A stretch of DNA of 64,000 nt from Acidimicrobiaceae bacterium (GTDB taxonomy: Bacteria; Actinomycetota; Acidimicrobiia; Acidimicrobiales; RAAP-2): NCBI GenBank assembly GCA_003133685.1, contig PKYQ01000023.1:158622-222621 (forward strand). The letters are read 5' to 3'. The notes beneath the pieces were generated by a model that had not been told where the DNA came from, made no database searches, and saw only the letters and a list, made by a program, of their open reading frames with translations. Numbering within the stretch: the stretch's first letter is position 1; every line of letters begins with the position of its first letter. A program made the translations under genes and the position numbers. Below are positions 1 through 64,000 of the stretch, in pieces.

Positions 1-707
1 TGCTCGAGGAGCGAGTGACGGCCGTGGCCGCCGCCGGTGTCATTCCGATCGTGCTGGGCGGCGATCACACCATTGCCTTGCCCGACGTGACCGGCGTCGC
101 GCGACACGTGGGCTGGGGAAGGGTCTCGGTCATCCACTTTGACGCCCACGCCGACACCGGTGACACGCAAATGGGCTCACTGTACGGACACGGCACCCCC
201 ATGCGCCGGCTCATCGAATCCGGCGCCTGTCGAGGTGACCGCTTCTTGCAGATCGGACTGCGCGGCTACTGGCCCGAACCGGCGACGCTGGAGTGGATGG
301 CTGAGCAGGGGATGCGTTCATTCGAGATGAGCGAGATCGTGTCGCGCGGGCTCGACGACGTTCTCCACGAAGCGATCTTGATTGCGACGAGCGACTGTGA
401 CGCGGTCTTCTTGTCGGTCGACGTCGACGTCGTGGACCCCGGCTCGGCTCCCGGGACCGGCACGCCGGAGCCGGGCGGGCTGACGAGTCGCCAGCTGCTC
501 GACGCCGTGCGCCGAATCGCGATGGAGACCTACGTCGGTGGCGTGGACGTCGTCGAGGTCTCCCCGCCCTACGACCACGCTGAGATCACGGCGTACCTGG
601 GCAACCGCATTGTGCTCGAGGCGCTGGGCGGCATCGCCTGGCGCCGAAAGTCTCAGCGCGGCGAAGCGACGCGCTCGCCGAGCGACCCGTTGCTAGAAGG
701 CCGTTAG
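1..707 (+). CDS. Agmatinase/arginase-family ureohydrolase, 5' end outside window
   Basis: C-terminal part (about 234 residues) of a ureohydrolase that hydrolyses a guanidino group to urea using a binuclear manganese centre. The frame is open to the left edge, so the true start lies upstream. The metal motifs are present in order: GGDHT, DAHAD and SVDVDVVDP, followed by the family GGVDVVEVSPPYD segment. Agmatinase or guanidinobutyrase is more likely than arginase from the motif style, but the substrate cannot be fixed from this part. The stop codon overlaps the stop codon of the convergent decarboxylase gene by three bases (TTAG, 704-707), so there is no room for a separate terminator. Confidence 0.88.
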   Translation, partial: LEERVTAVAAAGVIPIVLGGDHTIALPDVTGVARHVGWGRVSVIHFDAHADTGDTQMGSLYGHGTPMRRLIESGACRGDRFLQIGLRGYWPEPATLEWMAEQGMRSFEMSEIVSRGLDDVLHEAILIATSDCDAVFLSVDVDVVDPGSAPGTGTPEPGGLTSRQLLDAVRRIAMETYVGGVDVVEVSPPYDHAEITAYLGNRIVLEALGGIAWRRKSQRGEATRSPSDPLLEGR

Positions 708-2074
708 TCCCGCATCGACTCGAGGATCTGATCCACGAGTTCGTCGGTCGTATTGGGATGCAAGAACGCCAGACGACCAACCGTCTCGCCCTCCCATTTC
801 GTGGGCGTCACGAAGGCAATCTGATCGCGCAACAGTTGGTGGCTCCACTCGGTGTAGTGCTCGCTCGTCCAGCCCTTTCGGCGAAAGAGGACGATTGAGA
901 GACTGATTGGCCGGACCATTTCTAGGTAGTCGAGCTCTTCGATCTTCTTCTGCGTGCGATGCGCAATGTCGACGGCGCACTGCACCGCACTTTCGTAAGC
1001 CGCCGTGCCGTTGGTCACGAGCGAGAACCAGAACGGGAGACCGCGGGCCCGGCGCGACAGGTGGATGGCGAAGTCCGAGGGGTTCCACTCGTAGTGCTCG
1101 TCGTCGCTCGAGTGCAGGATGTCGAGGTAGCCGGCCTCTTGGGCGAGGACCTTGCGCGCGACGGTCGGGTTGCGATAGATCAACGCGCAGCAGTCGAGCG
1201 GACCGAAGAGCCACTTGTGCGGGTCGACGATGAAACTGTCGGCGTGTCGCAGTCCCGCGAGAAGGTGTCGCTCGGTCGGTGAGAACAGTGCGCCACCGCC
1301 GTAGGCCCCGTCGACGTGGAACCACAGATCGTGTTCGCGCGCGTAACTGCCGAGGCCCTCGATGTCATCGACGATGCCCGCATTCGTCGTGCCCGAGGTC
1401 GCCACGACACCGATCACGCTCTCGGGGTTCGGGTCGTTCGCCATCGCGTTCTCGAGGCTTTCCCTCGTGAAGCGGTGGTCGTCAGTTGTCACGATGAGGG
1501 GCTGGACGCCGAGCACGTGCAACGCCTTGCCGATGCTCGAATGGGCGTCGGATGAGATGGCGTAGCGCACCTCGTGCGGCAACAGGTTGGCGCGCTTGGC
1601 GCGTCCGACGTCACGTCCCACGGTGAGACTCGACAGGTTGCCCAACGAACCCCCAGAGACGAAGGCGCCGCCCGATCCCTCGGGCATGCCGGCCAGCTCC
1701 GCGAGGTACTCCAGGGCCTGATTCTCCGCGCGCACGACGCCGCTCGATTCCAGCCAACTCGTGCCGTTGAGACCCGAGCAGGCGACCACCATGTCAAAGA
1801 GCAGCGAGTTCTTGGTCGGCGCGTTCGGGATGAAGGCGAGGAAGCCGGGCGAGTCGATCGAGACGACCGCCGGAGCCAGATCATTCTTGAAGAACTCGAG
1901 AATTTCGTCGGCGTCGTGACCCTCAGGGCGAATGAAATCACTCATGTCGCCCGGGGGCGTCGCGTTCAAACTTCCGAAGTCGAGTGGCACCGGGTCCATC
2001 GAAAGGCGGTCTCGACAGTAGTCGAATACTTCGTCCGCCAGCGTGGCGTCATACTCAAACATCGGGTGCCCCAT
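704..2074 (-). CDS. Group II PLP-dependent amino acid decarboxylase
   Basis: 456-residue pyridoxal-phosphate enzyme of the aromatic-L-amino-acid/glutamate decarboxylase superfamily. The PLP lysine lies in DPHKWLF, preceded by the cofactor-binding HVDGAYGGG and the SGGSLGNL segment. Overall architecture (N-terminal swap segment, FLAFIPNAPT, large PLP domain) and length match the AADC group. The chosen ATG at 2074 has AAAGG about 9 bases upstream; in-frame codons further upstream would run into the divergent pheA and encode low-complexity Arg-rich sequence. Substrate is not determinable: aromatic amino acids or diaminobutyrate are both possible. It faces pheA across 104 bp. Confidence 0.85.
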   Translation of the reverse strand: MGHPMFEYDATLADEVFDYCRDRLSMDPVPLDFGSLNATPPGDMSDFIRPEGHDADEILEFFKNDLAPAVVSIDSPGFLAFIPNAPTKNSLLFDMVVACSGLNGTSWLESSGVVRAENQALEYLAELAGMPEGSGGAFVSGGSLGNLSSLTVGRDVGRAKRANLLPHEVRYAISSDAHSSIGKALHVLGVQPLIVTTDDHRFTRESLENAMANDPNPESVIGVVATSGTTNAGIVDDIEGLGSYAREHDLWFHVDGAYGGGALFSPTERHLLAGLRHADSFIVDPHKWLFGPLDCCALIYRNPTVARKVLAQEAGYLDILHSSDDEHYEWNPSDFAIHLSRRARGLPFWFSLVTNGTAAYESAVQCAVDIAHRTQKKIEELDYLEMVRPISLSIVLFRRKGWTSEHYTEWSHQLLRDQIAFVTPTKWEGETVGRLAFLHPNTTDELVDQILESMRD

Positions 2075-2166
2075 TGCACGGCCTTTCGAAATTGATCCCC
2101 GTATATCGTACGACCTCAAACGACCTGCCCTGACCCGACGCGGCGCCGCGTTTGGGGCCGTCGAAG

Positions 2167-2172
2167 TAATCT
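2167..2172 (+). promoter_or_regulatory. -10 element TAATCT for leaderless pheA
   Basis: TAATCT ends 6 nt (ctcgtg) before the ATG at 2179, placing the expected transcription start at the first base of the start codon. No convincing -35 is visible. Confidence 0.5.
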
Positions 2173-2178
2173 CTCGTG

Positions 2179-3090
2179 ATGGGAATGATGCGCATTGGCT
2201 ACCTCGGCCCCGAGGGTTCGTTCTCGCACGAAGCCGTCTCCACCATCGAAGAGGTGGAGCCGGTCGCGTGTGGCACATTCGCTGATCTTCTGGCGTCGGT
2301 CGCTGATTCCTCGCTCGACGAGGGTCTGGTGCCCCTCGAGAACGCCATCGAGGGGACGGTGTCGGCCACGATCGACGGGCTGGTCTTCGACCACGATCTG
2401 GTGATCGTGCGCGAGATCGTCATCCCGATACGACTGCACCTGCTCGCGCGACCCGGCGTCTCGATTGAGGACCTCACGGGCGTTCGCAGTTACGTACACG
2501 CCCTGGCCCAGTGCCGGGCGTACCTGCACGGACTTGACGTACCGATCGAGCAGACGACCTCGACGTCGCAAGCGGCCCGAGAGGTCGCCGAATCCGCTGA
2601 ACCGTGGGCCGCGGTCGCTTCAACGCTCGCCGGTGAACTCTTCGGGCTCGTCGCGCTGGCCACGGACATCGAAGACCATCCCGACAACGCCACGCGCTTC
2701 GTCGTCGTGGGACGCCAACGCGTCGCGGCGCCCACCGGTCACGACCGAACCACCATTGTTTGTTTCCAGGACGCCGACCGCCCCGGTTCGCTCTACGGCA
2801 TCCTCAGTCGCTTCGCCGCGCGCGATATCAACCTCACGAAGTTGGAGAGTCGTCCGACGAAACGCGGTCTCGGCGACTACTGCTTCGTAATTGAGTTCGA
2901 AGGCCACGTCGCCGACGACCTCGTCGCCGACTGCCTGGCCGAGCTCCAGGCCCACCTCGCGCGCGTGAAGTTCCTCGGTTCGTATCCGGTCACCGGCCTT
3001 GACGCGTCCGATCGTCGCGAAGAGGTCGCTGAGGCGCGCCGATCGGCGGACCAGTGGATCAAGGAGATTCGTTCTCGAATCACACCGTAG
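2179..3090 (+). CDS. pheA: Prephenate dehydratase
   Basis: 303-residue monofunctional prephenate dehydratase that converts prephenate to phenylpyruvate in phenylalanine synthesis. The N-terminal catalytic domain opens with RIGYLGPEGSFSHEA and carries LVPLENAIEGTV and the catalytic Thr-Arg-Phe in NATRF. The C-terminal ACT domain (about residues 195-275) contains the phenylalanine-binding LESRP motif, so feedback inhibition by Phe is expected. There is no chorismate mutase domain. Several starts compete (GTG 2176, ATG 2179, 2185, 2188); ATG 2179 is preferred because a TAATCT hexamer ends exactly 6 nt before it. Confidence 0.93.
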   Translation: MGMMRIGYLGPEGSFSHEAVSTIEEVEPVACGTFADLLASVADSSLDEGLVPLENAIEGTVSATIDGLVFDHDLVIVREIVIPIRLHLLARPGVSIEDLTGVRSYVHALAQCRAYLHGLDVPIEQTTSTSQAAREVAESAEPWAAVASTLAGELFGLVALATDIEDHPDNATRFVVVGRQRVAAPTGHDRTTIVCFQDADRPGSLYGILSRFAARDINLTKLESRPTKRGLGDYCFVIEFEGHVADDLVADCLAELQAHLARVKFLGSYPVTGLDASDRREEVAEARRSADQWIKEIRSRITP

Positions 3091-3110
3091 GCGTGCGAGG
3101 AGAAGACGAC

Positions 3111-5060
3111 TCAGGAGGTGGTGATTCGCTCGAGGGCGTTCGCGATCACTTGTGACGCCGCACCGGCCCCAAGGTGTTGATCGATGATGTCGAGCAACTG
3201 TTGCAGGTCGAGCGGCTTCGACAAGTAATCGTAGACGCCGGCGTTTCGGAATCGTCGTCGCTGCCAGGTGGTCGCGTCGGCCGAAAGCACGACCACCGGA
3301 ATGTCGATGGTCCGCGAATCACCTTGGAGACGCTCGAGTACTTCGAAGCCGTGAAGGTCCGTAAGGTGGACGTCGAGCAGGATCAGGTCCGGTCGGTATT
3401 GCTGAGCCAGTTCGATGCCCATGCCGCCCAGCAGCGAGGTAATGAGATTGATGTTTGGTCGTTGCACGAGGAGACGCTCGACGAGCTGGACGTTGGCCAC
3501 GTCGTCTTCGATGTAGAGCACCGTCGACGCCGCCGCGTCGGTCCCGTCGAGGGCGAGCGTGGACGCGGTCCGTGAGATGGACGCCTTCGAGCTCTCGACG
3601 TTTGGCAGTTCGATCCAGAATGTTGAGCCCGAGCCGACCCTGCTCTCGACACCCAGGGTGCCACCGATCGCTTCGACGAGGCCCTTTGACAGCGCCAGTC
3701 CGAGTCCAGTCCCTTCGATTCCCGACGTCTCGGCGTCGAGTCGGTCGAACGGCGTGAACAGTCGATCGAGCAGGTCTGGATTGATGCCGGGACCGGTGTC
3801 GCTCACCGAGAGACGAACCTTGCTATGCGCCTTGGCGGCGCACGAGATTGTCACTGAGCCGTTGGGTCGGTTGTACTTGATGGCGTTGGACAAGAGGTTC
3901 AGCATGACCTGCTTCAGCCGTTGCTGGTCAGCGAGGACTCGGAAGTCATAGACAGAGTGTGAGAAAATAGTCACGCCGAGTTCGTTGGCCTGAGGCGTCA
4001 CGAGTTCGACGCATTCCTTCTCGAGTTCTTGCAGCACAATCGGTTCAATCATGACGCTGATGTTGCCCGACTCGATGCGCGAGATGTCGAGCACTTCGTT
4101 GATCAGTTCGAGGAGGTACTGGCCCGAGTTGTGGATGTGGCCCACCATCTCGAGTTCATCGGGGGACTTCAACTCCATCTCGAGAATTTGGGCGAATCCC
4201 AGCACTGAATTAAGCGGCGTTCGTAGTTCGTGGCTCGTGCGCGACATGAACTCACTCTTGGCGGCGTTGGCGCGCTCGGCCGCTTCCTTAGCCTCTTTCA
4301 AGACCGACTCGGCGGCGACGGCTTCGGTGACGTCGCGCGAAACCAGCACGGCTCGAGGTTCGTGTCCGGCTTCATCGCGAACAAGTCGACCCCGAGTCTC
4401 GATGGTCAGCATGTTCCCGTCGACGTGGCGCGCTCGGAAGCGGTAGCTCGTGAGCGCTCCGTCCTCACCTCTGAAGAGTCGACGCAATTCGACGGCGACG
4501 TAATCGCGGTCTTCTTCCAAGACAGTGTTGAGCGCGTTCCCTCCTCGTCGTTCTTCGAGCGACCCGCCGTAGATACGAGCGGTGCCGGGACTGACGTCGA
4601 GTACCTGGAAATGCTCGTCGATGGTGATAATCGAATCGACGACCGCGTCGAGAATCGCCCGCTTCGTCTCCAAGCTGCCGGCCAAATCCATCTGAACTTC
4701 AACTTGGCTGGTGACGTCGCGCCCGGCCGAAAAGACCACTCCATTTCGGCCCTGGCAACTCCATTCGATCCATCGATACGTACCGTCACGTCGTCGTTGG
4801 CGATTGCGGAACCCAATCAACGTGGCGTCAGGTGCGGCCACCAAGCGGTCGAATTCGCGCACGGTGGCGACGACGTCATCGGGGTGAATCAGGTCGATGA
4901 ACGGGCCACTCTGCAGGTCTTCGAGAGACCAGCCCAATTGTTGCGGCCACGCCGCGTTGACGATCTGCCATGTGCCGTCGCTGCCCAGGATCGACAACAG
5001 GTCGGTCGAGTTCCAAAAGAACTCGCCGAGGGTTGAGGTGTCGAAACTCTCTCTGGACAT
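3111..5060 (-). CDS. Cytosolic hybrid histidine kinase, PAS-PAS-HisKA-HATPase-REC
   Basis: 649-residue sensor kinase without transmembrane segments. Order: PAS (about 10-120, with HPDD and the YRWIEW beta strand), PAS (about 130-250), HisKA with the phospho-acceptor in SHELRTP (about 270), HATPase_c with the N box NLLSNAIKYN, DTGPGI and GTGLGLALS, then a C-terminal receiver domain (about 525-640) with IEDD, the phospho-accepting Asp in LLDVHL and the Lys in LSKPLD. ATG 5060 was chosen for its GGAG spaced 8 bases. The ligand is unknown. No separate DNA-binding regulator lies beside it, so the receiver may act through phosphotransfer or protein contacts. The 253 bp upstream holds no other gene. 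Confidence 0.9.
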   Translation of the reverse strand: MSRESFDTSTLGEFFWNSTDLLSILGSDGTWQIVNAAWPQQLGWSLEDLQSGPFIDLIHPDDVVATVREFDRLVAAPDATLIGFRNRQRRRDGTYRWIEWSCQGRNGVVFSAGRDVTSQVEVQMDLAGSLETKRAILDAVVDSIITIDEHFQVLDVSPGTARIYGGSLEERRGGNALNTVLEEDRDYVAVELRRLFRGEDGALTSYRFRARHVDGNMLTIETRGRLVRDEAGHEPRAVLVSRDVTEAVAAESVLKEAKEAAERANAAKSEFMSRTSHELRTPLNSVLGFAQILEMELKSPDELEMVGHIHNSGQYLLELINEVLDISRIESGNISVMIEPIVLQELEKECVELVTPQANELGVTIFSHSVYDFRVLADQQRLKQVMLNLLSNAIKYNRPNGSVTISCAAKAHSKVRLSVSDTGPGINPDLLDRLFTPFDRLDAETSGIEGTGLGLALSKGLVEAIGGTLGVESRVGSGSTFWIELPNVESSKASISRTASTLALDGTDAAASTVLYIEDDVANVQLVERLLVQRPNINLITSLLGGMGIELAQQYRPDLILLDVHLTDLHGFEVLERLQGDSRTIDIPVVVLSADATTWQRRRFRNAGVYDYLSKPLDLQQLLDIIDQHLGAGAASQVIANALERITTS

Positions 5061-5313
5061 GTACAACGCTCCGTTCGGTAGGCATTTGAGTGAACTGCGG
5101 GTTGCCCTGCCGCGCCTTTCGACAACGTTCAAAGACGTATGACGCAAGAAAAATTTTACTCTTGATTGCCGAAATACCTCCTTAGTATCCCCTGTGAAAG
5201 CACGCTCGCGCAACGACGCGTCGACGTCACGTCAGAAAGAAGTTACGCGCTTGATGTGGTGTTGCGAAAAGTTGTGAACAACGATGCGCGAACGAGCTCG
5301 TCTACATCAAATG

Positions 5314-6525
5314 TCAACTATTGTCCGTCACGCGATCGAGTGAGTCGAGGTAGTAGCGAATTTGAATTGCGACTGCGGCGCCCTCGCCGACTGCCGACGC
5401 GATCTGCTTTGTCGAACCGGATCGCACGTCGCCCGCGGCAAAGATTCCGTCGACGCTCGTTCGAAAGTTCGTGTCGGTGACGATGAAGCCGCGCTCGTCC
5501 ACGTTCAACGAGTTCTCGAGGAAGCTCGTGTTCGGATCGAGGCCGATGAAGATAAATGCGCCGGCCGTCACGTGCTTCGCCTCGGTGCCGTCAGACGTCA
5601 CGGTGAGCGATTCCAGCTTTCCGGACTCGTTCGCGTTGAACGATTTCACGGACGTGTCCAAGAGGACCGACATCTTGGGGTGGTTCAAGACTTTGTCCTG
5701 CAGGAGTTTGTTGGCGGTGAGCTTCGACATGGCCTGCACGACGGTGACGTGGTCGGCAAACTGCGTGAGGAATAGCCCTTCTTCGAGACCGCTGTTACCA
5801 CCACCCACCACCGTGAGATCCTTGGCGCCGCGGTAGAACGGACCGTCGCACGTCGCGCAGAAGTGAATGCCGGAGCCGATGAGGTCCGCTTCGCCCGCGG
5901 CGTCCGTGCGCCGATAGGTCGAACCGGTCGCGACGAGCACGGCCGGTGCGAGGACGAAGTCGCCGGTCGAGAGGTCGACGCGTATCATCGGTCCGTCGCG
6001 TTCGATCGTCGTCGCGCCGACGGCCTGGAGGATCTCGACGCCGTAGCGCAACGCCTGTTGGGTCATGCGCTCGGCCAGTTCGGCGCCGCCGACGCCGTCG
6101 GGAAATCCCGGGTAGTTGTCGAAACGCTCGGTGACGCCGGCCTGGCCGCCGGGCGCGGATTTCTCGACGATCAACACCTTGGCGTTCTCACGCGCACCGT
6201 AGATCGCCGCCGTCAGTCCCGTCGGACCTCCGCCGACGATGATGAGGTCGTACTCCTTCTCCGAAGCGACGCGCGAGAGACCGATGCGATCGGCCAATTC
6301 GTCGTTCGACGGTTCGGCCAGAAAACTGCCGTCGGGAAAGACGATCGTCGGGATGATCCGCTTGCCGTCGTTACGCGCTTCGACCTCGGCAGTCCTCTCG
6401 GGAAACTCTTCGAGGTCGATCCACTCGTAGGCGACGCGGTGAGACGCGAGGAACTGCTTGGCTCGGCGACAGTCCGGGCACCAACTCGCGCCGTAGACGG
6501 TGATGGGCGTTTCAGTCGACGCCAT
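5314..6525 (-). CDS. Glutaredoxin/mycoredoxin-thioredoxin reductase fusion
   Basis: 403-residue two-part flavoprotein. Residues about 8-80 form a glutaredoxin-fold domain with redox motif SWCPDC and the TIVFPDG cis-Pro segment. Residues about 90-400 are a low-molecular-weight thioredoxin reductase: FAD-binding GGGPTGL, redox motif FCATCDGPF, NADPH-binding VVGGGNSGLEEG and the C-terminal GIFAAGDVR. NADPH electrons can plausibly pass to the fused glutaredoxin. Start ATG 6525 has AAAGG spaced 8 bases. It follows the anti-sigma gene by 12 bp, so sigma factor, anti-sigma factor and reductase look like one thiol-stress operon, comparable in logic to SigR-RsrA control of trxB in Streptomyces. Confidence 0.9.
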   Translation of the reverse strand: MASTETPITVYGASWCPDCRRAKQFLASHRVAYEWIDLEEFPERTAEVEARNDGKRIIPTIVFPDGSFLAEPSNDELADRIGLSRVASEKEYDLIIVGGGPTGLTAAIYGARENAKVLIVEKSAPGGQAGVTERFDNYPGFPDGVGGAELAERMTQQALRYGVEILQAVGATTIERDGPMIRVDLSTGDFVLAPAVLVATGSTYRRTDAAGEADLIGSGIHFCATCDGPFYRGAKDLTVVGGGNSGLEEGLFLTQFADHVTVVQAMSKLTANKLLQDKVLNHPKMSVLLDTSVKSFNANESGKLESLTVTSDGTEAKHVTAGAFIFIGLDPNTSFLENSLNVDERGFIVTDTNFRTSVDGIFAAGDVRSGSTKQIASAVGEGAAVAIQIRYYLDSLDRVTDNS

Positions 6526-6537
6526 GGAATGGACCTT

Positions 6538-6792
6538 TCAGTCGTCGGAACGATATTGACGGAACAGGTTCACGAGGCCCTCGACGACGTCGCTCGGGAG
6601 GTCCTCGGGACCGACGGTGCCACTCGCGGCGATCGTGGCGCGCATTTGGTCCAGGTAGGCCGTGCACGCGTCGCACTGAGCGAGGTGCTTCTCGAGGCGG
6701 CGTCGGCCCCGACGAGACAAGGTGCCGTCGAGATAGTCGCTCACCAGTTCGACGGCGTCGCGACACACCAGAGGTGACGGCAGCAACTTCAT
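6538..6792 (-). CDS. Zinc-binding anti-sigma factor (ZAS/zf-HC2 type)
   Basis: 84-residue protein with an early Cys (VCRDAVELVSDYLDG) followed by the HLAQCDAC motif, that is Hx3Cx2C, characteristic of zinc anti-sigma domains that bind a partner ECF sigma factor and may release it on thiol oxidation. There is no transmembrane segment, as in soluble RsrA-like proteins. The start overlaps the sigma gene stop by 4 bases (ATGA), implying translational coupling. The redox role is inferred from the motif and from the reductase gene directly downstream. Confidence 0.87.
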   Translation of the reverse strand: MKLLPSPLVCRDAVELVSDYLDGTLSRRGRRRLEKHLAQCDACTAYLDQMRATIAASGTVGPEDLPSDVVEGLVNLFRQYRSDD

Positions 6793-7388
6793 ATCTTCGA
6801 TCCCTTCATGGCCTCTTCGACGATCTCTCGAACGCGGGCTCGGCCGCGGTGCAAGATCACTCGCACGTTCGCCTCGCTCAGTCCGAGAAGTGTGGCCACC
6901 TCCTGAGTAGATAGTCCTTCGACGTCGCGAAGCGTTACGACGGCCTGTTGCGGCTCTCCGAGGGTGTCGATCGCACCGCGTACCGCGGCCAAGAGCGCCG
7001 AGTTGTCGAGGCGTGAGTCGACGGCGTCCGTGAAAGGAACTGGTGGTTCACTCCAGAACCCGCCCTGGTCGAAACGGTGCGCCGACACTGTCGGACCGGA
7101 CTCGTTGGGGTCGACGGGGATCGATCGGTGCTCTCTCACGCCCGACGTTCGTGCTCGATTCGCGCAGATTCGCAACAGCCAGGTCTTAAACGAGCTTCGC
7201 CCTTCGAACTTCTCGATGCCCTTGAGTACCGCGATCCACGTGTCTTGAGCGACGTCTTCGGCGCTCGCGGCACTTCCTACGTAGTAGCGAGCGACCTTGA
7301 TGAGTGTCGGGTGATAGCGCCGCACCAATTCGCCGAAGGCCGATTCATCGCCGCCGAGCAGACTCTCCAAAAGCTCGGCGTCGTCCAC
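6789..7388 (-). CDS. ECF-family RNA polymerase sigma factor
   Basis: 199-residue sigma-70 family factor with region 2 (AFGELVRRYHPTLIKVARYY, then AEDVAQDTWIAVLKG and the FKTWLLRICANRA segment) and region 4 (LGEPQQAVVTLRDVEG, then the helix-turn-helix around STQEVATLLGLSEANVRVIL). The linker of about 50 residues between the regions is longer than usual. The GTG start at 7388 lies 7 nt after TACTGT, suggesting a leaderless message. Divergent from a secreted beta-propeller gene; co-transcribed with its anti-sigma factor and a thioredoxin reductase fusion. Confidence 0.92.
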   Translation of the reverse strand: MDDAELLESLLGGDESAFGELVRRYHPTLIKVARYYVGSAASAEDVAQDTWIAVLKGIEKFEGRSSFKTWLLRICANRARTSGVREHRSIPVDPNESGPTVSAHRFDQGGFWSEPPVPFTDAVDSRLDNSALLAAVRGAIDTLGEPQQAVVTLRDVEGLSTQEVATLLGLSEANVRVILHRGRARVREIVEEAMKGSKI

Positions 7389-7395
7389 GAAGAAA

Positions 7396-7401
7396 ACAGT
7401 A
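7396..7401 (-). promoter_or_regulatory. -10 element TACTGT for the sigma factor gene
   Basis: On the minus strand TACTGT lies 7 nt upstream of the GTG at 7388, consistent with a leaderless transcript. Confidence 0.4.
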
Positions 7402-7452
7402 CCGCTCGGTGAATCGTGTTGTAACGCGAATGGCGATCGACGGACTGAACAT

Positions 7453-7468
7453 GTGGCACCTCTGCCAC
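7453..7468 (+). other. Small hairpin just upstream of a ribosome binding site
   Basis: GTGGCA-cctc-TGCCAC can form a 6-bp stem directly before the AAGGAG ribosome binding site (about 7472-7477) of the next gene. It could influence translation initiation; this is inference only. Confidence 0.35.
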
Positions 7469-7483
7469 TGACAAGGAGAATCC

Positions 7484-8632
7484 ATGAAATTACCTCGCAT
7501 CGCTCGATCGTTCGGCGCGGGGGCTCTCATCCTCGTGACTGGTCTTCTTGCGACCAACTCATTCGCGGGCGCGACCTCGGCCAAAGACCAAGCGCCGTCG
7601 GGCCACGCCCTTTTCGTTGAAACCGATCAAGCCGGTAGTAATTCGGTCATCAGTTACACGCGCGGGACTGACGGAACCGTTTCGTACGTCGCGACCTATC
7701 CGACCGGTGGCGCGGGTGCCGCGGCCGCCGGTTCGGCCGCCGACCCGTTGGCGAGTCAGGGCGGACTCGCGCTCGTTGACAATGGCGCTGAACTAATCGC
7801 CACGAATCCCGGCAGCAACACCGTATCGGTCTTCGACGTCTTCGGTCCGTACCTTCACCTTGTCCAGCAGATCCCGAGTGGTGGTTCGTTCCCGGTGTCG
7901 ATCACTTCGCACAACAGCCTCGTCGCCGTGTTGAACTCCGGTGGCACCGGTTCGGTGAGCGAGTATCGATGGCAGCGGGGCCGACTTGTCGCCCTCAGCA
8001 ACGAGACTCGATCACTGGGACTCGTGAACACGACGCCGCCGAATTTCTTGGCCGGGGTCGGTCAGGTCGGCTACAGCCCGAACGGGCAGTTCCTCATCGC
8101 AACGACCAAGAGCTCGACCAGTTCGTACGAGGTCTTCTCGATCGGATTCGGGGGCAACTTGTCTTCGAGTGCGACGGTGAGCGCCGCCGCGAACGCGGTC
8201 CCGTTCTCCTTCACCTTCGACGCGCAGGGCCGACTCGTCGCGACCGAAGCGTCCAACAGTTCGGTGAGCACGTATTCGATCGGTCCGAACGGCTCGTTGA
8301 AGTTGGTGGGAACCGTCAGTGACGGACAAACGGCGCTGTGCTGGATTGCGAGTTCGAAGGGCTACTTCTTCGGGTCGAACGCGGGTAGCGGCGACGTGAG
8401 TTCCTTCGGCGAATCTGCTGGCGGCGTGCCGACGCTCGTGAACGCCAGGGCCGCAATTACGCACCCCGGCACGACGGACTCGACGGTCTCACCGGACGGT
8501 GCGTTCCTCTACGTCGAAAGCGGCGGGAGTGGAGCCCTTGACGCATTCGCGATCAACGCCAACGGCACGTTGACGCCGATCGAGACGATTTGGAATTTGC
8601 CTCTGCCCTACGAAGGCATTGCGGTCAGCTAA
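7484..8632 (+). CDS. Secreted beta-propeller protein, lactonase/YncE-like
   Basis: 382-residue exported protein. An N-terminal signal peptide (KLPRIARS then a hydrophobic stretch to about residue 32, AGATSAKD) precedes a repeated blade pattern typical of 7-bladed propellers: SVFDVFG, SISTYSIGPNGSL-like units, VSPDGAFLYV and DAFAINANGTL. The repeated xxxF.I...G.L phrasing resembles the 6-phosphogluconolactonase (Pgl/YbhE) family, but export makes a cytosolic lactonase role unlikely. The start has a clear AAGGAG 7 bases upstream. Function unknown; a surface binding or periplasmic role is possible. Confidence 0.75.
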   Translation: MKLPRIARSFGAGALILVTGLLATNSFAGATSAKDQAPSGHALFVETDQAGSNSVISYTRGTDGTVSYVATYPTGGAGAAAAGSAADPLASQGGLALVDNGAELIATNPGSNTVSVFDVFGPYLHLVQQIPSGGSFPVSITSHNSLVAVLNSGGTGSVSEYRWQRGRLVALSNETRSLGLVNTTPPNFLAGVGQVGYSPNGQFLIATTKSSTSSYEVFSIGFGGNLSSSATVSAAANAVPFSFTFDAQGRLVATEASNSSVSTYSIGPNGSLKLVGTVSDGQTALCWIASSKGYFFGSNAGSGDVSSFGESAGGVPTLVNARAAITHPGTTDSTVSPDGAFLYVESGGSGALDAFAINANGTLTPIETIWNLPLPYEGIAVS

Positions 8633-8647
8633 GTAGTTCGATTCAAA

Positions 8648-8684
8648 GACGAAGCCCCCGGCCACTGTGGCCGGGGGCTTCGTC
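8648..8684. terminator. Perfect 18-bp inverted-repeat hairpin, probable bidirectional terminator
   Basis: GACGAAGCCCCCGGCCAC and its exact reverse complement are separated by a single T (8666), giving a very stable GC-rich hairpin between the end of the beta-propeller gene (plus) and the tRNA-Ser (minus). There is no run of T after the stem, as is common in actinobacterial terminators. Confidence 0.75.
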
Positions 8685-8719
8685 GCATGAACGGTCCGGT
8701 CGCTGGCGCGGAGGACGCT

Positions 8720-8807
8720 TGGCGGAGGGAGTGGGATTTGAACCCACGGTGGGCAAGCCCACGCCGGTTTTCAAGACCGGTACATTCGGCCGCTCTGTCA
8801 TCCCTCC
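8720..8807 (-). tRNA. tRNA-Ser (UGA anticodon)
   Basis: On the minus strand the acceptor arm GGAGGGA/TCCCTCC, the anticodon stem CCGGT/ACCGG around loop CTTGAAA (anticodon TGA), a long GC-rich variable arm (GTGGGC/GCCCAC) and a T-arm GTGGGTTCAAATCCCAC are all present. The discriminator is G and CCA is encoded (8720-8722). The long variable arm is diagnostic of a class II tRNA. Confidence 0.95.
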
Positions 8808-8828
8808 GGGGACGACTCTACCGGACGC

Positions 8829-10646
8829 CTACTTCTTCTTGTGGAGGCGGTGGCGTGCCGCGACGTCGAGGACGGCTTTGCGTAGACGCACCGACCGGGG
8901 CGTCACCTCGACGGCTTCGTCGTCGGCGATGAATTCCAGCGCCTGTTCCAGCGAGAAGATCGTCGGGGGCGCAATGCGCTCGGTATTGTCGCTGCCCGAG
9001 GCGCGCATGTTGGTGAGCTTCTTTTCTTTCGTGGGGTTCACGTTCATCTCGTCCGAACGAGAGTTCTCACCGACGATCATCCCCTCGTAGACCTCGACGC
9101 CGGGCCCGACGAAGAGCACGCCGCGTTGTTCGAGGTCGAGCAGGGCGTTGCCCGTCGTGTCGCCGCGCCGGTCGGCGACCAGCACGCCGTTCTGGCGCAG
9201 TCGGATATCGCCGAACCACGGGGCGTAGCCGTCGAAGTTCGAGTGCATGATGCCCGCGCCGCGCGTCTCGGTCATGAACTCGGTTCGAATCCCGACCAGT
9301 CCGCGCGCCGGAATACGCCATTCGAGTCGAACCCAACCGGTCCCGTGGTTGATCATGTCGGTCATCGTGCCCTTGCGGGTAGCGAGCAGCGTGGTGACGT
9401 TACCCACGAACTCCTCGGGCACGTCGATCGTGACGTGCTCGACCGGCTCGTGCAGCTTGCCGTCCACGGTGCGCGTGACGACCTGGGGCTTGCCGACCGT
9501 GAGCTCAAATCCTTCGCGGCGCATCGTCTCGATCAATACAGCGAGTTGCAGTTCACCGCGTCCTTGGACTTCCCAGGCATCGGGACGCTCGGTGTTGAGC
9601 ACACGCAAGGCGACGTTGCCGACGAGTTCGCGGTCGAGTCGATCCTTCACCATTCGCGCCGTGAGCAACTTGCCTTCGGTGCCGGCGAGCGGTGACGTGT
9701 TGATGCCGATCGTCATCGACAGGCTCGGCTCGTCCACGTGCAGCGGTTCGAGCGCGATTGGGTTCTCGGGGTCGGCCAGGGTCTCGCCTATGGTGATGTC
9801 CTCGAAGCCGGCGACCGCGACGATGTCACCGGGCCCCGCGCTCTGGGCCGGGATGCGCTCGAGTGCCTCGGTGATGAAGAGTTCGGTGATCTTGGCGTGC
9901 TCGATCGTGCCGTCGATGCGGCACCACGCGACGCGCTGACCGCGCTCGAGGTTGCCGTTGATGACTCGACAGAGCGCCAGCCGTCCCAGGTACGGGGAGG
10001 CGTCGAGGTTGCAGACCAACGCCTGAAGTCCGTGGCCCTCTTCGTATTCCGGCGCCGGCACGTAGTCGGCGATGGTCTGGAAGAGCGGCGTGAGGTCGCC
10101 CGACGTGTCATTCACGTCGAGCGAGGCCCACCCCTGACGCGCACTCGCGTAGAGGATCGGGAAGGAGATCTGGTGTTCGTCGGCGTCGAGGTCGAGAAAG
10201 AGGTTCTCTACTTCTTCGACCACCTCTTTAATTCGAGCGTCGGGACGGTCGACCTTGTTGATCACGAGCACCACCGGCAGGCGCTTCTCGAGGGTCTTTC
10301 GCAGTACGAAGCGGGTTTGGGGAAGGGGACCCTCGGCGGCGTCGACCAACAAGATGACCGCGTCGACCATGGCGAGTCCCCGTTCGACCTCGCCGCCAAA
10401 GTCGGCGTGACCAGGCGTGTCGATGATGTTGATGGTGAGGTCGTTCCATTTGACGGCCGTGTTCTTGGCCAGGATGGTGATGCCCTTTTCGCGCTCAAGG
10501 TCGCCGGAGTCCATGACCCGGTCGGTCAGCTCCTCGTGGGCCGTAAATGAACCGGTTTGACGCAGCATTTTATCCACCAACGTGGTTTTTCCGTGGTCCA
10601 CGTGGGCGATGATCGCGATATTTCTAAGGGAAGTTCTCAAGGCCAT
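8829..10646 (-). CDS. typA: Ribosome-binding translational GTPase TypA/BipA
   Basis: 605-residue GTPase of the elongation factor superfamily that binds ribosomes and supports stress-related translation and assembly. G1 AHVDHGKT, G3 DTPGHADFG and G4 NKVDRPD lie in the N-terminal 140 residues; the EF-Tu domain 2, EF-G domain III/V-like parts and the BipA C-terminal domain follow (RKGTMTDMI, GLVGIRTEFMTETRG). Length is normal for the family. The ATG at 10646 has only a short leader: a possible TAGCCT -10 lies 9 nt upstream. Gene ends 21 bp from tRNA-Ser. Confidence 0.95.
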   Translation of the reverse strand: MALRTSLRNIAIIAHVDHGKTTLVDKMLRQTGSFTAHEELTDRVMDSGDLEREKGITILAKNTAVKWNDLTINIIDTPGHADFGGEVERGLAMVDAVILLVDAAEGPLPQTRFVLRKTLEKRLPVVLVINKVDRPDARIKEVVEEVENLFLDLDADEHQISFPILYASARQGWASLDVNDTSGDLTPLFQTIADYVPAPEYEEGHGLQALVCNLDASPYLGRLALCRVINGNLERGQRVAWCRIDGTIEHAKITELFITEALERIPAQSAGPGDIVAVAGFEDITIGETLADPENPIALEPLHVDEPSLSMTIGINTSPLAGTEGKLLTARMVKDRLDRELVGNVALRVLNTERPDAWEVQGRGELQLAVLIETMRREGFELTVGKPQVVTRTVDGKLHEPVEHVTIDVPEEFVGNVTTLLATRKGTMTDMINHGTGWVRLEWRIPARGLVGIRTEFMTETRGAGIMHSNFDGYAPWFGDIRLRQNGVLVADRRGDTTGNALLDLEQRGVLFVGPGVEVYEGMIVGENSRSDEMNVNPTKEKKLTNMRASGSDNTERIAPPTIFSLEQALEFIADDEAVEVTPRSVRLRKAVLDVAARHRLHKKK

Positions 10647-10685
10647 GACCCATCAAGGCTACTCGGGTGCCCCTTGAACTAATAC

Positions 10686-11486
10686 CTAGGCCGCGAGTAG
10701 GGTCCCTCGACGCCGCTGTGCAACGGCCGTGCGCACCAAATCACGCGCGCCGCTGCGCAGGTCGCTCATCGTGCCATCGACCGAGAGACAGACCCCCGCC
10801 TCGGGCCACAGGCCGATGTAGCGCACCGGCGCGAGGCCGTCGTGGTCGGCCAACGCCTCGATCGTGAGATCGGCGCGCAACCCCGGTCCGGCACTCTTGC
10901 CCGGTGAACCGCTGCGTACGCGCACAACTGTCCGAGTTTCGTCGTTGTGCACGACGAGATCTCGACGGGCGCGAAGGGTCGTGCGCGCCGAGGCCACGTC
11001 GTAGTAGGCGTCACTGGCTGGGACCGCCCACGGCGCCTCGAGCCACTCCGCGATCTCTTGGAGCTGCGTCGCCCAGTTCACCGCTTCGGCCGTCACCAGT
11101 CCGATGACCGGATGGGGCGCCGAGGCCAGCCAGTGAGACAGTGAACCACTTCGGGAATAGCCCGACGCGGCGCGCAGCATCTGATCTCCTAACTCATCGC
11201 GCACGGCGTCGCGTACCGACGCGGGCTGCGTCGCCATCCGACGCAACGACGCGTTGCCGAGGACTCGACGTGCGGTTCCGGGTGACCAACGAAAGGCGTT
11301 GCCACTACGTCCGGCGCGCTCAACGCTCCACGCGTCGAGTCGACGATGGCCCGGCACGCTCACGGCGCGAAAACGCGTAGAGAGCGACGCGCGGTGCACG
11401 TCAGTCAACTGCACTGGATCAGCGGGCGCGCCGCGGACGAGATCGTTGAGATCGGACTTAGTCAGACGGCGATGCAACAACGTCAT
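10686..11486 (-). CDS. Hypothetical protein, second gene of an overlapping pair
   Basis: 266-residue protein that I do not recognise. It has no signal peptide or membrane segments. It is Arg-rich at the N-terminus (TLLHRRLTKSDLNDLV) and has a mixed alpha/beta look in the second half, with a strand-rich part around RRDLVVHND, RTVVRVRSGS and APVRYIGLWPE. The start ATG 11486 overlaps the stop of the upstream gene (ATGA), which decides it against an in-frame start four codons earlier. Translational coupling suggests the two products work together. Confidence 0.6.
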   Translation of the reverse strand: MTLLHRRLTKSDLNDLVRGAPADPVQLTDVHRASLSTRFRAVSVPGHRRLDAWSVERAGRSGNAFRWSPGTARRVLGNASLRRMATQPASVRDAVRDELGDQMLRAASGYSRSGSLSHWLASAPHPVIGLVTAEAVNWATQLQEIAEWLEAPWAVPASDAYYDVASARTTLRARRDLVVHNDETRTVVRVRSGSPGKSAGPGLRADLTIEALADHDGLAPVRYIGLWPEAGVCLSVDGTMSDLRSGARDLVRTAVAQRRRGTLLAA

Positions 11487-12280
11487 CGAACGCTCCACTG
11501 GTCACGGACGCTCGTGAGGACGTCGTCAACGCTTCGGGCGAGGAGTCCGTAGTCGACGTCACGAATCCAGATCTCGCCGGTCGCGCTCGAGAACGTGCAC
11601 GTTCGAAGTGGCATCACCGACGTTCGCAGCGTTTGCATCAGTGCGTGATAGCGCATCGATCGTTCGGCACCCTCGCCGAGTGGGGACGTGGTGACGTCAA
11701 AGAGAGCTATTGACGCCACTTCACTCGTCGAGGTGCCGATCATGAGGTCAACGACGTCGCGCAGCACGACGTTGCCGCCCGCGAGTCGTTGGGTCGCGCG
11801 AACGCAGCTGCGCGGCATCCAGCGCGCTGGGATCTCCCCCAGCGCGCGCGTCAACGTGACGAAGTGGGCTTCAAGGTCGGTCGCGAGGCGAGCGCGATCA
11901 TCGTCATCGAGGATGTCGAGCTGTTTGATCAGTTCGTTGGTACCGACTTCACCGCGCCACGCCGCGACGGCGTCGTCGAAGGCGTGATCGATCGACATCC
12001 CGACACTGAGGAGTCGTAACAACTGTCCGATTAACACGCCGCGAATGCGACCGGGCGTCGACATGGCGAGGTCAGTAGTGGCGAAGTGTTGTTGCAGTGA
12101 CGAAGTTCGCACGGCGAGCGGCGTCTCGAGACGTTCGGCTCCGATGATCTCGAAGATCCCGTCTTCCAGGAGCGACCGTAGGCCACCGGCGCTCGCGATA
12201 TCGATCAGGGGACGCTGGGACCGGTCGCCGCGTAACGCCTCGACCACACTGATGGGAGAGGAATCGAGCATCGTGGTCAT
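11483..12280 (-). CDS. Hypothetical protein, first gene of an overlapping pair
   Basis: 265-residue protein of unknown function. Predicted mostly helical and soluble, with an acidic stretch (QLDILDDDDRARLATDLE) and a C-terminal half rich in strands (EVASIALFDVTTSPLG, MPLRTCTFSSATGEIWI). No catalytic motif is evident. It is coupled to the next gene by a 4-base overlap. The ATG at 12280 is taken; an alternative ATG three codons later exists. The divergent neighbour is a 42-residue membrane protein. Confidence 0.6.
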   Translation of the reverse strand: MTTMLDSSPISVVEALRGDRSQRPLIDIASAGGLRSLLEDGIFEIIGAERLETPLAVRTSSLQQHFATTDLAMSTPGRIRGVLIGQLLRLLSVGMSIDHAFDDAVAAWRGEVGTNELIKQLDILDDDDRARLATDLEAHFVTLTRALGEIPARWMPRSCVRATQRLAGGNVVLRDVVDLMIGTSTSEVASIALFDVTTSPLGEGAERSMRYHALMQTLRTSVMPLRTCTFSSATGEIWIRDVDYGLLARSVDDVLTSVRDQWSVR

Positions 12281-12313
12281 GCATCCACTCTTGCGTGTTG
12301 GTGTGACACGTCG

Positions 12314-12319
12314 TAACGT
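12314..12319 (+). promoter_or_regulatory. -10 element TAACGT for a small leaderless gene
   Basis: TAACGT-gacgac-GTG: the hexamer ends exactly 6 nt before GTG 12326, the spacing seen at many genes in the window. The same hexamer at the same spacing precedes the gene at 38830. Confidence 0.5.
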
Positions 12320-12325
12320 GACGAC

Positions 12326-12454
12326 GTGTTCATCGCGGTCTTCTCGGTCTTCATCGCGGCGACGCTCGTGCTCGTCATCCTGACACTGCGCTGGGCCGTT
12401 CTTCGCGACCGCGAACGTCGGGCCGCTCAGTCGCCCGATGAGAAAACTCCCTAA
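12326..12454 (+). CDS. Small single-pass membrane protein, 42 residues
   Basis: Short reading frame GTG to TAA filling the gap between two minus-strand genes. The product starts with about 22 hydrophobic residues (FIAVFSVFIAATLVLVILTL) followed by RWAVLRDRERRA and a polar tail, a typical one-helix membrane peptide with positive residues on the cytoplasmic side. Support comes from the TAACGT -10 hexamer 6 nt upstream and from strongly periodic codon third positions. No ribosome binding site is visible, as expected for a leaderless message. Function unknown. Confidence 0.5.
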   Translation: MFIAVFSVFIAATLVLVILTLRWAVLRDRERRAAQSPDEKTP

Positions 12455-12458
12455 GGGG

Positions 12459-12770
12459 CTATTTTCCCTGCAGCTCTTTCAGTGTGCGATCGATGTCGGC
12501 GATGGCGCGCTCGATCACCGAAAGTCGCGCGGCGAGGGCCTCGTCGACCAGCGTCTGGACCCGGTCGTCCACCCGGTCATCGACGCGGCGGTCGATCTGA
12601 TCACGCAGTCGCGAATCAAGCGAGTCGACGAGCGGCTGCGTTAGATGCTTGAGCCGATTGCGCAGGTCCTGGACCTTCTCCCCGAAGGCATCCGACGAGT
12701 CGCCGGATTCCTTGGAATGCTTAGGCTCACTGCTTTCGTTGGCGTCGGACGTTTCGGTGGTGTCGCTCAT
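12459..12770 (-). CDS. Small acidic coiled-coil protein
   Basis: 103-residue soluble protein. The first 35 residues are disordered and rich in Ser, Glu and Asp; the rest is a long charged helix with a heptad-like pattern and an internal repeat RVDDRVDDRV, ending in IERAIADIDRTLKELQGK. This suggests a homo-oligomeric coiled coil. No family recognised. Its own -10 (TAGTCT) ends 6 nt before the ATG, and the TAG of that hexamer is also the stop codon of the secreted-protein gene just upstream. Confidence 0.7.
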   Translation of the reverse strand: MSDTTETSDANESSEPKHSKESGDSSDAFGEKVQDLRNRLKHLTQPLVDSLDSRLRDQIDRRVDDRVDDRVQTLVDEALAARLSVIERAIADIDRTLKELQGK

Positions 12771-12776
12771 GGGCCC

Positions 12777-12782
12777 AGACTA
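12777..12782 (-). promoter_or_regulatory. -10 element TAGTCT overlapping the upstream stop codon
   Basis: On the minus strand TAGTCT-gggccc-ATG. The first three bases (12782-12780) are the TAG stop of the preceding gene, so stop codon and promoter share sequence. Confidence 0.5.
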
Positions 12783-15050
12783 CGGCGCGGTCGGTGGGCA
12801 GTACACGCCGGCATTGAACTGCAACGTGTTGAACTGACCCGACCAGGGCGGGCTCAAGAGGGTGGACTCTTCAGAAGCCAGGGTGGCCTTCGGGGTGCAG
12901 GCGGCGGCGAAGGAGATGTAGCCACGTATGTTCGAACCGGTCGCGCCGCCGATCGGGGTCGGGCCGCCATTACCGAAGGCCACGGCGACGAAGACCGGCA
13001 TGGACTGCGTGACCAGGTTGTAGTTGCGATATTCGGACTGCGAGGCGTAGACCCCGGCATTCAGTGATGGGTCAATCGACGTCATGCCGGTGGCCCAGCC
13101 GTTCAACAACGCACTCCAGTACGTGGCGTACTTGGCCAGTGTGGCGCTCGAGGATCCACCCGGGGCGTCCAGTCCGGAATGGTTGTCGGGGTATCCTTCG
13201 GGGTCGAAGATGACCCAGTCCGGCTTCAGCCCGACGCCGAGAGAACGGTACTGATCGATCTGCGTCGCCACCCAGGCGCCCGCGGCGAATCCGTGGTTGT
13301 AGTAGTTCGTCGTCGTCATCGGTTCGCCCTTCAGCGGTCCACTCGCGGTCCAGAACGAGAGCCACGTGACGCGTTTGTGCGAGTTGTAGATGCTCTGGCC
13401 CATGAGGAAATCGGGGGAGTTGGCGACGCTCTTGGCGGACGTGAAACCGACCCAGGGCGAGCTCTGCGTGCCGAGTCCTCCGGTTTCGCTGACGATGGGC
13501 CAACCGTCGGTGACGGCCTGGCCCCATTTCGACGAAGGAATCGCGTAGACGCCGACGCCCTGGGGCGGCGGCGAGTTGACGCCCGCGGCGTAGAGCGTCA
13601 ACGTCGTACCGACCTGAATGCCGGTGACGGCATCGCCCACGGTGCGAGCTGAACTGCCGCCGGTCGCTGAGACGTCGGTGGCGCCCCACGTCGAAGAACC
13701 GAGCGCGTTCGTGAATGAGAAGAGGTCGCCCCAGTTCGCGGCCTGGCCGGCGATGGAAATTTGGGTCGGCGTGACGTTGACGAAGAGCGATCCGCTGAGC
13801 GGCGGCGCCCCGGTCGTGGCGCCGGTCACGTTCAATGCCGACCACACCGGCGTCTCCAATCCCGGGCTCGACGTGATCGGCGAGGCGAAGAGTTCGACGC
13901 TTCCGTTGCTCGTGAGAGCCGCGACGTCGACACCGGACGCGCCGTAGGACATTGCGAGTGCTCCGGCAACCTTCGGAGCGAGGGTCAACGTGGAGACGTC
14001 GAGTACCGACCACGAATTCGGTGACGCGCCGGTATTGGTATAGACGAGCAGGTCGCCCACGTTGGACGTCGTCACGAACGAAGGGACCGGTCCCGGAATG
14101 ACGATCGGATCACTCGCCACGGCGACACTCGAGGCGGGGAGCGTCGTGGTCGTCACCGGTTTCGTGGTGGTCGTGGTGGACTTTGGCTTCGTCGTTGTCG
14201 TTGTGCCACCGACTTTGGTCGTCGTCGTGACCGGCTGGGTCGTCGTCGTGACCGCCTTCGTCGTCGTCGTGACCGCCTTCGTCGTCGTCGTGACCGGCTT
14301 GGTCGTGGTCGTCACCGGCTTGGTCGTGGTCGTCGTGGGCGGCGTGGGCGGCGCCGGTGGGGTCGTCACCGTGACGCTGCCGGGCGTACCGGTCATGAAC
14401 GGAACGGGATGGCCAGCCGACCAACCAACCTGGAGCATCTCGATTGTGCTGGTGGTCGTGCGAAAGGCGACGGTCGCTGAGCGTCCGTTCACGAGAATGC
14501 TCGCGAGACCGTTGGCCGCCGTGGCGCCAGTCATTGCCGAGAGGTCGGTCGCGACGAACGGTCGCCACGCGCCTTGACCGTGAAGGTGGCGCCATAGCGG
14601 GGTGACGGGATCGTTCTGGCTGAGGAGGATTAGGTGCGCCACGTCATCGACATAGAGCAAGTCAACGTGGCCAGACGGGTCGAAGAACGGAATTGGGTCG
14701 GTCGACGGCGGTGGAAGGCTGTTCTTCGGTGTGGAAAGGTTCGTCCACGTCGTCACGCCGGTACTCGTCTTAGTGAAAAGCGCCAGTTGACCGTGATTCG
14801 TTCGATAGGCCAACACGCCTTCGGTCGCGTCGCTGGCGGCGTGCGGCGCGCCGAGCATGGTCGTGTGATCGATCTTGTCTTCGAGCGAGGCCGCGTTCCA
14901 CGGGAGCGGACCGGATCCGGAGTTTATGAACTGGTAAATGGGCAGACCGGCCGGCGCGTGGAGCGACGTCGCTCCACGCGACCCACTGGCCGCGAAGGTG
15001 ATGCTGGCTAGCACCACGGTTACTAAGAGCACTACCCGCTGAAGTTTCAC
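12780..15050 (-). CDS. Large secreted protein with Thr-rich linker and possible glycoside-hydrolase-like C-terminal domain
   Basis: 756 residues. Signal peptide (KLQRVVLLVTVVLASITFAASG) and then an N-terminal region with propeller-like repeats. Next is a Thr/Lys/Pro linker (about 235-305) made of TTTTKPV-type heptads, a second strand-rich region, and a C-terminal domain (about 520-756). The latter holds DWVIFDPEGYPDN (about 612), with acidic residues placed as in GH25/DUF1906-type TIM barrels, plus Cys residues near the end. The enzymatic assignment is tentative. Start GTG 15050 has an AGAGGA site. The linker probably spans the cell wall or is glycosylated. Neighbouring gene upstream encodes a secreted peptidase. 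Confidence 0.72.
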   Translation of the reverse strand: MKLQRVVLLVTVVLASITFAASGSRGATSLHAPAGLPIYQFINSGSGPLPWNAASLEDKIDHTTMLGAPHAASDATEGVLAYRTNHGQLALFTKTSTGVTTWTNLSTPKNSLPPPSTDPIPFFDPSGHVDLLYVDDVAHLILLSQNDPVTPLWRHLHGQGAWRPFVATDLSAMTGATAANGLASILVNGRSATVAFRTTTSTIEMLQVGWSAGHPVPFMTGTPGSVTVTTPPAPPTPPTTTTTKPVTTTTKPVTTTTKAVTTTTKAVTTTTQPVTTTTKVGGTTTTTKPKSTTTTTKPVTTTTLPASSVAVASDPIVIPGPVPSFVTTSNVGDLLVYTNTGASPNSWSVLDVSTLTLAPKVAGALAMSYGASGVDVAALTSNGSVELFASPITSSPGLETPVWSALNVTGATTGAPPLSGSLFVNVTPTQISIAGQAANWGDLFSFTNALGSSTWGATDVSATGGSSARTVGDAVTGIQVGTTLTLYAAGVNSPPPQGVGVYAIPSSKWGQAVTDGWPIVSETGGLGTQSSPWVGFTSAKSVANSPDFLMGQSIYNSHKRVTWLSFWTASGPLKGEPMTTTNYYNHGFAAGAWVATQIDQYRSLGVGLKPDWVIFDPEGYPDNHSGLDAPGGSSSATLAKYATYWSALLNGWATGMTSIDPSLNAGVYASQSEYRNYNLVTQSMPVFVAVAFGNGGPTPIGGATGSNIRGYISFAAACTPKATLASEESTLLSPPWSGQFNTLQFNAGVYCPPTAP
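14214..14331 (-). repeat. Tandem 21-bp coding repeat (TTTTKPV/KAV heptads)
   Basis: About five near-identical 21-bp units on the minus strand encode the heptads TTTTKPV, TTTTKAV and TTTTQPV in the linker of the secreted protein. Such slippage-prone repeats can vary in copy number between strains. Confidence 0.8.
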
Positions 15051-15099
15051 TCGTGTCCTCTTGGGAACTAACCCAATTCGTCGTGCACTTCCATTAAGA

Positions 15100-15105
15100 A
15101 GTCTA
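15100..15105 (-). promoter_or_regulatory. Possible -10 TAGACT for the Thr-rich secreted protein
   Basis: TAGACT on the minus strand lies about 50 nt before GTG 15050, which has its own ribosome binding site, so this would be a leadered transcript. No clear -35. Confidence 0.25.
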
Positions 15106-15158
15106 GGGGCGGCGTATTTTTGAATTCGTGCAACGACCGTCCGATCAGGCGTTGAGTA

Positions 15159-17525
15159 TTACTTTCGCGTGACGATTGACTTTGCGCTCGACGCCGCGCC
15201 GGCGCCATTGACGTTGAGCGCTCGTACTGAAACGCGATACGCCTTGCCCTTCGCCAAGTTGCGCACTCTGATCGACTTAGCGTCTCGTGCCAGTGAGATC
15301 CAGCGCGAAGCACCACTCAGCGAATACTGGTACGACGTGATCACGGCACCGCCGTTGGACGATGGTGCGCGCGCCACGAGTTCGAAGCCACCGACCAACG
15401 CCGACAGTGTTGCGATCGTCGCGCGTCCGGGAACCTTCGACGTCGTGGCATCGGCCGTAACCTGAATGGTCGTTTCGTCGATCAGCTGCGCCTCGTAGCT
15501 CACGGCGACGTCAATAGGACCCGGTTCACTCCCCGAGACACTGAACTGCGCGACGCCGTTCGCATTCGTCGCGACGGTGTAGCTCGCGCTGCCGTTCGTC
15601 GATTCACTGGAGCGGTCACTGTCGATCAGGACTTGACCGTTGTCGATCGCGTTGGTCGCCGTGACACTCACGAGGGCGTTCGCGAGTGGATCGTTGTCGG
15701 TGTTGTGCAGCGTGGCCGTGACGTTGACCGGCACGTCGACCGCGGTGCTCGACTTCGAGACGACCAAGGAACTCTTCGTGGCGTCGAACGCCGGCGGGCA
15801 GAGACCGGCGAAGAAGGCCGCTCCGCCGGGACTGCCCAATCCCGATGCTTCGTCGTACCCAACGCCGGCGATGTAGGCGCCGACGCCGTAGAGGTCATTC
15901 GAGCCGGTCGTCACGTCGACGAAGCCCGTCGACGCCATTGCGTAGAGCGACGGGTTAATGAAGCCCAGTCGACCGGTGCCACAACCTTGGGCCCCCACGG
16001 CGATCAAGGAACTCACCATCGGTGAACCGATTGAGGTACCGCCGACGGAGTTCCAGCCGGCCGCGCAGTTCTGATGGCACGCCCCCTGGCTGGTTCCCGT
16101 GAAGTACTGGATGAAACCGGTGTTGGGGCCCGCGTCGGTCGAGAGGTCCGGCACCAGGCGCATCGTGTCGCTGGCGGGGATACCCGGCGCGCTCTGCCAC
16201 GTCGGACGCGACCACAAACTGGAGATGCCGCCGCCCCCGGCGCCGGGGTCACCGGACTTGACCGGCGTGTTCCACACGGTTTGGCTCAAGGGATTGATGT
16301 CGTTGACGCTGAGTCCACCGACACCCGTCACGTAGGGCTGGGAGGCCGGGTCATCGACGGCCAGATTGTTGTTCGTGATGCCGTTGCAGTCCGATGAACC
16401 TTCGTCACCGGCGGCCGACACCACGGTCTGGCCCTGGGCCGCCATCTGTTCGAAAATCGGTTGTTCGGCCGACGGGTCACCGCTCGGATCGCTCTCACAC
16501 GTTCCCCACGACGTGGAGACGATCGTCGCGGTGTTGTCGTCAGCGATTCGTTGGTACGTATCGGTCGGTCCGGTGCTGGTGTTCGGCCCCTGGTAGATAT
16601 CGATCGACGCGCCCGGCGCCATCGCGGCGAGCTCTTCGATGTCAAGCGTTGGCTCGTCGTCGTAAGCGCCCCTCGGACCGCCGTCGACCGAGACCGGCGT
16701 GATGGTGGGGTTGAGTCCGTAGCAGTTCAGGAACGTCGCGAGGTCACCCGGGTCGTACGCGCTCAATTCGTACACGGCGATCGTCTGGCCCGAACCGGTG
16801 ACGTTGTTCGCCCACTCTGACGCGAGACCATAGAGCTGGGCGAATTGAAACGGCGTGTACCCACCGTTGGCGTTCGGTGTCGTCGTGGTCTCGCCGCCGT
16901 CATCCGGACACGTCGTCGCAATGGCGCTCCGTGAACTGACGTGGGAGCGCACCATGTTGGTCGACGGCTGCACCACCGACGAGAGTCCCGCGATCCCGGC
17001 GATGTGTCGAGCGATCGGTGAAGGCACCGTACCCTTCGTGGCCAATTGCGCGGCGAGGACGCCGTTCGATCGACGAACCGTTTCGACGCCCGCGGCGAAC
17101 GCCTGGGCGATATCGGTCGTCGTGCCCTTCACGTGCAGTACGAGACGGCCTCGACTGAGTGCACCAACGTGCAGACCAAATCCATCGAAGTAGTCGCGCA
17201 CCGCGGTGACCGAAGCCGCGGATGCACCGAAGCGCTGCGCGAACTGTGACGTCGTGAGGTAGTGGCGATAGTTTGCTGAGGCCGTGTCCGAGAGGCTCGA
17301 GATGTAGTTGGCGAGTCCCGTCGAACGTCGCGGCGTCAACGTCACGTCAAAGGTCGTCGTAATCGCCCGATGGACGACGGTGACGTTCGTGGGCACCGGC
17401 GCGGAGCCCGCGACCACGACGCGCGCTTCGGTCGCGGCCGCGTTCATGGTGGGCAACGCGAGAGCGACGAGCGCGACGGCGATGGCCATGATCGGCCAGC
17501 GGAGGCGGAGGGATTCGCGGCGCAT
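15159..17525 (-). CDS. Secreted S53-family (sedolisin/kumamolisin-type) serine-carboxyl peptidase with C-terminal Ig-like and FN3-like domains
   Basis: 788 residues: signal peptide (to about 32), pro-kumamolisin activation domain (about 45-190), then the S53 catalytic domain (about 225-560). The catalytic Glu and Asp are in EPTLDIEEL (about 292), the oxyanion Asp in the SAAGDEGSSDC region, and the nucleophile Ser in GGTSIGSPMVS (about 498). The C-terminus adds an Ig-like (Big_1-like) domain with NVTATLHNTDNDPLANALV and a fibronectin III-like domain ending at VRALNVNGAGAAS, both plausible for substrate or wall binding. The family acts at acid pH. TAGGCT 6 nt before ATG 17525 suggests leaderless expression. 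Confidence 0.9.
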   Translation of the reverse strand: MRRESLRLRWPIMAIAVALVALALPTMNAAATEARVVVAGSAPVPTNVTVVHRAITTTFDVTLTPRRSTGLANYISSLSDTASANYRHYLTTSQFAQRFGASAASVTAVRDYFDGFGLHVGALSRGRLVLHVKGTTTDIAQAFAAGVETVRRSNGVLAAQLATKGTVPSPIARHIAGIAGLSSVVQPSTNMVRSHVSSRSAIATTCPDDGGETTTTPNANGGYTPFQFAQLYGLASEWANNVTGSGQTIAVYELSAYDPGDLATFLNCYGLNPTITPVSVDGGPRGAYDDEPTLDIEELAAMAPGASIDIYQGPNTSTGPTDTYQRIADDNTATIVSTSWGTCESDPSGDPSAEQPIFEQMAAQGQTVVSAAGDEGSSDCNGITNNNLAVDDPASQPYVTGVGGLSVNDINPLSQTVWNTPVKSGDPGAGGGGISSLWSRPTWQSAPGIPASDTMRLVPDLSTDAGPNTGFIQYFTGTSQGACHQNCAAGWNSVGGTSIGSPMVSSLIAVGAQGCGTGRLGFINPSLYAMASTGFVDVTTGSNDLYGVGAYIAGVGYDEASGLGSPGGAAFFAGLCPPAFDATKSSLVVSKSSTAVDVPVNVTATLHNTDNDPLANALVSVTATNAIDNGQVLIDSDRSSESTNGSASYTVATNANGVAQFSVSGSEPGPIDVAVSYEAQLIDETTIQVTADATTSKVPGRATIATLSALVGGFELVARAPSSNGGAVITSYQYSLSGASRWISLARDAKSIRVRNLAKGKAYRVSVRALNVNGAGAASSAKSIVTRK

Positions 17526-17531
17526 GGCCTC

Positions 17532-17537
17532 AGCCTA
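17532..17537 (-). promoter_or_regulatory. -10 element TAGGCT for the S53 peptidase gene
   Basis: Minus strand TAGGCT-gaggcc-ATG, 6-nt spacing. The same TAGGCT hexamer precedes the genes starting at 18910, 29154 and 29307. Confidence 0.5.
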
Positions 17538-17598
17538 GGAAGACTGCGACACCCCCGGCGTATCCGGTTTGAATGTTGTGGAAGAAGTTAGAAGATTC

Positions 17599-18102
17599 TT
17601 ACGGCTTCGCGTTTGTTACGGAGGCGTAACGACGAGAGAGATCAGCGCATTCCACGCAGATAGTTTCGGGAATGACCCCTCTTCGCATCAGCCAGCCAAA
17701 GACCGTGCACCCGAGGCAGTAGCCCAAGAATCCTTCGAGTGACGCGGCAAGTAGTAGAGGAATCAATATCCAGCGCGCGTCACTCCACCCGGCGCTGAGC
17801 CAGACAATCGTGGCCGCGCCCGTGAAGGCGAGTCCCATTGCTTGCGCGAATCGTTTCGGTGGTCCGGGAACGGACTTCTGCCATTTCGTCAGTTGCGGTG
17901 CCGCCACGCGCACGGCGAACTGTCCGAGCGGCGAGATCTTCGGACCGGCCGCCACGCGCGCCACGAATCCGTAGGTCAGGGGGATCAGTAGCCACGGGGT
18001 GTTGGTCGCGAGGGCGAGCACGGCCATGGTGAGGACGCCGAGGGCGACCGTTCGTGCGGCCGCGTCGTTGACCGGATTCGGGAAGGAGAAGAATCTATTC
18101 AT
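17599..18102 (-). CDS. DUF4395 family membrane protein
   Basis: 167-residue integral membrane protein of the DUF4395 family: an FPNPVNDAAART opening, about four hydrophobic helices, and the conserved C-terminal LGYCLGCTVFGWL segment with two Cys (GYCLGC) plus a later CVEC pair. In other bacteria these proteins often sit beside thioredoxin-like genes and may take part in membrane thiol chemistry; that role is unproven. ATG 18102 is chosen over an in-frame TTG two codons upstream because TAAGAT ends exactly 6 nt before it. Confidence 0.8.
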   Translation of the reverse strand: MNRFFSFPNPVNDAAARTVALGVLTMAVLALATNTPWLLIPLTYGFVARVAAGPKISPLGQFAVRVAAPQLTKWQKSVPGPPKRFAQAMGLAFTGAATIVWLSAGWSDARWILIPLLLAASLEGFLGYCLGCTVFGWLMRRGVIPETICVECADLSRRYASVTNAKP

Positions 18103-18108
18103 CCACAA

Positions 18109-18114
18109 ATCTTA
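18109..18114 (-). promoter_or_regulatory. -10 element TAAGAT for the DUF4395 gene
   Basis: Minus strand TAAGAT-ttgtgg-ATG, 6-nt spacing; decides the start codon at 18102. Confidence 0.45.
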
Positions 18115-18136
18115 TCGATAATGTCGTCAATTCGTT

Positions 18137-18910
18137 CTACGCGGTGATCGCCAATCGGACCGTCGTGATCAGTCCCACCGCGATGATGACGACCCGCACG
18201 ACGTTGGGTGACAGTCGAAGGATCAACATGGCGCCGAGCCATCCACCGACCAATGTGCCGATGAGGAACATGTAGACGGCGTCCACGATCAGGTGACCGC
18301 GCAGCACGAAAATGAAGGCTGCGATGAGATTGATGATCAAGGAGAGCACGCTGCGTAAGCCCTGGAGCTCTTGAATCTCGAAGGGCAGACTGAGCGCCAT
18401 CACCGCCAACAACAGAATTCCCATGCCGGCGCCGAAATAGCCGCCGTAGATCGCCACGACGAAGACGCCGATGAACAGTCCCCGACGTCGAGCCCGGTGT
18501 GCGTGGTCGACGTGCGCAAGACGTTTCGTGATCAGTGGCGCCAGGGCGAACAACAAGGTGCCCGAACCAATGAGCCACGGCACGACCAGCGCGAAGAGAC
18601 GCGGCGAACCCAGCAACAAAAGTGAACAACCCAATGCCGTACCGAGCACGCACGACGGGACGAGTGAACGGATGAGGTCACGGTGACCGCGGAGTTGAAA
18701 TCGAAATCCGCGGATGCCACCGAGGTAGCTCGGTACGACGCCGACGGTCGTCGTGACGTTGGCGGTCAACGCCGACGCCCCGGTCGCCAACAACGTCGGG
18801 AAGGTCACGAAAGTCCCACCGCCGGCGATACCGTTGGCGATACCGGCACCGATTCCCGCAAGGAGATAGATAGTGAGACGCCACCCCATTGGAAGGGTGG
18901 CGCTAATCAT
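18137..18910 (-). CDS. TauE/SafE (TSUP) family permease
   Basis: 257-residue membrane protein with eight predicted hydrophobic helices. The family hallmark glycine-rich N-terminus (GIGAGIANGIAGGGTFVTFPTLL) and a matching second repeat (GGYFGAGMGILLLAVMAL) show the internal duplication of the TSUP fold. Members export sulfite or organosulfonates or transport sulfur compounds; the substrate here is unknown. ATG 18910 is supported by a TAGGCT hexamer 6 nt upstream. The gene stands alone between DUF4395 and a divergent NUDIX gene. Confidence 0.88.
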   Translation of the reverse strand: MISATLPMGWRLTIYLLAGIGAGIANGIAGGGTFVTFPTLLATGASALTANVTTTVGVVPSYLGGIRGFRFQLRGHRDLIRSLVPSCVLGTALGCSLLLLGSPRLFALVVPWLIGSGTLLFALAPLITKRLAHVDHAHRARRRGLFIGVFVVAIYGGYFGAGMGILLLAVMALSLPFEIQELQGLRSVLSLIINLIAAFIFVLRGHLIVDAVYMFLIGTLVGGWLGAMLILRLSPNVVRVVIIAVGLITTVRLAITA

Positions 18911-18916
18911 TGACCT

Positions 18917-18922
18917 AGCCTA
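18917..18922 (-). promoter_or_regulatory. -10 element TAGGCT for the TSUP permease gene
   Basis: Minus strand TAGGCT-aggtca-ATG, 6-nt spacing. Confidence 0.5.
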
Positions 18923-18983
18923 TTGAAAGTGAAATCTTCGCGAACTCGACCATGTAATACCGGACTTTCACGTTGCCGTCATC

Positions 18984-18989
18984 TACCGT
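18984..18989 (+). promoter_or_regulatory. -10 element TACCGT for the NUDIX gene
   Basis: TACCGT-tggcgac-GTG, 7-nt spacing to GTG 18997. Confidence 0.35.
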
Positions 18990-18996
18990 TGGCGAC

Positions 18997-19461
18997 GTGT
19001 ACCTCATGAGCGGTGAGTTGATCGTCCCGAAGGATGCACCGAGTGACATCATCCGTGCCGCCGGTGGCATCATCCGGCGTTTCGTAGCCGGTGGTCGCGT
19101 CGAAGTCGCGTGCATCTACCGCGAAGCGCGAGGCGACTGGACATTTCCCAAGGGCAAGATCGATGGCGGCGAGACCTTCGAACAGGGCGCACTGCGCGAA
19201 GTGTTGGAAGAGACCGGGATGTCCTGTCGGGTCATCCGATTCGCGGGCACGACGAACTACACCCACCGCAAGGGTAAACCGAAGATCGTGGCCTACTACT
19301 TGATGGAGGCGGATGAAGGGGAGTTCGCGCCCAATGAAGAGGTGGACGAACTCGTGTGGGTTCCGCTGGAGAGCGTGCCCGCCAACCTGACGTGGAGCCG
19401 TGACCGAGAGTTGATCGACGAAGTCATGAGGTTCCCGGAGCTTCGAGCCGAGGCGTCTTAA
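18997..19461 (+). CDS. NUDIX hydrolase
   Basis: 154-residue NUDIX protein. The box is clear (about residues 54-76): GKIDGGETFEQGALREVLEETG, matching Gx5Ex7REUxEExGU, written here only as the sites G, E, REV and EETG. The AAGGIIRRF strand in front and the KIVAYYLMEA strand behind match the diadenosine polyphosphate/MutT-like branch. Substrate probably a nucleoside diphosphate derivative. GTG 18997 is favoured by the -10 spacing; ATG 19006 is the alternative. The stop overlaps the convergent ABC ATPase stop (TTAA, 19458-19461). Confidence 0.88.
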   Translation: MYLMSGELIVPKDAPSDIIRAAGGIIRRFVAGGRVEVACIYREARGDWTFPKGKIDGGETFEQGALREVLEETGMSCRVIRFAGTTNYTHRKGKPKIVAYYLMEADEGEFAPNEEVDELVWVPLESVPANLTWSRDRELIDEVMRFPELRAEAS

Positions 19462-20192
19462 CGAACTCGTTCTAGGAAGAGTCTCGTGGACTCGTGTTGC
19501 GGGTTCGAGAAGATCTCCTCGGGCGTTCCTTGCTCCACGAGCACGCCCCCATCGAGATAGACGACCTTTTGTGCGACGTCACGAGCGAAATTCATCTCGT
19601 GCGTCGCGATCAACATGGTGGTTCCGGTTTGCGCGAGGTCGCGCAAGAGATCGAGCACCTCGCCGACGAGCGAAGGGTCGAGCGCACTCGTCACCTCATC
19701 AAGTAGCAGTAATGACGGCTTCATCGCCAACGACCGCACGATCGCCACGCGTTGTTGTTGACCGCCCGAGAGTCGGTCGGGATACTCTTCGGCACGATCA
19801 CGAAGACCGATGCGCTCGAGCAGTTGTAGCGCCTCGTGGTGCACATCACTGCGCTTACGTTTGAGCGCCCGAACCGGCCCGACCAGGACGTTTTCGAGAA
19901 CCGTGAGGTGCGGGAAGAGGTTGAACGACTGAAAGACCATGCCGGTATGGCGTCGCACCTTGTCGGGATCGACGCGAACGTCGGCGAGCGACTGACCAAA
20001 GAGGGTGATGGTACCGCCGTTGATGGTCTCGAGGAGATTGACGCATCGCAGCAACGTCGATTTTCCAGAACCCGACGCGCCGATCAGGCACACCACTTCG
20101 TGGCGGTGCAGGTTTAGGGAAATTCCCCGCAAGACCTCGTTGTCGCCGAATCGTTTCACGACCGAATCGAGTTCGAGAATGACCTCGCTCAT
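19458..20192 (-). CDS. Polar amino acid ABC transporter, ATP-binding subunit
   Basis: 244-residue ATPase of the GlnQ/HisP family. Walker A GASGSGKST, Q-loop MVFQSFNLFPHLTVLENV, signature LSGGQQQRVAI, Walker B LLLLDEVTSALDP and the switch His in IATHEMNFA are all present. It is the third gene of the importer operon; its ATG overlaps the stop of the permease gene by 4 bases. Energises uptake of an amino acid, probably glutamate, glutamine, cystine or a related polar compound. Confidence 0.93.
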   Translation of the reverse strand: MSEVILELDSVVKRFGDNEVLRGISLNLHRHEVVCLIGASGSGKSTLLRCVNLLETINGGTITLFGQSLADVRVDPDKVRRHTGMVFQSFNLFPHLTVLENVLVGPVRALKRKRSDVHHEALQLLERIGLRDRAEEYPDRLSGGQQQRVAIVRSLAMKPSLLLLDEVTSALDPSLVGEVLDLLRDLAQTGTTMLIATHEMNFARDVAQKVVYLDGGVLVEQGTPEEIFSNPQHESTRLFLERVR

Positions 20193-21079
20193 GATGAGGC
20201 CAATCGTCGATTGCGATCTCTGGCGATGAGACCGTCGGTGACGCGCGTAAGTGGGATGGTCATGACAAGAAATAAAATGGACGCGACGACCAGTCCACTG
20301 GAATTGAACTTTGCGTCTTGAAAGATGGTCCCGGCCTGGACCGCTTCGATCACGCCGAGGACCGAGAGAAGTGCAGTGTCCTTCTGCAACGAGATGAAGT
20401 CATTCAAAAGAGGTGGGATGACCGTGCGAACGGCCTGGGGAAGGATCACGCGACGCATGGTGGTCGCATTGGTCAAACCAAGGGATCGGGCGGCGAGGAT
20501 CTGTCCGTGCGGCACCGAGAAGATACCCGCTCGGAAGACTTCGGCGACGTACGCGCTGTAGGTGAGGATCAGCGCCACGCAGCTGTAGACCTCCGGCGAC
20601 TGATTCGAGATGAACCCGAGTTGCAGACCTGGTACGCCGTAACCGATGAGGAGGAAGACCAAGAGGACAGGGATTCCGCGAAAGACGTCCGAGTAGATGA
20701 CCGCCAGGATGCGAAACGGCACCAGCACGGGCGACTTGGTCATTCGCGTCCACGCGAGCGTCAATCCGAACGTGAGGATGAAGACCTCAGCGATCAGGAA
20801 GACCCGGATATTGATGAGCAATCCCAGGCCCACTGAGTTCAACGATTTGTGGTGATTGCCGACCAACGATTCCCACATGTCGTGCGGGTTAAAGAAGTCG
20901 TGGCGAACGATCGCCCCTCCAGGGGCCAAGTAGAAAGCGGCCACGAGACCACCGATGATCAGCGTCGTTGAGACAACGCTCGCCACGATGGCGCGACGTC
21001 CGAGAAGGAGCTGCTTTCTTCGAGGCGCGAAGAATGAAGGCGTCTCGTCCGACTGTGTCGTGTCGGTGTCGTCGACCAC
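20189..21079 (-). CDS. Polar amino acid ABC transporter, permease subunit
   Basis: 296-residue inner-membrane permease (HisM/GlnP type). After a polar N-terminal 30 residues there are an isolated helix, then the BPD_transp_1 core with the EAA loop around AARSLGLTNATTMRRVILPQA, which docks on the ATPase. The next conserved segment is LLNDFISLQKDTALLSVLG. Only one permease gene is present, so it would form a homodimer. It starts 6 bp after the stop of the binding protein gene. Confidence 0.92.
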   Translation of the reverse strand: MVDDTDTTQSDETPSFFAPRRKQLLLGRRAIVASVVSTTLIIGGLVAAFYLAPGGAIVRHDFFNPHDMWESLVGNHHKSLNSVGLGLLINIRVFLIAEVFILTFGLTLAWTRMTKSPVLVPFRILAVIYSDVFRGIPVLLVFLLIGYGVPGLQLGFISNQSPEVYSCVALILTYSAYVAEVFRAGIFSVPHGQILAARSLGLTNATTMRRVILPQAVRTVIPPLLNDFISLQKDTALLSVLGVIEAVQAGTIFQDAKFNSSGLVVASILFLVMTIPLTRVTDGLIARDRNRRLASS

Positions 21080-21085
21080 GAAGAG

Positions 21086-21973
21086 TTACGGCTTGATAAC
21101 GGGCACGCTCGTGTAAATGCTGAGCCACTTGGTTTGAAGCTTCGCCAGTGTTCCATCTGATTTCATTGCCGCGATCGCGGCATTAACGCAACCCACGAGC
21201 TTGTTGCCCTTTTGAAAGAGCAGGCCGTAGTGTTCTCCCACACTCGGGAACTGGCCCACCTGGACGGCGATGTTCTGCTTCTTCGAGTTGATCACTTCGC
21301 CCGATCCCGACGACGCCATGTACTGGCCATCCGGAGTGTCCAACACGATCGCGTCGATTTGATGCGTCTCCAATGCCGACGCCGCGTCGGCGAGTGAGTT
21401 GAACACGCGCGGACTCTTGTTCGGCACTATCACTTGATCGATGTACCCGAGTCCCGTGGTGCCGATCTGATCGCCATATTGATACTTCTTGAGTTCCGCT
21501 GGCGTGTGATCCTTCACGATCTTGCTGCCCTTCAGCGCGATGATTGACTGCTGAACGTCATAGTAGCTATTGGAAAACGTCACGACTTGAGCGCGAGCAT
21601 TGGTGTAGGAGATCTCGTTGATGTCAAAGTCGAAGTGCTTGTTGCCTGGTTCGAAGCTCGCGTTGAAAGGCTCGTGGACCCACACCACATTGGACTTCTT
21701 TACACCGAGTTCTTTGGCGATTCCGTACGCCACGCCCGATTCGTACCCTTTGCCGTTCGAGGCCGTGTTGTTCACGAACCACGGCGTGTACGCCGGGGTG
21801 TCCGTCGCGACGGTGAGCTTTCCCTTGGTGAACTCATCTGCGCCAATTGAGGTCTTGCACGACGCGAGCGTCGGCAACGCCGCCGCACTGGCGCCGACGC
21901 CCGCCGAGAGCGAGACGGTGCCGATGGTGGCGAGGGTCACGAGTCCCGCCAGCGTGAGTCGTAGGTTGCGCAT
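21086..21973 (-). CDS. Extracellular amino acid-binding protein (SBP family 3)
   Basis: 295-residue solute receptor. Signal peptide (RNLRLTLAGLVTLATIGTV, cleavage near GASAAAL) without an obvious lipobox Cys, then the SBP_bac_3 fold: LTVATDTPAYTPW, FDFDINEISYTNARAQVVTFS, a GTTGLGYIDQ segment and a QIDAIVLDTPDGQYM lobe-closing region. ATG 21973 is preferred over an in-frame upstream codon because a GAAGGGGA site precedes it and the signal peptide begins there. First gene of a three-gene importer operon. The specificity is unknown. Confidence 0.9.
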   Translation of the reverse strand: MRNLRLTLAGLVTLATIGTVSLSAGVGASAAALPTLASCKTSIGADEFTKGKLTVATDTPAYTPWFVNNTASNGKGYESGVAYGIAKELGVKKSNVVWVHEPFNASFEPGNKHFDFDINEISYTNARAQVVTFSNSYYDVQQSIIALKGSKIVKDHTPAELKKYQYGDQIGTTGLGYIDQVIVPNKSPRVFNSLADAASALETHQIDAIVLDTPDGQYMASSGSGEVINSKKQNIAVQVGQFPSVGEHYGLLFQKGNKLVGCVNAAIAAMKSDGTLAKLQTKWLSIYTSVPVIKP

Positions 21974-22013
21974 CGGTTCCCCTTCTCGGTGTTGCGTAGT
22001 CGTGGTGAGTGCC

Positions 22014-22019
22014 AGTGTA
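22014..22019 (-). promoter_or_regulatory. Possible -10 TACACT for the amino acid importer operon
   Basis: TACACT on the minus strand, about 40 nt upstream of ATG 21973, which has its own Shine-Dalgarno. No strong -35. Confidence 0.35.
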
Positions 22020-22125
22020 ATGCTGGGTTTCGTGCCGATTCTGATGAAGGCGTTGGTCTTCGTCGCGGTGACCCACGTCACGACCTCGCTATCAGAAACC
22101 ATTTTCATTAATGACGTGCTTTTAG

Positions 22126-22131
22126 TAGGAT
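22126..22131 (+). promoter_or_regulatory. Possible -10 TAGGAT for tRNA-Ser(GCU)
   Basis: TAGGAT lies 9 nt before the first base of the mature tRNA, a suitable place for the tRNA promoter; the -35 is poorly matched. Confidence 0.35.
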
Positions 22132-22140
22132 GGGCCGCTG

Positions 22141-22236
<96 letters not shown>

Positions 22237-22263
22237 ACCACCGAGCGCAGTGCGCTCGGTGGT
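22237..22263 (+). terminator. Perfect 13-bp hairpin after the tRNA
   Basis: ACCACCGAGCGCA-g-TGCGCTCGGTGGT directly after the tRNA CCA end; probable terminator or processing stem. No T run follows. Confidence 0.65.
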
Positions 22264-22281
22264 GTCGTCAATTGAGGAGAC

Positions 22282-23589
22282 GTGGTGCGGTACTGGATCG
22301 AGACGCTCGGGTGCCCCAAGAACCACGTGGACTCCGAGAAATTGGCGGGACTCCTGGAGTCCCAGGGCTACGCGGTGGCGGCGTCGCCGGCCAAAGCCGA
22401 TCTCGTCGTCGCCAACACCTGCGCCTTCATTGAAGCGGCGCGCGAGGAGTCCATCGAAACTGTCCTCGCGCTGGCCGACGTCAAGCGATCAAATGCGCGA
22501 CTCGTCGTCACCGGTTGCATGGCCGAGCGCTACGGCAACGAACTCGCCACCGCGCTGCCCGAAGTGGACCTCGTCGCCGGCTTCGGCGAGAGTCTTACGG
22601 CGATCATCCCGTCCACGCCCGTCGCGCTTCGGACTCGAGCGCTGCCGTCCTTTGACCTTTTGAATCTGCCGCGACCGAAGTCGGCCACGCCGTGGGCCTA
22701 TGTCAAAATCGCCGAAGGGTGCGACCGGCGCTGCGGGTTCTGTGCCATACCGTCGTTTCGCGGCGACCAGCGCTCTCGTTCAACCGAGGAGATCTTGGCC
22801 GAGGGCCGGGCGCTGGCCGAAGGCGGCGTGCGCGAACTGGTGCTGATCGCCCAGGACCTCGCCAGTTGGGGACACGACCGTCGTCGGGCCGGACGGGGCG
22901 AGCCGGTCGAAGTGCTCGACGAGGGTGGCACGCAGCCGCTCATTGAATTGACACGGACGCTGAGTCGTGAGGTCGATCGAGTGCGACTGCTCTATTTGTA
23001 CCCGTCGGGGCTGACGAGCGGGCTCATCGACGCGATTCTGGAGAGTGGCGTGCCGTACTTCGACCTGTCGCTGCAACACGCATCGAGACCGTTGCTGCGC
23101 GCCATGCGCCGTTGGGGCGACGCCGATCGATTCCTCGAACGCATCGCCGCCATTCGAGCGAGTGACCCCGACGCGACGTTTCGCTCGTCGTTCATCCTGG
23201 GTTACCCGGGTGAGACCGAGGACGACCAGCGCCGACTGCTCGAGTTCATCGAAGCGGCGCAACTCGACTGGGCCGGCTTCTTCACCTTCTCGTCCGAAGA
23301 GGGAACGCACGCCAACACGCTGGGCGCTCAGGTTCCTCACGAACTGGCGCTCGAGCGGCTGCGCGAAGTGAGTGAGCTCCAAGACGACATCACCGCGCGT
23401 CGTCGTGACGCCCTCGTCGGCACGACGCAGCAACTCCTCATTGACGCACCGGGCGTCGGGCGCAGTGTCCGCGAGTGCCCCGAGATTGATGGCATTGTGA
23501 TGGTGGATCGGTCACTTCCCGTGGGGGCGCTGGTCGAGTGCGAGATCGTGGCAAGTCACGGAACGGATCTGGAGGCGGTGCGGGTATGA
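22282..23589 (+). CDS. rimO: Ribosomal protein S12 methylthiotransferase RimO
   Basis: 435-residue radical-SAM enzyme that adds a methylthio group to the conserved Asp of ribosomal protein S12. The N-terminal methylthiotransferase domain carries the three Fe-S cysteines in LGCPKNHVDSE, ANTCAF and VTGCMAE. The LGCPKN form separates RimO from MiaB. The radical SAM motif is CDRRCGFC (about 150) and a TRAM domain ends the protein. GTG 22282 has GAGGAG just upstream. First gene of the overlapping rimO-pgsA-cinA operon. Confidence 0.94.
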   Translation: MVRYWIETLGCPKNHVDSEKLAGLLESQGYAVAASPAKADLVVANTCAFIEAAREESIETVLALADVKRSNARLVVTGCMAERYGNELATALPEVDLVAGFGESLTAIIPSTPVALRTRALPSFDLLNLPRPKSATPWAYVKIAEGCDRRCGFCAIPSFRGDQRSRSTEEILAEGRALAEGGVRELVLIAQDLASWGHDRRRAGRGEPVEVLDEGGTQPLIELTRTLSREVDRVRLLYLYPSGLTSGLIDAILESGVPYFDLSLQHASRPLLRAMRRWGDADRFLERIAAIRASDPDATFRSSFILGYPGETEDDQRRLLEFIEAAQLDWAGFFTFSSEEGTHANTLGAQVPHELALERLREVSELQDDITARRRDALVGTTQQLLIDAPGVGRSVRECPEIDGIVMVDRSLPVGALVECEIVASHGTDLEAVRV

Positions 23590-24158
23590 CGAGCGAGCCC
23601 ACCTACGGCGAGTCCGCGCTCCTCACGCCGGCCAACCTGCTCACGGCCTCGCGATTGCTCGTCGCGCCGGTATTCATCTATCTCATCGTGTTCGACCGGA
23701 TCTCGTGGTGGACGGCGCTCGTCGGATTTCTCGCCGCAGGGTCGGACTACTTCGACGGCATCGTCGCGCGTCGCCACGGCACGACGACATCGGGCGCATT
23801 CCTCGACCCGCTGGCCGACAAGGTCATCGTCCTCGGTTCGCTCTACGCCTTGATTCTCGCGCGTCCGCACGGTCTCGAGGGCTTCATCATCCCCGCCGCG
23901 ATCATCACGCTTCGCGAGATCTGGATGAGCGTCTTTCGCGCCCGCGCCGCACGCCGCGGAATCTCGGTTCCGGCGAGCAAGCTCGCGAAGTGGAAGACGT
24001 TCACGCAAGACTGGGCAATCGCCTTTTGTGTCATACCGGTGACCGCGCACCACACGTGGATTGGCGTCACGGTCATCTGGATCGCGGTCGTCCTGACCCT
24101 CTACACCGGCTGGCAGTACTACGCCGAAGGCCAGAAGGTCGGTCTGCGTGCGAGTTGA
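23586..24158 (+). CDS. pgsA: CDP-diacylglycerol-glycerol-3-phosphate phosphatidyltransferase
   Basis: 190-residue integral membrane enzyme that makes phosphatidylglycerol phosphate. The CDP-alcohol phosphotransferase signature is complete: DYFDGIVARRHGTTTSGAF then LDPLADK (D-x3-DG-x2-AR-x8-G-x3-D-x3-D). Several hydrophobic helices follow. ATG 23586 overlaps the rimO stop (ATGA), which decides the start. Its 3' end overlaps cinA by 11 bases. This gene order is conserved in many actinobacteria. Confidence 0.92.
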   Translation: MTSEPTYGESALLTPANLLTASRLLVAPVFIYLIVFDRISWWTALVGFLAAGSDYFDGIVARRHGTTTSGAFLDPLADKVIVLGSLYALILARPHGLEGFIIPAAIITLREIWMSVFRARAARRGISVPASKLAKWKTFTQDWAIAFCVIPVTAHHTWIGVTVIWIAVVLTLYTGWQYYAEGQKVGLRAS

Positions 24159-25407
24159 GATCGTGGCCGTCGGCACTGAACTGTTGCTCGGACAGATTCC
24201 CGACACGAACTCCCAGTGGCTCGGAGAGCAACTGGCGGCCCACGGCATCGCCTCGCAGTTCCACCAGCACGTCGGCGATAATCACGAACGAATTCTTCTG
24301 GCCTTTCGAACGGCGCTCGCGCGCAGCGACGCGGTCATCGTGTGCGGCGGACTCGGACCGACGCAAGACGACATCACTCGCGCCGCGTTGGCTGAAGTGA
24401 TGAATGTCCCGCTGGAGCGCGACGAGGAGATTGTTGAGAAGATCCGCGCGATGTTCGGCGCCCGCGGTCGCACGATGCCCGAGAACAATCTCTTGCAGGC
24501 CGATGTGCCGCGCGGGGCGACGATCATCCCTCAGACGCGTGGCACGGCGCCGGGGTTGATCTGTGCCGTCGGCCAAAAGGTCGTCTACGCCGTGCCGGGC
24601 GTGCCCTACGAGATGACTGACATGTTCGAACGCGCGATCTTGCCCGACCTGGTGGCGCGACAGATCGCCACCGGGACGACGTCGGTGATCACGAGTCGGG
24701 TCCTTCGCACGTGGGGCGCGAGCGAGTCGGCGCTCGCCGAAGCCGTGGCACCACGATTCGACGAACTGGTGAACGACGACCGGGTCACCATTGCGTTCCT
24801 CGCGTCGGGCATCGAAGGCATCAAGGTTCGTCTCACCGCACGTGGTGACGACGCCGCGCACGCGACGTCGCTCCTGGTGAACGAGGAGTCGCTCGTTCGA
24901 GCGTTGATCGAAGAACAACTCGGCGACATCATCTTCGGCGTCGACGATCAGACAATGGAAGACGTGGTCGGCGCGCAACTGCTGGAGCGCGGTCTCACGT
25001 TGGCGGTCGCCGAGTCCCTGACCGGTGGGCTCATCGCCTCTCGACTGGTCGGGGTCGCGGGCGCCTCGCACTGGTTTCGCGGGGGCGTCGTGAGTTACGC
25101 CTCGGAGGTGAAGTTCGACCTCTTGAAGGTGCCAGTCGGTCCGGTCGTGAGCGGCGACGCCGCCGAAGCGATGGCGATCGGTGTGCGCACACTGTTGAAG
25201 GCCGATGTCGGACTGAGCGTCACGGGAGTCGCCGGACCGGAAGAACAGGACGGCCAGCCGGCCGGGACGGTCTTCGTTGGTCTCTCGCTCGGAGAAAGCC
25301 TCCAACACGCCGCGCTGCGACTACCGGGGGACCGACCGCGGGTGCGCGCCTACAGCGCCATCAGTTCACTCGACGTGCTGCGCCGGGCACTCGACGCCTT
25401 GGCGTAG
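24148..25407 (+). CDS. cinA: CinA-family nicotinamide-nucleotide amidase / ADP-ribose pyrophosphatase
   Basis: 419 residues: N-terminal molybdopterin-binding-like domain (VEIVAVGTELLLGQIPDTNS, GGLGPTQDD, AVPGVPYEM; pyrophosphatase) and C-terminal CinA domain (from about 275: LAVAESLTGGLIASRLVG, SVTGVAGPE; NMN deamidase). The pair recycles NMN and ADP-ribose. It is classically co-transcribed with recA in Gram-positive bacteria; here a serine hydrolase and a transposon now lie between cinA and recA. GTG 24148 inside the pgsA end is the best start (RVEIVAVGTE). Confidence 0.93.
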   Translation: MRVEIVAVGTELLLGQIPDTNSQWLGEQLAAHGIASQFHQHVGDNHERILLAFRTALARSDAVIVCGGLGPTQDDITRAALAEVMNVPLERDEEIVEKIRAMFGARGRTMPENNLLQADVPRGATIIPQTRGTAPGLICAVGQKVVYAVPGVPYEMTDMFERAILPDLVARQIATGTTSVITSRVLRTWGASESALAEAVAPRFDELVNDDRVTIAFLASGIEGIKVRLTARGDDAAHATSLLVNEESLVRALIEEQLGDIIFGVDDQTMEDVVGAQLLERGLTLAVAESLTGGLIASRLVGVAGASHWFRGGVVSYASEVKFDLLKVPVGPVVSGDAAEAMAIGVRTLLKADVGLSVTGVAGPEEQDGQPAGTVFVGLSLGESLQHAALRLPGDRPRVRAYSAISSLDVLRRALDALA

Positions 25408-25454
25408 GTCCGCGCGTTCTCGTTTAGCCTCGGCTTAACGCCTCGGAGGTGCTC

Positions 25455-26684
25455 ATGTCGTCATTGGAGATTCGCGTCGATCCGGCCGCGATGGGTTTCG
25501 ACCCCGCGCGCCTCGAGCGCATCACGCCACATTTCAACGCCTACGTCGAGGACCGGCGATTGCCCGGATGGCTCGCCACGGTTGCTCGCGGCGGTGAACT
25601 GGTGTGGAGCGCGAAAGGCGGCTACCGCGATCGAGAGAAGAATCTCGAAGTCACCGACGACACGATCTGGCGTATCTATTCGATGACCAAACCGATCACG
25701 TCGATCGCCGTGATGATGCTCTACGAAGAAGGCCGCTTCGATCTGAACGACGACGTCGGTCAGTGGATCGACGCGTTGAAGGAGCCTCGTGTGTGGGCCG
25801 GCGGAACGGCCGCCAAGCCCCTCACGGTCCCGGCCATCGAGCCGGTGCGGGTCCACCATCTACTCAGCCACACGAGCGGGCTGACCTACGGCTTTCACTA
25901 CGCCCATCCGACCGACGAGATCTACCGCATCAAGGGCTACGACTTCGGGTTCGCGCCCGGCGCCGACCTCGCCCAGGCCGTGCACGATTGGTCTACGAGC
26001 CCTTTGCGGTTCCAGCCCGGCGGCGGTTGGAACTACTCGGTCTCGGTCGACGTGCTTGGTCGACTGATCGAGATCTGGAGTGGCCAGAGCTTCGAATCGT
26101 TCTTACAAGACCGGGTCCTCGGGCCTCTAGCCATGACCGACACCGATTGGTACTGCCCGGAAGAGAAATGGGACCGATTGGCGATGCTCTACGTACCGCA
26201 CGGCGGTGACTCGTTCCCGTACGAGGAACTCGCCAAAGGTGCGACGCACGCGCCGCGCATTCACGGCGGCGGCGGCGGACTGGTGTCGAGTGCCAGTGAC
26301 TACCAAAGGTTCATGACGATGTTGCTCCGGGGCGGGGAGTTGGACGGCGTGCGCTTGGTATCGAATCGGACGCTGGAGTTGATGACCCGCAACCACCTCC
26401 CGAACGACGTTGATCTCGAAGAGTTCGCGACCGACTCGTTCTCTGAGACCAGTAACGCCGGCATCGGCTTTGGGCTGGGTTTTTCCGTCGTCATCGATTC
26501 AGTGAAGAACCAGAGCCTCGCGTCCGAAGGAAGTTTTGGTTGGGGCGGCGCCGCCTCGACGGCCTTCTGGGTCGATCCGGCCGAAGATCTGAGTGTCGGT
26601 TTCTACACGCAACTGCTTCCGAGCGGCACCTATCCGATTCGCCGAGAGTTGCAGCAACTCGTCTACCAAGCACTGGTCGATTGA
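25455..26684 (+). CDS. Beta-lactamase-fold serine hydrolase (class C/EstB type)
   Basis: 409-residue cytosolic hydrolase. The nucleophile Ser and Lys are in YSMTKP (SxxK, about residue 76), the Tyr motif is WNYSVS, and a glycine-rich HGGGGG segment stands near the third position. These define the esterase/penicillin-binding-protein-like family VIII; likely substrates are esters or amides rather than antibiotics. There is no signal peptide. ATG 25455 has GGAGG spaced 5 bases, favouring it over GTG 25449. It breaks the usual cinA-recA neighbourhood. Confidence 0.88.
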   Translation: MSSLEIRVDPAAMGFDPARLERITPHFNAYVEDRRLPGWLATVARGGELVWSAKGGYRDREKNLEVTDDTIWRIYSMTKPITSIAVMMLYEEGRFDLNDDVGQWIDALKEPRVWAGGTAAKPLTVPAIEPVRVHHLLSHTSGLTYGFHYAHPTDEIYRIKGYDFGFAPGADLAQAVHDWSTSPLRFQPGGGWNYSVSVDVLGRLIEIWSGQSFESFLQDRVLGPLAMTDTDWYCPEEKWDRLAMLYVPHGGDSFPYEELAKGATHAPRIHGGGGGLVSSASDYQRFMTMLLRGGELDGVRLVSNRTLELMTRNHLPNDVDLEEFATDSFSETSNAGIGFGLGFSVVIDSVKNQSLASEGSFGWGGAASTAFWVDPAEDLSVGFYTQLLPSGTYPIRRELQQLVYQALVD

Positions 26685-26686
26685 CG

Positions 26687-26707
26687 CGGTATTCGTTGGA
26701 ATTACCG
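26687..26707 (+). terminator. Weak hairpin after the serine hydrolase gene
   Basis: CGGTATTC-gttg-GAATTACCG with one bulged T, starting 3 bp after the stop codon and followed by tgtttcc. A modest stem, so only a possible terminator. Confidence 0.35.
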
Positions 26708-26748
26708 TGTTTCCGGACCTTTAGGGTGCATGATGAAGTGGTCGCGAA

Positions 26749-26756
26749 ATATCCAT
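26749..26756. repeat. 8-bp target-site duplication, left copy
   Basis: ATATCCAT directly before the left inverted repeat; identical to 29371-29378. Confidence 0.9.
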
Positions 26757-26782
26757 GGCGTTGTGTGCGCAAAAAAAACACG
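26757..26782 (+). repeat. Left terminal inverted repeat of the IS1595-family element
   Basis: GGCGTTGTGTGCGC then eight A and CACG; matches the right end with one A fewer there. Confidence 0.92.
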
Positions 26783-26898
26783 GTTGCAACGTTTGTTTCC
26801 GTTGACCAGGGACAACGATACTTTTGCTCTCTGCTAACCTTTGAAACGCCATAAATTCACAAAATTGAACTGCACTATGGCCAATTCTTAAGTACCTT

Positions 26899-26927
26899 TT
26901 GACCAGGTGGCCTAAGTTCGTTAACGT
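26899..26927 (+). promoter_or_regulatory. Sigma-70-type promoter of the passenger operon
   Basis: TTGACC (26899-26904), a 17-bp spacer and TAACGT (26922-26927). The GTG of the first passenger gene begins 8 nt after the -10, so the message would be leaderless or nearly so. One of the best-formed promoters in the window. Confidence 0.65.
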
Positions 26928-26935
26928 AGGCCGTT

Positions 26936-27160
26936 GTGTCGGAGCGGAAGCAGTCAGACAAGGAGATCGGAAAACTCCTTGGCGATGTGCGAAAAGGCGG
27001 TTGGTCGATTGAGCCCCCAAAAGGGAAGAGCAATATCTACAAAGCCAAGTGTTTTTGTGGGGCTCATCTGGAGCACATCCATTCCACGCCGTCTGGAGCG
27101 CACTACGTGAGAAATAAACTTGGTCATATGAAAAAGACTTGCTGGAAGGAGGCAGAGTGA
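26936..27160 (+). CDS. HicA-like small basic protein, passenger gene
   Basis: 74 residues, basic and Cys/His-containing. SDKEIGKLLGDVRKGGWSIE and the later HIHSTPSGAHYVRNK resemble the small double-stranded-RNA-binding fold of HicA-type mRNA interferases, where a His in the second strand is catalytic (here HIHSTPSG is the candidate). It lacks a canonical GSHH motif, so assignment is tentative. The GTG start is set by the strong upstream promoter. It is the first gene of a two-gene operon whose second gene overlaps its stop, the arrangement of a toxin-antitoxin pair. Confidence 0.5.
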   Translation: MSERKQSDKEIGKLLGDVRKGGWSIEPPKGKSNIYKAKCFCGAHLEHIHSTPSGAHYVRNKLGHMKKTCWKEAE

Positions 27161-27501
27161 CACGGTACGAAGTGATTTTTGATGGAATCCTAGTTCCGAC
27201 TGATTCGGACAAGGTACTAGCGAGCGAAGACGTTGAGACCTTTGTCGATCTTTTCGCAGGTGAGTTGGAAGAACACCACGGCGAAGACATCGATGTATCG
27301 ACAAACCTCGAAACGCACGAAATCACTGTGTCGGTAACCCTCGAAAAAGACGACCTGCTTGAAGCGCAGGGGGTCGGCAGCGCGATAATCCGCTCTGCGT
27401 TTCACGCCGCTGGAGCTCATACTCCAGGCTGGGAAATTGACTGGATAAAGGCCCGAACTGTCCTGGAAAAGGACAATCATCCGGAGTTAGCCTCCGCATA
27501 G
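27157..27501 (+). CDS. Acidic partner of the HicA-like protein, passenger gene
   Basis: 114 residues, strongly acidic (ELEEHHGEDIDVSTNLE). Not recognised as a family; it reads as an alpha/beta domain with two strand pairs (RYEVIFDGILV and EITVSVTLEKDD). GTG 27157 overlaps the stop of the preceding gene (GTGA) and has AAGGAGG 4 bases upstream, an excellent ribosome binding site, so strong coupled translation is expected, as for an antitoxin made in excess. No DNA-binding motif is obvious. It ends just before the SOS-box palindrome of the transposase. Confidence 0.6.
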   Translation: MTRYEVIFDGILVPTDSDKVLASEDVETFVDLFAGELEEHHGEDIDVSTNLETHEITVSVTLEKDDLLEAQGVGSAIIRSAFHAAGAHTPGWEIDWIKARTVLEKDNHPELASA

Positions 27502-27505
27502 CCGT

Positions 27506-27524
27506 TTGACGAACAACTGTTCGT
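27506..27524 (+). promoter_or_regulatory. SOS box (LexA-site-like palindrome) overlapping a -35-like TTGACG
   Basis: ACGAACAACTGTTCGT (27509-27524) is a perfect palindrome around AACT|, with the CGAAC-N4-GTTCG core of actinobacterial/Bacillus-type LexA sites. It overlaps TTGACG (27506-27511) and lies 44 bp before the transposase start, so LexA binding would block transcription of the transposase. Confidence 0.65.
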
Positions 27525-27568
27525 TCATCAGGCGAAACGATGTCACACCCCCTTGAGAAGATGGGGGA

Positions 27569-28528
27569 ATGAAGACAACGATTGCCAGCCTGAGCCGAGA
27601 GATTATTACCGAGGCCGACGCCTACCTGTACCTCGAAAACATGCGCTGGCACGGTGAGGCCAAGTGCCCCAAGTGCGCGTCCACGGACGTTCACTACGTT
27701 GAGCCAACCAATGGCGTGTCGCGCACCACGGCGGGCGGTTCTCAGTCTGAGCGCCGTGTGTGGCGTTGCACACCCTGCCGTAAGCAGTTCAGCGTTTTGA
27801 CTGGCACCATCATGCACGCGACCAAGATTTCGGTTCGCACATCGGTGATGGTGATTTTCGAAATGTGCGCTTCGAAGAATGGCGTCGCCGCTCGCGAGAT
27901 TGAGCGCAAGTACGGATTGTGCCCTCGTACTGCGTGGCACATGTTGCATCGCATACGTGAGGCCATGAGCCACGATGACTATGTTCTGTTCTCTGGTGAC
28001 GTTTCGGTTGACGAGGTTTACATCGGCGGTAACCCTGAGTTACGCCACGCTAATGACCCTCGTGAAGTTGGCATTGGTCGCGGTACGAAAAAGACACCTG
28101 TCGTTTCGGTCATTGACGCAGACACTCACCAGATCCGTTCGCACGTCGTGCTGTCCGTTGACTCGAAGTCGCTTGGTGATGTCATTCGTGTGAATGTGGA
28201 CACGGCAACCACGACGCTTCACACTGACTTGTTTCCGGCTTACCTTTCCGTTGGTCGCACGATGGCTGGTCACTACCGTGTCAATCACAAGGCCGGTGTC
28301 TACGCCACTGACAAGACGAACGGAACAAACCTTTGCGAGAACTACTTCGCACAACTCAAGCGCGGCTTGAAGGGTACGCACATCCACGTTGACCCCAAGC
28401 ACTTGCACCGGTATTTGAATGAGTTCGACTACCGATACAGCACTTTTGAATTGACCGACGCTGAGCGAATGGCTGATCTTGGGACTCGCCTCGCTGGTCG
28501 TCTGTCCTACACGGAAGTCACTGCTTGA
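27569..28528 (+). CDS. IS1595-family transposase
   Basis: 319-residue transposase. N-terminal zinc ribbon (CPKC about 33, CTPCRKQF about 72), a helix-turn-helix-like GVAAREIERKYGLCPRTAWHM, then the ISXO2/DDE-like catalytic domain with Asp in VSVDEVYIGG, Asp in LHTDLFPAY and Asn in NLCENYFAQLKR. The family tail HLHRYLNEFDYRYS follows. All key residues are intact, so the enzyme looks active. The ATG has GGGGGA just upstream. The gene follows the SOS-box palindrome and is convergent with a passenger membrane protein gene (2 bp between stops). Confidence 0.92.
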   Translation: MKTTIASLSREIITEADAYLYLENMRWHGEAKCPKCASTDVHYVEPTNGVSRTTAGGSQSERRVWRCTPCRKQFSVLTGTIMHATKISVRTSVMVIFEMCASKNGVAAREIERKYGLCPRTAWHMLHRIREAMSHDDYVLFSGDVSVDEVYIGGNPELRHANDPREVGIGRGTKKTPVVSVIDADTHQIRSHVVLSVDSKSLGDVIRVNVDTATTTLHTDLFPAYLSVGRTMAGHYRVNHKAGVYATDKTNGTNLCENYFAQLKRGLKGTHIHVDPKHLHRYLNEFDYRYSTFELTDAERMADLGTRLAGRLSYTEVTA

Positions 28529-28530
28529 AA

Positions 28531-29154
28531 TCAAAGGTCGTCCTGTTCCAAGAGCCATCGGCGCAACCAAGCGAGCCGACCCGCCACCTCGCTCCAGTTC
28601 GTGAACCACTGGTCTCCACGCTGCCATTCAGGTGGAGTTGGCGAAACTTGGGGCTCAGTCATAAAAGTTCGACACGCTGAATCCCCGAACCATTCGCGGA
28701 CCAATATGTCCGCATGATCTCGCCATTCAATGACGGCCTTAATGCGCTCCATCATTTCAATATCGCGTTTGTCAAACTCGGCTTCAGTCATTGTCCCGGC
28801 GTCGTAAAGATGCAGGTACTTGACGGCAAGTTCTCCCCAATTTCGAGATTGCCCGAGGCCGTCAAGATAGAGCTTCTTTGCGTTCTCATATCGAGGAATA
28901 TCGCGGCTACGAGGGTCGTGTGGCCAAATACGAAGTGCTGCGGCGAATGCGCCCGCGACACCAACCGCACCGACAACCATATAAACGATGATGGCGACAA
29001 AGCGAAAATCGATCATGCCGCGCGTCCTCGGGTGCCAGCCCAAAAGGAGGAGTACCACGGCAATTCCGTAGGCAGCCAGCACACTCCACGCCAACCCGAA
29101 GTGCCCTCTATCTTCTTTGACTTGAAGTTTGTGGCGCAGGATATGCCAGTCCAT
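28531..29154 (-). CDS. Membrane protein of unknown function, passenger gene
   Basis: 207 residues with two hydrophobic helices near the N-terminus (LAWSVLAAYGIAVVLLLLGW and AIIVYMVVGAVGVAGAFAAA) and a long soluble C-terminal domain rich in Trp and charged residues. The tail has an EAEFDKRDIEMMERIKAVIEW segment that resembles short-helix SHOCT-like oligomerisation motifs in pattern only. No family assigned. A TAGGCT -10 ends 6 nt before ATG 29154 and shares its TAG with the stop codon of the gene before it. Confidence 0.65.
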   Translation of the reverse strand: MDWHILRHKLQVKEDRGHFGLAWSVLAAYGIAVVLLLLGWHPRTRGMIDFRFVAIIVYMVVGAVGVAGAFAAALRIWPHDPRSRDIPRYENAKKLYLDGLGQSRNWGELAVKYLHLYDAGTMTEAEFDKRDIEMMERIKAVIEWRDHADILVREWFGDSACRTFMTEPQVSPTPPEWQRGDQWFTNWSEVAGRLAWLRRWLLEQDDL

Positions 29155-29160
29155 TTACTG

Positions 29161-29166
29161 AGCCTA
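29161..29166 (-). promoter_or_regulatory. -10 element TAGGCT overlapping the upstream stop codon
   Basis: Minus strand TAGGCT-cagtaa-ATG. Bases 29166-29164 (TAG) are also the stop codon of the small acidic protein gene. Confidence 0.5.
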
Positions 29167-29307
29167 AGACTCGTCTCCTGAGCCCTCGGTGTCCATTTCC
29201 CAGTCCTCGTCGGCAGTCCCAGCACCGCCGAGAATGGCGTCCAGCGCCTCTTCGGGTTCCATTTCGAGGCCCACCTTTTCGTCGGGGTCGTAGCGTTTCT
29301 TAGCCAT
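29164..29307 (-). CDS. Small acidic protein, passenger gene
   Basis: 47 residues, starting AKKRYDPDEKVGLE and then very acidic (MEPEEALDAILGGAGTADED, ending in SGDES). The central EEALDAILG helix is the only structured part; the tail looks disordered. ATG 29307 is chosen because TAGGCT (29320-29315) lies 7 nt upstream; an earlier in-frame start would run into the terminal repeat. Function unknown; possibly an accessory or regulator of the membrane protein encoded next to it. Confidence 0.5.
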   Translation of the reverse strand: MAKKRYDPDEKVGLEMEPEEALDAILGGAGTADEDWEMDTEGSGDES

Positions 29308-29314
29308 AAATACC

Positions 29315-29320
29315 AGCCTA
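29315..29320 (-). promoter_or_regulatory. -10 element TAGGCT for the small acidic protein gene
   Basis: Minus strand TAGGCT-ggtattt-ATG, 7-nt spacing. Confidence 0.4.
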
Positions 29321-29345
29321 ACGGGGGTAGATTTTCGGGGGTAGG

Positions 29346-29370
29346 CGTGTTTTTTTGCGCACACAACGCC
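29346..29370 (-). repeat. Right terminal inverted repeat of the IS1595-family element
   Basis: Reverse complement reads GGCGTTGTGTGCGC, seven A and CACG, matching the left end. Confidence 0.92.
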
Positions 29371-29378
29371 ATATCCAT
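29371..29378. repeat. 8-bp target-site duplication, right copy
   Basis: ATATCCAT directly after the right inverted repeat. Confidence 0.9.
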
Positions 29379-29380
29379 TA

Positions 29381-29398
29381 TACGAACACCTGTTCGTA
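29381..29398 (+). promoter_or_regulatory. recA SOS box (LexA operator)
   Basis: TACGAAC-ACCT-GTTCGTA, a perfect 18-bp palindrome with the CGAAC-N4-GTTCG core, about 85 bp before recA. A TACCGT (29400-29405) directly after it may be the -10, which would put the LexA site in the promoter spacer. Confidence 0.88.
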
Positions 29399-29482
29399 GT
29401 ACCGTGAATACGGGTGGAGACCCGACCGATGTCACAAGAGGCTCATAGCGTTCCTCCGATGACAAAGAACAAGGAGACAGTA

Positions 29483-30538
29483 ATGGCAACCGACGACCGC
29501 GAGAAGGCCCTCGACGCCGCACTCGGCCAGATCGAAAAGCAGTTCGGCAAGGGCTCAATCATGCGCATGGGCGAGAACCTGCATATGAACATTGAGTCGA
29601 TTCCGACCGGCGCCCTCGCCCTGGACATGGCGCTCGGCATTGGTGGGCTGCCACGCGGTCGAATCGTCGAGCTGTACGGCCCCGAGTCTTCGGGTAAGTC
29701 AACGCTGGCGATGCACGTCGTTGCCGAAGCACAGCGAAACGGTGGCGTCTGTGCCTACATCGACGCCGAGCACGCCATGGACCCGGTCTACGCGCGCGCC
29801 ATCGGCGTCAACGTCGACGAGCTCTTGATCTCCCAACCCGACACCGGCGAGCAAGCCCTCGAGATCACCGACATGCTGATCCGCTCCGGCGCGCTCGACG
29901 TCATTGTCATCGACTCGGTGGCAGCCCTGACGCCCCGCGCCGAGATCGAAGGGGACATGGGCGACACGCACGTCGGACTGCAAGCCCGACTCATGAGCCA
30001 GGCGCTTCGCAAGCTCACCGGCGGACTTTCCAAGTCCAACACCGTGGCGATCTTCATCAACCAGTTGCGCGAAAAAATCGGTGTCATCTACGGAACGAAT
30101 GAGGTCACGCCTGGTGGACGGGCTCTCAAGTTTTACGCGTCGATCCGCCTGGACATCCGTCGCATCGAATCGATCAAGGACGGCACCGACGTCGTCGGCA
30201 ACCGCACCCGCGTGAAAGTCGTGAAGAACAAGTGCGCGCCGCCGTTCAAGCAAGCGGAGTTCGACATCATGTACGGCCAGGGCATCAGTCGCGAAGGCTC
30301 GGTCCTCGACGTCGCGGTCGAACTGGGCTTTGTGAAGAAGGCCGGCGCGTGGTTCACCTACGAAGGCGAGCAGATGGGCCAAGGTCGTGAGAACGTGAAG
30401 GCCTTCCTTCGCGAGAACCCGCAGACGATGGCCGAAATCGACAGCCGAGTGCGCGAGCACATGGCGAATGCTCTCTTGCCCGACGTCGTCGGCACGGGCG
30501 TCGAGATGGACATCGACACGCCGATCTCACTCGACTAA
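29483..30538 (+). CDS. recA: Recombinase RecA
   Basis: 351-residue RecA: promotes strand exchange and LexA cleavage in the SOS response. Walker [10 protein letters not shown], Walker B region [12 protein letters not shown], the L2-adjacent [11 protein letters not shown] and the conserved [12 protein letters not shown] segment are present, with an acidic C-terminus ([10 protein letters not shown]). ATG 29483 is chosen over in-frame codons upstream because of AAGGAG spaced 7 bases and the alignment start [19 protein letters not shown]. Regulated by the SOS box at 29381. No recX follows; a hairpin terminator does. Confidence 0.97.
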
Positions 30539-30570
30539 TCGTTTCGTACGTTGCACCATTGACGTGAGCT

Positions 30571-30596
30571 GATTCATCGCCCACGGGCGATGAATC
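30571..30596 (+). terminator. Hairpin terminator after recA
   Basis: GATTCATCGCCC-ac-GGGCGATGAATC, a perfect 12-bp stem 33 bp after the recA stop; no T tract. Confidence 0.65.
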
Positions 30597-30613
30597 GCGC
30601 TCGCGCGTGCCAG

Positions 30614-30619
30614 TAGCGT
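30614..30619 (+). promoter_or_regulatory. -10 element TAGCGT for the acyltransferase gene
   Basis: TAGCGT-gactcca-GTG, 7-nt spacing to GTG 30627; supports that start over GTG 30618. Confidence 0.4.
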
Positions 30620-30626
30620 GACTCCA

Positions 30627-31271
30627 GTGAATAATCGACTTCGCTTCCGGCAATTCCTGGGCGTGCGGGTGCGTGCCGTTCGTCGGTACCTCAATGAAGT
30701 GGCGACGGTCGGTCCGAGTGACCCGTACGCCAAGAAGTTCCAGTACTTCGGCATGGGTGCCGCTCTGATGGCGCCCCAAGGAGTGATCTACAACGAGCGC
30801 TACCTCGCCATTGGCGACGAAACGCTCATTGGCCCGAACGTCTGTCTGACCGCGGGCATCAGCGGTGAGCAGACGATGCTGAGTTCGCCGGTCGTGACCA
30901 TCGGTCGAAAGTGCATCATCGGTCGTGGTTCGCACATCATCGGTCACTGGTCAATCGTGTTGGGCGATGAGATACAAACCGGACCGTACGTGTACATCAC
31001 CGACGAGAACCATTCCTACGAGGACCCGGACCAGCCAATCGGTTGGCAGACAGCGACCGAGGCGGCCGTTCGAATTGGATCAGGGAGTTGGCTCGGGGCG
31101 AACGTCGTGATCCTGCCCGGCACGGAGTTGGGCGAAAACACCGTCGTCGCGGCCGGCGCGGTCGTGCGCGGAACGTTCCCTGATCACGTCGTACTGGGTG
31201 GCGTCCCCGCGAAAGTACTGCGTCACTACTCCCGGGAGAATGGATGGCAATCGGGACCACCCAGTGAGTAG
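30627..31271 (+). CDS. Hexapeptide-repeat (left-handed beta-helix) acyltransferase
   Basis: 214-residue transferase with LbH repeats: IGDETLIGPNVCLTAG, VTIGRKCIIGRGSHIIG, LGDEIQTGPYVYITDENHSY, IGSGSWLGANVVILPG and LGENTVVAAGAVVRG, then the closing GGVPAKVLRHY of the sugar/maltose O-acetyltransferase branch. The catalytic His candidate is in DENHSYED. Probably acetylates a sugar or cell-envelope glycan. GTG 30627 chosen from the -10 spacing. Overlaps the MFS gene by 8 bases. Confidence 0.85.
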   Translation: MNNRLRFRQFLGVRVRAVRRYLNEVATVGPSDPYAKKFQYFGMGAALMAPQGVIYNERYLAIGDETLIGPNVCLTAGISGEQTMLSSPVVTIGRKCIIGRGSHIIGHWSIVLGDEIQTGPYVYITDENHSYEDPDQPIGWQTATEAAVRIGSGSWLGANVVILPGTELGENTVVAAGAVVRGTFPDHVVLGGVPAKVLRHYSRENGWQSGPPSE

Positions 31272-32541
31272 AAACTTCGGCGTCGATCTCACGCCGCTTC
31301 GAGTCTCCACGCAGTATCGCCGTCTCTACATCGCGGGGTTCGTGACCGCACTGGGGAGTCAAGCGACCTATGTGGCGGTGCCGTTTCAACTACGGCTCCT
31401 CACGCATTCAACGCTCGACGTCGGGTCCCTCGGCTTGGCGGAGTTTTTACCGCTGATCGTGTTCGGACTCTATGGCGGTGTGCTCGCGGACCGCCTCAAT
31501 CGTCGGCGATTGATCATCTCCATGGAACAGGTGCTGATGATCTCGACGGCGGTCCTTTTCGTCAACGCGCTCTTGCCGCATCCCCAAGCCTGGATCCTCT
31601 ACGTCGATGCTTTTGTCGCCTCGGGCGCGGGCAGTCTGCAGCGTCCGAGCATTGAAGCCCTGAATCAGATGTTCGTGCCCCACGAACTGCAACGAGCGGC
31701 GTCGACGCTCGCGAACATTCGCATGACGACCGCGTCGATCATCGGACCGGCCCTGGGCGGATTCGCCGCAGTCTTGTTCGGTCCAGCGTCCGTCTACTTG
31801 GCCAATCTCGTGACGTTTTCGATGTCGTTGGTGCTTCTTTACACGCTGCGCGCGACCGCGGCGTCCGTGCCCGCTGAGGATGGCGACGTGGCGGCTCTTC
31901 GATCGGGACTGCGCTACGCGAGGTCGCGACCGGACATCGTCGGCACCTACATCATCGATTTACTGGCGATGATCCTCGCCTTTCCCATCGTCATGTTGCC
32001 GTTCGTGGCCGCTCGATTCCACGAGACCTACGCCCTGGCCCTGCTCTACTGCGGACTTCCGGCCGGCGCACTCATCGCGACGCTCACGTCGGGGTGGTCG
32101 CGCAAGGTCCATCGTTACGGACGCGCCATTGTGATCGCCGCCGCACTCTGGGGTCTCGGCATCGCCCTCTTCGGATATTCCTCGTCCCTCTGGCTCGTCT
32201 TTCTCGGGCTCGCCGTCGGCGGCGGCGCAGACGCGATCAGTGGCATATTCCGCACCACCATGTGGAACGAGTCGATTCCACCGGAAATGCGTGGTCGCAT
32301 GGCTGGCATCGAGATGATCTCGTATTCCCTCGGGCCCACGGCCGGGCAATTTCGCGCCGGCGTCATGGCGGCGTGGACGACCTTGCGTTTCTCCTTAACC
32401 TTCGGAGGTTTGGCCTGCACCGGATCGGTCGGCGCCGTCGCGCTCGCACTACCTCGACTCTGGAGTTTCGACGCCCGCACCGACCCGCACGTCGCTGAAG
32501 TTCGCGAGATGCGGTCCGGCGAGGACCATTCGGAGTCCTAA
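31264..32541 (+). CDS. MFS efflux transporter, EntS/MFS_3 type
   Basis: 425-residue 12-helix transporter. The first loop holds GGVLADRLNRRRLIISMEQ (major facilitator motif A variant) and helix 5 region GPALGGFAAVLFGP. The layout is of the enterobactin exporter-like MFS_3 group with SRNFGVDLTPLRVSTQYRRLY at the N-terminus. GTG 31264 overlaps the acyltransferase end, which suggests an operon and possibly export of the acylated product; that link is inference. Ends with a soluble acidic tail. Confidence 0.85.
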   Translation: MSRNFGVDLTPLRVSTQYRRLYIAGFVTALGSQATYVAVPFQLRLLTHSTLDVGSLGLAEFLPLIVFGLYGGVLADRLNRRRLIISMEQVLMISTAVLFVNALLPHPQAWILYVDAFVASGAGSLQRPSIEALNQMFVPHELQRAASTLANIRMTTASIIGPALGGFAAVLFGPASVYLANLVTFSMSLVLLYTLRATAASVPAEDGDVAALRSGLRYARSRPDIVGTYIIDLLAMILAFPIVMLPFVAARFHETYALALLYCGLPAGALIATLTSGWSRKVHRYGRAIVIAAALWGLGIALFGYSSSLWLVFLGLAVGGGADAISGIFRTTMWNESIPPEMRGRMAGIEMISYSLGPTAGQFRAGVMAAWTTLRFSLTFGGLACTGSVGAVALALPRLWSFDARTDPHVAEVREMRSGEDHSES

Positions 32542-32559
32542 CCACGAGTCATCAACCCC

Positions 32560-32565
32560 TACGAT
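32560..32565 (+). promoter_or_regulatory. -10 element TACGAT for serB
   Basis: TACGAT-tcagaa-GTG, 6-nt spacing to GTG 32572. Confidence 0.45.
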
Positions 32566-32571
32566 TCAGAA

Positions 32572-33753
32572 GTGAGTTCTACGACATTTCTCGTGACGGT
32601 GAGCGGACCTGATCGCGTCGGCGTCGGCGCTGAGCTCTTCGCCGCGCTCACGTCGCTCGAGGCGCGCGGCATTTCAATCACCGACGTGGCGCAGATAACG
32701 ATTCGTGGCGCTCTGGTGCTGTGCGCGGAAGTGAGTTCTCGCAACGCAGTGAATCGAACGGTGATCGAAGTGGCGTTGGCGCAACGAAATATCGTCAGCG
32801 ATGGCATCACTGCGACTGTCGAAGAGGTGACGCCGAGCGCCGTGAGCGATGGTCGGCGACTTCTCGTCACGTTCCTCGCCCCTCGAATTGGCGCAACCCA
32901 GTTGGAGAGTGTCTTTGCGGCGATTGCCGCATCGGGGTCGACGTGCGAACGAATCGTGCACCTCGCGAGTTATCCGGTCGACTGTTACGAACTCGTCGTG
33001 CGCGGTTCGGATCACGCGTCACTTCGCGAGGCGCTGGTCGATGTTGCTCGGGTGACCGGTGTTGATCTTGCGGTGCAGCGCGCCGGACTGCACCGACGCG
33101 CCAAGCATCTGGTCGTGATGGACGCCGATTCCACGTTGCTCCAGGACGAGGTCATCGACCTGCTCGCCGAGGAGTGCGGGTGTGCGGCGGAGGTCTCAGC
33201 GATAACCGAGTTGGCCATGTCCGGAGAGATCGACTTCACGGAAGCGCTGCGCCGACGCGTGGCGCTCTTGGCGGGTCTCCCAACTTCAGTGCTTGATGAC
33301 GTGCGCTCGCGACTTCGGCTGACGCCTGGTGCACGAACGTTGTTGCGCACCCTGCAACGCCTCGGGTACGTCCCGGCGGTGGTGTCGGGAGGCTTCGTTG
33401 AAGTGCTCGAGCCGTTGATGGCGGAACTGAAGGTCGAGCACTTGGCGGCCAATCGCCTGGAAATCGTCGACGAGAAATTGACGGGTCGTCTTGTGGGCGA
33501 GATCGTCGATCGGGCCGGCAAGGCCAACGCCTTGCGGCGCTTCGCCGATGCAGTGGGCGTTCCCTTGGAGCAAACGGTGGCGGTCGGTGATGGCGCCAAC
33601 GACATCGACATGCTCTCGGCGTCGGGCCTCGGTATCGCCTTTAACGCGAAGCCCGTCGTCCAAGAGCACGCCGATACCCAACTGACCGTGCCGTACCTGG
33701 ACGCCGTGCTGTACTTTCTGGGCATCAGTCGTGAGGAAATTGAGACGGTGTAG
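32572..33753 (+). CDS. serB: Phosphoserine phosphatase with two ACT domains
   Basis: 393 residues. Two ACT domains (about 1-85 and 93-170; FLVTVSGPDRVGVGAEL and LLVTFLAPRIGATQL) precede a HAD hydrolase domain: motif I MDADST (nucleophile Asp about 184), motif II SGGF, motif III Lys in RAGKANAL and motif IV VGDGANDIDML. This is the mycobacterial SerB2 layout, where serine regulates through the ACT domains. Final step of serine synthesis. Leaderless start suggested by TACGAT. Confidence 0.93.
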   Translation: MSSTTFLVTVSGPDRVGVGAELFAALTSLEARGISITDVAQITIRGALVLCAEVSSRNAVNRTVIEVALAQRNIVSDGITATVEEVTPSAVSDGRRLLVTFLAPRIGATQLESVFAAIAASGSTCERIVHLASYPVDCYELVVRGSDHASLREALVDVARVTGVDLAVQRAGLHRRAKHLVVMDADSTLLQDEVIDLLAEECGCAAEVSAITELAMSGEIDFTEALRRRVALLAGLPTSVLDDVRSRLRLTPGARTLLRTLQRLGYVPAVVSGGFVEVLEPLMAELKVEHLAANRLEIVDEKLTGRLVGEIVDRAGKANALRRFADAVGVPLEQTVAVGDGANDIDMLSASGLGIAFNAKPVVQEHADTQLTVPYLDAVLYFLGISREEIETV

Positions 33754-33872
33754 TCGACGGCCGCATTCCTGAGCGTCCGGTCAAGGTCTGAGCAGTTCCT
33801 CTGACCACAATTCATACTTCTTGTCCTTTACCGGATAGTAAGGTCAGTCCCAGCAAGAAAATGGGGGGGCCC

Positions 33873-34067
33873 GTGAAAGTACGCATTGACCCTGAGATCT
33901 GTCAGGGGCAGGGACGATGTTTCTCAATCGCTCCGGGAATCTTCGACTTCGACGATTTGGGTAATGGCGTCGTCATCGGCGACGGAACGCTCACGAGCGA
34001 CACTCTGGAACTGGCGCGACTCGCCCAATCGAACTGCCCCGAACACGCGATCTTCATCGAGGAGTAG
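33873..34067 (+). CDS. Ferredoxin, [3Fe-4S] P450-redox-partner type
   Basis: 64-residue ferredoxin. Cluster ligands are in ICQGQGRC (first two Cys separated by Gly-containing five residues) and NCPEHAI near the end, with SIAPGIFDFDD typical of single-cluster ferredoxins that feed P450s. GTG 33873 follows a run of seven G and is preferred to ATG 33861, giving the standard KVRIDPEICQG start. It lies 2 bp ahead of the first P450 and is clearly its electron donor; the reductase is not in the window. Confidence 0.92.
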   Translation: MKVRIDPEICQGQGRCFSIAPGIFDFDDLGNGVVIGDGTLTSDTLELARLAQSNCPEHAIFIEE

Positions 34068-34069
34068 AG

Positions 34070-35278
34070 ATGACCGACAGCCCCCTCGTCCAAGACTTCG
34101 CCACCGACTGGGACCACTCCGATCCGCAGTGGGTCGCTGATCCGTATCCCATTTGGGACGACCTTCGTCAGCGATGCCCCGTCGCGCACACCGAGCGATA
34201 CGGCGGCGGTTGGTTCCCCGCGACGCACGCCGGTGTCTCGGAGATCGCCAAGGACACGGACAATTTCACGAGTCGAACCGTAGTTATTGGAAACGGTCGT
34301 CCGACGGAGCTAGACCTGCCCGCGCCCATCGGCGTGGCGCCTCCGATCACCTCGGATCCGCCGTTCCACGCGATTGCTCGTCGATTAATTTTGCCGGCGT
34401 TCGCGCCCGGTCCGATCAACGCGCTCGAACCCATGATCCGTGAACTGTGTTCGAAACTGCTGGAAAATATGGGGGACGCGGACGTAGTCAACGCGGGCAC
34501 GCAGTACGCGCAGTACATTCCACCGGGCGTCATTCGTGGAATGTTGGGTTTCCCGGAAGAGGATATTGAGCTCTTCCTTGAGTTCGTCCACATCATCCTG
34601 GAGGGAATTGATCATCCGGTGGAAGAACGGATAATCGAGTTCGAACCGATCGAGAAGTACTTCGTGGCCCAGATGGAAGACCATTTGGACAACCCTCGTG
34701 ACGACCTCACGTCGTACCTGTTGAACGTGGAACTTGACGGACAGAACTTGGCGATGGAGCACGTCTTCGGGACGATGATCCTCATCCTCGTCGCCGGCAT
34801 CGACACGACGTGGTCGGCCGTCGGTTCGGCGATCTGGCATCTGGCCCACCACCCCGACGATCTGGAGCGGTTGGTCAACGAGCCCGATCTCATGCCCGTG
34901 GCCATCGAGGAGTTCCTACGCTTCTACGCCCCGGTCACGATGGCCCGGCTCGTGAAGCACGACATGGAGTACCAGGGCTGTCCGATGAAGGTAGACGACT
35001 GGATCCTGCTGGGCTTCCCGGCCGCGAACCGCGACCCGGTCGCGTTCAAGGACGCCGACAAGTTCATCATCGATCGCGCGGAGAATCGTCACGTCGCCTT
35101 CGGTTTGGGCATCCACCGATGCGCCGGATCCAACTTGGCCCGTCTCGAGATGCGCGTCGCCCTCGAGGAGTTCATCAAGCGATACCCCCGATTCGATTTG
35201 GCCGAGCCCGAAGCCGTGACGTGGGCGCCGGGTCAGATTCGTGGACCAAGGAACCTACCGATTCGAATTCTGCACTAG
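34070..35278 (+). CDS. Cytochrome P450 (first of a tandem pair)
   Basis: 402-residue soluble bacterial P450. I helix LVAGIDTTWSAVG with the acid-threonine pair, K helix ExxR in EEFLRF, and heme-ligand loop FGLGIHRCAGSNLARLE with the Cys about residue 348. It is closely similar to the next gene (shared VQDF, DWDH, CPVAHTERYGGGWFP and APITSDPPFH-like stretches), so the two arose by duplication. Substrate unknown; possibly a terpenoid, sterol or fatty acid. Transcribed with the ferredoxin. Confidence 0.93.
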   Translation: MTDSPLVQDFATDWDHSDPQWVADPYPIWDDLRQRCPVAHTERYGGGWFPATHAGVSEIAKDTDNFTSRTVVIGNGRPTELDLPAPIGVAPPITSDPPFHAIARRLILPAFAPGPINALEPMIRELCSKLLENMGDADVVNAGTQYAQYIPPGVIRGMLGFPEEDIELFLEFVHIILEGIDHPVEERIIEFEPIEKYFVAQMEDHLDNPRDDLTSYLLNVELDGQNLAMEHVFGTMILILVAGIDTTWSAVGSAIWHLAHHPDDLERLVNEPDLMPVAIEEFLRFYAPVTMARLVKHDMEYQGCPMKVDDWILLGFPAANRDPVAFKDADKFIIDRAENRHVAFGLGIHRCAGSNLARLEMRVALEEFIKRYPRFDLAEPEAVTWAPGQIRGPRNLPIRILH

Positions 35279-35290
35279 CGAAGGTTGGAC

Positions 35291-36523
35291 GTGAGCGACA
35301 TCGTTGACGAATCAATGGCTCATAAGGTGCCGGTCCAGGACTTCACTTCGGACTGGGACCACACGGATCCTCGGTGGGTGAACGATCCCTACCCGATCTG
35401 GGAAGACCTTCGCGAACGCTGCCCGGTCGCGCACACTGAACGCTACGGCGGCGGGTGGTTCCCGACGACCCACGAGATGGTGTCGTCAATCGCCAATGAC
35501 ACGGAGCACTTCACGAGTCGCATGGTGGTCGTGGTCAACAACAAGTACCCGCCCAACTTCATTCCCGCGCCCATCGGCGGCGCGCCTCCCATCACGTCGG
35601 ACCCGCCCTTTCACTCAATCGCGCGTCGCGTCATCCTTCCGGCCTTCGCACCGGGACCCGTCAATGCTCTGGAGCCGCAGATTCGTGCTTTGTGCAACAA
35701 GCACCTCGACCAGATGGCCGGACACGAGTTCGTTGACGGGGGAATGGACTACGCCCAGTTCATTCCGCCGGGCGTGATTTCCACCATGTTGGGCTTTCCG
35801 CCCGAAGACGACGAGATCTTCCGCGACATCGTCCACTTGGTACTGGACTTGATCGACTTGCCATCAGAGGTTCGGGGACCACTGTTCGAGCCGATGAGCG
35901 AGTACTTCACCAAGCAAATCGATGACCACATCGAGAATCCTCGAGACGACCTGACGAGTTATCTCTTGAACGTCGAGGTGGGTGGCCGCAAACTTGAGCG
36001 TCAGCACGTGGCCGGAACAATGGTCTTGATCCTCGTGGCGGGCATTGATACGACGTGGTCGGCCATCGGTTCGGCGATCTGGCACCTCGCTCGTCATCCC
36101 GAGGACCTCGCGCGACTCGTCAACGAGCCGGAATTGATACCGGTGGCGGTCGAGGAGTTCTTGCGCTTCTACGCACCGGTGACGATGGCGCGATTGGTGG
36201 CCGAGGACTACGAGTTCTTTGGTTGCCCGATGAAAAAGGACGACTGGGTCCTCTTGGGATTTCCCGCGGCCAACCGCGACCCGAAGGCTTTTGCGGACGC
36301 GGACCGATTCATTGTCGATCGCGCGGTGAATCGTCACGCGGCGTTCGGACTCGGTATCCATCGTTGCGTTGGATCGAACCTCGCGCGCCTGGAGCTTCGC
36401 GTCGCGATCGAGGAGTTCATCACGCGCTTTCCCAGATTCGAACTCGCCGAAAGCGACGCGGTCACCTGGGCGCCCGGTCAAGTGCGCGGACCGCGTCAAC
36501 TCCCGCTTCGCATTCTTCCCTAG
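35291..36523 (+). CDS. Cytochrome P450 (second of a tandem pair)
   Basis: 410 residues, strongly similar along its whole length to the preceding P450: LVAGIDTTWSAIG in the I helix, EEFLRF, and FGLGIHRCVGSNLARLE. Differences concentrate between residues 80 and 200, the substrate-recognition B-C and F-G regions, suggesting divergence in substrate. GTG 35291 is chosen because AAGG lies 6 bases upstream. The single ferredoxin upstream probably serves both enzymes. Confidence 0.93.
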   Translation: MSDIVDESMAHKVPVQDFTSDWDHTDPRWVNDPYPIWEDLRERCPVAHTERYGGGWFPTTHEMVSSIANDTEHFTSRMVVVVNNKYPPNFIPAPIGGAPPITSDPPFHSIARRVILPAFAPGPVNALEPQIRALCNKHLDQMAGHEFVDGGMDYAQFIPPGVISTMLGFPPEDDEIFRDIVHLVLDLIDLPSEVRGPLFEPMSEYFTKQIDDHIENPRDDLTSYLLNVEVGGRKLERQHVAGTMVLILVAGIDTTWSAIGSAIWHLARHPEDLARLVNEPELIPVAVEEFLRFYAPVTMARLVAEDYEFFGCPMKKDDWVLLGFPAANRDPKAFADADRFIVDRAVNRHAAFGLGIHRCVGSNLARLELRVAIEEFITRFPRFELAESDAVTWAPGQVRGPRQLPLRILP

Positions 36524-36529
36524 GCGAAA

Positions 36530-38026
36530 CTACAACCCGAGGTTCGGGCTCGCCTCGTTCCACAGTCCGGCCATCCACGCCTCGATGGCGTCGACGTCGC
36601 GTGGTAGGGCCGCCGAGAGATTCCTTGATCCGGTGGCGGTGACGAGTACGTCGTCCTCGATGCGCACGCCGATACCGCGATACTCCTCGGGCACCGTGAG
36701 GTCATTGGCCTGGAAGTACAGGCCCGGTTCCACCGTGAGGACGTAGCCCTCTTCGAGCACGCCGTCGCGGTACATCTCGTCGCGGGCGTTGGCGCAGTCG
36801 TGGACGTCGAGTCCGAGCATGTGACTCGTGCCGTGCAACGTGTAGCGCCGGTGCAGTTGGTTTTCGGGGCGAAGGGCCACTTCCGGCTGCTCTTTCAGGA
36901 TGCCGAGATCAAAGAGACCCTGGGCGAGGACTTTCATGGCCGCTTCGTGCGGTGCCTTGAACGTCGCGCCGGGCTCGACGACGTCGATTCCCGCCTGCTG
37001 CGCGGCGAGCACGAGTTCGTAGATCCTTCGCTGAGCCGGGGAGTACTTACCGCTGATGGGTATCGTTCGCGTGACGTCGGCGGTGTAAAGGTTGTCGCAC
37101 TCGACGCCGGCGTCGAGCAGGAGAAGATCGCCCCTGCGCACGACGCCGGTGTTCCTCGTCCAGTGCAGCACCGTCGCGTTCGAGCCGCTGGCGGCAATGG
37201 TGTCGTAGCCGGTGTCGTTGCCTTCGACGCGCGCGCGCATGTGAAAGACGCCCTCAATGACGCGTTCGCCCCGTCCTTCAGCGGCGGGCAGCGCCCGGAC
37301 GACGTCTTCGAAACCTTTGACGGTGTAGTCGACGGCCAGTTGGAGTTGCGCGATCTCGAAGTTGTCCTTGACGAGTCGATGCTCGCTGAGGGTCGTGGCC
37401 AAGACCCGGTCGTCCTTGTTCGGCTCGAGGCAGTCGTCGAGTTTTTTGTCGAATCCCCGGACGCTCACGATCTCCGTCGTCGCCAACGCGCCGAGACCGC
37501 TCTCGAGCGACTCGAGCGGAGCGGTGTCGATGTCGTAGTACGTCGCCGACTCATCGACGCCGCGACGAGCTCCGACCCATAACTCCCCGTAGCGACCGTC
37601 GGTAAAGAATTCGTGGGTGCGCTGGTCGCGTCGATCCGCAATGTAGAGGGTGGCACGCGGACCGTCGGGGCCCGGCGCGATAACGAGCACGGCGTCGGGC
37701 TCGTCACATCCGGTCAAATAGAAGAAGTCGGTGCCGGCGCGGAATCGATAGTCGGTGTCATTGGCGCGCACCTTGTAGTTGCCGGTCGCCACGACGATTG
37801 TGCGCCCGGAGAACTCTTGGGCGATGCGCGCTCGTCGGGTTGCACAGAATGTGACGGCGGGATGCACGTCGTCACTCGCCGCGACGGTTGCCCAGTCTTT
37901 GGTCATGTGTTCTACGAGGGCGCGCGGCACCGCCGGTCGGTGATCACCCGTCCAGATCCAATGCTCGGAGACGGGATTCTCCTTGGAAACGTCGGGTTCG
38001 GGGATGGCGGAAATGTTCTCGATCAC
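36530..38026 (-). CDS. pepP: Xaa-Pro aminopeptidase (M24B, PepP type)
   Basis: 498 residues. An N-terminal creatinase-like domain (about 30-220, DYRFRAGTDFFYLTG) precedes the pita-bread catalytic domain with its dinuclear metal ligands: Asp in LLLDAGVECDN, Asp in TADVTRTI, His in HGTSHMLGLDVHD, Glu in TVEPGLYF and Glu in GVRIEDD. It removes N-terminal residues before proline. GTG 38026 is supported by TAGATT 6 nt upstream. It shares a 46-bp intergenic region with the divergent enoyl-CoA hydratase gene. Confidence 0.93.
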   Translation of the reverse strand: MIENISAIPEPDVSKENPVSEHWIWTGDHRPAVPRALVEHMTKDWATVAASDDVHPAVTFCATRRARIAQEFSGRTIVVATGNYKVRANDTDYRFRAGTDFFYLTGCDEPDAVLVIAPGPDGPRATLYIADRRDQRTHEFFTDGRYGELWVGARRGVDESATYYDIDTAPLESLESGLGALATTEIVSVRGFDKKLDDCLEPNKDDRVLATTLSEHRLVKDNFEIAQLQLAVDYTVKGFEDVVRALPAAEGRGERVIEGVFHMRARVEGNDTGYDTIAASGSNATVLHWTRNTGVVRRGDLLLLDAGVECDNLYTADVTRTIPISGKYSPAQRRIYELVLAAQQAGIDVVEPGATFKAPHEAAMKVLAQGLFDLGILKEQPEVALRPENQLHRRYTLHGTSHMLGLDVHDCANARDEMYRDGVLEEGYVLTVEPGLYFQANDLTVPEEYRGIGVRIEDDVLVTATGSRNLSAALPRDVDAIEAWMAGLWNEASPNLGL

Positions 38027-38032
38027 ACTCGC

Positions 38033-38038
38033 AATCTA
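38033..38038 (-). promoter_or_regulatory. -10 element TAGATT for pepP
   Basis: Minus strand TAGATT-gcgagt-GTG, 6-nt spacing. Confidence 0.5.
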
Positions 38039-38060
38039 CAACCGGGCTCGGCGCCGGTCA

Positions 38061-38066
38061 TATGCT
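38061..38066 (+). promoter_or_regulatory. -10 element TATGCT for the enoyl-CoA hydratase gene
   Basis: TATGCT-ccctcc-ATG, 6-nt spacing; divergent from the pepP promoter only 22 bp away. Confidence 0.5.
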
Positions 38067-38072
38067 CCCTCC

Positions 38073-38735
38073 ATGGACATCACGATGACGCGCGAGGGCT
38101 CGGTTGCGGTACTGACCTGGAATGAAGGAGAGAATCGGATCAATCTCGATTCCCTCGCTCGGCTGAATGAGTTGCTCGACGAACTCGAAAAAGTCGAAGG
38201 TCCACTGTCAATCGTTCTCACTGGCTCGGGAAAATTCTTCTGCAACGGACTCGATCTCGAACGCTTCGCTGACAAGCGTGATGAGTTCGTCGCGACGCTG
38301 CACTTGTTAGAGCAGACCATTGGCCGACTGCTGGTCTTCCCGGCGTACAGCGTGGCGGCGATCAATGGTCACGCCTTCGCCGGAGGGGCGCTTCTCTCAT
38401 GCGCCTTCGACTACCGCGTCATGCGCGAGGATCGTGGGTACTGGTGCATGAATGAAGCGGAAATCGGACTCGCTCTGGACGAACGACTGTGGTCGATTCT
38501 GGCCAACCGCCTTCCGCGCGCTACGGCGATCGTGGCAGCGACGACGGCCCGCCGGTTCTCCGGTCCCGACGCCCTGCGCTTGGGCATTGTGGAGTCGGTC
38601 GCGGGTGAAGCTGACGTGCTTGCCCATGCACTCGTTGTCGCGGAAAGCATGGCGAACCTCGATCGACCGACACTGGGCGTGCACAAGCGCCTCGCCCATG
38701 GTGCCGAGGCCGCCAATCTCGGCTTCACTCTCTAG
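38073..38735 (+). CDS. Enoyl-CoA hydratase/isomerase family protein
   Basis: 220-residue crotonase-fold protein. The CoA-binding oxyanion-hole segments are FFCNGLDLERF and NGHAFAGGALLSCAFD; then comes the MNEAEIGLAL region. The protein is shorter than typical 255-residue hydratases, similar to the delta3-delta2-enoyl-CoA isomerase (ECI) branch, so isomerase is the better guess. ATG 38073 is chosen because a TATGCT -10 ends 6 nt upstream; longer in-frame starts would overlap the divergent pepP promoter. Confidence 0.83.
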   Translation: MDITMTREGSVAVLTWNEGENRINLDSLARLNELLDELEKVEGPLSIVLTGSGKFFCNGLDLERFADKRDEFVATLHLLEQTIGRLLVFPAYSVAAINGHAFAGGALLSCAFDYRVMREDRGYWCMNEAEIGLALDERLWSILANRLPRATAIVAATTARRFSGPDALRLGIVESVAGEADVLAHALVVAESMANLDRPTLGVHKRLAHGAEAANLGFTL

Positions 38736-38817
38736 AACGCGCCGACACCCGAGTAATTCATGACTCCGTTTGTGGAGAAGTTGTTCTCCTGCACTCGTGG
38801 ACTTATTCGACCTTCAG

Positions 38818-38823
38818 TAACGT
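38818..38823 (+). promoter_or_regulatory. -10 element TAACGT for a small membrane protein gene
   Basis: TAACGT-gagaag-GTG, 6-nt spacing; identical hexamer to the 42-residue membrane protein gene at 12326. Confidence 0.5.
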
Positions 38824-38829
38824 GAGAAG

Positions 38830-39129
38830 GTGAATATCGACGTCTATCGCAGCTGCACGTGGAGAGAGAAGCGCGACGTTCTCAACGTCTTTTGGCGAAC
38901 GAACGTCGAGGCCACGTCACGCATCGTTGAGGCCGCCGTGCAGTACGGCTACTACGCCGTGATCTGTCTCATCGTGGTCATGCTTGAACTCGCGCTGATT
39001 TTGGTGGTGGCCCTTAGCCACAATTCGCTCGTGGCCGGACTCTCGGCATTCGCGGAACTGTTCATGATCTGGTCGACCTGGCGGGCGATCAAGCGGTATC
39101 GGGTATTGAAGACCCAATTCGCCCGCTAA
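38830..39129 (+). CDS. Small two-helix membrane protein
   Basis: 99 residues: a charged N-terminal 35 residues (SCTWREKRDVLNVFWRTN), two closely packed hydrophobic helices (AVICLIVVMLELALILVVAL and SLVAGLSAFAELFMIWSTW) and a basic tail (RAIKRYRVLKTQ). Not recognised. Convergent with rmlA, 4 bp between stops. Confidence 0.65.
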   Translation: MNIDVYRSCTWREKRDVLNVFWRTNVEATSRIVEAAVQYGYYAVICLIVVMLELALILVVALSHNSLVAGLSAFAELFMIWSTWRAIKRYRVLKTQFAR

Positions 39130-39133
39130 AGAA

Positions 39134-39925
39134 TTAGGACTCTTCGATCCAGCCCTGGTCGATGCCGATCTGTTCGACGTCGCCGATGCGAAGTCCGGTG
39201 CGGTGCTGGAGCGTGCGGATCAAGCCACCCGCTTCGTAGAGTGACTCGTGCGTCCCGGTGTCGAGCCAGGTCGTGGCGCGCGAGAGAACCTCAACGCGGA
39301 GGTCGCCACGTTCGAGGTACGCGTTATTGAGCGCCGTTATTTCCAATTCGCCGCGGTCGCTGGGCTTGAGTTCTCGCGCGAGGGCCGGTGCCGTGGCGTC
39401 GTAGAAGTAGATGCCCGGTACGGCGTACGTGCTCTTGGGCTTGAGCGGCTTTTCTTCGATTGAAATGACCTTGCCGTCGTCGTCGAACTCCACGACGCCG
39501 TAGTGCGAGGGGTCACTCACCTGATAGGCGAAGATCAGTGCGCCTTCGACCGACGTGTTCTCTTGGAGGTGCGTACCGAGTCCCGGACCGTAGAAGAGGT
39601 TGTCGCCGAGGATCAGTGCACAGCTGTCGCCGTTGAGGAACTCTTCGCCCAGCAGCAGCGCTTCAGCGAGACCGTTCGGTTGATCCTGCACGACGTAGGA
39701 GATGGCGATGCCGAGTTGTGAGCCGTCACCCAGTAGTCGTCGAAAGGCGTCTTGGTCGTGGGGCGTCGTAATGAGAAGAATTTCACGAAGTCCCGTCAGC
39801 ATCAACGTGCTGAGCGGGTAATAGATCATTGGCTTGTCGTAGATGGGCAGTAGTTGCTTGGACACCGCTCGAGTTATTGGGTGAAGGCGCGTGCCGCTAC
39901 CACCAGCCAGAATGATTCCCTTCAC
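39134..39925 (-). CDS. rmlA: Glucose-1-phosphate thymidylyltransferase, short form
   Basis: 263 residues; makes dTDP-glucose for rhamnose synthesis. Nucleotide-binding [30 protein letters not shown], the ILGDNLFYG metal segment and EEKPLKPKS are intact. The usual C-terminal helix region of about 25-30 residues (after the EQI.....GWI motif) is missing, so this is a trimmed form. GTG 39925 follows a TATACT hexamer by exactly 6 nt, the best -10 in the window. Divergent from rmlB. Confidence 0.92.
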
Positions 39926-39931
39926 TGAATT

Positions 39932-39937
39932 AGTATA
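39932..39937 (-). promoter_or_regulatory. -10 element TATACT for rmlA
   Basis: Minus strand TATACT-aattca-GTG, 6-nt spacing. Confidence 0.6.
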
Positions 39938-39976
39938 GAAAGTCTTGCCACCCCTTCTAAAGGTCGAGGTATCGCC

Positions 39977-40951
39977 ATGCGTGTTGTGATTACTGGAGCC
40001 GCGGGGTTCATTGGTTCGCGTTTCGCCGAAGTGTTACTCGAGAACGCCGAGCGTCTTGAGTACGACGAAGTCGTTCTTCTCGACGCATTGACCTACTCCG
40101 GTCGACGAGAGAACATGGAAGAAGTGTTGCGTGACCGGCGTGTCCACTTCGTTGAAGGATCGATCACGGACGGGGGACTGACGAAGGAGATTCTGCGCGG
40201 TGCGCATGCCGTGGTGCACTTGGCCGCGGAGAGTCACGTCGATCGTTCGATCACCGGTGCGCGAGACTTTTACGAAACCAACGTGATCGGCACGCACCAA
40301 CTCCTCGAGAGTTCGCGCGACAATGACGTACAGCGCTTCGTGCACGTCTCGACCGACGAGGTCTACGGATCGATCGGCGAGGGATCGTGGAGTGAAGACC
40401 ACCTCCTCGAACCGAATTCGCCGTACTCCTCGAGCAAAGCGGGGTCCGACCTCGCCGCCTTGGCCTATCACCGGACCTACGGCATTCCCGTCATGGTGAC
40501 ACGTTGTTCGAACAACTACGGGCCGCGCCAGTTCCCCGAGAAGGTGATTCCACTGTTCGTGACGAATCTCTTCGACGGGGAGAAGGTTCCCCTCTACGGC
40601 GACGGCCTGAACATCCGCGACTGGCTGTTCGTCGACGATCACTGTCGAGGGATTCTCGCCGTTCTCGAGGGCGGACGCGCCGGAGAGATCTACAACATCG
40701 GGGGCGGCACGGAACTTACGAACGAGGAGTTGACCACTCGTCTCCTCGACCTCTGCGGCTACAGCGACTCGATGATCGAGCCGACGACCGATCGCCTCGG
40801 GCATGATCGCCGTTACTCCGTCAACTGGAGCAAGATCAAGAACGAACTGGGCTACGAACCCCAAATGAGCTTTGACGAGGGGTTGGCGTACACCGTGAAG
40901 TGGTACCACGACAACGAGGCATGGTGGCGACCGCTGAAGAGCCGTCCGTGA
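39977..40951 (+). CDS. rmlB: dTDP-glucose 4,6-dehydratase
   Basis: 324-residue SDR enzyme, second step of dTDP-rhamnose synthesis. NAD-binding GAAGFIGS, the [11 protein letters not shown] motif, the STDEVYGS strand and the YSSSKAGSD (Tyr-x3-Lys) catalytic pair are present, with DDHCRGI and YNIGGG substrate-binding parts. ATG has GAGGT 7 bases upstream. Overlaps rmlC by 4 bases (GTGA). Confidence 0.94.
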
Positions 40952-41511
40952 AGCTGATCGAGCTCTCGATCCCCGGTCTCTTCGTCCTGGAATCGCCCGT
41001 GTGGGGCGACGACCGGGGAACGTTTCGAGAATGGTTCAAGGACGAGGACTTCAAAGAAGCCGGGGTCGAGTTTCACGCCCAACAAGCGAACCTCTCGATC
41101 TCGAAGAAAAACGTCGTTCGCGGACTGCACTATTCAATGGCTCGCGAGGGTCAGGCGAAAGTCGTGACCTGCGCGCACGGGGAGCTGGACGACGTGATCG
41201 TCGACATTCGAGTCGGTTCGCCGGCGTTCGGTCGACACGAGATCGTGCACCTCGCGGCGGGTGAAGAGCGATCGGTGTACGTTCCGTCCGGCGTCGCGCA
41301 CGGGTTTTGTGTGACCAGTGAGCTCGGTGCGCTGACCTACCTGCTCTCCTCACCCTTCAACGCCGCGCTCGAACTCGAGATCAATCCTTTCGACGATGAG
41401 ATCAACGTGCCGTGGATCATCGATGGCGAGGCCGTCGTGAGTCCCAAGGACGCCGGCGCGCCTTCGCTTCGTGAACGCCGTGACGCGAAGGAACTTCCTC
41501 TCTTTCGCTGA
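40948..41511 (+). CDS. rmlC: dTDP-4-dehydrorhamnose 3,5-epimerase
   Basis: 187-residue cupin epimerase, third step of dTDP-rhamnose synthesis. Conserved RGTFREWF, RGLHYSM (catalytic His), and the VYVPSGVAHGFCV segment are present. GTG 40948 overlaps the rmlB stop and has GAAGAG upstream, so it is preferred to longer in-frame starts. The reductase rmlD is not in the window, so the pathway must be completed elsewhere or a different deoxysugar is made. Confidence 0.92.
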   Translation: MKLIELSIPGLFVLESPVWGDDRGTFREWFKDEDFKEAGVEFHAQQANLSISKKNVVRGLHYSMAREGQAKVVTCAHGELDDVIVDIRVGSPAFGRHEIVHLAAGEERSVYVPSGVAHGFCVTSELGALTYLLSSPFNAALELEINPFDDEINVPWIIDGEAVVSPKDAGAPSLRERRDAKELPLFR

Positions 41512-41545
41512 GTTTTCCTCGGATGGGATGACGGCGCGGCGTTGC

Positions 41546-41551
41546 TAGCGT
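41546..41551 (+). promoter_or_regulatory. -10 element TAGCGT (extended TGC) for the deoC operon
   Basis: TGC-TAGCGT-tgatcac-GTG: an extended -10 with TG one base upstream, 7-nt spacing to GTG 41559. Confidence 0.5.
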
Positions 41552-41558
41552 TGATCAC

Positions 41559-42551
41559 GTGAGTACCGCTCCTCTACGTCTCGTCACTGAACAAGATCGC
41601 AGCGTTCATATCGCCGCCACGCTCGTGGTACCAACTATTGAATCTGAAGCACAGCTCAGGGCCCTTCTGACCAGTCTCTCCGGTGTCGACGCCGTCGGGG
41701 CCGAAGCACGAGTAGCGAAATTGTCGACCAGGTCGATAAAGAAGTCGACGAAGTTGGCCGCTATCGAGATGGCGATCTCGATGGTTGATCTCACGACCCT
41801 CGAGGGCGCCGACACGCCGGGTCGAGTGACGTCCCTCTGCACCAAAGCCATGCGACCCGATCCCCGCGACCTGACGGTCCCCTCGGTTGCCGCCGTGTGT
41901 GTGTACCCCGACCTCGTCGCGCACGCCCGTTCGGTGCTGGGCTCCTCACCAGTCGCGGTCGCGTCGGTCGCAACGTCGTTCCCGTCTGGACGGGCCTCGC
42001 TCCAGGTGAAGTTGATGGATGTTCGCGAGGCGCTCAGTGCCGGGGCGGACGAAATCGACATGGTCATTGACCGCGGTGCATTCCTCTCCGGTCGCATTGG
42101 CCAGGTGTTCGATGAAGTCGTCGCGGTGAAGGAGGCGTGCGGCGACGCGCACCTCAAGGTGATCTTGGAAACGGGGGAATTGGTCACGTACGACAACGTG
42201 CGTCGCGCGAGTTGGATCGCGATGCTGGGCGGCGCTGACTTCATCAAGACCTCGACCGGCAAAGTGACGGTGAACGCCACCCTGCCCGTCGCGCTCGTGA
42301 TGCTCGAAGCAGTCCGCGATTTCGCCGAAACGGCGGGACCGACCGTTGGCGTGAAGGTGGCCGGTGGGATTCGAACGACCAAGGACGCCATTCGATACCT
42401 CGTCTTGGTCAATGAGACAGTGGGCTCGACGTGGCTGACGCCGAATCTCTTTCGCTTCGGCGCGTCATCGCTCTTGAATGACCTGTTGATGCAACGACTC
42501 AAGCAACAGCGTGGCGCCTACGTCCGCGCCGATGAATTCAGCGTGGACTGA
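41559..42551 (+). CDS. deoC: Deoxyribose-phosphate aldolase
   Basis: 330 residues; cleaves 2-deoxyribose-5-phosphate to acetaldehyde and glyceraldehyde-3-phosphate. The Schiff-base Lys is in GADFIKTSTGK, with EIDMVIDRGAFLSG and the VKVAGGIRT phosphate-binding loop. About 70 residues longer at the N-terminus than the E. coli enzyme, like the eukaryotic-type DERA. First gene of an operon of five genes joined by overlaps: the ALDH start shares one base with this stop (TGATG). Confidence 0.94.
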   Translation: MSTAPLRLVTEQDRSVHIAATLVVPTIESEAQLRALLTSLSGVDAVGAEARVAKLSTRSIKKSTKLAAIEMAISMVDLTTLEGADTPGRVTSLCTKAMRPDPRDLTVPSVAAVCVYPDLVAHARSVLGSSPVAVASVATSFPSGRASLQVKLMDVREALSAGADEIDMVIDRGAFLSGRIGQVFDEVVAVKEACGDAHLKVILETGELVTYDNVRRASWIAMLGGADFIKTSTGKVTVNATLPVALVMLEAVRDFAETAGPTVGVKVAGGIRTTKDAIRYLVLVNETVGSTWLTPNLFRFGASSLLNDLLMQRLKQQRGAYVRADEFSVD

Positions 42552-44017
42552 TGAGCGATCGACCACTCGCCAACTCGCAGTTGGGCTCACTCGAGTACGA
42601 CCCGGCGCCGGAGTCGGCCGCCATCGCCAAACTGAAGCCCAGCTACGGGCTGTTCATTGACGGCCAGTTCAGCGAGGCTGAATCCGACGCGCAGTTCGCA
42701 ACGGTCAATCCCGCGAACGAAGAGGCGCTGTCGATGGTCGCCCAGGCGAGCGCGCTCGACGTCGATCGCGCCGTGGTGTCGGCGCGGCGCGCCTACGACA
42801 AGGTGTGGTCCAAGACGACCGGCGCGCAGCGCTCGAAGTACCTCTTTCGAATCGCTCGACTGATTCAGGAGCGGTCGCGCGAATTAGCCGTCGTTGAAAC
42901 ACTTGACAACGGTAAGCCCATCCGCGAGTCGCGCGACGTCGACATCCCACTCGCGGCAGCTCATTTCTTCTACTACGCCGGGTGGGCCGACAAGCTCGAT
43001 CACGCCGGTTTCGGCGTCAATCCCAAGCCGTTGGGCGTCGCCGGTCAGATCATCCCCTGGAACTTTCCGTTGTTGATGGCCGCGTGGAAGTTGGCCCCGG
43101 CGTTGGCGGCGGGCAACACGTGCGTACTGAAGCCGGCCGAGACGACGCCGCTGAGCGCCCTCGTCTTGGCCGAAATTCTGGAACAGGCCGAACTGCCGCC
43201 CGGCGTCGTCAACATCGTTACCGGTGACGGATCGACCGGCGCCGCGTTGGTCGAACACCCCGACGTCGACAAGATTGCCTTCACCGGTTCGACCGAAGTC
43301 GGTCGAATGATCCAACAACGTACCGCCGCCAGTCACAAGCACCTGACGCTCGAACTTGGCGGCAAGGGCGCCAACATCGTTTTTGACGACGCACCCATCG
43401 ACGAGATGATCGAAGGGATCATCGACGGCATTTTTTTCAACCAGGGACACGTGTGTTGCGCCGGTTCGCGACTGTTGGTCCAAGAGTCGGTGGCCGATGA
43501 GGTTCTGCGACGTCTGGTTCGCCGCGTCGAACAACTGCGCGTCGGTGATCCGCTCGACAAGAACACCGACGTGGGTGCGATCAACTCCGCCGCGCAACTC
43601 CTTCGGATTCGCGAACTGACGGATTTTGGCGAAAGCGAAGGTGCCACGCGTTACACGAGTTCGTGCGAATTGCCACAAAAGGGCTACTGGTTCGCCCCGA
43701 CGGTCTTCGCCGACGTCTCCCAGTCTCACCGGATCGCGCGAGAAGAGATCTTCGGTCCGGTGCTCTCCGTGTTGACGTTTCGTACGCCTGAAGAGGCCGT
43801 CGCCAAAGCCAATAACACGAACTACGGACTCGCCTGCGGCGTGTGGAGCGAGAAGGGGAGTCGGACACTCTGGGTGGCCGAGCGGCTGCGAGCCGGCGTC
43901 ATATGGGCCAATACGTACAACCGCTTCGATCCGACGAGTCCCTTTGGCGGCATGCGCGAGTCGGGTTTCGGCCGCGAAGGCGGACGGCACGGGCTGGAGG
44001 CGTACCTCAATGTCTGA
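42551..44017 (+). CDS. Aldehyde dehydrogenase, catalytic half of an ALDH16-like pair
   Basis: 488-residue NAD(P)-dependent aldehyde dehydrogenase. Rossmann-fold QIIPWNFPLLMAAWKLAPAL, the general-base region LTLELGGKGANI and the catalytic Cys in GHVCCAGSR are intact, then EEIFGPVLSV. Beside deoC it is placed to oxidise acetaldehyde. The following gene encodes a second, shorter ALDH-like domain; together they match the two-domain layout of bacterial ALDH16. Start shares one base with the deoC stop. Confidence 0.92.
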   Translation: MSDRPLANSQLGSLEYDPAPESAAIAKLKPSYGLFIDGQFSEAESDAQFATVNPANEEALSMVAQASALDVDRAVVSARRAYDKVWSKTTGAQRSKYLFRIARLIQERSRELAVVETLDNGKPIRESRDVDIPLAAAHFFYYAGWADKLDHAGFGVNPKPLGVAGQIIPWNFPLLMAAWKLAPALAAGNTCVLKPAETTPLSALVLAEILEQAELPPGVVNIVTGDGSTGAALVEHPDVDKIAFTGSTEVGRMIQQRTAASHKHLTLELGGKGANIVFDDAPIDEMIEGIIDGIFFNQGHVCCAGSRLLVQESVADEVLRRLVRRVEQLRVGDPLDKNTDVGAINSAAQLLRIRELTDFGESEGATRYTSSCELPQKGYWFAPTVFADVSQSHRIAREEIFGPVLSVLTFRTPEEAVAKANNTNYGLACGVWSEKGSRTLWVAERLRAGVIWANTYNRFDPTSPFGGMRESGFGREGGRHGLEAYLNV

Positions 44018-44867
44018 GGCCCGACTCGACGTTCGAAAGACCTACAAACTGCTCATCAACGGGGCCTTTCCCCGATCGGAATCGGGGCGCAGTTACGAGG
44101 TCACCTCCGCCAAGGGCGCGTTTCTCGCCAACGTCGCGCAGGGCTCTCGAAAGGATCTTCGCGACGCGGTCACTGCGGCGCGCGGGGCGCAGGTGAAGTG
44201 GTGGAACTCGACGGCCTATAACCGCGGCCAGGTCATTTACCGTCTCGCCGAGATGGCCGAATCACGTCGCGACGAGCTGGCCGAACACGTCGCGCTCTGC
44301 GAGGGCGTGAACGCGAGGACGAGTCAAAAGACCGTCTCGGCGTCGATCGATCGCATGGTGTGGTACGCCGGCTGGACCGACAAGATCGCCCAGGTACTCG
44401 GCGGGACCAATCCCGTGGCCGGACCGTTCTTCAACTTCTCAATTCCGGTGCCGAGTGGTGTGGTCGGGGTGGTGTGCGTTCAGGAGTCGTCACTCGAAGG
44501 ATTCGTCGACGCTGTCTTGGCGCCGCTCTGCGTCGGTAACACTGTCGTCGCCCTCGCTAGTGAACGACGTCCGACGCCGGCCGTGTTGTTAGGCGAGATG
44601 ACGTCATCGTCGGACTTTCCGGCCGGCGTGCTCAACATCGTCACCGGTCCGAGCGACGAATTGGCGTCGGTGCTCGCCTCGCACGAAGACGTCGACGGCC
44701 TCGACCTCTCCGGAGTCACGTCCGTCGACGCCGATGGGCTGGCCGCTTTGGGTGCGAGCTCTATCAAGCGGGTCTATCGCCCCCACGAGATGGAAAGTGA
44801 TTCCTCGCTTCGACGCCTGCGTGCCTTCGTCGAGACGTCCACGGTGTGGCACACGATTGGACAGTGA
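44010..44867 (+). CDS. ALDH-like protein lacking the catalytic domain
   Basis: 285 residues that align with the N-terminal part of aldehyde dehydrogenases (LLINGAFPRSESGRSYEV, VPSGVVGVVCVQESSLEGF, SSDFPAGVLNIVTG). It stops before the catalytic Cys region, so it cannot be an active dehydrogenase alone. It matches in size and content the non-catalytic second domain of ALDH16, here as a separate gene. ATG 44010 has GGAGG and overlaps the preceding gene by 8 bases. An intact, coupled frame argues against a pseudogene. It may be a structural or regulatory partner. Confidence 0.82.
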   Translation: MSEARLDVRKTYKLLINGAFPRSESGRSYEVTSAKGAFLANVAQGSRKDLRDAVTAARGAQVKWWNSTAYNRGQVIYRLAEMAESRRDELAEHVALCEGVNARTSQKTVSASIDRMVWYAGWTDKIAQVLGGTNPVAGPFFNFSIPVPSGVVGVVCVQESSLEGFVDAVLAPLCVGNTVVALASERRPTPAVLLGEMTSSSDFPAGVLNIVTGPSDELASVLASHEDVDGLDLSGVTSVDADGLAALGASSIKRVYRPHEMESDSSLRRLRAFVETSTVWHTIGQ

Positions 44868-45685
44868 TGACAAATCCGTACAAGCTCGCTCGACGCGCCG
44901 CCGATGAACTGCGCGAAGCGAGCGGCTACGACAATTACGACATCGCCATCGTGCTGGGTTCGGGGTGGCGTGAAGGCGCGGTGGCGTTAGGCACGCCGAC
45001 CGACGTCATTTCGACGACGTCGCTCAGTGGCTTCGTCACACCGACCGTGGCCGGTCACAATGGTCAGATCCTCTCGCTCAAGATCGGCGACCGACGAATC
45101 GCGTTGGTGGCGGGACGCGTTCATCTCTACGAAGGAAACACCGCCGACCAAGTCGTGCATCCGATTCGCACGGTCATCGCGGCCGGCGCGACCAAGGTCG
45201 TACTGACCAACGCCGCGGGCGGCATCGATCCGTCGTGGACCCCCGGCACCGTCGTTATCATCCGCGACCACATCAACTTGACCGCCACGTCGCCGCTCGA
45301 GGGACCCGCGCCGCCCAAGGGCTACGGTTCGAGGTTCGTCGATCTCACCGACCTCTACAGCGTGAGACTTCGCGCCGCGGTGAAGAAGGCCGAACCCAAT
45401 CTGTTCGAAGGTGTCTACGCCGGCTTTCGGGGACCGCACTATGAGACCCCGGCCGAGATCGTGATGGCCCGCACGATGGGCGCGACGCTGGTGGGAATGT
45501 CGACGGTGCTCGAGGCGATCGCCGCGCGTCATCTGGGCGCCGAGGTCCTCGGGTTGAGCCTGGTGTCGAATCCGGCGGCCGGAGTGACCGCTGGCCACTT
45601 GAACCACCTCGAGGTTCTCGAAGCCGGTCAATCAGCCGCCGCGTCGCTGGGCACGTTGTTGACTCGCGTCGTTCCAGTCCTGTGA
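44867..45685 (+). CDS. punA: Purine nucleoside phosphorylase (trimeric type)
   Basis: 272 residues; phosphorolyses (deoxy)inosine and (deoxy)guanosine to base and sugar-1-phosphate. VLGSGW, GRVHLYEG, LTNAAGGIDPSWTPGT and the GFRGPHYETPAEI motif are present, as in low-molecular-mass PNP. ATG 44867 sits on the stop of the previous gene (TGATGA). Its products feed the mutase encoded next. Confidence 0.93.
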   Translation: MTNPYKLARRAADELREASGYDNYDIAIVLGSGWREGAVALGTPTDVISTTSLSGFVTPTVAGHNGQILSLKIGDRRIALVAGRVHLYEGNTADQVVHPIRTVIAAGATKVVLTNAAGGIDPSWTPGTVVIIRDHINLTATSPLEGPAPPKGYGSRFVDLTDLYSVRLRAAVKKAEPNLFEGVYAGFRGPHYETPAEIVMARTMGATLVGMSTVLEAIAARHLGAEVLGLSLVSNPAAGVTAGHLNHLEVLEAGQSAAASLGTLLTRVVPVL

Positions 45686-47340
45686 GCCAATCGCTTCGCG
45701 AACGGGTACTCGAGTGGATCGAGGGTGACCCGGACATTGAAGACCGCGAAACGCTGCAACGTCTCTTGGACAGCGGGGATGAAGAGGAACTCCACCGTCG
45801 TTTCGACGCACCCCTGAGGTTCGGTACCGCCGGACTTCGCGGACCGGTGATGGCCGGGCCCGCCGGCATGAATCGCTATACCGTGCGCCGAGCTACTCAG
45901 GGCGTGATTGCCTGGCTGGGAGAGATCGGCGTCGACGCAGGTCGCGGCGTCGTGGTGGGGCGCGACGGCCGTCACGGCTCGGACTCGTTCAACAATGAAG
46001 TGGTCGCCGTGCTCTTGGGCGCGGGCGTCAAGGTATATGAAATGCCGACCCCGCTGCCGACCCCGCTCGTCGCTTACTGCGTGAAGAAACTCGGAGCCGC
46101 CGCCGGCATCATGGTGACGGCGAGTCATAACCCTCCGCAGGACAACGGCTACAAGTTGTACTCGAGTGACGGCTCTCAGATTGTTCCGCCGAACGACGAG
46201 ATCGTCGAACGTTTCGCGAACGACGCCGCGACGCCCGAATTGGGTGAGCGAACGAGTACGCATCACCGATGGATATCCCACGACCTCCTCGATCAGTACC
46301 GCGCCCACTTCACGCGACGATTCGGTGTTGCTGGCGGTAGTGACCTCGCGATCACCTACACGCCCCTTCACGGTGTCGGTGGCGCGATCATGATGGAGCT
46401 CTTCGCGGAGGCCGGCTACTCCTCGGTGACCCCGGTCGCGGCGCAGTTCGAACCGGACGGGGCATTCCCGACGTTACCGTTCCCTAACCCGGAAGAGCCG
46501 GGAGCCCTCGATCTCGCCATGACTCGCGCCGACGAGGTGAATTCCAGTCTTGTGATCGCGAACGACCCTGACGCTGATCGATTGGGTGCGGCCGTGCGCG
46601 ACGGCGACGGTTGGCACGTCCTTCGAGGAGACCAGATCGGATGGTTATTGGCGTCGTCGATGTTGCCCGCGATGAGCGATCCACGCGACGTCGTCGCCAC
46701 GACGATCGTTTCCTCCAACTTGTTGCGCGAGATGGCGCGCGACGCGGGCGTCACGTTCGCGATGACCCTTACCGGATTCAAATGGCTCGCCCGGGTCGCG
46801 GGTGACGGCATACTCCGATTGGGCTACGAAGAGGCGCTCGGATTCGCCGTCGATCCCGAGGTCGCTGACAAGGATGGACTCTCGGCCGCCCTCGCGCTCG
46901 CTCGTCTCGCCGATGACCTTCGCCGCCACGACCAGACGTTGATGGACCGACTGGACGAGATCGAGACCCGATTTGGTGTCCACTCAATCTTCCAGCTTTC
47001 GCTGCGCGCTGAGGGCCCGGCCGGTCTCAGCGCGATCACCAACGCGGTCCAGTCACTTCGCGAACGACCACCGACGTCGTTAGGCGGTCTCGCGGTGAGT
47101 GAGCACTTCGACTTGGCGAACGGTTATGAGGGACTCGGTCCGACCGACGGCGTGCTGCTGCGATTCGGAGCGACCGGGCGCGTCGTGGTTCGACCGTCCG
47201 GGACCGAGCCGAAGTTGAAGGCGTACATCGAGATCACTTCGCCGCCGAGCAGCGCGACGTCACTCGCTGAGCAGCGCCGCCACGGCGAAACTCTTGTCGA
47301 GGCCGTGCGCGCAGATCTGCAATCGCTACTGAATCTCTGA
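45682..47340 (+). CDS. Phosphohexomutase-family enzyme, probable phosphopentomutase
   Basis: 552-residue alpha-D-phosphohexomutase superfamily enzyme. Catalytic Ser in MVTASHNPPQDNGYK, metal loop DPDADRLG and the phosphate-binding RPSGTEPKLK. Length and the N-terminal FGTAGLRG fit the PgcA/Pgm2 group, members of which act on glucose-1-phosphate, mannose-1-phosphate or (deoxy)ribose-1-phosphate. The operon with PNP and DeoC makes (deoxy)ribose phosphates the likely substrate. GTG 45682 overlaps punA. The last 15 bases overlap the convergent add gene. Confidence 0.87.
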   Translation: MSQSLRERVLEWIEGDPDIEDRETLQRLLDSGDEEELHRRFDAPLRFGTAGLRGPVMAGPAGMNRYTVRRATQGVIAWLGEIGVDAGRGVVVGRDGRHGSDSFNNEVVAVLLGAGVKVYEMPTPLPTPLVAYCVKKLGAAAGIMVTASHNPPQDNGYKLYSSDGSQIVPPNDEIVERFANDAATPELGERTSTHHRWISHDLLDQYRAHFTRRFGVAGGSDLAITYTPLHGVGGAIMMELFAEAGYSSVTPVAAQFEPDGAFPTLPFPNPEEPGALDLAMTRADEVNSSLVIANDPDADRLGAAVRDGDGWHVLRGDQIGWLLASSMLPAMSDPRDVVATTIVSSNLLREMARDAGVTFAMTLTGFKWLARVAGDGILRLGYEEALGFAVDPEVADKDGLSAALALARLADDLRRHDQTLMDRLDEIETRFGVHSIFQLSLRAEGPAGLSAITNAVQSLRERPPTSLGGLAVSEHFDLANGYEGLGPTDGVLLRFGATGRVVVRPSGTEPKLKAYIEITSPPSSATSLAEQRRHGETLVEAVRADLQSLLNL

Positions 47341-48420
47341 TCGCAGAGCGGCGTAACCCGGCTTGATCACGTTGTTGATCATCGCGAGGCGCTGATCGAA
47401 CTGGAAGAACGAACTCTTCGCGGCGTTTAGTGTCAGCCACTCCATGTCGGCCAGAGTCCAACCGAACGCGTCGGCGCACGTCTCGAACTCACTACCCAAG
47501 GTGATTCCACTCATAAGGCGATTATCAGTGTTGAGCGTCACGCGAAAGCGAAGCTTGCGAAGCAACTCGATCGGATGGGTGGCAATGGACGCAGCAGCGC
47601 CCGTGTGCACGTTCGAGGTGGGGCAAACCTCGAGTGGTATGCGACGGTCGCGAACGAAGTTGGCCAGTCGGCCGAGGTGGTAGTCGCCATCCTTTTCAAT
47701 GATGTCGTCGGCGATTCGCACACCGTGACCGAGTCGTTCGGCGTTGCAGAATTGCACGGCTTCCCAGATCGACGGCAGTCCGAATGCCTCACCGGCGTGG
47801 ATCGTCATGTGAAAGTCTTCGCGTTGCACGAGGTGAAAGGCGCGCAAGTGATGCGTCGGTGGGAAACCATCTTCCGGTCCCGCGATGTCGAAGCCGCAGA
47901 CGCCGCGGTCGCGGTATTCGACCGCTAACTCCGCGATTGTCTCACTGAGATTTGCCTGGCGCATTGCGGAGAGGATCGCGCGAACGACCATGGGGTGGCC
48001 TTCAAGTTCGGCGTCGTGCATGCCGTGACTTATTCCTTCCAAGACCGCGTCGACGACTTCGTGCAACGTGAGTCCACCTTCGAGGTGCTGTTCCGGCGCG
48101 AATCGAATCTCGGCGTAGACGACGCCGTCGCGGGCGAGGTCGAGGGCCGCCTCGAAGGCCACGCGCTCCAAATGATCCTTGGTTTGCATCACGGCCGTGG
48201 TGTGCGCGAATCCTTCGAGGTAGCGCACGAGATCACTACCCGGAGTGTCGGCAATGAACCATTCGCGTAATTCGTCGGGATCGGTAGTGGGTAAGCCGGT
48301 GTAATGCGTCTCGCCAGCGAGTTCCAACACAGTCGTCGGCCGCAGCCCGCCGTCGAGGTGGTCGTGCAATAGGACCTTCGGTGCTCGTTGAATCAATTCA
48401 CGCGTAAGTGCTACTGCCAT
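47326..48420 (-). CDS. add: Adenosine deaminase
   Basis: 364 residues; deaminates (deoxy)adenosine to (deoxy)inosine. The zinc HxH pair is in LLHDHLDGGLRP, a further His in IHAGEAFG, the catalytic Glu nearby and Asp in NTDNRLMSG. ATG 48420 is preceded by TAACCT at 6 nt, so it has its own promoter in the 29-bp gap after deoA. Confidence 0.93.
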   Translation of the reverse strand: MAVALTRELIQRAPKVLLHDHLDGGLRPTTVLELAGETHYTGLPTTDPDELREWFIADTPGSDLVRYLEGFAHTTAVMQTKDHLERVAFEAALDLARDGVVYAEIRFAPEQHLEGGLTLHEVVDAVLEGISHGMHDAELEGHPMVVRAILSAMRQANLSETIAELAVEYRDRGVCGFDIAGPEDGFPPTHHLRAFHLVQREDFHMTIHAGEAFGLPSIWEAVQFCNAERLGHGVRIADDIIEKDGDYHLGRLANFVRDRRIPLEVCPTSNVHTGAAASIATHPIELLRKLRFRVTLNTDNRLMSGITLGSEFETCADAFGWTLADMEWLTLNAAKSSFFQFDQRLAMINNVIKPGYAALRSEIQ

Positions 48421-48426
48421 GAAAAG

Positions 48427-48432
48427 AGGTTA
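48427..48432 (-). promoter_or_regulatory. -10 element TAACCT for add
   Basis: Minus strand TAACCT-cttttc-ATG, 6-nt spacing, inside the deoA-add gap. Confidence 0.5.
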
Positions 48433-48449
48433 GTCAACAGGCCTGTGGA

Positions 48450-49730
48450 CTAGTTGGTGATACGTTCCAGCAGCAACGCTTCGGCGTTCACCTTGCGTTC
48501 ACCTACCACGACGGCGTTGGCGATTGCGTCGCGCCCCTGTTGAAGATGCGTTGCGTCATCGGCGTGAAGTTCGAACATTGGTTGGCCCTCGATGATCGCG
48601 TCGCCTTCACGAATCAGACACACGACGCCGGCAGCCGCACTTACCGGGTCTTCCTTGCGCGCCCGACCGGCACCCAATCGCCACGCTGCTATGCCGACTT
48701 CCAATGCGTCAATTGAGTGAACGACACCGTCTTCAGTACTCAGTACCTCTTCGCGACACGTCGCGCTCGGGAGTGTCGCGTCGGGGTCGCCGCCTTGAGC
48801 ACGGATCATTTGTTGGTAAACCTCGTAACCCGATCCGTCGTCAAGTTTGGTTTCGGGGTCCACGTCGATGCCGACGAGCTCAACCATGATTCGCGCCAGG
48901 GCGAGCGTCAACTCTCGCACGTCACTCGGTCCGTTGCCCTGAAGGACGTCCACGGATTCATTGACCTCGAGCGCGTTGCCGACGGCGCGACCGAGTGGCG
49001 CGTTCATCGACGTGAGTTGCGCAATGGTCGCCACGCCATGGCTGAGACCCAACCCGACCATCGTCGACGCGAGTTCACGGGCCTGTTCCACGTTCTTGAT
49101 GAAGGCGCCGCGTCCGACTTTCACGTCCAATACCAGAGCGTGCGTTCCCTCGGCGATCTTCTTGGACATGATCGACGACGAAATGAGCGGAATCGACGCC
49201 ACGGTCGCGGTCACGTCGCGCAGCGAGTAGAGCTTCCGATCGACCGGGGCCAGTCCTTGACCCGCGGCACAGATGACCGCGCCCACCGTATTGAGCTGCT
49301 CGCGGATCTCGTCATTCGACAAGAAGGCGCGCCACCCGGGGATCGACTCGAGTTTGTCAAGCGTCCCTCCCGTGTGTCCGAGACCGCGACCGGAAAGTTG
49401 GGGAACGGCGGCGCCGCACGCCGCCACGAGTGGCGCGAGGATCAGCGAGATCTTGTCACCCACGCCGCCGGTTGAATGCTTGTCGACGGTCGGTCGATCG
49501 AGCTTTCCTAAATCGAGTCGTTCACCGGATTCGATCATTCGGTCAGTCCACGTGTTCAACTCTCGGTCACTGAGTCCGTTGAAGAAAATCGCCATTAACA
49601 GCGCCGACATCTGCTCTTCGGCAACTTCGCCGCGCACGTAGGCGTCGAGAATCCACGAGATGGCGTCATCGCTGAGCACACCGTCGTCACGTTTGGTAGT
49701 GATGATGTCGACGGCGGAGAAGTAACTCAC
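48450..49730 (-). CDS. deoA: Pyrimidine-nucleoside/thymidine phosphorylase
   Basis: 426 residues; phosphorolyses thymidine, deoxyuridine or uridine. KHSTGGVGDKISL, the GRGLGHTGGTLDKLESIPG substrate loop and the C-terminal PYNP domain are present. GTG 49730 overlaps the cdd stop (GTGA), so cdd-deoA form an operon. Supplies (deoxy)ribose-1-phosphate to the mutase. Confidence 0.93.
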   Translation of the reverse strand: MSYFSAVDIITTKRDDGVLSDDAISWILDAYVRGEVAEEQMSALLMAIFFNGLSDRELNTWTDRMIESGERLDLGKLDRPTVDKHSTGGVGDKISLILAPLVAACGAAVPQLSGRGLGHTGGTLDKLESIPGWRAFLSNDEIREQLNTVGAVICAAGQGLAPVDRKLYSLRDVTATVASIPLISSSIMSKKIAEGTHALVLDVKVGRGAFIKNVEQARELASTMVGLGLSHGVATIAQLTSMNAPLGRAVGNALEVNESVDVLQGNGPSDVRELTLALARIMVELVGIDVDPETKLDDGSGYEVYQQMIRAQGGDPDATLPSATCREEVLSTEDGVVHSIDALEVGIAAWRLGAGRARKEDPVSAAAGVVCLIREGDAIIEGQPMFELHADDATHLQQGRDAIANAVVVGERKVNAEALLLERITN

Positions 49731-50146
49731 TGACTCTTCCGAATGTCCAATTCGGCCGGGCCGAACGCGCCGGGGAGTAGTTCGCGAAGCGGTGTCGGGT
49801 CGAGGTCATCGCCGGCGTCAACCAACAATTCATTGCCGCCGTGTTCGAACAGAACTTGACGACATCGGCCGCACGGGGTGATGGGCTTGCCATCACCCGC
49901 GACAATCGACACCGCGAGAAGACGACCTCCGCCGACTCGTGCGAGGTCCGAGACCAACGAACACTCGGCACACAGCGTCAGGCCGTAGCTCGCGTTCTCG
50001 ACGTTGGCCCCCACGACGAAGCGTCCATCGGTGGTGACGGCGCAGGCGCCGACGCTGACGTGCGAATAGGGCGCGTACGACGTTGAGGTGGCGTGACGAG
50101 CCTGTGCGCGTAGTTCATTCCAAGGGATCGCCGTCGATGAACTCAC
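49727..50146 (-). CDS. cdd: Cytidine deaminase (tetrameric)
   Basis: 139 residues; converts (deoxy)cytidine to (deoxy)uridine. Zinc ligands are Cys in GLTLCAECSL and PCGRCRQVLFE (three-Cys type), and Glu of CAE is catalytic. GTG 50146 is chosen over an upstream in-frame TTG because TAATGT ends 6 nt before it. First gene of cdd-deoA. Confidence 0.93.
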   Translation of the reverse strand: MSSSTAIPWNELRAQARHATSTSYAPYSHVSVGACAVTTDGRFVVGANVENASYGLTLCAECSLVSDLARVGGGRLLAVSIVAGDGKPITPCGRCRQVLFEHGGNELLVDAGDDLDPTPLRELLPGAFGPAELDIRKSQ

Positions 50147-50152
50147 TGTCAA

Positions 50153-50162
50153 ACATTACACT
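50153..50162. promoter_or_regulatory. Overlapping divergent -10 elements for cdd and psuG
   Basis: Minus strand TAATGT (50158-50153), 6 nt before the cdd GTG. Plus strand TACACT (50157-50162), 9 nt before the psuG ATG. The hexamers share two bases, so polymerase can occupy only one at a time. Confidence 0.5.
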
Positions 50163-50171
50163 TCGACTTGC

Positions 50172-51101
50172 ATGACTAACTTTCGAAACTCATCGGTCGT
50201 CATCAACGACGAAGTCGCGAACACTCTCGAGAAAGGCCGCAACGTCGTTGCCCTCGAGACCACAATCGTTGTTCAGGGCCTTCCATCTCCGGTGAATCTG
50301 GAAGTCGCCGAAGAGTGCGAGGCGGCGGTACGTGAGGGCGGTTCGGTGCCCGCAACAATCGGCGTGCTCGACGGTCGCGTGATCGTCGGCCTCAGCGCCG
50401 AGCAGCTGCGAACACTGGCTGATCCGGATCGACACGCGGCCAAACTCTCGGCCCGCGATATTGGCTTGGCGCTCGCCACGCACGGTGATGGCGCGACGAC
50501 CGTCGCCGGCACGATCAGCATCGCGAGCCGTGTCGGTATTCAAGTAATGGCGACCGGTGGTCTCGGAGGAGTTCATCGCGACGTCCGCGACAGCTTCGAT
50601 GAATCGGCGGACCTGACCGCACTGTCGCGAAATCAAGTACTCGTCGTCGCGTCGGGCGTGAAATCAATTCTCGATATTGGCGCGACGCTCGAGCGTCTCG
50701 ACACGTTGGGCGTACCAGTCGCGGGATTTCGAACGGACAAGTTCCCCGGCTTCTATCAAAGTGAAAGTGGATTCTCGCTGGACTGGAAGCTCGCCAACGA
50801 GACGGAAGCCGCCGTGGCGTTTCTCTCGCATTGCGAACTGTCGGCAACGGGCTTTCTTGTCGGCAATCCGATCGACCCGAAGAGTGAACTCTCTGTTGAA
50901 CTGCACGACCGCGCCCTTTCGAGCGCGCTCGAAAGGGCGAAGGACCTGGGCGTCAGTGGCAAAGAGGTCACGCCGGTGCTGCTCGCCGAGTTCGCTCGCT
51001 ACACCGCTGGTGCAAGCGTCGAGGTGAATCGTCAACTGGTCGTGGCAAACGCTGCGTTGGCCGGGAGAATCAGCGCGGCGATCGCCAAGGAACGGGTGTG
51101 A
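50172..51101 (+). CDS. psuG: Pseudouridine-5'-phosphate glycosidase
   Basis: 309 residues; splits pseudouridine 5'-phosphate into uracil and ribose-5-phosphate. ALETTIVVQGLPSPVNLE, the VPATIGVLDG strand, ATGGLGGVHRD and the GFRTDKFPGFY loop are typical of the family. Overlaps the kinase gene by 4 bases (GTGA). The gene contains a perfect 28-bp palindrome near its 3' end. Head-to-head with cdd. Confidence 0.93.
   Translation: MTNFRNSSVVINDEVANTLEKGRNVVALETTIVVQGLPSPVNLEVAEECEAAVREGGSVPATIGVLDGRVIVGLSAEQLRTLADPDRHAAKLSARDIGLALATHGDGATTVAGTISIASRVGIQVMATGGLGGVHRDVRDSFDESADLTALSRNQVLVVASGVKSILDIGATLERLDTLGVPVAGFRTDKFPGFYQSESGFSLDWKLANETEAAVAFLSHCELSATGFLVGNPIDPKSELSVELHDRALSSALERAKDLGVSGKEVTPVLLAEFARYTAGASVEVNRQLVVANAALAGRISAAIAKERV
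50912..50939. repeat. Perfect 28-bp palindrome inside psuG
   Basis: CGCCCTTTCGAGCG followed directly by its reverse complement, with no loop. It encodes a Leu-Ser-Ser-Ala-Leu-containing stretch of psuG. Could form a hairpin or bind a dimeric protein. Confidence 0.8.
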
Positions 51102-51988
51102 GCCTTCGCGTCATCGTGGTGGGCGACGTCATGCTCGACGTGGTTGTGAAACCTGACACGGAGATCGCACCGACGAGTGATACGCCATCGCGAGTGCGAC
51201 TCAACCGTGGTGGCGCCGCGGCGAATATGGCCGAAGCATTGGCTCGTGAGGGACATCATGTTACTTACGTTGGGGCGTGCGGTGATGACCTCGCGGCCCA
51301 ACTCTTTGAAGAGACGCTTCACCGCGCCGGCATTGATGTGGCGCTCGAGCGCCTCGGCGAACCCACTGGTGTGGTCGTCGCCGTCGTGGATGCCGAGGGC
51401 CAGCGCGCGATGATGACGGATAGGGGAGCGAACTCAAAGCTTGGCTACGCGCACGTCCTCGAATCACTCACCCAACCATTCGATCACCTCCATGTGTCGG
51501 GATACACGCTTCTCGATCCACTGACGATTGGCGTCGGTCGCGATGCACTGGCCAGGGCCAACGAAATGGGGCGCTCAACGTCAGTCGATGTCTGTTCCGT
51601 TGCTCCCCTCATTGCTCTGACGCCAGCTGTATTCATGGAAGCGGCCCGTGGTGCCGGAACGTTGTTCGCCAACGAAGAAGAGGCGCTCGCCTTGAGTGGC
51701 GCCTCGACGGTGGACGCCGCGATCGAACGGTTGTCACACGACTTCGCCGAAATCGTCGTGACGCGGGGCGAATTTGGCGTGCAGGCCCGCAAGGGCGGCG
51801 CCGATTACCACGCAGCGTCACTGAGCGATCAAATTATCGATACGACCGGTGCGGGAGACGCCGCCACGGGAGCGTATTTGGCGGTTCGCCTCGGCGAGGG
51901 CACAATTGACCAGGCTCTCGAGGCGGCCATGTCAGCCGCGTCACTCGTGGTCCGGGGGCTTGGTTCTCGCGGTCAATCGCGAATATAG
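51098..51988 (+). CDS. psuK: PfkB-family kinase, probable pseudouridine kinase
   Basis: 296-residue ribokinase-like sugar kinase. N-terminal NRGGAAANMAEALAREG substrate motif and C-terminal DTTGAGDAATGAYLA with the catalytic Asp. Fused in order with psuG, so pseudouridine is the likely substrate, giving the 5'-phosphate for PsuG; sequence alone would also allow another ribonucleoside or sugar. Confidence 0.86.
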   Translation: MSLRVIVVGDVMLDVVVKPDTEIAPTSDTPSRVRLNRGGAAANMAEALAREGHHVTYVGACGDDLAAQLFEETLHRAGIDVALERLGEPTGVVVAVVDAEGQRAMMTDRGANSKLGYAHVLESLTQPFDHLHVSGYTLLDPLTIGVGRDALARANEMGRSTSVDVCSVAPLIALTPAVFMEAARGAGTLFANEEEALALSGASTVDAAIERLSHDFAEIVVTRGEFGVQARKGGADYHAASLSDQIIDTTGAGDAATGAYLAVRLGEGTIDQALEAAMSAASLVVRGLGSRGQSRI

Positions 51989-52126
51989 GATTTCCGTCGG
52001 TCGCGGCCGGGGACCTGGCGATTCATCTGGTCCAAGAAATTATTGGGCTCGGACTTTACCGGAGCCACGGTTTGGACGTCGCCTCGCCACGGACGCCGGA
52101 GTTCGCTAAAGACAGGAATTTCTGCA

Positions 52127-52156
52127 CTGACACACTGTGACGTTCCTTGTTATGCT
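52127..52156 (+). promoter_or_regulatory. Probable promoter of the nucleoside importer operon
   Basis: CTGACA (52127-52132), 18-bp spacer, TATGCT (52151-52156). A leader of about 65 nt and an AAAGGGGAG ribosome binding site follow. One of few promoters here with a good -35. The rest of 51989-52227 shows nothing else. Confidence 0.55.
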
Positions 52157-52227
52157 CACGCTCGGACAGACGTCTACGAAGTAAAGGCTTCTAAGGAACC
52201 GTCCACAAAATCCAAAAGGGGAGTGCA

Positions 52228-53394
52228 ATGAATTCAATCGGAAAGGGCCGCGTCGGGCGTTTCGCTCTCTCGGCCAGTGCCGCCTGTCTGCTGTTGACGG
52301 GACTTACAATCGGCGCGGCCGGCTCGGCCGGCGCGGCGTCGAAGTACCACAAGACGTTGGCCTGCGAGGTCACCGACACCGGGGGCGTCAACGACCGTTC
52401 GTTCAACGCTTCGGCCTACCTTGGTCTCAAGCAGGCCGCCAAGGTCTCGAAGTTAATCACGACCAAGGTGCAGTCGACGCCGTCTAACGGCACCGAGTCC
52501 ACCTACCAGACAGAGGTCGGATCGTTCATCTCCCAGAAGTGCAGCATCATCATCACGGTCGGCTTCTTGATGTCCGACGAGACGTGGAACGCCGCGCATC
52601 AGAACCCGAAGGATCACTTCGCGCAGGTTGACAACGGCAACCAGAGCCCCGGTAAGGACGGCGTTGCGGTGAAGCCGTACACGGGAACAGCCAAGAACAT
52701 TCTGGGCCTCACGTATGAAACCCAGCAGGACGCGTTCCTCGGTGGTTACGAAGCGGCGGCCTACGCCGTCGCGCACAACGCTGCGGCGCCCAAGGTCGCG
52801 ACCTACGGCGGCCAGCAGTTCAGCTCTGTGACCTACTACATGGACGGCTTCTACGACGGCGTCCAGTACTACAACACGACGATGAAGCCGACGGCCCCGG
52901 TCACGGTGCTCGGTTGGAACGAGAAGACCCAGAAGGGAACCTTTATTAACTCCTTCACCGACCAGACCACGGCGGCGACCGACACGACTGCCTTCTTGTC
53001 CCAGGGCGCGACGACAGTCTTCCCCGTCGCCGGTTCTGACGGCCTCGGCACGACGGCGGCAGTAACCACGTGGAACAACGCCCACACGCTCCAGGCGAAC
53101 GTGGAGTGGGTTGACACGGACGGCTGCACCAACGACCCGTCCAACTGCAACTTGTTCCTCAACTCGGTCACCAAGGGCGTGACGGCATCGGTGAAAGCTG
53201 CCATCCTCGATCAGGCCACAGGTAAATTCGCCGGCGGCGACTACATCGGTACGCTGAAGAACGGCGGCGCCGCATTCATCGCGGACCACGGTACGGCGGG
53301 CAAAGCGAATAGCGCGGCAACACTTGCGGCAGTCGTGACACTCACCAAGGGAATCGAGAACGGCTCCATCAAGATCCCAGTCGGTGGCAAATAG
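52228..53394 (+). CDS. BMP-family nucleoside-binding protein
   Basis: 388-residue exported receptor of the basic membrane protein (BMP/PnrA/Med) family. Signal peptide ends near AGSAGAASK; no lipobox Cys is positioned for lipidation, unlike most BMP receptors. VTDTGGVNDRSFNASAYLG is the family hallmark; a later DTDGCTNDPSNC segment adds two Cys. Binds nucleosides for the ABC importer encoded next. A strong hairpin after the gene probably keeps its expression above that of the membrane parts. Confidence 0.9.
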   Translation: MNSIGKGRVGRFALSASAACLLLTGLTIGAAGSAGAASKYHKTLACEVTDTGGVNDRSFNASAYLGLKQAAKVSKLITTKVQSTPSNGTESTYQTEVGSFISQKCSIIITVGFLMSDETWNAAHQNPKDHFAQVDNGNQSPGKDGVAVKPYTGTAKNILGLTYETQQDAFLGGYEAAAYAVAHNAAAPKVATYGGQQFSSVTYYMDGFYDGVQYYNTTMKPTAPVTVLGWNEKTQKGTFINSFTDQTTAATDTTAFLSQGATTVFPVAGSDGLGTTAAVTTWNNAHTLQANVEWVDTDGCTNDPSNCNLFLNSVTKGVTASVKAAILDQATGKFAGGDYIGTLKNGGAAFIADHGTAGKANSAATLAAVVTLTKGIENGSIKIPVGGK

Positions 53395-53414
53395 TCCGGC
53401 CGTACTTATGCCTT

Positions 53415-53452
53415 ACAACGGGGGTCGAGTCTTTGGACTCGGCCCCCGTTGT
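53415..53452 (+). terminator. Stable 17-bp hairpin between binding protein and ATPase genes
   Basis: ACAACGGGGGTCGAGTC-tttg-GACTCGGCCCCCGTTGT with one G-T pair. It lies 21 bp after the receptor stop and 30 bp before the ATPase start; probable partial terminator or mRNA-stabilising 3' stem. Confidence 0.75.
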
Positions 53453-53481
53453 ATTTCACTTCCCGATTAGGTTTGAGATTC

Positions 53482-55008
53482 ATGAAGCTGGAACTTCGAG
53501 CGGTCACCAAGCACTTCGGTTCGCTCGCGGCCAACAAGAATGTCAATCTCGTCGTCGAGCCGGGACAGATTCATTGTCTGCTCGGAGAGAACGGCGCGGG
53601 CAAGTCCACTCTGATGAACGTGCTCTACGGCATGATTTCGCCGGACAGTGGCCAGCTGCTCATCAATGACGAGGTCGTATCCATTCGCGACCCTAAAGAC
53701 GCCGTGACCCACAAGATCGGCATGGTGCATCAGCACTTCATGCTGATCCCGGTCTTCACCGTCGCCGAGAACATCATCCTCGGGAGCGAGCCTGTCAAGC
53801 CTTGGCCGTTCATTGATCATCAGAGCGCCACCGAACGCATCGTCGCCCTCGCCAAGGAATACAACTTCGACATCGACCCTTCCGCCACGATCGAGAACCT
53901 CCCCATCGGCACCCAGCAGCGCGTCGAGATCCTGAAAGCGCTCAGCCACAACGCGGAGATCCTTATTCTCGACGAGCCAACGGCCGTACTCACGCCTCAA
54001 GAGGCCGACGCACTGATGATCGTCATGCGCACGTTGAAGGCTCAGGGCAAGTCCATCATCTTCATCACGCACAAGTTGAAAGAAGTCCTCGAAATCGCCG
54101 ACGTCATCACAGTGATGCGACTTGGCGAGGTCGTGGGCACGACAACTCCGGCCGAGACCAACGAGGCCGCACTCGCCACGATGATGGTGGGACGTGACGT
54201 CAGCCTCGTCGTTGAAAAGCCCCCAGCCCACACCGGCGACGTGACACTCGGGGTCACGGACCTCTTTGTTCAGGACGATCGGGGATTGACCGCGGTGAAG
54301 GGCGTCTCGTTCGAGGTCCGAGCTGGCGAGATTCTTGCCTTTGCGGGTGTCCAGGGAAACGGACAGACCGAACTTGTCGAGGCGCTCACCGGGCTGCGAC
54401 GAGTGACGGCGGGCTCGGTGGTCCTGAACGGGACCGAGTTGGTTGGCCAATCCGTGCGTGACGTGCTCAACGCCGGCGTGGGCCACGTCCCCGAGGATCG
54501 ACAGCGACACGGATTAGTGCTTTCCTTATCGATTGCTGACAATCTCGTCCTCGATCAATTGGACAGTTCTCAGTACAAGTCGTGGTGGGGCCGCAAGCTG
54601 AAAGCGATTGTGGAAAACGGGACACGCCGCATCGCCGAGTATGACATTCGTGCCCAGAATGAAGCCGAGCCGCTCAGCTCCCTCTCGGGCGGCAACCAGC
54701 AAAAAGTCGTCATGGCGCGTGAGCTTTCTCGCGAGCTCAAGGTCTTGATCTGCGCCCAGCCCACTCGCGGGCTCGACGTGGGTTCAATCGAGTTCATGCA
54801 CCGCCAGATCGTCGCGATACGAGACGAGGGCGTTGCAGTAGTGATCATCTCGAGCGAACTCGACGAGGTCATCGCCCTAGGAGACCGCGTGGCGGTCCTC
54901 TACGACGGGATAATCCAGGACATTGTGCCGCCGACGACGAGCCGTGAAGACTTCGGACTCCTGATGGCCGGTTCGCGACCGACAGTGAGCGCAGGGTCGA
55001 TTTCGTGA
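53482..55008 (+). CDS. nupA: Nucleoside ABC transporter, double ATPase subunit
   Basis: 508 residues with two ABC domains in tandem, as in RbsA/MglA. First domain: Walker A GENGAGKST, degenerate signature LPIGTQQRVE, Walker B LILDEPTAVLTPQ. Second: degenerate P-loop VQGNGQTEL, signature LSGGNQQKV and AQPTRGLDVG with Gln replacing the Walker B Glu. ATG 53482 is preferred to an upstream GTG inside the hairpin. Overlaps the permease gene by 4 bases. Confidence 0.92.
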   Translation: MKLELRAVTKHFGSLAANKNVNLVVEPGQIHCLLGENGAGKSTLMNVLYGMISPDSGQLLINDEVVSIRDPKDAVTHKIGMVHQHFMLIPVFTVAENIILGSEPVKPWPFIDHQSATERIVALAKEYNFDIDPSATIENLPIGTQQRVEILKALSHNAEILILDEPTAVLTPQEADALMIVMRTLKAQGKSIIFITHKLKEVLEIADVITVMRLGEVVGTTTPAETNEAALATMMVGRDVSLVVEKPPAHTGDVTLGVTDLFVQDDRGLTAVKGVSFEVRAGEILAFAGVQGNGQTELVEALTGLRRVTAGSVVLNGTELVGQSVRDVLNAGVGHVPEDRQRHGLVLSLSIADNLVLDQLDSSQYKSWWGRKLKAIVENGTRRIAEYDIRAQNEAEPLSSLSGGNQQKVVMARELSRELKVLICAQPTRGLDVGSIEFMHRQIVAIRDEGVAVVIISSELDEVIALGDRVAVLYDGIIQDIVPPTTSREDFGLLMAGSRPTVSAGSIS

Positions 55009-56276
55009 CAACCGACGTCGTAGCCCTAGAGCCGCGGTCGAGCCGGCTACTCCAAATCGCCCTGCGCGTTCGGCGCGCGAACATGGCGCTGGTACTGCTA
55101 CTCGCCCTCTTCGTCGGATTGACCGTTGGGGCGTTCATGATCATCGTGACCACTCCTTCGCTTGTGCACTCCTGGGCCACGTTTTTCTCACACCCGGGCG
55201 CGACAATATCGGAGAACTTCAATGCCGTTTGGTTCGCTTACGAGCAGATCTTCCAGGGATCACTGTTCGACTTCCACGCGATGCGAATCCTGATCGACCA
55301 TCCCGACAAGGCAAACTTGGCGATCGCCTTGGGACCGATCTCACTCACCCTCCAAGACGCGACGCCTCTTATTGTCGCGGGCCTCGGCCTCGCCATCGGC
55401 TTTCGCAGCAACATATTTGATATCGGTGGTCAGGGTCAGGTGATTGCGGGCGGTCTCATCGCGGGCCTCATCGGCTTCAGCTTGAACTTGACACCGATTC
55501 TGCAGGTCTCCCTCGAATTAGTAGCGGCCATGATCGCCGGCGCTCTACTCGCGTCCCTCGCTGGAGTCCTCAAGGCATATACCGGCGCCCATGAAGTGAT
55601 CGTCACCATGATGAGCAACTACATCATGGTGCTCTTATTGGGGTACCTACTGATCACGAATCTCTTCGCTCGGCCCGGCGTGAAGGACGGAGCCTCCAAG
55701 GCCGTGACGCCGACCGGGCAACTGCCCTACTTCTTCTCGCATCTGAGCTCCGGACTTCTGGTCAATGTCGGATTCCTGATCGCGTTCGCGATGGTATTCG
55801 TCGTCCAGTGGTTCTTCAACCGCTCCAAGACTGGCTTTGAGTTACTGATGGTGGGTCAAAACGGCGAAGCCGCGAGAACCGCCGGTATTAACGCCAAGCG
55901 CACGACGATTATCACTCTTTGCCTCGCCGGAGCGCTCTGCGGTCTCGCTGGCATGTTGGAATTAACGGGCGTCGACCACTTCCTCTCTCCAAACTTCGGC
56001 GGTTCCTACGGATTTGATGCGATCACCGTTGCCTTGCTCGGGCGCAACCGGCCGTGGGGTGTCTTCTTCGGAGCGATCTTCTTCGGCGCGATGTACGCCG
56101 GCGGTGAGGCGATGCAGGCCTTCACCCCGACCAACATCCAGTACTCCCTCGCTCAGGTCATCCAAGCGGTCGTCGTCTTTTGCGTCGCGACGCCCGCGCT
56201 GATCGTCGAGATTTTCCGTCTCACCGACAACGGGCGCTTCCGCTCGACAGGCTCCGCGGGAGGTTGGACAAAATGA
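55005..56276 (+). CDS. nupB: Nucleoside ABC transporter, permease subunit 1
   Basis: 423-residue permease of the branched-chain/BMP-associated family, with about nine helices. Core signature around GLGLAIGFRSNIFDIGGQGQ and the ATPase-contacting region GFELLMVGQNGEAARTAGIN. An extra N-terminal extracytoplasmic stretch of about 80 residues precedes the core. GTG 55005 overlaps nupA and the 3' end overlaps nupC. Confidence 0.9.
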   Translation: MTTDVVALEPRSSRLLQIALRVRRANMALVLLLALFVGLTVGAFMIIVTTPSLVHSWATFFSHPGATISENFNAVWFAYEQIFQGSLFDFHAMRILIDHPDKANLAIALGPISLTLQDATPLIVAGLGLAIGFRSNIFDIGGQGQVIAGGLIAGLIGFSLNLTPILQVSLELVAAMIAGALLASLAGVLKAYTGAHEVIVTMMSNYIMVLLLGYLLITNLFARPGVKDGASKAVTPTGQLPYFFSHLSSGLLVNVGFLIAFAMVFVVQWFFNRSKTGFELLMVGQNGEAARTAGINAKRTTIITLCLAGALCGLAGMLELTGVDHFLSPNFGGSYGFDAITVALLGRNRPWGVFFGAIFFGAMYAGGEAMQAFTPTNIQYSLAQVIQAVVVFCVATPALIVEIFRLTDNGRFRSTGSAGGWTK

Positions 56277-57796
56277 GCATCGCCCCTGAGATAGTCACTC
56301 CTGAGATTGTCACACTTCAGAACCTCCGTCGGATCACCCGCGAGCGCGCGCTCGGCTACGGCATCACGCTCATTCTGATCGGTGTGCTCGAAGTCCTCTG
56401 GTTCGGCGGCGCAGGTTCGGCGCTCAAGACGACGATTGAATTGGGTTACAACAGCTCAACGGCGATGCCCTCGATTACCAGTGCACTAAGGGTCATTCCT
56501 CTGCTCATCGGGCTGCTTCTGCTCGCCCCCGCGGTCTCTCACGCCGCGCGAGAGTTCATCCCCGAGCGGTTGAAGTTCACGAAGGGCGTACGCAACTTCT
56601 TCATCATTGTCGGCGGCTACCTCGTCATCTGGCCAATCGTGCTGTGGCTCGGCGTCAACAGCGATGGGGCACTGCGGACGTTGACCATTCCGGTCTCCAC
56701 GACGGGCTATGTCGTCGGCATCCTCACGGTGGTCGCGGGCATCCTCCTCGCATGGCGACGATTCGACCGTGGCGCTTCGCCCCTCCTGTACGCCGGATTG
56801 ATCGTGTTTATGCTCGGATTCCTCGTGTGGGTAGCGCGCGGATCCAACGTGTCGGGTCTGCACCTTCAATTGACCGGGATTCTCGCCGCGGCCGTGGCGG
56901 CGGCCACGTTCCTCATCTTCGGTTCGCTTTCGGGAACATTGTGCGAGAGATCCGGCGTCGTCAACATCGCGATTGAGGGTCAGTTCATGACGGGGGCCAT
57001 CTCTTCGGTCATGGTCGTGAGCGCCATGAACGGTACAGGAATCTCGAAGTTGCTCGGGGTCCTCGTCGCGGGAATCCTCGGGTCCCTCCTCGGCTGGGTC
57101 CTGGCGGTCATGTCACTTCGCTACAAGGCGAACCAGATCATCGTCGGCATCGTGATCGTCGCCTTTTGCACTGCCGTGACTCAGTTCATCATGTTCCAAG
57201 TCCTCGACACTCACCAGAACCTCAACGGCGCCTACCCACTGCCCGTGTGGGCCATCCCGTTCTTCTCACACATCCCGATCATCGGTCCGATCCTCTTCGA
57301 TCAGAACGTCCTGGTTTACGTGGCGATCCTCGGGGTCGTCATCGCCAACATCGCGCTCTTTCGCACCCGGTGGGGTCTGCGGGTGCGCTCGGTCGGAGAA
57401 AAGCCCATCGCCGCAGAGACCGTGGGGGTCAGCGTCACGAGGATGCGCTACGGCGCCGTCATCCTCGGGGGCTTCGTCGCGGGACTCGGAGGCGCCGCGT
57501 TCACAATCGGTCCGGGTACGAACTTCACCTTCGGCATGACGAACGGTTACGGCTACATCGCGCTCGCCATCATGATCTTCGGTCGCTGGCGCCCCTACGG
57601 GGCGCTCATGGCATCACTTCTTTTCGGATTCACCATCGCGCTCAGTGCGAACCTCAATATCTATCTAAACCAGTTGGTGATCCCCCAACAGTTCATCAGC
57701 ATGCTGCCGTACGTCATCACGATTGCGGCAGTGGCGGGACTCGTCGGTCGGATTCGCCCGCCCGCCGCGGACGGTGTGCCCTTCAGTCGCGAGTAG
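56273..57796 (+). CDS. nupC: Nucleoside ABC transporter, permease subunit 2, long form
   Basis: 507 residues, much longer than the usual 300-430. The first 210 residues form about five additional hydrophobic segments (GYGITLILIGVLEVLWFGGA, RVIPLLIGLLLLAPAV, FFIIVGGYLVIWPIVLWLGV, VVGILTVVAGILLAW, LLYAGLIVFMLGFLVW) before the standard core (GTLCERSGVVNIAIEGQFMTGA, RVRSVGEKPIAAETVGV). ATG 56273 overlaps the nupB stop (ATGA). The extension may be a separate sensing or assembly module. Last gene of the importer operon. Confidence 0.9.
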   Translation: MSIAPEIVTPEIVTLQNLRRITRERALGYGITLILIGVLEVLWFGGAGSALKTTIELGYNSSTAMPSITSALRVIPLLIGLLLLAPAVSHAAREFIPERLKFTKGVRNFFIIVGGYLVIWPIVLWLGVNSDGALRTLTIPVSTTGYVVGILTVVAGILLAWRRFDRGASPLLYAGLIVFMLGFLVWVARGSNVSGLHLQLTGILAAAVAAATFLIFGSLSGTLCERSGVVNIAIEGQFMTGAISSVMVVSAMNGTGISKLLGVLVAGILGSLLGWVLAVMSLRYKANQIIVGIVIVAFCTAVTQFIMFQVLDTHQNLNGAYPLPVWAIPFFSHIPIIGPILFDQNVLVYVAILGVVIANIALFRTRWGLRVRSVGEKPIAAETVGVSVTRMRYGAVILGGFVAGLGGAAFTIGPGTNFTFGMTNGYGYIALAIMIFGRWRPYGALMASLLFGFTIALSANLNIYLNQLVIPQQFISMLPYVITIAAVAGLVGRIRPPAADGVPFSRE

Positions 57797-57896
57797 TCAT
57801 GACGAGGGCCCCCGTCGAGGCGCATTGCGACACGTAACCTCGGCCTACCGATTGATGACTGTCATCCGTGTGACGAGCCCGATTCGTGTCCGGAAT

Positions 57897-59387
57897 TTAG
57901 GCAGGTTCTAAGGGCATCGGTGGTGCGACGTCAGCCGACGGACGGCCTGTGGCCAAGACCGTTCGACCGGTATTTCGGGGCACAGCGAATGACACTAAGA
58001 GCGCGACGATGGTGACGCCTGCCGATATTTGGAAGACGCGATCGTAGCCTGACGTGTAGGCGGACGCCTGTGAAACGGTGCGGAGGGCATGGTGCGTCAG
58101 GTCCGTCGCCACGGTCGCCAGAATTGCGAGCGAGAGTGAGCCACCGACTTGTCGTGCGGTGTTGAGAATTCCCGAGGCCAGTCCCGCGTCCGCGCGGTCG
58201 ACGCCCGAGGTCGCGGCGGTCGCGAGCGGTGCGAAGAGCAGCCCCATCGCGAACGCGCAGATGAAAGAGGGGACCAGAATATGACCGGCGTACGAATCCG
58301 CCGGCTTGATCAGCGAGATCCACAAAAAGCCCAACGTGGCCAGTACCGCACCGATTTGTAGCAACGGCCGCACCCCCGTCCTCGTTAGGAGTCGCGACGA
58401 GATCTGAGCGCCGATGATGATGGCGACGGCCATTGGGAAGAAGGCGAAGCCAGCCTTCACGGGTCCGTAGCCAAGAACGCCCTGGAAGTAGTAGGTCAAG
58501 AAGTACCACATGGCAAAGAATGCGCCGCCGATGAGGAACATCATCAGATTCGCCGTGGTGAGCGGTCGCGAATTGAAGATCTTGAACGGCACGAGCGGGT
58601 GCGACGCAACCTTCCCTTCCCAGAAAATGAACGCCGCCAACAGGGCGAGACCCAAGAAGAGCCATTCGAGTGTCGCGGATGACGTCCAGCTGTGCGTCGT
58701 CGTATTCACCACCGCGTAGATCGTCGACGCGAGGCCACCGGTGACGAGCACCGAGCCGGTGACGTCGAGCTTGGCGGTGGCGTCGCGGTTGCGCATCTCG
58801 CGTAGGTACATGGCGGCGACGGTACCGGCCACGATGCCGAAGGGAACGTTGATGAAGAAGACCCAGCGCCACGAAGCCCAACCGGTGAGGATTCCGCCCA
58901 AGAGACCGCCGACGGCGCCGCCGGCTCCGGCGACCGCGCTCCAGGCGCCGATGGCCTTGGGCAAACGGGGACCATGAAAGGTTGTGACGATGATGGTCAG
59001 GGTGGCGGGTGAGAGGATGGCGCCTCCGATGCCCTGTACCGCACGGATGGTGATCATCTGCGTTCCCGTTTGCGCGACGCCGGCACCGATGCTGGCCAGT
59101 GTGAAGAGGATGAGGCCGGTTATGTAGACCCTTCGCCGTCCGAAGAAGTCACAAGCTCGTCCGCCCAACAACAAGAAACCCGCGAAGGTCAGTACGTACG
59201 CGTTGACCACCCATTGAGCACCACCGCCTTGTGTGAAATGCAAGTCGTGGCCCATGCGCGGCAGCGCGACGTTCACGATCGAGACGTCCAAGACGACCAT
59301 GAACTGTGCGATGCAGGCAATGCAGAGAATCAACCAGTCGGGCGCGTGACGATTTGTCGAGGCGACGTCGAGGGAGGTGTCGGACAT
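57897..59387 (-). CDS. MFS drug:H+ antiporter, DHA2 (14-helix) family
   Basis: 496 residues with about 14 transmembrane helices. VVLDVSIVNVALPRMG in helix 1, GGRACDFFGRRRVYITG (motif A) and the helix 5 antiporter motif GGAVGGLLGGIL identify the EmrB/QacA group. Possibly exports a toxic compound; substrate unknown. TACAAT ends 6 nt before ATG 59387. The 100 bp between this stop and nupC show no clear hairpin. Confidence 0.9.
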   Translation of the reverse strand: MSDTSLDVASTNRHAPDWLILCIACIAQFMVVLDVSIVNVALPRMGHDLHFTQGGGAQWVVNAYVLTFAGFLLLGGRACDFFGRRRVYITGLILFTLASIGAGVAQTGTQMITIRAVQGIGGAILSPATLTIIVTTFHGPRLPKAIGAWSAVAGAGGAVGGLLGGILTGWASWRWVFFINVPFGIVAGTVAAMYLREMRNRDATAKLDVTGSVLVTGGLASTIYAVVNTTTHSWTSSATLEWLFLGLALLAAFIFWEGKVASHPLVPFKIFNSRPLTTANLMMFLIGGAFFAMWYFLTYYFQGVLGYGPVKAGFAFFPMAVAIIIGAQISSRLLTRTGVRPLLQIGAVLATLGFLWISLIKPADSYAGHILVPSFICAFAMGLLFAPLATAATSGVDRADAGLASGILNTARQVGGSLSLAILATVATDLTHHALRTVSQASAYTSGYDRVFQISAGVTIVALLVSFAVPRNTGRTVLATGRPSADVAPPMPLEPA

Positions 59388-59393
59388 TTTCTG

Positions 59394-59399
59394 ATTGTA
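59394..59399 (-). promoter_or_regulatory. -10 element TACAAT for the DHA2 exporter
   Basis: Minus strand TACAAT-cagaaa-ATG, 6-nt spacing. Confidence 0.55.
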
Positions 59400-59468
59400 A
59401 TAGTGAGGTGTAATTCGTCATGACGCGACATTTTCGTGGCGTGTGCGAAATCGGTCACACTTGATGAC

Positions 59469-61148
<1,680 letters not shown>

Positions 61149-61174
61149 CGCCCGGGGCACCGTGGTCGCGGTTC

Positions 61175-61180
61175 TAGTGT
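61175..61180 (+). promoter_or_regulatory. -10 element TAGTGT for kynA
   Basis: TAGTGT-ggaccc-GTG, 6-nt spacing. Confidence 0.5.
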
Positions 61181-61186
61181 GGACCC

Positions 61187-61942
61187 GTGAGTAAAGGGAC
61201 TGACTACGCGACGTACCTTCGGATCAACGACCTCTTGAAACTGCAGATTCCGCTCAGCGAGGACGCGCCTGACGAGTTGCTGTTCATCGTCGTCCACCAG
61301 TCCTACGAACTCTGGTTCAAGGTCATCGTCGACGAACTTCGCCGCGCCGCCGCGCAGTTGCACGCCAATCGTCCGTGGCTCGCCGTTGCTCACCTGCGAC
61401 GGATGGTCTCGATCGAGGACCTGCTGCTCACGCACCTTCAACTACTGGACTCCATGTCGCCCGAGGGTTTCCTCCAGTTCCGCGACCCGCTCGACCCGGC
61501 CTCGGGATTCCAGTCCTTCCAGTTCCGCGCCATTGAGTTCCTCAGCGGTGGGGGCAAGAAGGCGATGCTGGGTTTCAAGATCTTCGACCACGACCAGCGC
61601 GCCTGGCTTACCGAGATGAGCGAGATCCCCTCGGTGTGGTCGGGCTTTGAGCACTCGCTGCGAACGACGACGGGCGCGGCGAACGACGACCTGTTGGACG
61701 TCCTTCGGGCGCTGTATCTGTCCCACGACGAACCGGCCTTGAGCGCACTGCACGCCGTCGCCGAGCTTTTGATGGACCACGACGGACGTTTGGCCGTGTG
61801 GCGACACCAACACACGCTGATGGCCGGTCGACAGATTGGTCGGCGTCCCGGCACCGGCGGCAGTGAGGGCATGGCCTATCTCGATACGACGTTGGCGCAG
61901 CGTCTCTACCCGGCGCTGTGGGAAGTGCGCTCGGTCCTGTGA
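61187..61942 (+). CDS. kynA: Tryptophan 2,3-dioxygenase
   Basis: 251-residue heme dioxygenase that opens the indole ring of tryptophan. YATYLRINDLLKLQIPLS, HQSYELWFK (substrate-side residues), ESGF-like PASGFQSFQFRAIE and the proximal heme His in WRHQHTLMAGRQIG, with the GTGGSEG loop, are all present. GTG start follows TAGTGT at 6 nt. Overlaps kynU by 4 bases (GTGA). A kynurenine formamidase is not seen. Confidence 0.94.
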   Translation: MSKGTDYATYLRINDLLKLQIPLSEDAPDELLFIVVHQSYELWFKVIVDELRRAAAQLHANRPWLAVAHLRRMVSIEDLLLTHLQLLDSMSPEGFLQFRDPLDPASGFQSFQFRAIEFLSGGGKKAMLGFKIFDHDQRAWLTEMSEIPSVWSGFEHSLRTTTGAANDDLLDVLRALYLSHDEPALSALHAVAELLMDHDGRLAVWRHQHTLMAGRQIGRRPGTGGSEGMAYLDTTLAQRLYPALWEVRSVL

Positions 61943-63171
61943 TCACTCGCGACGACTGCCAAAAGTTGGACGACGCCGATGTCCTGGCACCGTTGCGCGA
62001 GGAGTTCACACTCAACGACAATGAGATCTACCTCGACGGGAACTCTCTCGGGCCCGTGTCTGCGTCCGTTCGACGGCGCGTCAACGAAGTGCTGGACGAC
62101 GAATGGGGCCGTGGTCTGGTACGGAGTTGGAACGACGCGGGCTGGATGGGGGAGCCGACGAGACTCGGGAACCGCCTGGCGCCGTTGATCGGAGCCCAGC
62201 CCGGCGAAGTGCTGGTCGCCGACACGCTCACGTTCTTGATCGCCAAGTTAATAGGGGCCGCTCTCGAACAGCGGCCCGAACGACACGTCGTATTGACCGA
62301 CGCGGCAAATTTCCACTCCGACATCTACATCATCGAGGCCATGTGCGAGCGAGCCGGCCGGCCGGTGACGATGAAGACCATTGACCGGGACCGCTTGGAC
62401 GAGGAACTCAACGACGACGTGGCTCTGGTCGAATTGACGCACGTCGACTACCGAACCGGCGAGTCCCTCGATATGGCCGGCATCACCGAACGGGTGCACG
62501 CGGCGGGGGCGCTGATGCTGTGGGACTTCGCTCACTCGGCCGGTGCCGTGCCGCTCGACGTGACCGGTGCCAATGTCGATTTCGCGGCCGGCTGCGGGTA
62601 CAAGTACCTGAACGGCGGTCCCGGGGCTCCGGCCTTTCTCTACGTCCGAAAGTCATGGCAGGGAAAACTCCGTAATCCGCTGCCGGGCTGGCTCGGACAT
62701 GCCCGACCATTCGATTTCGAACTGACGTACGAGCCGGCCGAGGGCGTGCAGGCCTTCGTCACCTCGTCGCCGTCGATCATCGCCCTCGCGGCGCTCGACG
62801 GGGCGCTCGACATCTGGGAGCGCACCTCGATGGAGGAAGTTCGCGCCAAGAGCCTGGCGATGACCGACCTCTTCATTCAACTCGTGGAAGAACGCTTACC
62901 CGGGGTCTTTGAAGTCGTGACGCCGCGCGATCACGCCAAGCGCGGAAGTCAGGTGGCGCTTCGTCACCCCGAGGGCTACGCGATTATTCAGTCGCTGATC
63001 GAAAGGGGCGTCATTGGCGACTTTCGGTCGCCGGATATCTGTCGATTTGGCTTCACGCCACTGTATCTGCGCTTCGTCGACGTCTTTGACGCCGTCGAGC
63101 GAATCGCGAGCGTCATGGAATCCGCATCTTTCCGAGACCAACGATTCGCCGTGCGCAACGCCGTTACCTGA
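61939..63171 (+). CDS. kynU: Kynureninase
   Basis: 410-residue PLP enzyme that splits kynurenine to anthranilate and alanine. The EIYLDGNSLGPVS opening, TDAANFHSDIYI, LWDFAHSAGAVP and the PLP Lys in CGYKYLNGGPGAPAF match the family. GTG 61939 is set by the overlap with kynA and the ITRDDCQKLD start. Completes tryptophan to anthranilate degradation with KynA. Confidence 0.94.
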   Translation: MITRDDCQKLDDADVLAPLREEFTLNDNEIYLDGNSLGPVSASVRRRVNEVLDDEWGRGLVRSWNDAGWMGEPTRLGNRLAPLIGAQPGEVLVADTLTFLIAKLIGAALEQRPERHVVLTDAANFHSDIYIIEAMCERAGRPVTMKTIDRDRLDEELNDDVALVELTHVDYRTGESLDMAGITERVHAAGALMLWDFAHSAGAVPLDVTGANVDFAAGCGYKYLNGGPGAPAFLYVRKSWQGKLRNPLPGWLGHARPFDFELTYEPAEGVQAFVTSSPSIIALAALDGALDIWERTSMEEVRAKSLAMTDLFIQLVEERLPGVFEVVTPRDHAKRGSQVALRHPEGYAIIQSLIERGVIGDFRSPDICRFGFTPLYLRFVDVFDAVERIASVMESASFRDQRFAVRNAVT

Positions 63172-63192
63172 GATTTCCATCCATTTAAGGCC

Positions 63193-64000
63193 TTACGAGG
63201 CCTTGTAGGCGTAGAAGCCCTGACCCGACTTTCGCCCCAATAGTCCGGCTTGCGTCATCCGCGACAACAGTGGCGGAGGCGCGAGGTGGGGCTCTTTGAA
63301 CTCTTCGTAAAGGGAGTCGGCCACCGCCAGTGTGGTGTCCAGGCCGATGAGGTCGGTGAGCGCCAACGGGCCTAGGGGATGGGCGCAGCCGACGACCATT
63401 CCGGTGTCGATGTCCTCGGCGCTGGCGAATCCCGACTCCAACATCCGGATGGCCGACAAGAGGTAGGGGATCAAGAGGGCATTCACGACGAAGCCGGCCC
63501 GGTCCTTCGAGGCGATTACTCGTTTATTGAGCGATTCACTGGCGTACGCGTTCACGCGCTCGGTCGTTTCGGCGCTGGTGAGGAGGGACGAAATCACCTC
63601 CACCAGTCGCAACACCGGCACGGGATTGAAGAAGTGCATACCAATGACCTGTTCGGGGCGCTTCGTGGCCATGGCGAGCTTGATGATCGGGATCGACGAC
63701 GTATTCGTGGCCAGAATGGCCCGGGGATCACCTATCACTGCGTCGAGCCGCTGAAAGACGTCAATTTTGAGTTGTTCGTCTTCCGCGACCGCCTCAATCA
63801 CCATTTCGCGGTCGCTCAGATTCGCGAAATCCTCGCTGAAACTGAGGTTACCTCTAGCCCGGTTGGCCTCTTCTTCAGGCAACTTACCCGAGGTGACCGC
63901 ACGATCGAGAGATCGCTCAATGCGGGTTTGCCCTTGGGCGAGGGCGGAAGCGTCGCGCTCGATCACCACGACGTCTGCTCCAGCCCGGGCGCAGATCTCG
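63193..64000 (-). CDS. 3-hydroxyacyl-CoA dehydrogenase (3-hydroxybutyryl-CoA type), 5' end outside window
   Basis: The frame stays open to the right edge, with ICARAGADVVVIERD just inside, so the N-terminal Rossmann GxGxxG lies beyond. Visible: the VIEAVAEDEQLK and ILATNTSSIPI segments, the catalytic His in MHFFNPVPVLRLVEV, and the C-terminal helical domain (AGFVVNALLIPYLLSAI, HPLGPLALTDLIGLD, GRKSGQGFYAY). Fits the 280-residue Hbd/FadB2 group acting in beta-oxidation or butyrate metabolism. Confidence 0.92.
   Translation of the reverse strand, partial: EICARAGADVVVIERDASALAQGQTRIERSLDRAVTSGKLPEEEANRARGNLSFSEDFANLSDREMVIEAVAEDEQLKIDVFQRLDAVIGDPRAILATNTSSIPIIKLAMATKRPEQVIGMHFFNPVPVLRLVEVISSLLTSAETTERVNAYASESLNKRVIASKDRAGFVVNALLIPYLLSAIRMLESGFASAEDIDTGMVVGCAHPLGPLALTDLIGLDTTLAVADSLYEEFKEPHLAPPPLLSRMTQAGLLGRKSGQGFYAYKAS

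Follow-up and report, generated by a model that had tools for sequence, protein, structure and literature searches.

A group of IS1595-family transposons that probably inserts beside LexA operators and includes a lineage whose transposase is likely under LexA control

A set of IS1595-family elements probably inserts next to LexA operators, keeping a nearly constant distance from them, and in the lineage found at recA the transposase would itself be under LexA. We give this reading a probability of about 0.8, drawing on the positions and spacing of the elements, their repeated insertion and the conservation of the box, all taken from sequence. The reference element lies directly upstream of the recA operator in a stretch of 64,000 nucleotides that was analyzed as a whole (the window). 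The genome of the window is designated G000; other G numbers denote the compared genomes, which are mostly metagenome assembled (MAGs).

Results

The element in the window is 2614 bp long (26757..29370, forward strand) and is bounded by terminal inverted repeats (GGCGTTGTGTGCGCAAAAAAA; GGCGTTGTGTGCGCAAAA) and by the 8-bp target-site duplication ATATCCAT, whose left copy occupies 26749..26756 and whose right copy (29371..29378) overlaps the block that is conserved in the promoter/operator region of recA. Inverted repeats beginning with GG and an 8-bp duplication are hallmarks of the IS1595 family, to which the 319-aa transposase (27569..28528, forward strand) also belongs by its transposase domain (PF12762, E 2.6e-29; NF033547, 160 bits against a cut-off of 75) and its N-terminal zinc ribbon (PF12760, E 9.7e-10). 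Passenger open reading frames of 74 aa (26936..27160) and about 114 aa (27157..27501) lie on the forward strand, and one of 207 aa (28531..29154), with hydrophobic stretches recognized by eye and a similar-looking counterpart in the G490 element, lies on the reverse strand; Pfam and further family profile searches gave no informative match for the passenger genes. A small acidic frame (MAKKRYDPDEKVGLEMEPEEALDAILGGAG..., RYDPDEKVGLEMEPEEALEAILGGAG...; 29164..29307, reverse strand) is common to six elements with these ends (the window; L080, L162, L160, L172, L173), some of which lack an intact transposase, and may have a role in transposition or targeting. The idea of a multicopy element was rejected, as the element is present once in the host genome, which also encodes a second transposase, 50% related, at the imuA' box. 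No relatives of the element were confirmed in viral contigs, and those on plasmids or phages were all less than 60% identical, about 27-34% among the ones listed.

The host encodes LexA (TIGR00498, 192 bits), with the operator ACGAACAGTTGTTCGT before its gene. The same type of box precedes lexA, recA, imuA', a UvrD-type helicase gene and the gene for a small LysM cell-wall-type protein in this genome; the helicase and LysM-type names were given by eye, and imuA' was identified by NF058630, tested on the G470 copy. The recA operator ACGAACACCTGTTCGT (29382..29397) has its core beginning exactly 12 bp past the element end and is followed by recA (29483..30538, forward strand; PF00154, E 1.5e-139), whose start was set by eye at an ATG behind a GGAG-type ribosome site. 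The window contains two CGAACNNNNGTTCG sites against 0.36 expected in shuffled sequence (3 of 100 shuffles reach two), and the whole 2.5-Mb assembly contains 19 against 3 for a reversed control pattern; the motif is enriched in the genome. With high likelihood, it is the LexA operator of this host. As separate observations, the start codons of imuA' and of the UvrD-type helicase gene fall inside the LexA box CGAACATATGTTCG (L052 4690, L177 4807, L267 2111), which suggests leaderless SOS transcripts, and RecA matches end near residue 215 in long frames of 511-776 aa (G531, G473, G489, G293, G470 and others), suggestive of RecA inteins in many members of the genus.

A contig scan recovered MAGs with transposases 89% (G487) and 77% (G476) identical to that of the window, and both elements end just before the recA operator. 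Across the genus, the region upstream of recA is occupied in five genomes (G000, G487, G476, G488, G493) and empty in about 79. The element end lies exactly 12 bp from CGAAC at all five occupied sites, in five species, and the G493 element is an 891-bp form without a transposase. Phe and Asp tRNA genes are among the cargo of the G487 and G476 elements (L019 554-646; L020 2677-2751). At empty recA sites (n=75), conservation starts at about -12, the insertion base, and there is none further upstream (A in 61% at about -12, T at -9 in 97%, C at -7 in 95%). Because conservation at empty sites starts at the insertion base, the duplication restores the conserved block before the operator, and recA regulation should therefore survive. 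The recA site should be a safe, conserved landing place.

The pattern extends beyond recA. The distance to a CGAACNNNNGTTCG box is 12 bp for each of the seven elements that have these ends; five are at recA and two at other genes. In G490 (transposase 67% identical), the right end lies 12 bp from CGAACGTACGTTCG, upstream of another gene, and in G485, a decayed, reversed element lies 12 bp from CGAACAGTTGTTCG. A sister transposase group of about 50% identity, with inverted repeats GGTGACGTGTAACTTGACAAAC, recurs at imuA', where its elements lie 11 bp from the box CGAACATAYGTTCG in G470, G484, G491, G481 and G000 (contig C32), in both orientations and with duplications that match at both ends (GGCTACTC; CGCTACTC in G491). 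One end of an imuA'-type element was also seen at imuA'/SRAP in G485, G531 and G486, in the last two via the flank on the side of the SRAP gene, which was named by eye from its MCGR start; the G485 imuA' and G531 junctions depend on contig ends. The G531 MAG contains the imuA' site in both a filled and an empty state (contigs C58 and C41; L182, L283), as would be seen in a mixed population with a recently active element.

Three further families of the order provide similar cases. G345 carries a 325-bp element with a 20/20 inverted repeat and an 8/8 duplication; the box 14 bp away belongs to a gene called ImuA'-like for its shared GLRRGST motif. In G090, an ImuA'-like gene has its box 12 bp from an element end, at a contig-end junction where contigs C133 and C4 overlap, and in G037, the distance between element and box is 28 bp, the gene behind the box resembling the DUF222/13E12 type by eye. 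A broad inverted-repeat-plus-box pattern run over the order returned mostly chance matches, with G090 and G345 real; a narrower one found G037 and G000, plus a candidate in G019. In G461 (L190), the end of a related element, with the duplication GAAACTTC, has a LexA-like box with two mismatches, TGAACCGGCCTTCG, 10 bp away, which may be a weak site.

How strong the preference is was assessed on 27 elements with both ends defined and an 8-bp duplication with at most one mismatch. A perfect (10/10) box stands near one end in 11 of the 27, ten of them at 11-14 bp, against 33 of 20,000 stretch pairs drawn at random from these loci, a null pool that is itself box rich. The enrichment is independent of counting related insertions, since separate sites are involved at recA, at imuA', at two more genes in the genus and in three other families. 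The LexA box is the reference for a near-fixed spacing of 11-14 bp: the 8-bp duplication is followed by 3-4 bp before CGAAC-N4-GTTCG, or by 6 and 20 bp in two cases from outside the genus. The preference has exceptions, as a perfect box is missing beside 16 of the 27 elements, among them G477, which belongs to the imuA' group, and G374, a near relative of the recA-site group. On these position data, targeting beside putative LexA operators is strongly supported.

The Mutator-like DDE transposons TnGBS, ISLre2 and ISKra4 are known to insert at a set distance ahead of promoters; they target sigma-A promoters as a class, entering 15-17 bp upstream of the -35 element (PMC3942029). The elements described here could likewise aim at promoters in general, with SOS promoters as the frequent survivors, and the location of the recA insertion at the edge of a conserved upstream block would fit such behavior. 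We consider this rather unlikely, as the boxes, about 20 per genome, are far outnumbered by promoters, yet 11 of the 27 elements have a box beside them; moreover, the imuA' box overlaps the start codon, a geometry unlike that of recA, and the spacing to the box is nearly equal.

A second LexA-type box, ACGAACAACTGTTCGT, lies inside the window element at 27509..27524, with its core CGAACAACTGTTCG at 27510-27523. The earlier note had called it a perfect palindrome sharing the CGAAC-N4-GTTCG core with the recA operator and preceding the transposase by 44 bp. The shared core was borne out, the second copy in the window (29383-29396) being the recA operator itself, and so was the distance to the ATG at 27569. 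The note mentioned neither the 12 bp between the element end and that operator nor the repeated location of relatives at LexA boxes, which is the more unusual of the findings. The palindrome, on the other hand, is imperfect: its 7-bp arms, ACGAACA and TGTTCGT, are complementary, and its 2-bp center, AC, is mismatched. The 114-aa passenger frame stops 7 bp ahead of the box. Identity to the lexA operator of the same genome is complete, ACGAACAACTGTTCGT being its exact reverse complement (16/16); the box therefore combines the GAAC-N4-GTTC core of Gram-positive-type LexA operators (PMC2248561) with identity to the operator of an SOS gene in its own genome.

All three transposase-bearing elements at recA have the box 57-69 bp upstream of the start codon. 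Its center bases vary among them (AACT, AGGC, ACCT), the flanks mostly differ, and the core is kept before the transposase in the two nearest relatives (G487, G476) despite different neighboring sequence and cargo. The expectation that related elements would carry the palindrome at the same place held for these two relatives (89% and 77%) and failed for G490 (67%) and the imuA' group (about 50% identity), which lack an internal box. On this comparison, the internal box characterizes the recA-site lineage, not IS1595 in general. The proposal that a LexA operator controls the transposase has good sequence support in the identity to the lexA operator and in the core kept in the two nearest relatives, and loses from the lack of the box in more distant ones; LexA control of this transposase is likely.

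The promoter that such an operator would govern is less clear. TTGACG at 27506 does overlap the box, as claimed, but its role as a -35 element is unsupported, there being no -10 hexamer at the right spacing, and a promoter scan of 27300-27700 found no sigma-70-like promoter, with a consensus that may not suit this host. The imuA'-group transposase has a consensus-like promoter reading out from the inverted repeat (TTGACA/17 bp/GATAAT in G470, by eye), and TTGACA does not occur in the inverted repeats of the recA-site elements. We infer that the recA-site lineage may have swapped a repeat-borne promoter for an internal, LexA-controlled one.

Might the internal palindrome instead be an operator for the transposase itself, or for some palindrome-binding protein other than LexA, with the same recognition picking targets? 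A single recognition would then account for both the internal box and the target, and the presence of the box in 3/3 transposase-bearing recA-site elements would be expected. We judge this improbable: the box equals the lexA operator base for base, the imuA' group picks boxes without having an internal one, and an internal target would invite self-insertion. That the box is a chance match or a functionless relic would agree with the lack of a good -10 hexamer behind it and with its absence from more distant relatives. This seems very unlikely, since 0.36 sites expected per 64 kb correspond to well under 1% in 100 bp, and the box recurs in three relatives at a similar distance with different center bases and flanks.

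Occupancy mapped on a tree of 84 genomes, in which a single gene (recA) stands for the species, needs five changes, at least four of which are forced by well-supported branches. The two copies of the duplication are identical in G000, G487 and G476 and agree at 7/8 positions in G493. A single old recA insertion inherited by all carriers and lost elsewhere, with no targeting, could cover the close pair G000 and G487, which have the duplication ATATCCAT in common and may reflect one event, but is hardly credible for the whole set and was rejected on the recA tree and the local duplications, given that carriers are scattered among empty relatives, each has its own duplication, cargo differs among carriers, relatives branching between carriers have clean empty sites without excision footprints, the imuA' elements sit in both orientations and other genes and families are also hit.

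Discussion

The elements analyzed here resemble known IS1595 members with ISXO2-like transposases in their zinc ribbon and IS1595-type DDE domain, repeats starting with GG, 8-bp duplication and passenger genes. They differ in their preference for LexA operators and, in one lineage, in the LexA-type box before the transposase, neither of which was found in the literature searched. Tn7 inserts into attTn7 at glmS through the dedicated targeting protein TnsD. It likewise uses a conserved, safe landing site beside a conserved gene; TnsD and the glmS site are Tn7's own.

TnGBS, ISLre2 and ISKra4 share with these elements a DDE transposase and fixed-distance insertion. Their transposases are Mutator-like (p-MULT), a type to which the IS1595-family enzyme does not belong, and the mark here is the operator of a repressor. 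Ties between transposase genes and SOS control are described for ISCR elements, whose transposase is LexA repressed, and SOS effects have been reported for IS10 and, with dispute, for Tn5/IS50 (PMC13393415 and work cited there). Those elements belong to other families, and no LexA-box target preference was noted for them there. In fission yeast, Tf1 is guided by Sap1 into stress-response promoters at fixed positions, -9 and +19, from the Sap1 motif (PMC5741268). Tf1 thus also takes a fixed position relative to the motif of a host DNA-binding protein, but it is a eukaryotic retroelement, and the likeness is an analogy only. A search of the open-access literature gave no earlier description of a transposon that targets LexA operators, nor of one aimed at the operator of a stress regulator.

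Returning to the reading of insertion beside LexA operators, the operator would serve as a landing mark for the transposon. The guide could be the transposase reading the DNA of the box, LexA, or another protein bound at these promoters. In the recA-site lineage, LexA would probably repress transposition, and DNA damage would release it together with recA, so that damage would free the operators and switch on the transposase of this lineage at the same moment. In this scheme we infer that LexA binds, that damage induces the transposase and that the box is recognized. Gene-distal insertion at 11-12 bp would spare both the box and recA; insertions on the other side of the box may happen and would be selected against. 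In its fuller form, with the LexA operator, possibly through bound or freshly released LexA, as the mark and one LexA-controlled lineage inserting in time with damage and with near base-pair precision beside recA or imuA' without breaking them, we regard this scheme as somewhat better than an even bet.

Few bacterial transposons have a fixed target. If the scheme is true, one host switch would set when these elements transpose (on DNA damage) and where (at SOS promoters), and the elements would leave the master repair gene functional and could alter mutagenesis genes (imuA'). It would also give Tf1/Sap1 targeting in yeast a bacterial counterpart and offer a case in which DNA integration guided by a repressor or an operator can be tested.
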